Part shown: in pieces, positions 1 to 10,455 of the stretch | How positions within the stretch are numbered: the first letter of the stretch is position 1 | Layout of the letters: every line of letters begins with the position of its first letter | NCBI GenBank assembly: GCA_030634615.1 | Contig: DAOWAL010000034.1 | Coordinates: 1-10,455 of the forward strand | Reading direction: 5' to 3' | Source of the DNA: Candidatus Aenigmatarchaeota archaeon | Lineage (GTDB): Archaea > Aenigmatarchaeota > Aenigmatarchaeia > QMZP01 > QMZT01 | Length of the DNA stretch: 10,455 bases | Notes under the pieces: generated by a model | Told to the model about the DNA's origin: nothing | Databases searched by the model: none | What the model saw: only the letters and a program-made list of their open reading frames with translations | Translations under genes and position numbers: made by a program

Positions 1-177
1 AAAAATTTCACAAAAAAGCTTGACATAGATGCACAAAAGAAAATTAAATCTTACAGAGGAATGAGACATATTGTAGGACTTCCTGTTCGTGGTCAGAGGA
101 CCAGAAGCTCATTCAGAAAAGGCACTGTACAGGGTGTTTCGAAAAAGAAAAACAGTCCACAATCTAAGAAGAAGTGA
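1..177 (+). CDS. rps13: Small-subunit ribosomal protein S13 (uS13), C-terminal part
   Basis: This is the last 58 codons of S13, a protein of the small-subunit head that contacts the large subunit and P-site tRNA. The frame is open to the left edge, so the start lies outside the window. The diagnostic piece is the segment [17 protein letters not shown], the nearly invariant C-terminal rRNA-binding signature of S13, followed by a lysine- and serine-rich tail. It ends with TGA at 175-177, immediately followed by an in-phase TAA. The Shine-Dalgarno motif of rps4 (GTGAT, 174-178) overlaps this stop codon, which points to translational coupling. The order S13-S4-S11 is the usual archaeal arrangement. 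Identification is near certain. Confidence 0.96.
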
Positions 178-182
178 TAATT

Positions 183-641
183 ATGAGAACATTAAAAAGA
201 AAGTACAAAAGACCGAAAAGGCCATGGGATTCAGCAAGAATAGCTGAAGAAAAACAAGTCATGAGAGAATTCGGTCTTAGAAGGAAAAAGGAAATAAGAA
301 GAGCAGAATCGATTATCCGTGATTACCGAAGACGAGCAAGGAATTTAATTGCTGTAAAAGACGATGAAAAAACAAAAATTCTTATTGAAAAGCTTGTTGA
401 ACTTGGTTTAATAGAAAAGGGCAACGGTCTTGAGAATGTACTTTTACTTGATGTAGTCGGAGCTCTTAACAGAAGACTTCAGACAATTATTTTCAAAAAA
501 GGATTTGCCTCAACAATCCAAGAAGCAAGGCAGAAAATATCACACGGTCATGTTCACATAGAGGGACGAGCGGTTAAATTCCCGTCATATATTGTCCCAA
601 TTGACAAAGAAAAACTCATAAAAGTTAAAGGTGGTTCATAA
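183..641 (+). CDS. rps4: Small-subunit ribosomal protein S4 (uS4)
   Basis: S4 is a primary 16S rRNA-binding protein that nucleates assembly of the small-subunit body. The 152-aa product begins [16 protein letters not shown], the typical archaeal S4 opening (basic stretch, then RPW). It carries an S4 RNA-binding domain at about residues 97-143 ([13 protein letters not shown], then a [11 protein letters not shown] segment). It is somewhat shorter than the roughly 170-180 aa common in archaea. I chose ATG 183 rather than the in-frame GTG at 174 because GTGAT (174-178) is a good Shine-Dalgarno match four bases before that ATG, and the N-terminus then fits the family. It follows rps13 by 5 bp and overlaps rps11 by one base (TAATG). 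Confidence 0.96.
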
Positions 642-1030
642 TGAGAGATGGAAAATGGGGAATAGCACATGTATATTCATCAACTAACAATACGATTATT
701 CATATTACAGATGTAACAGGTTCTGAAACAATAGCAAGATGCTCAGGCGGTATGATAACAAACAGGGACAAGGATAAAGGATCTCCATTCCCAGCAATGA
801 AAGCTGCAAGAAAAGTTGCGGAAGAAGCAATGAGCAAAGGTGTTTTCGGTGTTCATTTGAAAATAAGGGCACAGGGCGGACACAAAAAGAAAATACCCGG
901 AGCAGGGGCACAGCCAACAATTAGAGCACTTGTACGAGCAGGACTTAAAATTGGACGAATTGAAGATGCAACTCCGATCCCACACGACACAACAAGAAAA
1001 GCGGGTGGAAGGGGAGGAAGAAGAGTTTAA
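641..1030 (+). CDS. rps11: Small-subunit ribosomal protein S11 (uS11)
   Basis: S11 belongs to the small-subunit platform and helps shape the mRNA exit and E-site region. The 129-aa product shows classic S11 features: [21 protein letters not shown] near the N-terminus, an AAxxxAEEA helix around residues 54-64, and a C-terminal segment with DATPIPHD followed by a Gly/Arg-rich GGRGGRRV tail. Length is normal for archaea. The start ATG shares its A with the rps4 stop codon, and AGGTGG at 629-634 is a clear ribosome binding site. In many archaea rpoD follows S11. Here rpl3 follows instead, after 21 bp. Confidence 0.97.
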
Positions 1031-1051
1031 ATTCATAATTAAGTGATTTCT

Positions 1052-2050
1052 ATGGCAAAAGGACATAAACCAAAAGCTGGTTCAAGGGCGTTCTGGCCAC
1101 GAAAACGTGCCAAAAGGATTTATCCTACTTTCAAACATTCAAAAGAAATTGAAAGGATAGCAAGCAAAACAACTGATACAAAACCTCTTGAATTCAGTGG
1201 TTACAAAGCAGGAATGACACGTATCATGTTCGAAAACACTAAAAAAGGCAGTGTAACACAGGGACAGGACATATCAGTTCCGGTTTCAATTATAGAATGT
1301 CCCCCACTCACAGTAATGGCAATAAAGCTTTACAAAAAAAACATAGATGTTTACGAAAGCATGGCAACTATCTGGGCAAAAGATTTGAAAAAAGATTTAG
1401 CAAGAAAACTTGATTTGCCAAAGGGTAAAGTTTCTACACCATCATATTTTGACGGAAAGATATCAAAAGTTGCCGATGTTCGTTTAATAGTTAACACACA
1501 TCCAAAAGAATCTGCAATTCTAAAGAAAAAGCCAGAAATATTTGAAATTGATTTGACTGGTTCAGTTGAATCAAAATGGAATTACGCAAAGGGAAAGCTT
1601 GGTAAAGACATAGACATTTCCGAAGTTTTTGGAGATGGCGAATACGTTGACATCAAAGCCGTGACAACAGGTAAAGGATTCCAGGGTGTTGTAAAAAGAT
1701 TTGGTGTTAAGATCAGGTCAAGGAAAAACAAAGAGAAAAGAAGGCATATAGGTACAATGGGTCCTGTGACACCAGCAAGGGTTTTACCAGGTGCAGTCCC
1801 ACAAGCTGGTCAACTTGGTTTCCAGATAAGAACAGAATACAACAAAAGATTAATCAAAATCGGAAACGAAGGAATCAAAATAAAGGGCGGAATTTTAGGT
1901 TATGGAAATGTTAAAAAGAATTTCGTTATTATTGAAGGTTCAATACCTGGCCCAAGGAAAAGGCTTATTTTCATGAGAAAATCTGTCAGAAAAACTGATG
2001 TCAAAGATGCTATTGAGATCAAAAGCGTACGACTTGATTCTCAGCAGTAA
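1052..2050 (+). CDS. rpl3: Large-subunit ribosomal protein L3 (uL3)
   Basis: L3 binds 23S rRNA early in assembly, and its central finger reaches toward the peptidyl transferase centre. The 332-aa product matches archaeal/eukaryotic L3: N-terminal MAKGHKPKAGSRAFWPRKRA, FSGYKAGMTRI around residues 48-58, TGKGFQGVVKRFG at about 206-218, and the finger region with RRHIGTMGPVTPARVLPG then QAGQLGFQIRTEYNK at about 230-265. ATG 1052 is preferred over the in-frame GTG 1043, because GTGAT (1043-1047) lies four bases upstream as a ribosome binding site, the same spacing as for rps4. Usually L3 heads the L3-L4-L23-L2 cluster, so its place behind S11 is uncommon. It is probably co-transcribed with rps13-rps4-rps11. 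Confidence 0.97.
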   Translation: MAKGHKPKAGSRAFWPRKRAKRIYPTFKHSKEIERIASKTTDTKPLEFSGYKAGMTRIMFENTKKGSVTQGQDISVPVSIIECPPLTVMAIKLYKKNIDVYESMATIWAKDLKKDLARKLDLPKGKVSTPSYFDGKISKVADVRLIVNTHPKESAILKKKPEIFEIDLTGSVESKWNYAKGKLGKDIDISEVFGDGEYVDIKAVTTGKGFQGVVKRFGVKIRSRKNKEKRRHIGTMGPVTPARVLPGAVPQAGQLGFQIRTEYNKRLIKIGNEGIKIKGGILGYGNVKKNFVIIEGSIPGPRKRLIFMRKSVRKTDVKDAIEIKSVRLDSQQ

Positions 2051-2060
2051 TTATTTTTAA
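2051..2060 (+). promoter_or_regulatory. Putative TATA box of the PAP2 phosphatase gene
   Basis: TTATTTTTAA directly follows the rpl3 stop codon and is centred about 27 bp before ATG 2083. That distance would put the transcription start at or next to the start codon, so the mRNA would be leaderless. No Shine-Dalgarno motif lies between the element and the ATG. The same T-run could instead act as a weak terminator for the ribosomal operon. This is inferred from composition and spacing only. Confidence 0.4.
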
Positions 2061-2082
2061 CAATCCGGAATAAATTATATTT

Positions 2083-2577
2083 ATGAATCCGTGGTATATC
2101 ATAACATTACTTGGTGAACCCGCTTTATGGCTGATTTTTACCGGGGTACTTCTCGTGATATATCTTTTCATGAGAAAGGGCTTAGATAACGAAAAAAAGG
2201 CATTTGTTAAAAAATGCTTCTTTGTTTTCGGTATTAGTATCTGGTTAACAATTGGTGCTGTGGGTATTATAAAAGCCAATACCCAAATGGAAAGACCGTG
2301 TGTAATGTGCACATCTGGAACAACAGAATGTAATCCACATTGTCCATTTGATACATCATTTCCGTCAGGACATTCCGCAGTAATATTTGCAGTATTCACA
2401 GCATTTCATATTTGCATAAAAAGAAAATGGTTTATGCCGTTTTTTGGCGTGCCTGCACTTGTTGCTCTTTCAAGATATGCTCTGGAAGTTCATTATGTCA
2501 GTGATATAGTTGTGGGTTCAATAATAGGTGCAACTGTACCTTTGCTTGTTCTGAAATTATATGAGAAAAAATCTTAA
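2083..2577 (+). CDS. PAP2-superfamily membrane phosphatase with a four-cysteine insert
   Basis: This is a small integral-membrane phosphatase of the PAP2 superfamily (lipid phosphate or polyprenyl-diphosphate phosphatases), using a phosphohistidine intermediate. All three signature motifs are intact in the 164-aa product: K-x6-RP (K64, R71, P72), PSGH (94-97) and SR-x5-H-x3-D (S130, R131, H137, D141). Hydrophobic segments lie at about 15-30, 45-63, 98-112, 117-130 and 141-158. Between the first two motifs sits a C-x2-C-x6-C-x3-C array (C73, C76, C83, C87), not part of the standard motif set, which could bind metal or form disulfides. The natural substrate cannot be read from sequence; lipid-carrier recycling or phosphatidate-type dephosphorylation is plausible. 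It lies 32 bp behind rpl3 and overlaps the convergent aRF1 gene by 4 bp (TTAA). Confidence 0.9.
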   Translation: MNPWYIITLLGEPALWLIFTGVLLVIYLFMRKGLDNEKKAFVKKCFFVFGISIWLTIGAVGIIKANTQMERPCVMCTSGTTECNPHCPFDTSFPSGHSAVIFAVFTAFHICIKRKWFMPFFGVPALVALSRYALEVHYVSDIVVGSIIGATVPLLVLKLYEKKS

Positions 2578-3791
2578 GCTTTGTATCTTAGAATTCCACC
2601 TATTCCGCCGATTTCTTTTAACTGATTTCCTTCTTTTGTATCTGTTGATATCATCTCAACTTCTGAACTCATTTCTTCTGCAAGCTTTATTATTTCGTCC
2701 GTAAGATCCTTTTCTGCCTTTATGTCATAAAGTACATTGCATTTTTTACATTTCATTGTTTCGGCTTTTTTTCTTTCCATGAAAACTTCTTTACTGTCTC
2801 CACATTTAGAGCATTCCAAACTTGCTTTTACCCAGTCAAGTTTTTCTGTTACCAACAAAATTTCAACTGTCCCCAGTTTCACAGCTTCCATTACTTCTTT
2901 TATACCGTAAACTGCAAGACCATTATCTTTACCCAAGGCATTGAAAAATCTCATTAAAAGCTTTTTCTCTTTCATTACAGAAGCTTCGGCAAGTGCTTCT
3001 TCTGATCTGTTAACAGCTTCTTCAAGACCATATTCACCAACATATGAAGTATCAACAACCGATATTACTTTTTTCTGTATATCATATCTCATGTACTTGT
3101 TCTCAACAAATCTATCCTTAACACCACCAGGTCCGCCAACTATTATACCTTTTAAATCTTTGAATTCTGAAAATTGTTCTGATGCGACGTTTGCAACTTT
3201 TTTCATGAATTCAATTAAAAGTCCCTCCCTTATACGGGCATACCTGTTAGCGCTCCAACCGCCTTTATCTGTTTTTCCGGGTACAAGCGAACCCAAATGT
3301 TTAAGTTTCTGAAGTCTTTTTCCATGTAAAACACCTATTTCAGCTTCAGATTTATCTATTACAACAATTCCGTAAATTTCAGTTTCTCTTATCATATCTT
3401 TTAGCGGATCTAAAATGAATTTCTGATCACACCAGTACAATTTCTGCTTGAGAGGTTCTGGTGGTTCAAGTGCATAAATTTCAACATCAGAAACTCCTTC
3501 TCTCTGAGAAATATTTCCCGAAAGCACGACAAGACCGTTTTCCGGTGTTTGTTTGTAAAGCTTCAGATGCTGGGATATTCGCTCAAGTGCAGCAACAACG
3601 TTTTTTCTGACAGCCTTTGATTTTATGTTGATTGCTGTTGATTTTTCATTATTTATCTGCTCGGCTGCTTTTGGAAGATTGTACCCGGCAGGAATATACA
3701 ATGAAACAAGTTCTGTATGCCTGCCCCTGAATCCATCCAGTTCTTCAACTAAATCTTTCAGTCTTCTCTTCCTAATATCCTCTTTTGACAT
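2574..3791 (-). CDS. prf1: Peptide chain release factor aRF1 with GGW in place of GGQ
   Basis: aRF1 decodes stop codons in the ribosomal A site and triggers hydrolysis of peptidyl-tRNA. The 405-aa product has the full three-domain eRF1/aRF1 layout. Domain 1 carries the stop-recognition motifs NIKS (55-58) and YxCxxxF (119-125). Domain 2 contains the catalytic loop at about 170-186. Domain 3 has a zinc-ribbon insert (C327, C330, C348, C351) followed by the ISTDTKEGNQ segment and a normal ILRY ending. The loop reads PGKTDKGGWSANRY, so the catalytic glutamine is replaced by W179 (codon TGG, 3255-3257 on the complement), while both glycines and the following S-A-x-R pattern stay. Family membership is sure; how it hydrolyses ester bonds is not. 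It is not Dom34/pelota, which lacks NIKS and the GG loop. The start is supported by a ribosome binding site at 3796-3803. It overlaps the PAP2 gene tail to tail by 4 bp. Confidence 0.95.
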   Translation of the reverse strand: MSKEDIRKRRLKDLVEELDGFRGRHTELVSLYIPAGYNLPKAAEQINNEKSTAINIKSKAVRKNVVAALERISQHLKLYKQTPENGLVVLSGNISQREGVSDVEIYALEPPEPLKQKLYWCDQKFILDPLKDMIRETEIYGIVVIDKSEAEIGVLHGKRLQKLKHLGSLVPGKTDKGGWSANRYARIREGLLIEFMKKVANVASEQFSEFKDLKGIIVGGPGGVKDRFVENKYMRYDIQKKVISVVDTSYVGEYGLEEAVNRSEEALAEASVMKEKKLLMRFFNALGKDNGLAVYGIKEVMEAVKLGTVEILLVTEKLDWVKASLECSKCGDSKEVFMERKKAETMKCKKCNVLYDIKAEKDLTDEIIKLAEEMSSEVEMISTDTKEGNQLKEIGGIGGILRYKA

Positions 3792-3795
3792 CTTA

Positions 3796-3803
3796 CTCGC
3801 CTC
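3796..3803 (-). promoter_or_regulatory. Ribosome binding site of aRF1
   Basis: On the minus strand GAGGCGAG precedes the start codon at 3791, with the GAGG core 8 nt away. This fixes the start and shows that the aRF1 mRNA has a short leader, unlike the apparently leaderless neighbours. Confidence 0.6.
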
Positions 3804-3821
3804 ATTTACGAATAAAGTTTA

Positions 3822-3855
3822 GTTTGTGCGCTTATATTTAAAAATAGGCACAAAC
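3822..3855. repeat. Inverted repeat GTTTGTGC-N18-GCACAAAC framing the aRF1 TATA box
   Basis: The arms at 3822-3829 and 3848-3855 are perfect 8-bp reverse complements. The match extends outward to TA if one extra base in the right arm is skipped. The 18-bp spacer is almost exactly the aRF1 TATA/BRE element. Arm centres are 26 bp apart, about 2.5 helical turns. This could be an operator for a dimeric or tetrameric regulator that occludes TBP/TFB. A hairpin role is less likely because the repeat would lie mostly upstream of the predicted transcript start. The element also lies just beyond the HDAC stop codon (3866), so a termination role for that gene cannot be excluded. Confidence 0.6.
3831..3846 (-). 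promoter_or_regulatory. Putative TATA/BRE promoter of aRF1
   Basis: On the minus strand the run TATTTTTAAATATAAG is a good archaeal TATA-box candidate, centred about 46 bp before the aRF1 ATG. With the usual 25-27 bp spacing, transcription would start near 3811. The leader would be about 20 nt and would contain the ribosome binding site. The element sits in the loop of an 8-bp inverted repeat described separately. Confidence 0.55.
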
Positions 3856-3865
3856 CTACACATTT

Positions 3866-4720
3866 TCAAAAATTTTTAAGAAACGCGTAAATGCACTTAC
3901 CAAGTTCAGACGTGTAGCCGCCTTCTAAAACTGCAAATCTGGGTTTATCGAGTTTTGCTATCAAAGTAGCTATTCTCGAGTATGATTCCATGTCAAGCTT
4001 TATGCTCGCTATGTTTTCATTTTTGAATGTATCAAAACCTGCCGATACTGCAATTAAGTCTGGATCGAAATCCTTGATCTTATCCAGAGCCACTTCAAGC
4101 TTTTGAATGTACATACTTTCTTCAGTGTATGCATTTAATGAATAATTGAAACAATTTCCGTCTGAATGCTTTCCTGTGCCTGGATATATTTGACCGTACT
4201 GATGTATTGAGGCAAATAGCACGTCCTGTCTTCCCAAAAATATGTCCTGCGTGCCGTTTCCGTGATGAACATCTATATCCAGAATTGCAACCCTGTCTAC
4301 CTTTTCAAGAGCTTTTGTAACAGCTATTGCAATATTGTTAAAGTAACAGAATCCGCCGAATTTCGTCCTCGTTGCATGATGACCAGGTGGTCTCATTAGA
4401 GAAAAAGCTTTTTCCTCTTTTAGAGATGTTTTCATTGCAAGCATTGCTCCACCAACAGAAAGTTTTGCATGGCTGAATATGTCTGGAAGAGCAGGAGTTT
4501 CAAGATTGATGAATTTACCGTGTTTTATTTTATCTATCATTTCTTTAGAGTGGACAGAGAGTAAATCTTCCCTTAGGCATTCCTTTGGTTCTATGAACTT
4601 AAAATCCCGTGTGCTTCTCAGGAATTTAACTGCATCACTGACACGTTTGCTCGATTCAGGATGACCTGGTAAATCGTATCCCAAACATTTATCAGAAAAC
4701 ACAATTTTTGTACGAACCAT
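3866..4720 (-). CDS. Histone-deacetylase-fold zinc amidohydrolase
   Basis: This is a zinc-dependent deacetylase of the HDAC/acetylpolyamine amidohydrolase/AcuC superfamily, which removes acetyl or acyl groups from lysines, polyamines or similar amines. The 284-aa product has every catalytic element: GHPE near the N-terminus (19-22), RPPGHHA with the tandem histidines H114-H115, GFCYFNN (124-129), the metal motif DIDVHHGNGTQ (predicted Zn ligands D150 and H152), AGFD (third ligand D230) and EGGY (catalytic Y269). It is slightly compact for the family. I prefer ATG 4720 (MVRTKIVFSDKC) over the upstream ATG at 4762, because the longer form would add a poorly conserved extension running into the divergent primase start region. 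No ribosome binding site is visible, but a TATA-like element lies 26 bp upstream, fitting a leaderless mRNA. The substrate is unknown. Confidence 0.93.
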   Translation of the reverse strand: MVRTKIVFSDKCLGYDLPGHPESSKRVSDAVKFLRSTRDFKFIEPKECLREDLLSVHSKEMIDKIKHGKFINLETPALPDIFSHAKLSVGGAMLAMKTSLKEEKAFSLMRPPGHHATRTKFGGFCYFNNIAIAVTKALEKVDRVAILDIDVHHGNGTQDIFLGRQDVLFASIHQYGQIYPGTGKHSDGNCFNYSLNAYTEESMYIQKLEVALDKIKDFDPDLIAVSAGFDTFKNENIASIKLDMESYSRIATLIAKLDKPRFAVLEGGYTSELGKCIYAFLKNF

Positions 4721-4741
4721 ATAACAAATTAGTAATTGAAA

Positions 4742-4751
4742 GAATTTATTC
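4742..4751. promoter_or_regulatory. Candidate shared bidirectional TATA box between deacetylase and primase
   Basis: GAATTTATTC (minus strand GAATAAATTC) is near-palindromic, with 8 of 10 positions symmetric. Its centre is about 26 bp from both start codons, ATG 4720 on the minus strand and ATG 4772 on the plus strand. That is the spacing expected for leaderless transcripts in both directions. The whole divergent gap is only 51 bp. An alternative is a second AT-rich element at about 4758-4770 driving only the deacetylase with a short leader. Confidence 0.45.
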
Positions 4752-4771
4752 CTTATACTCAATTTATAATT

Positions 4772-6172
4772 ATGAATTTGAGACAGATCTATGAATATTA
4801 CTCACGAGAGGATGTTCGTAACTTCATAGCAGAGTTCAGTAAAGACAGGGAAGTTACGGGTGTTTACATAAGTGGCAGATTTTCAAAAAGACCCAATGTC
4901 ATACTTTACCCAAACGATGTGACTGCTATGGCAAAGACAGAGATTGTCGAATTCCACGGATCGCTTGAACACTGGTCACAGCCAATGAACTTAAGATCCG
5001 ATAATTATGATGAACTTAGAATAGGATGGGATCTGGTCTTAGATCTTGACTGCAAATTATTCGAGCACGGTAAAATAGCAAGTGAAGCATTTTTATGGGC
5101 TCTGCAAAAACATGGTATAAAAGGAGCATCAATAAAATTCACTGGCGGAACGGGTTTTCATTTGGGAATACCGTGGGGATCGCTGCCGAAGAAAGTCGAT
5201 TACAAGTCTGTGACAAATCAATATCCTGAAATGGCAAGAAGAATAGCAAGATATCTAAAAGAATTTGCAAGGGAACGGTTTGAAAAAAATATATTGAAGC
5301 AGTTCTCGGCAGAAGATCTTTCAACACAAGTTGGTAAACCACTTGGAAAGATATTTACAGAAAATGGAATTGATCCGTACGAAATTGTTGACGTTGACCC
5401 AATTTTACTTTCACCAAGACATTTCTTCAGATTACCATATTCACTTAACAGAAAAACATTTCTTGTATCTGTTCCGATAAATCCGAGCAATCTGGAAAGT
5501 TTTGAAAAAAAGCACGCAAGGCCTGAAAACGTAAAAGTCGTGGAAGGATTCTTGGATAAATATAAAAACGATGAAGCAAGTACGCTTGTAATGGAAGCAT
5601 CAGATTGGTGGGAAAGGAAAAGCAAAGCTGAAAAAGATGACATAATGTCTAAAGAGTGGGAAAAGGCAAGAAGTGATGGAAAACGTTGGATAAAACGTGA
5701 TGAAGTGCGGTTATTCAAAAAAATCGGTCAGAGAAAAGAATTTACTGGGGTTGTGCCTGAAAAACTGTTTCCGCCATGCATAAAGAATATATCAATGGGG
5801 CTCCCTGACGGAAGAAAGAGGTCTGTTTTTACGCTTATCAATTTTTTGAGATCATCAAACTGGACATGGGAAGACATAGAAAAATATCTCATAGAATGGA
5901 ATCAGAAAAATAAGCCGCCGCTAAGGGAAAATACAATCCGTTCGAATATAAGGTGGCAAAAGTCAAGAAACAAATCAATGCCACCGCCAAACTGTTTTAG
6001 AGATGATGACAAAAATGATGGTTATTACAAAGAATTTTCTGTTTGTAGCCCCGACGGCAGATGCAATAAGATAAAAAATCCTGTAACATATCCAAGAAGT
6101 ATGATGAAAAAAGATGTTAAACAGAAACCAAAAAGAAAATCTAAAACTAATGTGAAAAACAAGAAATCTTAA
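4772..6172 (+). CDS. priS: Fused archaeal DNA primase: PriS-like catalytic domain plus PriL-like Fe-S domain
   Basis: This primase starts DNA chains with RNA or DNA primers at the replication fork. The 466-aa product combines two parts that are separate proteins in most archaea. Residues 1 to about 235 are an AEP catalytic domain: motif I DLD (91-93), motif II TGGTGFHLG (124-132, catalytic H130), the third acidic residue at D207 or D209, and the basic RLPYSLNRKT nucleotide-binding segment (220-229). A linker rich in charged residues follows (about 245-330). Residues 333-445 resemble the PriL C-terminal domain, with cysteines C336, C408, C425 and C431 placed as expected for a 4Fe-4S cluster, and an NPVTYP ending. 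A lysine-rich tail (446-466) closes it. Fused primases of this kind are known from Nanoarchaeum and other DPANN archaea. Start ATG 4772 fits family N-termini (MNLRQIYEYY); the upstream ATG 4736 would run through the promoter element. It overlaps the convergent 59-aa gene by 4 bp. Confidence 0.92.
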   Translation: MNLRQIYEYYSREDVRNFIAEFSKDREVTGVYISGRFSKRPNVILYPNDVTAMAKTEIVEFHGSLEHWSQPMNLRSDNYDELRIGWDLVLDLDCKLFEHGKIASEAFLWALQKHGIKGASIKFTGGTGFHLGIPWGSLPKKVDYKSVTNQYPEMARRIARYLKEFARERFEKNILKQFSAEDLSTQVGKPLGKIFTENGIDPYEIVDVDPILLSPRHFFRLPYSLNRKTFLVSVPINPSNLESFEKKHARPENVKVVEGFLDKYKNDEASTLVMEASDWWERKSKAEKDDIMSKEWEKARSDGKRWIKRDEVRLFKKIGQRKEFTGVVPEKLFPPCIKNISMGLPDGRKRSVFTLINFLRSSNWTWEDIEKYLIEWNQKNKPPLRENTIRSNIRWQKSRNKSMPPPNCFRDDDKNDGYYKEFSVCSPDGRCNKIKNPVTYPRSMMKKDVKQKPKRKSKTNVKNKKS

Positions 6173-6348
6173 ACATACCAAGTTTGCCAGCAAAAGCCCC
6201 AGTGTATACACTTGCCCATTGTTCCATGGAGTGATTTTATACAGCAATCATGGCACACTAATTTATCTATATTTTTGCAAAGGACTAACTTTCCTCTTCT
6301 CGTAGTCCTGTCGCATTTTGAGCAGTGTTTTCTTTTCTTTTCCTCCAT
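6169..6348 (-). CDS. 59-aa cysteine-rich (zinc-finger-like) microprotein
   Basis: A 59-codon frame on the minus strand begins MEEKKRKHCSKCDRTTRRGK and ends CWQTWYV. It has eight cysteines (C9, C12, C24, C32, C35, C36, C47, C53) and four histidines (H8, H33, H41, H49). The pattern C-x2-C-x11-C-x7-C-x2-C plus later Cys and His ligands suggests one or two zinc sites, loosely like a RING or B-box arrangement. The N-terminus is very basic, so nucleic acid or ribosome contact is possible. I do not recognise a named family. Reality is supported by the ordered cysteine spacing, a TATA-like element 26 bp upstream, and the clean 4-bp tail-to-tail overlap (TTAA) with the primase. It lies downstream of, and co-oriented with, a second zinc ribbon and the DRG GTPase. 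Confidence 0.75.
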   Translation of the reverse strand: MEEKKRKHCSKCDRTTRRGKLVLCKNIDKLVCHDCCIKSLHGTMGKCIHWGFCWQTWYV

Positions 6349-6370
6349 TACAAAAAAACCTTCTTTTAGA

Positions 6371-6380
6371 GTATACTTAG
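6371..6380 (-). promoter_or_regulatory. Putative TATA box of the 59-aa microprotein
   Basis: On the minus strand CTAAGTATAC is centred about 26 bp before ATG 6348, consistent with a leaderless transcript. Between it and the ATG is GGTTTTTTTG, whose T7 run leaves no Shine-Dalgarno motif near the start. Confidence 0.4.
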
Positions 6381-6411
6381 AAATAGGTTCTATTTATGTG
6401 TTCTCTGCGGG

Positions 6412-6417
6412 AAAAAA
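6412..6417 (-). terminator. Oligo-T tract, possible terminator after the 39-aa zinc ribbon
   Basis: A run of six T on the minus strand begins 7 nt after the stop codon at 6424-6426. A second, T7 run at 6352-6358 follows further on. Archaeal termination is often driven by such U-rich stretches without a hairpin. The evidence is composition and position only. Confidence 0.35.
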
Positions 6418-6423
6418 TGGAGT

Positions 6424-6543
6424 TTACTCTTTTTTGATTTTTTCTAGTCTAACACTTCCACATTTCGGACATGCTTTCGTGGCTGGTTCCATGATCATTG
6501 GTTTGCCTTCCCACCCACACTGAAAACAACGAAATTTAGCCAT
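6424..6543 (-). CDS. 39-aa zinc-ribbon microprotein
   Basis: A 39-codon minus-strand frame starts MAKFRCFQCGWEGKP and ends RLEKIKKE. It carries a textbook rubredoxin-like zinc ribbon: C6-x2-C9 and C25-x2-C28, with glycine following each CxxC (CFQCG, CPKCG). Such one-domain ribbons are common in archaea and usually bind nucleic acid or a protein partner; the specific role is unknown. Translation from ATG 6543 has no ribosome binding site, but a TTTAAA element lies 25 bp upstream. The gene begins 43 bp after the DRG GTPase stop codon on the same strand, so it may also be read through from that gene. It is easily missed by annotation because of its length. Confidence 0.75.
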   Translation of the reverse strand: MAKFRCFQCGWEGKPMIMEPATKACPKCGSVRLEKIKKE

Positions 6544-6563
6544 AAAATTAATTCACAGAGAAT

Positions 6564-6573
6564 GTTTAAATGC
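6564..6573 (-). promoter_or_regulatory. Putative TATA box of the 39-aa zinc ribbon
   Basis: On the minus strand GCATTTAAAC is centred about 25 bp before ATG 6543, in the 43-bp gap behind the DRG GTPase gene. The spacing suggests a leaderless transcript separate from, or in addition to, DRG read-through. Confidence 0.45.
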
Positions 6574-6586
6574 TTAATATCGTAAA

Positions 6587-7666
6587 CTAAATCGATATAA
6601 AGTGAAGTTCAACAATGTCTGTGTCAGAAAGTGATTTCCTTGCCCCAACTTTCTGTCCTTCAAATCTCGCAGAAGGGCCCCATATACGTGCATAATCTAA
6701 TTTGTATGCAAACTGCTTGTGTATTTTTTCTGCGACATCGTATATATTTGAACCCTTCTTCATAATCAACGGTTCCTCTAAGTCGGGCATTTTTCCTATC
6801 TTTTTAAGATATATTCTCATGAGACAAAGGTTGTTCCATATTATTTTTTTGAGATTTTCTATTCCCTCTTTTTTGAGGCATGATATTTGTATGAAATCCT
6901 TTGGGAGTTTTTTCCTCTCCTCTTCTGATAAAAGATCTACTTTGTTATAGAGAACGCGTGCTTTGACATAAACCCTGTTTTTTGATGTCGCATCAATTAG
7001 TCTGTCCAGTGTTAAGTTTTCTCGTATCAAAATTTCTGCGTTATGTATTCCCCTTTCATTGACAATAAGCTGAACCATTTTTTTGTCTATATGTTTGAGT
7101 TTTACAGCAGAACTTACCTTAACTCCGCCCCTGTTCATCTTTTTTATTATGACATTCGGTGGGGTTTCATTGAGCCTGAAACCTGAATCATAAAGTTCAT
7201 GTCTTACCCTTTCTACCTGATTTGGTTTATCTGCAACAATGAGTATGAGGTCGGCATTTCTGACAACTGAAAGAATTTCTTTACCCCTGCCCCTGCCAGA
7301 AGCAGCATCTGACACTAACCCTGGTATATCTAAAACCTGAATCTGGGCAGAGTTGTAGAGCATAACGCCTGGAACAACATCAAGTGTTGTGAATTCGTAT
7401 GCAGCTATCTTTGAATCGGCTGATGTTATACTGTTTAGCAAAGTAGATTTACCCACGGAAGGGAACCCGACAAGTATAACTGTAGCATCACCCGATTTTT
7501 TAACTGAGTAGGAAAACCCGCCCCTTGTTGATTTTTTACTGGTCGCATCTTCTTTAAGTCTGGAAAGTTTTGCTTTAAGCTGGTCTATATGATACTGGGT
7601 TGCCTTGTTGTACTTTGTTTTTTTAATCTCTTCTTCAATACTTTTAATCTCTTCTTCTTTGCTCAT
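6587..7666 (-). CDS. DRG-family (Obg-related) GTPase with TGS domain
   Basis: DRG (developmentally regulated GTP-binding) proteins are conserved in archaea and eukaryotes and are linked to translation; eukaryotic members bind ribosomes. The 359-aa product has the standard order. An N-terminal helical region (1-60) is followed by the G domain with G1 GFPSVGKS (67-74), the switch I threonines T93/T94, G3 DIPG (113-116), G4 NKVD (241-244) and G5 SCLKKEG (262-268). A DRG-type helical insertion lies at about 155-235, and a C-terminal TGS domain at about 286-359 ends LHFISI. Length is normal. AGGTGG (7674-7679 on the complement) is a strong ribosome binding site 7 nt before the start. The gene diverges from the antiporter across 43 bp and is followed on the same strand by two small zinc-binding proteins. 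Confidence 0.95.
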   Translation of the reverse strand: MSKEEEIKSIEEEIKKTKYNKATQYHIDQLKAKLSRLKEDATSKKSTRGGFSYSVKKSGDATVILVGFPSVGKSTLLNSITSADSKIAAYEFTTLDVVPGVMLYNSAQIQVLDIPGLVSDAASGRGRGKEILSVVRNADLILIVADKPNQVERVRHELYDSGFRLNETPPNVIIKKMNRGGVKVSSAVKLKHIDKKMVQLIVNERGIHNAEILIRENLTLDRLIDATSKNRVYVKARVLYNKVDLLSEEERKKLPKDFIQISCLKKEGIENLKKIIWNNLCLMRIYLKKIGKMPDLEEPLIMKKGSNIYDVAEKIHKQFAYKLDYARIWGPSARFEGQKVGARKSLSDTDIVELHFISI

Positions 7667-7673
7667 TTTTCTT

Positions 7674-7679
7674 CCACCT
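7674..7679 (-). promoter_or_regulatory. Ribosome binding site of the DRG GTPase
   Basis: On the minus strand AGGTGG precedes ATG 7666 by 7 nt, a near-perfect archaeal Shine-Dalgarno motif. It abuts or overlaps the TATA element of the divergent antiporter gene. For the mRNA to include it, the DRG promoter must lie around 7700 or further, where AATATAATATT (7699-7709) is a TATA candidate. Confidence 0.6.
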
Positions 7680-7688
7680 TTTATTTAT
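7679..7688 (+). promoter_or_regulatory. Putative TATA box of the antiporter gene
   Basis: TTTTATTTAT is centred about 26 bp before ATG 7710. No Shine-Dalgarno motif lies between, which fits a leaderless mRNA for the antiporter-ksgA pair. Confidence 0.45.
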
Positions 7689-7709
7689 GGATTAATAAAA
7701 TATTATATT

Positions 7710-9356
7710 ATGGCTTTACCGATACTATTTGACCTCGGATTAATAATATTCCTTTCTGCAATACTGGCATATGCAGCAAAATTATTGAAGCAACCATTGA
7801 TAATAGCATATGTTATAGCGGGTTTAATAGTCGGACCAATGGCTCTTGGGATTATAACAAATACGGAAGAGATAGCACTAATGTCTGAACTTGGGATAGT
7901 TTTTCTTCTGTTCTCAGTTGGCCTGGAAATAGATTTCAGAAAGTTTAAGCATGTAGGAGTTTCAGCGTTTGTAGGCGGGGCTATACAGGTAGTTCTGATG
8001 TTTTTACTCGGGTTTGCAATTTCTTTCGCATTTGGACTTGAATCTATGATGGGAGTTTACATAGGTCTACTTTTGGCATTTTCAAGTACAATGATAGTCG
8101 CAAAAGTACTTTCCGATAGAGATGAGCTGAACACGCTTCATGGAAGAATTATGCTTGGAATATTACTTTTGCAGGACATAATAGCTGTTGTCGCAATACC
8201 ACTTCTCGGTAACATGGAATTTCTCACGTCATTTGATTTTGTGGGCTCGATTATATTGCGCGGTCTTGGACTTTTTGCAATAGCGATAATACTCAATAAG
8301 TTTTTCTTCCCACGAATGCTGGATTTTGCAGCAGAAAGAAGAGATGTACTGTTTTTAACAGCAATTGCCAATTGTTTCTTTTTTATCTGGGCATCACATG
8401 AACTTGGTTTTTCAATCGCAATAGGTGGATTTATAGCAGGCTTGTCCATGGCCAATTTCCCATACAACATAGAAATTGCAGGTGAGATACACGCACTTAG
8501 AGATTTCTTCTCGATAGTGTTCTTTTCGAGCTTAGGTATGCAACTTGACTTTGTTGTTATACAAAGTATGTTACCGTTGTTTGTATTGCTACTTGTAATG
8601 ATACTCGTAATAAAACCGGTGATACTCACTTTCATTTATTTGTTCCTTGGTTACGGTGGAAGAACATCTGGCTATGTCGGAATGGGGATGGGTCAGGCAA
8701 GTGAATTTATGTTCATAATCGCTGCGGAAATGTTTATCATAGGAAGTATAACAAAGGACTTTTATTCGTTCCTGATTAGCATAGTTGTCGTATCAATAGT
8801 CATAACACCATACATATCGAAAAGCAGGAATTTCATATATGACTTTTTTGGAAAATTCAAGATACCACAAATACGGCATCTCATACACCCAAAAAGTATT
8901 CACGGGCTTGAAAACCCTCCAGAAGATACAATGAAAAATCACATAATAATCTTCGGTGCACACAGAATGGGTGAAAAAATAGTCCAGTACATTAAAGACA
9001 GGGGAGAAAAATTTGTTGTAGTTGAAAGAGATCCTGAGGTAGTAAAAGACCTTAGCAAAAAAGGAATATATGTAAGATATGGTGATGCTGAAAACGAAGA
9101 AGTGCATAAAAAAATATTTCTGACAAAGGCAAAATTAATAATACTCACAATACCATATGCAGACACTGCATCATTTGTTATAAGAAGAGCAAAACGTTTC
9201 AATAGTAATGTTAGAATTTTAGCAAGAGCACACACAGAGATAGACGCAGAAAGACTTTATCGTGCAGGGGCAGACATCGTTATAATACCTGAATTTGTTT
9301 CAGCTGAAAAAGTTGTTAAAAAAATTGAACATTTCTTAAGAGAGAAAAAGTTATGA
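7710..9356 (+). CDS. CPA2-family monovalent cation:proton antiporter with TrkA-N (RCK) domain
   Basis: This is an inner-membrane Na+/H+ or K+/H+ antiporter of the KefB/NapA (CPA2) family. The 548-aa product has about 12-13 hydrophobic segments in residues 1-395, beginning PILFDLGLIIFLSAILAYAA and including LGIVFLLFSVGLEID (61-75) and LAFSSTMIVAKVL (122-134). The transport-site helix reads LLLQDIIAVV (152-161): Q155-D156 resembles KefC-type QD rather than the DD or ND pairs of typical Na+/H+ exchangers, which hints at K+ transport or an electroneutral mode. Residues 410-548 are a TrkA-N Rossmann domain with GAHRMG (416-421), E439 and D459 positioned for NAD(H) or another nucleotide; no TrkA-C domain follows. 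I prefer ATG 7710 over the upstream ATG 7605, because the longer frame would read through the start of the divergent DRG gene. Its stop overlaps the ksgA start (ATGA). Confidence 0.93.
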   Translation: MALPILFDLGLIIFLSAILAYAAKLLKQPLIIAYVIAGLIVGPMALGIITNTEEIALMSELGIVFLLFSVGLEIDFRKFKHVGVSAFVGGAIQVVLMFLLGFAISFAFGLESMMGVYIGLLLAFSSTMIVAKVLSDRDELNTLHGRIMLGILLLQDIIAVVAIPLLGNMEFLTSFDFVGSIILRGLGLFAIAIILNKFFFPRMLDFAAERRDVLFLTAIANCFFFIWASHELGFSIAIGGFIAGLSMANFPYNIEIAGEIHALRDFFSIVFFSSLGMQLDFVVIQSMLPLFVLLLVMILVIKPVILTFIYLFLGYGGRTSGYVGMGMGQASEFMFIIAAEMFIIGSITKDFYSFLISIVVVSIVITPYISKSRNFIYDFFGKFKIPQIRHLIHPKSIHGLENPPEDTMKNHIIIFGAHRMGEKIVQYIKDRGEKFVVVERDPEVVKDLSKKGIYVRYGDAENEEVHKKIFLTKAKLIILTIPYADTASFVIRRAKRFNSNVRILARAHTEIDAERLYRAGADIVIIPEFVSAEKVVKKIEHFLREKKL

Positions 9357-10183
9357 TTCCTGAAAATTTTGGAATTAGACCGGATCCGTCAAAAGATCAG
9401 CATTTTCTCACTGATGAAGATACTATAAAAAGTATAGTAGATCTGGCAAGTCCTAGGTCTGATGACATTATTTTCGAGGTAGGGGCAGGAATCGGGACAC
9501 TCACAGTTCCACTATCGAAAACAAAAGCAAGGATAATTGCAGTTGAAATTGACAAAAAGCTTGGGAGAGTTCTGGAAAAAGCAAAAAGGAGGAATGTTGA
9601 CATAATCTATGATAATGTTCTCAAAATAATTGATAATGTAAAATTCAATAAAATTGTTTCAAACACTCCTTATTCCATATGTGAACCACTACTTAACAAA
9701 TTATTTAATAGAAAATTTGATATCGCTGTTATGAGCGTTCCTAGTAAGTTTTATGACGCAATTTCTGCAAACCCTGAGGAAAATCGATATTCACTAATGT
9801 CACTCAAATACCAAAGTTTTTTTGAAATATCATTTAGGTTTAAAATCGCAAAAGAATTGTTCACACCAGAACCAAGAACTGAGACCATAGTGATGACACT
9901 GAAGCCATTAACTGAAAAATTCTATTCTAAGAATTTTAAAAAATATGTCCTGAGAGAGATAATACTACAAAAGAAAAAGAAAGTAAAAAATTCACTGACA
10001 GAAGCCATAATAAATTACAATAAAAAAATTCTCGGAAATGATTTTACCAAAAAGATGGGAAAAGAAATTATTGAAAAAATGAAAGTTTCTGAAAAAATAC
10101 TTACAAAGAAAAGTGAAGAGTTAACACTAAATGACTTTGAAATTATACTAAAGAAATTACATGCCTCTCATAAAGGCTTCTGA
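9353..10183 (+). CDS. ksgA: 16S rRNA adenine dimethyltransferase KsgA/RsmA/Dim1
   Basis: KsgA dimethylates two adjacent adenines in the 3'-terminal helix of 16S rRNA, a late step of small-subunit assembly. The 276-aa product has SAM-binding motif I EVGAGIGTLT (42-51), the acidic VEID (64-67), the QHFL N-terminal signature (16-19) and catalytic motif IV NTPY (104-107, usually NLPY). The C-terminal FTPEPRTETIVM segment (170-181) corresponds to the usual F-x-P-x-P-K-V-x-S box. The typical QKEFAERL stretch is replaced by VPSKFYDAI (129-137), so this copy is fairly divergent; the C-terminal half is very lysine-rich. The start ATG overlaps the antiporter stop in ATGA, implying coupled translation. 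The last 27 bp overlap the convergent KaiC-like gene. Confidence 0.92.
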   Translation: MIPENFGIRPDPSKDQHFLTDEDTIKSIVDLASPRSDDIIFEVGAGIGTLTVPLSKTKARIIAVEIDKKLGRVLEKAKRRNVDIIYDNVLKIIDNVKFNKIVSNTPYSICEPLLNKLFNRKFDIAVMSVPSKFYDAISANPEENRYSLMSLKYQSFFEISFRFKIAKELFTPEPRTETIVMTLKPLTEKFYSKNFKKYVLREIILQKKKKVKNSLTEAIINYNKKILGNDFTKKMGKEIIEKMKVSEKILTKKSEELTLNDFEIILKKLHASHKGF

Positions 10184-10455
10184 ATCGTGCTGTATAACAA
10201 GACCCTTCTCAGTTATTTTATATGGGTGTAGTTTTTGCGAATGGTTGGTTCCGCTCATTTTCCATATCTGAATTGCTCTGTTAAATGCGAATTCGTTCCT
10301 CTCATAATACATAACCATTACGCTATCTGTTACAAATTCCTCAACACCGTATCTTGAAATACCTTTTGTACCCGGAACAATTTCAGATACAAGCAGAGCA
10401 GTACATCCAAGTTTTCTGAGTATTGTTGAAAGATTGAATATCATTCTCCTAAGTT
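10157..10455 (-). CDS. KaiC/RadA-superfamily ATPase, C-terminal part
   Basis: The minus-strand frame stays open through the right edge (codons LRR precede the first internal ATG at 10444), so this is the last ~98 codons of a longer gene. The visible part matches the end of a KaiC-type P-loop ATPase domain: LSTILRKLGCTALLVSEI (the strand after Walker B, ending in the conserved E), then YGVEEFVTDSVMVMYY, then IWKMSGTNHSQKLHPYKI and a final GLVI strand. Walker A and B lie outside the window. KaiC-like single-domain ATPases are abundant in archaea and are mostly of unknown or signalling function; RadA/RadB is less likely because the KMSGTNHS segment is KaiC-like. It overlaps ksgA tail to tail by 27 bp. 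Confidence 0.85.
   Translation of the reverse strand, partial: LRRMIFNLSTILRKLGCTALLVSEIVPGTKGISRYGVEEFVTDSVMVMYYERNEFAFNRAIQIWKMSGTNHSQKLHPYKITEKGLVIQHDSEAFMRGM

Follow-up and report, generated by a model that had tools for sequence, protein, structure and literature searches.

The GGQ tripeptide is the textbook catalytic motif of translation termination, at which bacteria on the one hand and archaea and eukaryotes on the other arrived separately, and its glutamine is the methylation target of Mtq2-Trm112. The aRF1 gene described here lies in a stretch of 10,455 nt from a Candidatus Aenigmatarchaeota genome (hereafter the window) and carries tryptophan in place of this glutamine. The locus raises the question of whether such a protein can still end translation, and of what has become of the glutamine and of its methylation.

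The genome of the window is a draft of 1.10 Mb in 142 contigs and is 83% complete. The features of the gene are listed in Table 1. The catalytic loop reads KGGWSANRY (GGWSANRYAR in a longer reading), with GGW at residues 177-179, and contains no glutamine. Both the ORF and its translation confirmed the TGG codon and the GGWSA stretch at the positions given by an earlier sequence-only reading, and the NIKS motif, YWCDQKF and zinc-ribbon cysteines C327, C348 and C351 were present as that reading had described. It had also placed TGG two bases from both glutamine codons, which is correct for CAG; CAA is three bases away. The protein scored 466.7 bits against the NCBIfam aRF1 profile TIGR03676 (cut-off 234.7), and the three named relatives among its protein matches were all Candidatus Aenigmatarchaeota. 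The top Foldseek match of its AlphaFold model (mean pLDDT 81.5, pTM 0.54) was the archaeal aRF1 4af1. In the model the loop is predicted just ahead of the long helix of domain M, in a ten-residue block that is the least certain part of the prediction (pLDDT 56). Canonical aRF1 is defined by GGQ, and this protein has GGW; its sequence places it with the aRF1 orthologues, as a variant without GGQ rather than a canonical GGQ release factor.

Table 1. Features of the aRF1 gene in the window (positions numbered from the first nucleotide of the window).
Feature	Position	Strand	Remarks
aRF1 gene (prf1), 405 aa, stop TAA	2574..3791	-	Uninterrupted ORF; TIGR03676 and Pfam eRF1_1, eRF1_2 and eRF1_3 over cut-off; best fold match 4af1
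Catalytic-loop codons G177 G178 W179 S180 A181 (GGWSA)	3249..3263	-	
W179 codon TGG, replacing the GGQ glutamine	3255..3257	-	W in 53/134 genomes
A181 and N182 codons	3246..3251	-	Q181 (GGxSQ) in most non-Q relatives
W179/S180 codon boundary	3254..3255	-	Intein site of relatives; window intein-free
NIKS stop-codon recognition motif, residues 55-58	3618..3629	-	Intact
YxCxxxF motif, residues 119-125 (YWCDQKF)	3417..3437	-	Intact
Zinc-ribbon cysteines C327-C351	2739..2813	-	C327, C348 and C351 invariant in 53-row alignment

The gene is flanked by an ORF at 3866-4762, presumably for a histone-deacetylase-like protein, and by one at 2083-2577, presumably for a PAP2-like membrane protein, which shares 4 bases with the 3' end of aRF1. 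All three stop codons, TAA, TGA and TAG, end ORFs in the window, as stated earlier; of ten window genes checked, the one at 6587-7666 alone ends in TAG.

To place the window protein among its relatives, residue 179 was read in a sample of 156 Aenigmatarchaeota genomes. TIGR03676 was matched at E 0.001 in 148 genomes and above its cut-off in 121, the weak matches including pelota. The loop was readable in 134 genomes; the gene was absent, split or unlisted in the other 22. Residue 179 was Q in 62 genomes (CAG in 36, CAA in 26), W in 53 (TGG), M in 18 (ATG) and Y in one (TAT), so that 72 of 134 were non-Q. An exact DNA pattern of the GGW loop was matched in 43/156 genomes. Non-Q members occurred in families f1, f2, f4, f5, f13-f19 and f26, and only f4 combined Q (3 genomes) with non-Q residues (19 W). 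Protein searches yielded 240 clusters, which are the best 120 of 1470 hits near the window protein and the best 120 of 2535 hits near the Y-type protein and are no census. The clusters listed had W in 123, M in 80, Y in 17, F in 16 and Q in four; those near the window contributed W 116 and Q 4, and those near the Y-type protein M 80, Y 17, F 16 and W 7. Phenylalanine, absent from the 134 genome readings, was thus added by the protein searches, and no sixth letter beyond W, M, Y, F and Q was found at residue 179 among the 240 clusters listed. In the 241-row alignment of these clusters, which holds the window twice (cluster P0001 is its own), G177, G178, S180, R183, N55, K57, Y119, C121 and F125 were invariant. 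TIGR03676 scores of five other non-Q proteins (432.4-486.2 bits) overlapped those of five GGQ relatives (457.9-487.1 bits), and GGQ was present in the PDB aRF1/eRF1 alignments shown. The exchange of the GGQ glutamine for W, M, Y or F is real and clade-wide.

Some aRF1 genes departed from the usual form in other respects. Alignment of the window protein with the aRF1 frames of G029, G032 and G035, and with those of the eight f32 genomes read, stopped at about residue 316-320 and resumed at about 358-369; the zinc-ribbon region seems to have been lost from these frames. Thirteen haloarchaeal plasmid records contained an aRF1 match (11 annotated as prf1, two without annotation); the one copy translated, from a Natronobeatus plasmid, has retained GGQ and has a length of only 358 aa.

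The suggestion that a second aRF1 performs normal termination was not supported in the window genome (83% complete), in which no second aRF1 was found and the only other eRF1-fold gene found was a pelota. The bacterial release factor domain PF00472 (bacterial-type RF, ICT1) was found in none of the 156 genomes.

Mtq2 was called from matches to TIGR00537 above the curated cut-off of 87 bits, followed by motif reading of borderline genes (20 regions were read and lower-scoring ones left out). TIGR00537 exceeded the cut-off in 56/156 genomes. Mtq2 was detected in 48/62 Q genomes and 0/72 non-Q genomes (45/62 and 0/72 by the cut-off alone), and among genomes at least 90% complete in 15/15 Q (14/15 by the cut-off alone) and 0/22 non-Q genomes. 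All 14 Q genomes in which it was undetected were less than 90% complete. Three Q genomes were accepted by motif below the cut-off (G011, 79.2 bits; G123, 74.3; G152, 70.4). Four non-Q genomes had matches scoring about as high (G028, 85.3 bits; G058, 85.1; G032, 81.0; G029, 73.5), which were rejected by motif, their genes being without the FNxPYLP stretch that the accepted genes have; all four genomes would count if the cut-off were dropped to 70 bits without gene reading. The gene of G010, a genome not among the loops read, exceeded the cut-off and was ruled out by its motif. The pattern that the sequence-only reading had named as support, GGW conserved across a clade that lacks Mtq2, agrees with these counts, residue 179 being non-Q in 72/134 genomes and Mtq2 undetected in all 72. 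No TIGR00537 match over the cut-off was found in the window genome, 83% complete, the best scoring 62.8 bits.

Fisher's test of Mtq2 against residue 179 gave p = 4e-24, a value that ignores kinship and is not for reading at face value; the number of independent contrasts was one on well-supported branches and three on all branches. At least 13 changes of Mtq2 were placed on the tree, partly from incomplete genomes. Of the Q islands in the W order, to which the window belongs, G011 and G038 had Mtq2, and none was detected in the third, G039 (58% complete); the Mtq2 tree was too weak to tell whether G011 and G038 had gained the gene by transfer or retained it. A Trm112-like match was obtained in 93/156 genomes, in Q and non-Q alike and in the window genome. 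Two further methyltransferases were observed. The window genome encodes a 348-aa protein with NPPYVP (contig C73, L213:65-1108), which scored 62 bits against the Mtq2 model, lay below the curated cut-offs of the listed families and matched PRK14968-type putative methyltransferases best. The GGM genome G085 contains a bacterial-type PrmC (232.3 bits, cut-off 199.1) on a 3.1-kb contig, which is possibly a contaminant in a genome with 3% contamination.

Residues beside position 179 changed with it. Positions 181 and 184 were counted across the 130 genomes that the tree includes, 59 Q and 71 non-Q. Q181 was found in 62/71 non-Q and 5/59 Q genomes, and S or A181 in 54/59 Q genomes; F184 was found in 52/59 Q genomes and Y184 in 65/71 non-Q genomes. 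The same 62 of 71 non-Q genomes give the motif GGxSQ, which is absent from the window (GGWSAN). The Q islands G011, G038 and G039 have A181 and F184, which indicates that residues 179, 181 and 184 change together there too. The pattern GG[WMYF]SQ occurred in 194 of the 235 non-Q clusters listed that have a regular loop (the intein-bearing cluster P0168 was excluded). Asn182, the form of the window, occurred in five other genomes and in 31/235 of these clusters, the window's own included. Neither Gln nor Asn was present at 179, 181 or 182 in 10/235 clusters and in genomes G035, G081 and G085. Five of the 59 Q genomes have a GGQSQ loop. The proposal that another residue replaces the glutamine is thus favoured in the relatives but not in the window itself.

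In a 68-row tree with two distant outgroups the M/W/Y group branched first, then f26, then the W order (100/100) versus the Q group (96/96). Neither a single non-Q clade including the Q islands (p-AU 0.315) nor a W order without the Q islands (p-AU 0.268) was rejected. Both one loss of the glutamine with later regain and several losses would fit this tree.

An intein begins directly after residue 179 in 23/134 genomes (loop GGx/C..., loci L149-L171), preceded by W in nine, Q in eight and M in six. For 22 of these genomes the reading extended to the distal end, HN/S, which rejoins at S180, and two pieces of G040 show the same GGx/C... start. The three intein-bearing aRF1s scanned, from two genomes and cluster P0168, all had the intein-splicing domain PF14890, and one also had PF14528 (LAGLIDADG_3). 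The window ORF is uninterrupted, with no intein at W179/S180. On a tree of the 22 inteins the preceding residue changed four times, versus at least eight in 200 shuffles (mean 10.8), a comparison that ignores host kinship; the grouping of inteins by preceding residue is suggestive, their hosts also being related. The Q island G011 bears a Q-type intein. No earlier report of aRF1 inteins directly after the catalytic residue was found in the literature searched.

A tryptophan-linked change in the peptidyl transferase centre was looked for with a 23S pattern (at most three mismatches, itself asking for U2585 and A2602), which matched 48/156 genomes; the E. coli numbers are our own assignment. This candidate was rejected: U2585 and A2602 were retained whether residue 179 was W, M, Y or Q, save in a foreign-looking fragment of G016. 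The pattern had no match in the window's own genome. The archaeal Rfam consensus has UAAC at 2449-2452 and GAUGUC at 2502-2507, and many genomes of the phylum, Q and non-Q, have UAAU at 2449-2452 and C or U at 2503. U2452 was counted in 14/15 non-Q and 7/13 Q genomes by a crude regular expression with some intron-boundary misreads. Since it is common to both, it is not linked to tryptophan; as read from these patterns, the departures of the phylum at 2452 and 2503 are unusual but untied to W. G013 and G024 of the W order also have C at 2504, and 23S genes often looked interrupted near the peptidyl transferase centre. G016 has two 23S fragments, differing from each other and from those of other genomes, which suggests contamination.

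The reading that we favour, with some confidence, is that the window aRF1, beside which no other class-I release factor was found in its genome, still ends translation despite tryptophan in the place of the GGQ glutamine. It would be a functional terminator in which the glutamine side chain has been replaced and catalysis probably falls to the backbone amide. Stop codons would be read by the NIKS and YxCxxxF motifs, both observed, as in any aRF1, and domain M would deliver the GGW tip, at the loop position of the model, into the peptidyl transferase centre. There the GGx backbone, notably the amide of residue 179, would position the water, after the published main-chain-amide model. The bulky hydrophobic W, M, Y or F may occupy the space of N5-methyl-glutamine against A2451, 2452 and U2506. 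With no glutamine to modify, Mtq2 would be unneeded, and its non-detection may reflect its loss. The glutamine at +2 in the GGxSQ loops of most relatives may assist, and the window GGWSAN would manage without it or use N182. According to PMC5799190, U2506, A2451 and 2452 form the surface on which the methyl group of N5-methyl-Gln packs, while the water pocket is formed partly by the main-chain amide and partly by the side-chain carbonyl of the glutamine.

This reading agrees with the sole aRF1 found in the window genome and the lack of a PF00472 match in all 156 genomes; with the spread of W, M, Y and Q amid invariant GG, S, R and NIKS and YxCxxxF residues; with Mtq2 in 0/72 non-Q versus 48/62 Q genomes and in the Q islands G011 and G038; and with the existence of loops without Gln or Asn at 179, 181 and 182 (10/235 clusters listed and G035, G081 and G085). 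Against it, PMC8131318 reports faster release upon methylation and the inactivation of bacterial release factors by mutations of GGQ, and PMC5799190 gives the side-chain carbonyl a role. The Mtq2 link amounts to one to three independent contrasts, Mtq2 went undetected in 14 Q genomes as well, calls below the cut-off were accepted or rejected by motif at similar scores, and the window genome has its own NPPYVP methyltransferase at 62 bits to the Mtq2 model. The prevalence of GGxSQ (62/71) favours a moved over a dispensable glutamine.

Such a move is possible, though we judge it rather unlikely. The catalytic glutamine would have shifted two residues, from GGQ-S-A to GGx-S-Q as in VLRF1, leaving 179 as a packing residue and Q181 (N182 in the window) to act. 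The contrast at position 181 and the 194/235 clusters listed with GG[WMYF]SQ are as expected from this; aVLRF-1 and acVLRF-1 carry GGxSQ according to PMC6514570, Nonomuraea acVLRF1 has GGWSQQRFAR against GGWSQQRYAR in the aRF1 of G063, and GGQSQ in five Q genomes is a possible intermediate. These five, however, sit within the Q group and do not adjoin the non-Q groups, and the shift, occurring without an insertion, would oblige Q181 to extend from its position at the helix start to the site of the original glutamine. The window itself has GGWSAN, Asn182 occurs in 31/235 and neither amide in 10/235 clusters listed, and the contrasts again number one to three. It is improbable that intein homing drove the change, by replacement of a Gln codon that spoiled the homing site, with inteins later following onto the new alleles. 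Inteins directly after 179 beside three residues, their low number of changes against the shuffles and the Q-type intein of G011 fit such a history, but vertical descent accounts for much of the fit in a shuffle that ignores host kinship, and homing explains neither the hydrophobic-only letters nor the loss of Mtq2.

We consider it very improbable that the protein no longer hydrolyses peptidyl-tRNA and serves as a Balon- or Dom34-like A-site factor, with another, unrecognised protein releasing peptides. Balon and Rv2629 do lack GGQ according to PMC10901736, and the window protein weakly matches Rv2629- and MSMEG_1130-type hibernation models. Balon also lacks NIKS, which the window keeps, and N55, K57, Y119, C121 and F125 are invariant in the 241 rows; the TIGR03676 score of 466.7 bits stands against 41.1 bits for the Rv2629 model (cut-off 320), non-Q and GGQ relatives overlap in TIGR03676 score, and neither another aRF1 in the window genome nor PF00472 in any of the 156 genomes was found. 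An error of assembly or base calling, or a single aberrant genome, has next to no chance of being the explanation. The genome is a draft in 142 contigs and 83% complete, but tryptophan occurs in 53/134 genomes and 123/240 clusters listed, two or three base changes separate TGG from the Gln codons, and the relatives already refute an error. The sequence-only reading was right that one base-call error does not account for GGW, given the 53 genomes and the 43/156 matches of the GGW DNA pattern, and the case it had considered, of this assembly alone differing from its nearest relatives, did not arise.

That peptides are released by a natural terminator without a loop glutamine, and in some relatives without any side-chain amide, we put at even chances. 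PMC2613156 calls the GGQ tripeptide universally conserved in e/aRF1. Were such release borne out, this "universal" glutamine would prove dispensable together with its methylation, and in much of a phylum the role of methyl-glutamine could be taken by W, M, Y or F. About half of the readable genomes (72/134), with no GGQ glutamine and the modifying enzyme unfound, offer natural tests of three points: side-chain versus backbone chemistry, the purpose of methylation, and a shift of the glutamine by two residues as in VLRF1. No earlier report of a non-GGQ aRF1 of Aenigmatarchaeota was found among the papers listed in the literature search, most subscription papers lying outside its reach.

Compared with known systems, the window protein belongs to the eRF1 superfamily together with Pelota/Dom34, which likewise has no GGQ, but a separate pelota-like gene exists in the same genome and the window protein scored 100.1 bits against the pelota model (cut-off 177.65). 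The hibernation factors Balon, Rv2629 and Msmeg1130 share the superfamily and a loop without GGQ. They differ in lacking NIKS, according to PMC10901736, and the window protein scored far below the cut-offs of the Rv2629 and MSMEG_1130 models; Balon-type proteins are marked by the loss of both NIKS and GGQ, and NIKS is present here. From the aRF1/eRF1 proteins (TIGR03676; Halobacterium aRF1 4af1, human eRF1) it differs in GGW (GGM, GGY or GGF in relatives) for GGQ and in the undetected Mtq2; the three domains, NIKS, YxCxxxF, the loop glycines and the S and R that follow are shared. The VLRF1 proteins (acVLRF1/aVLRF-1; NF041024, PF18859) differ in that acVLRF1 has no stop-codon domain according to PMC6514570, whereas the window has eRF1_1; in the NF041024 score of the window, 39.2 bits where the cut-off is 125 (Nonomuraea acVLRF1, 277.1); and in the window loop, GGWSAN and not GGxSQ. 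The PF18859 domain model was passed by the window (50.8, cut-off 27.1) and also by all five GGQ aRF1s tested. Bacterial GGW-S loops had been mentioned in the sequence-only reading, and the one case found, Nonomuraea acVLRF1 with GGWSQQRFAR, bears this out. Relatives of the window carry GGWSQ, and their GGWSQQR is identical to that of Nonomuraea acVLRF1.
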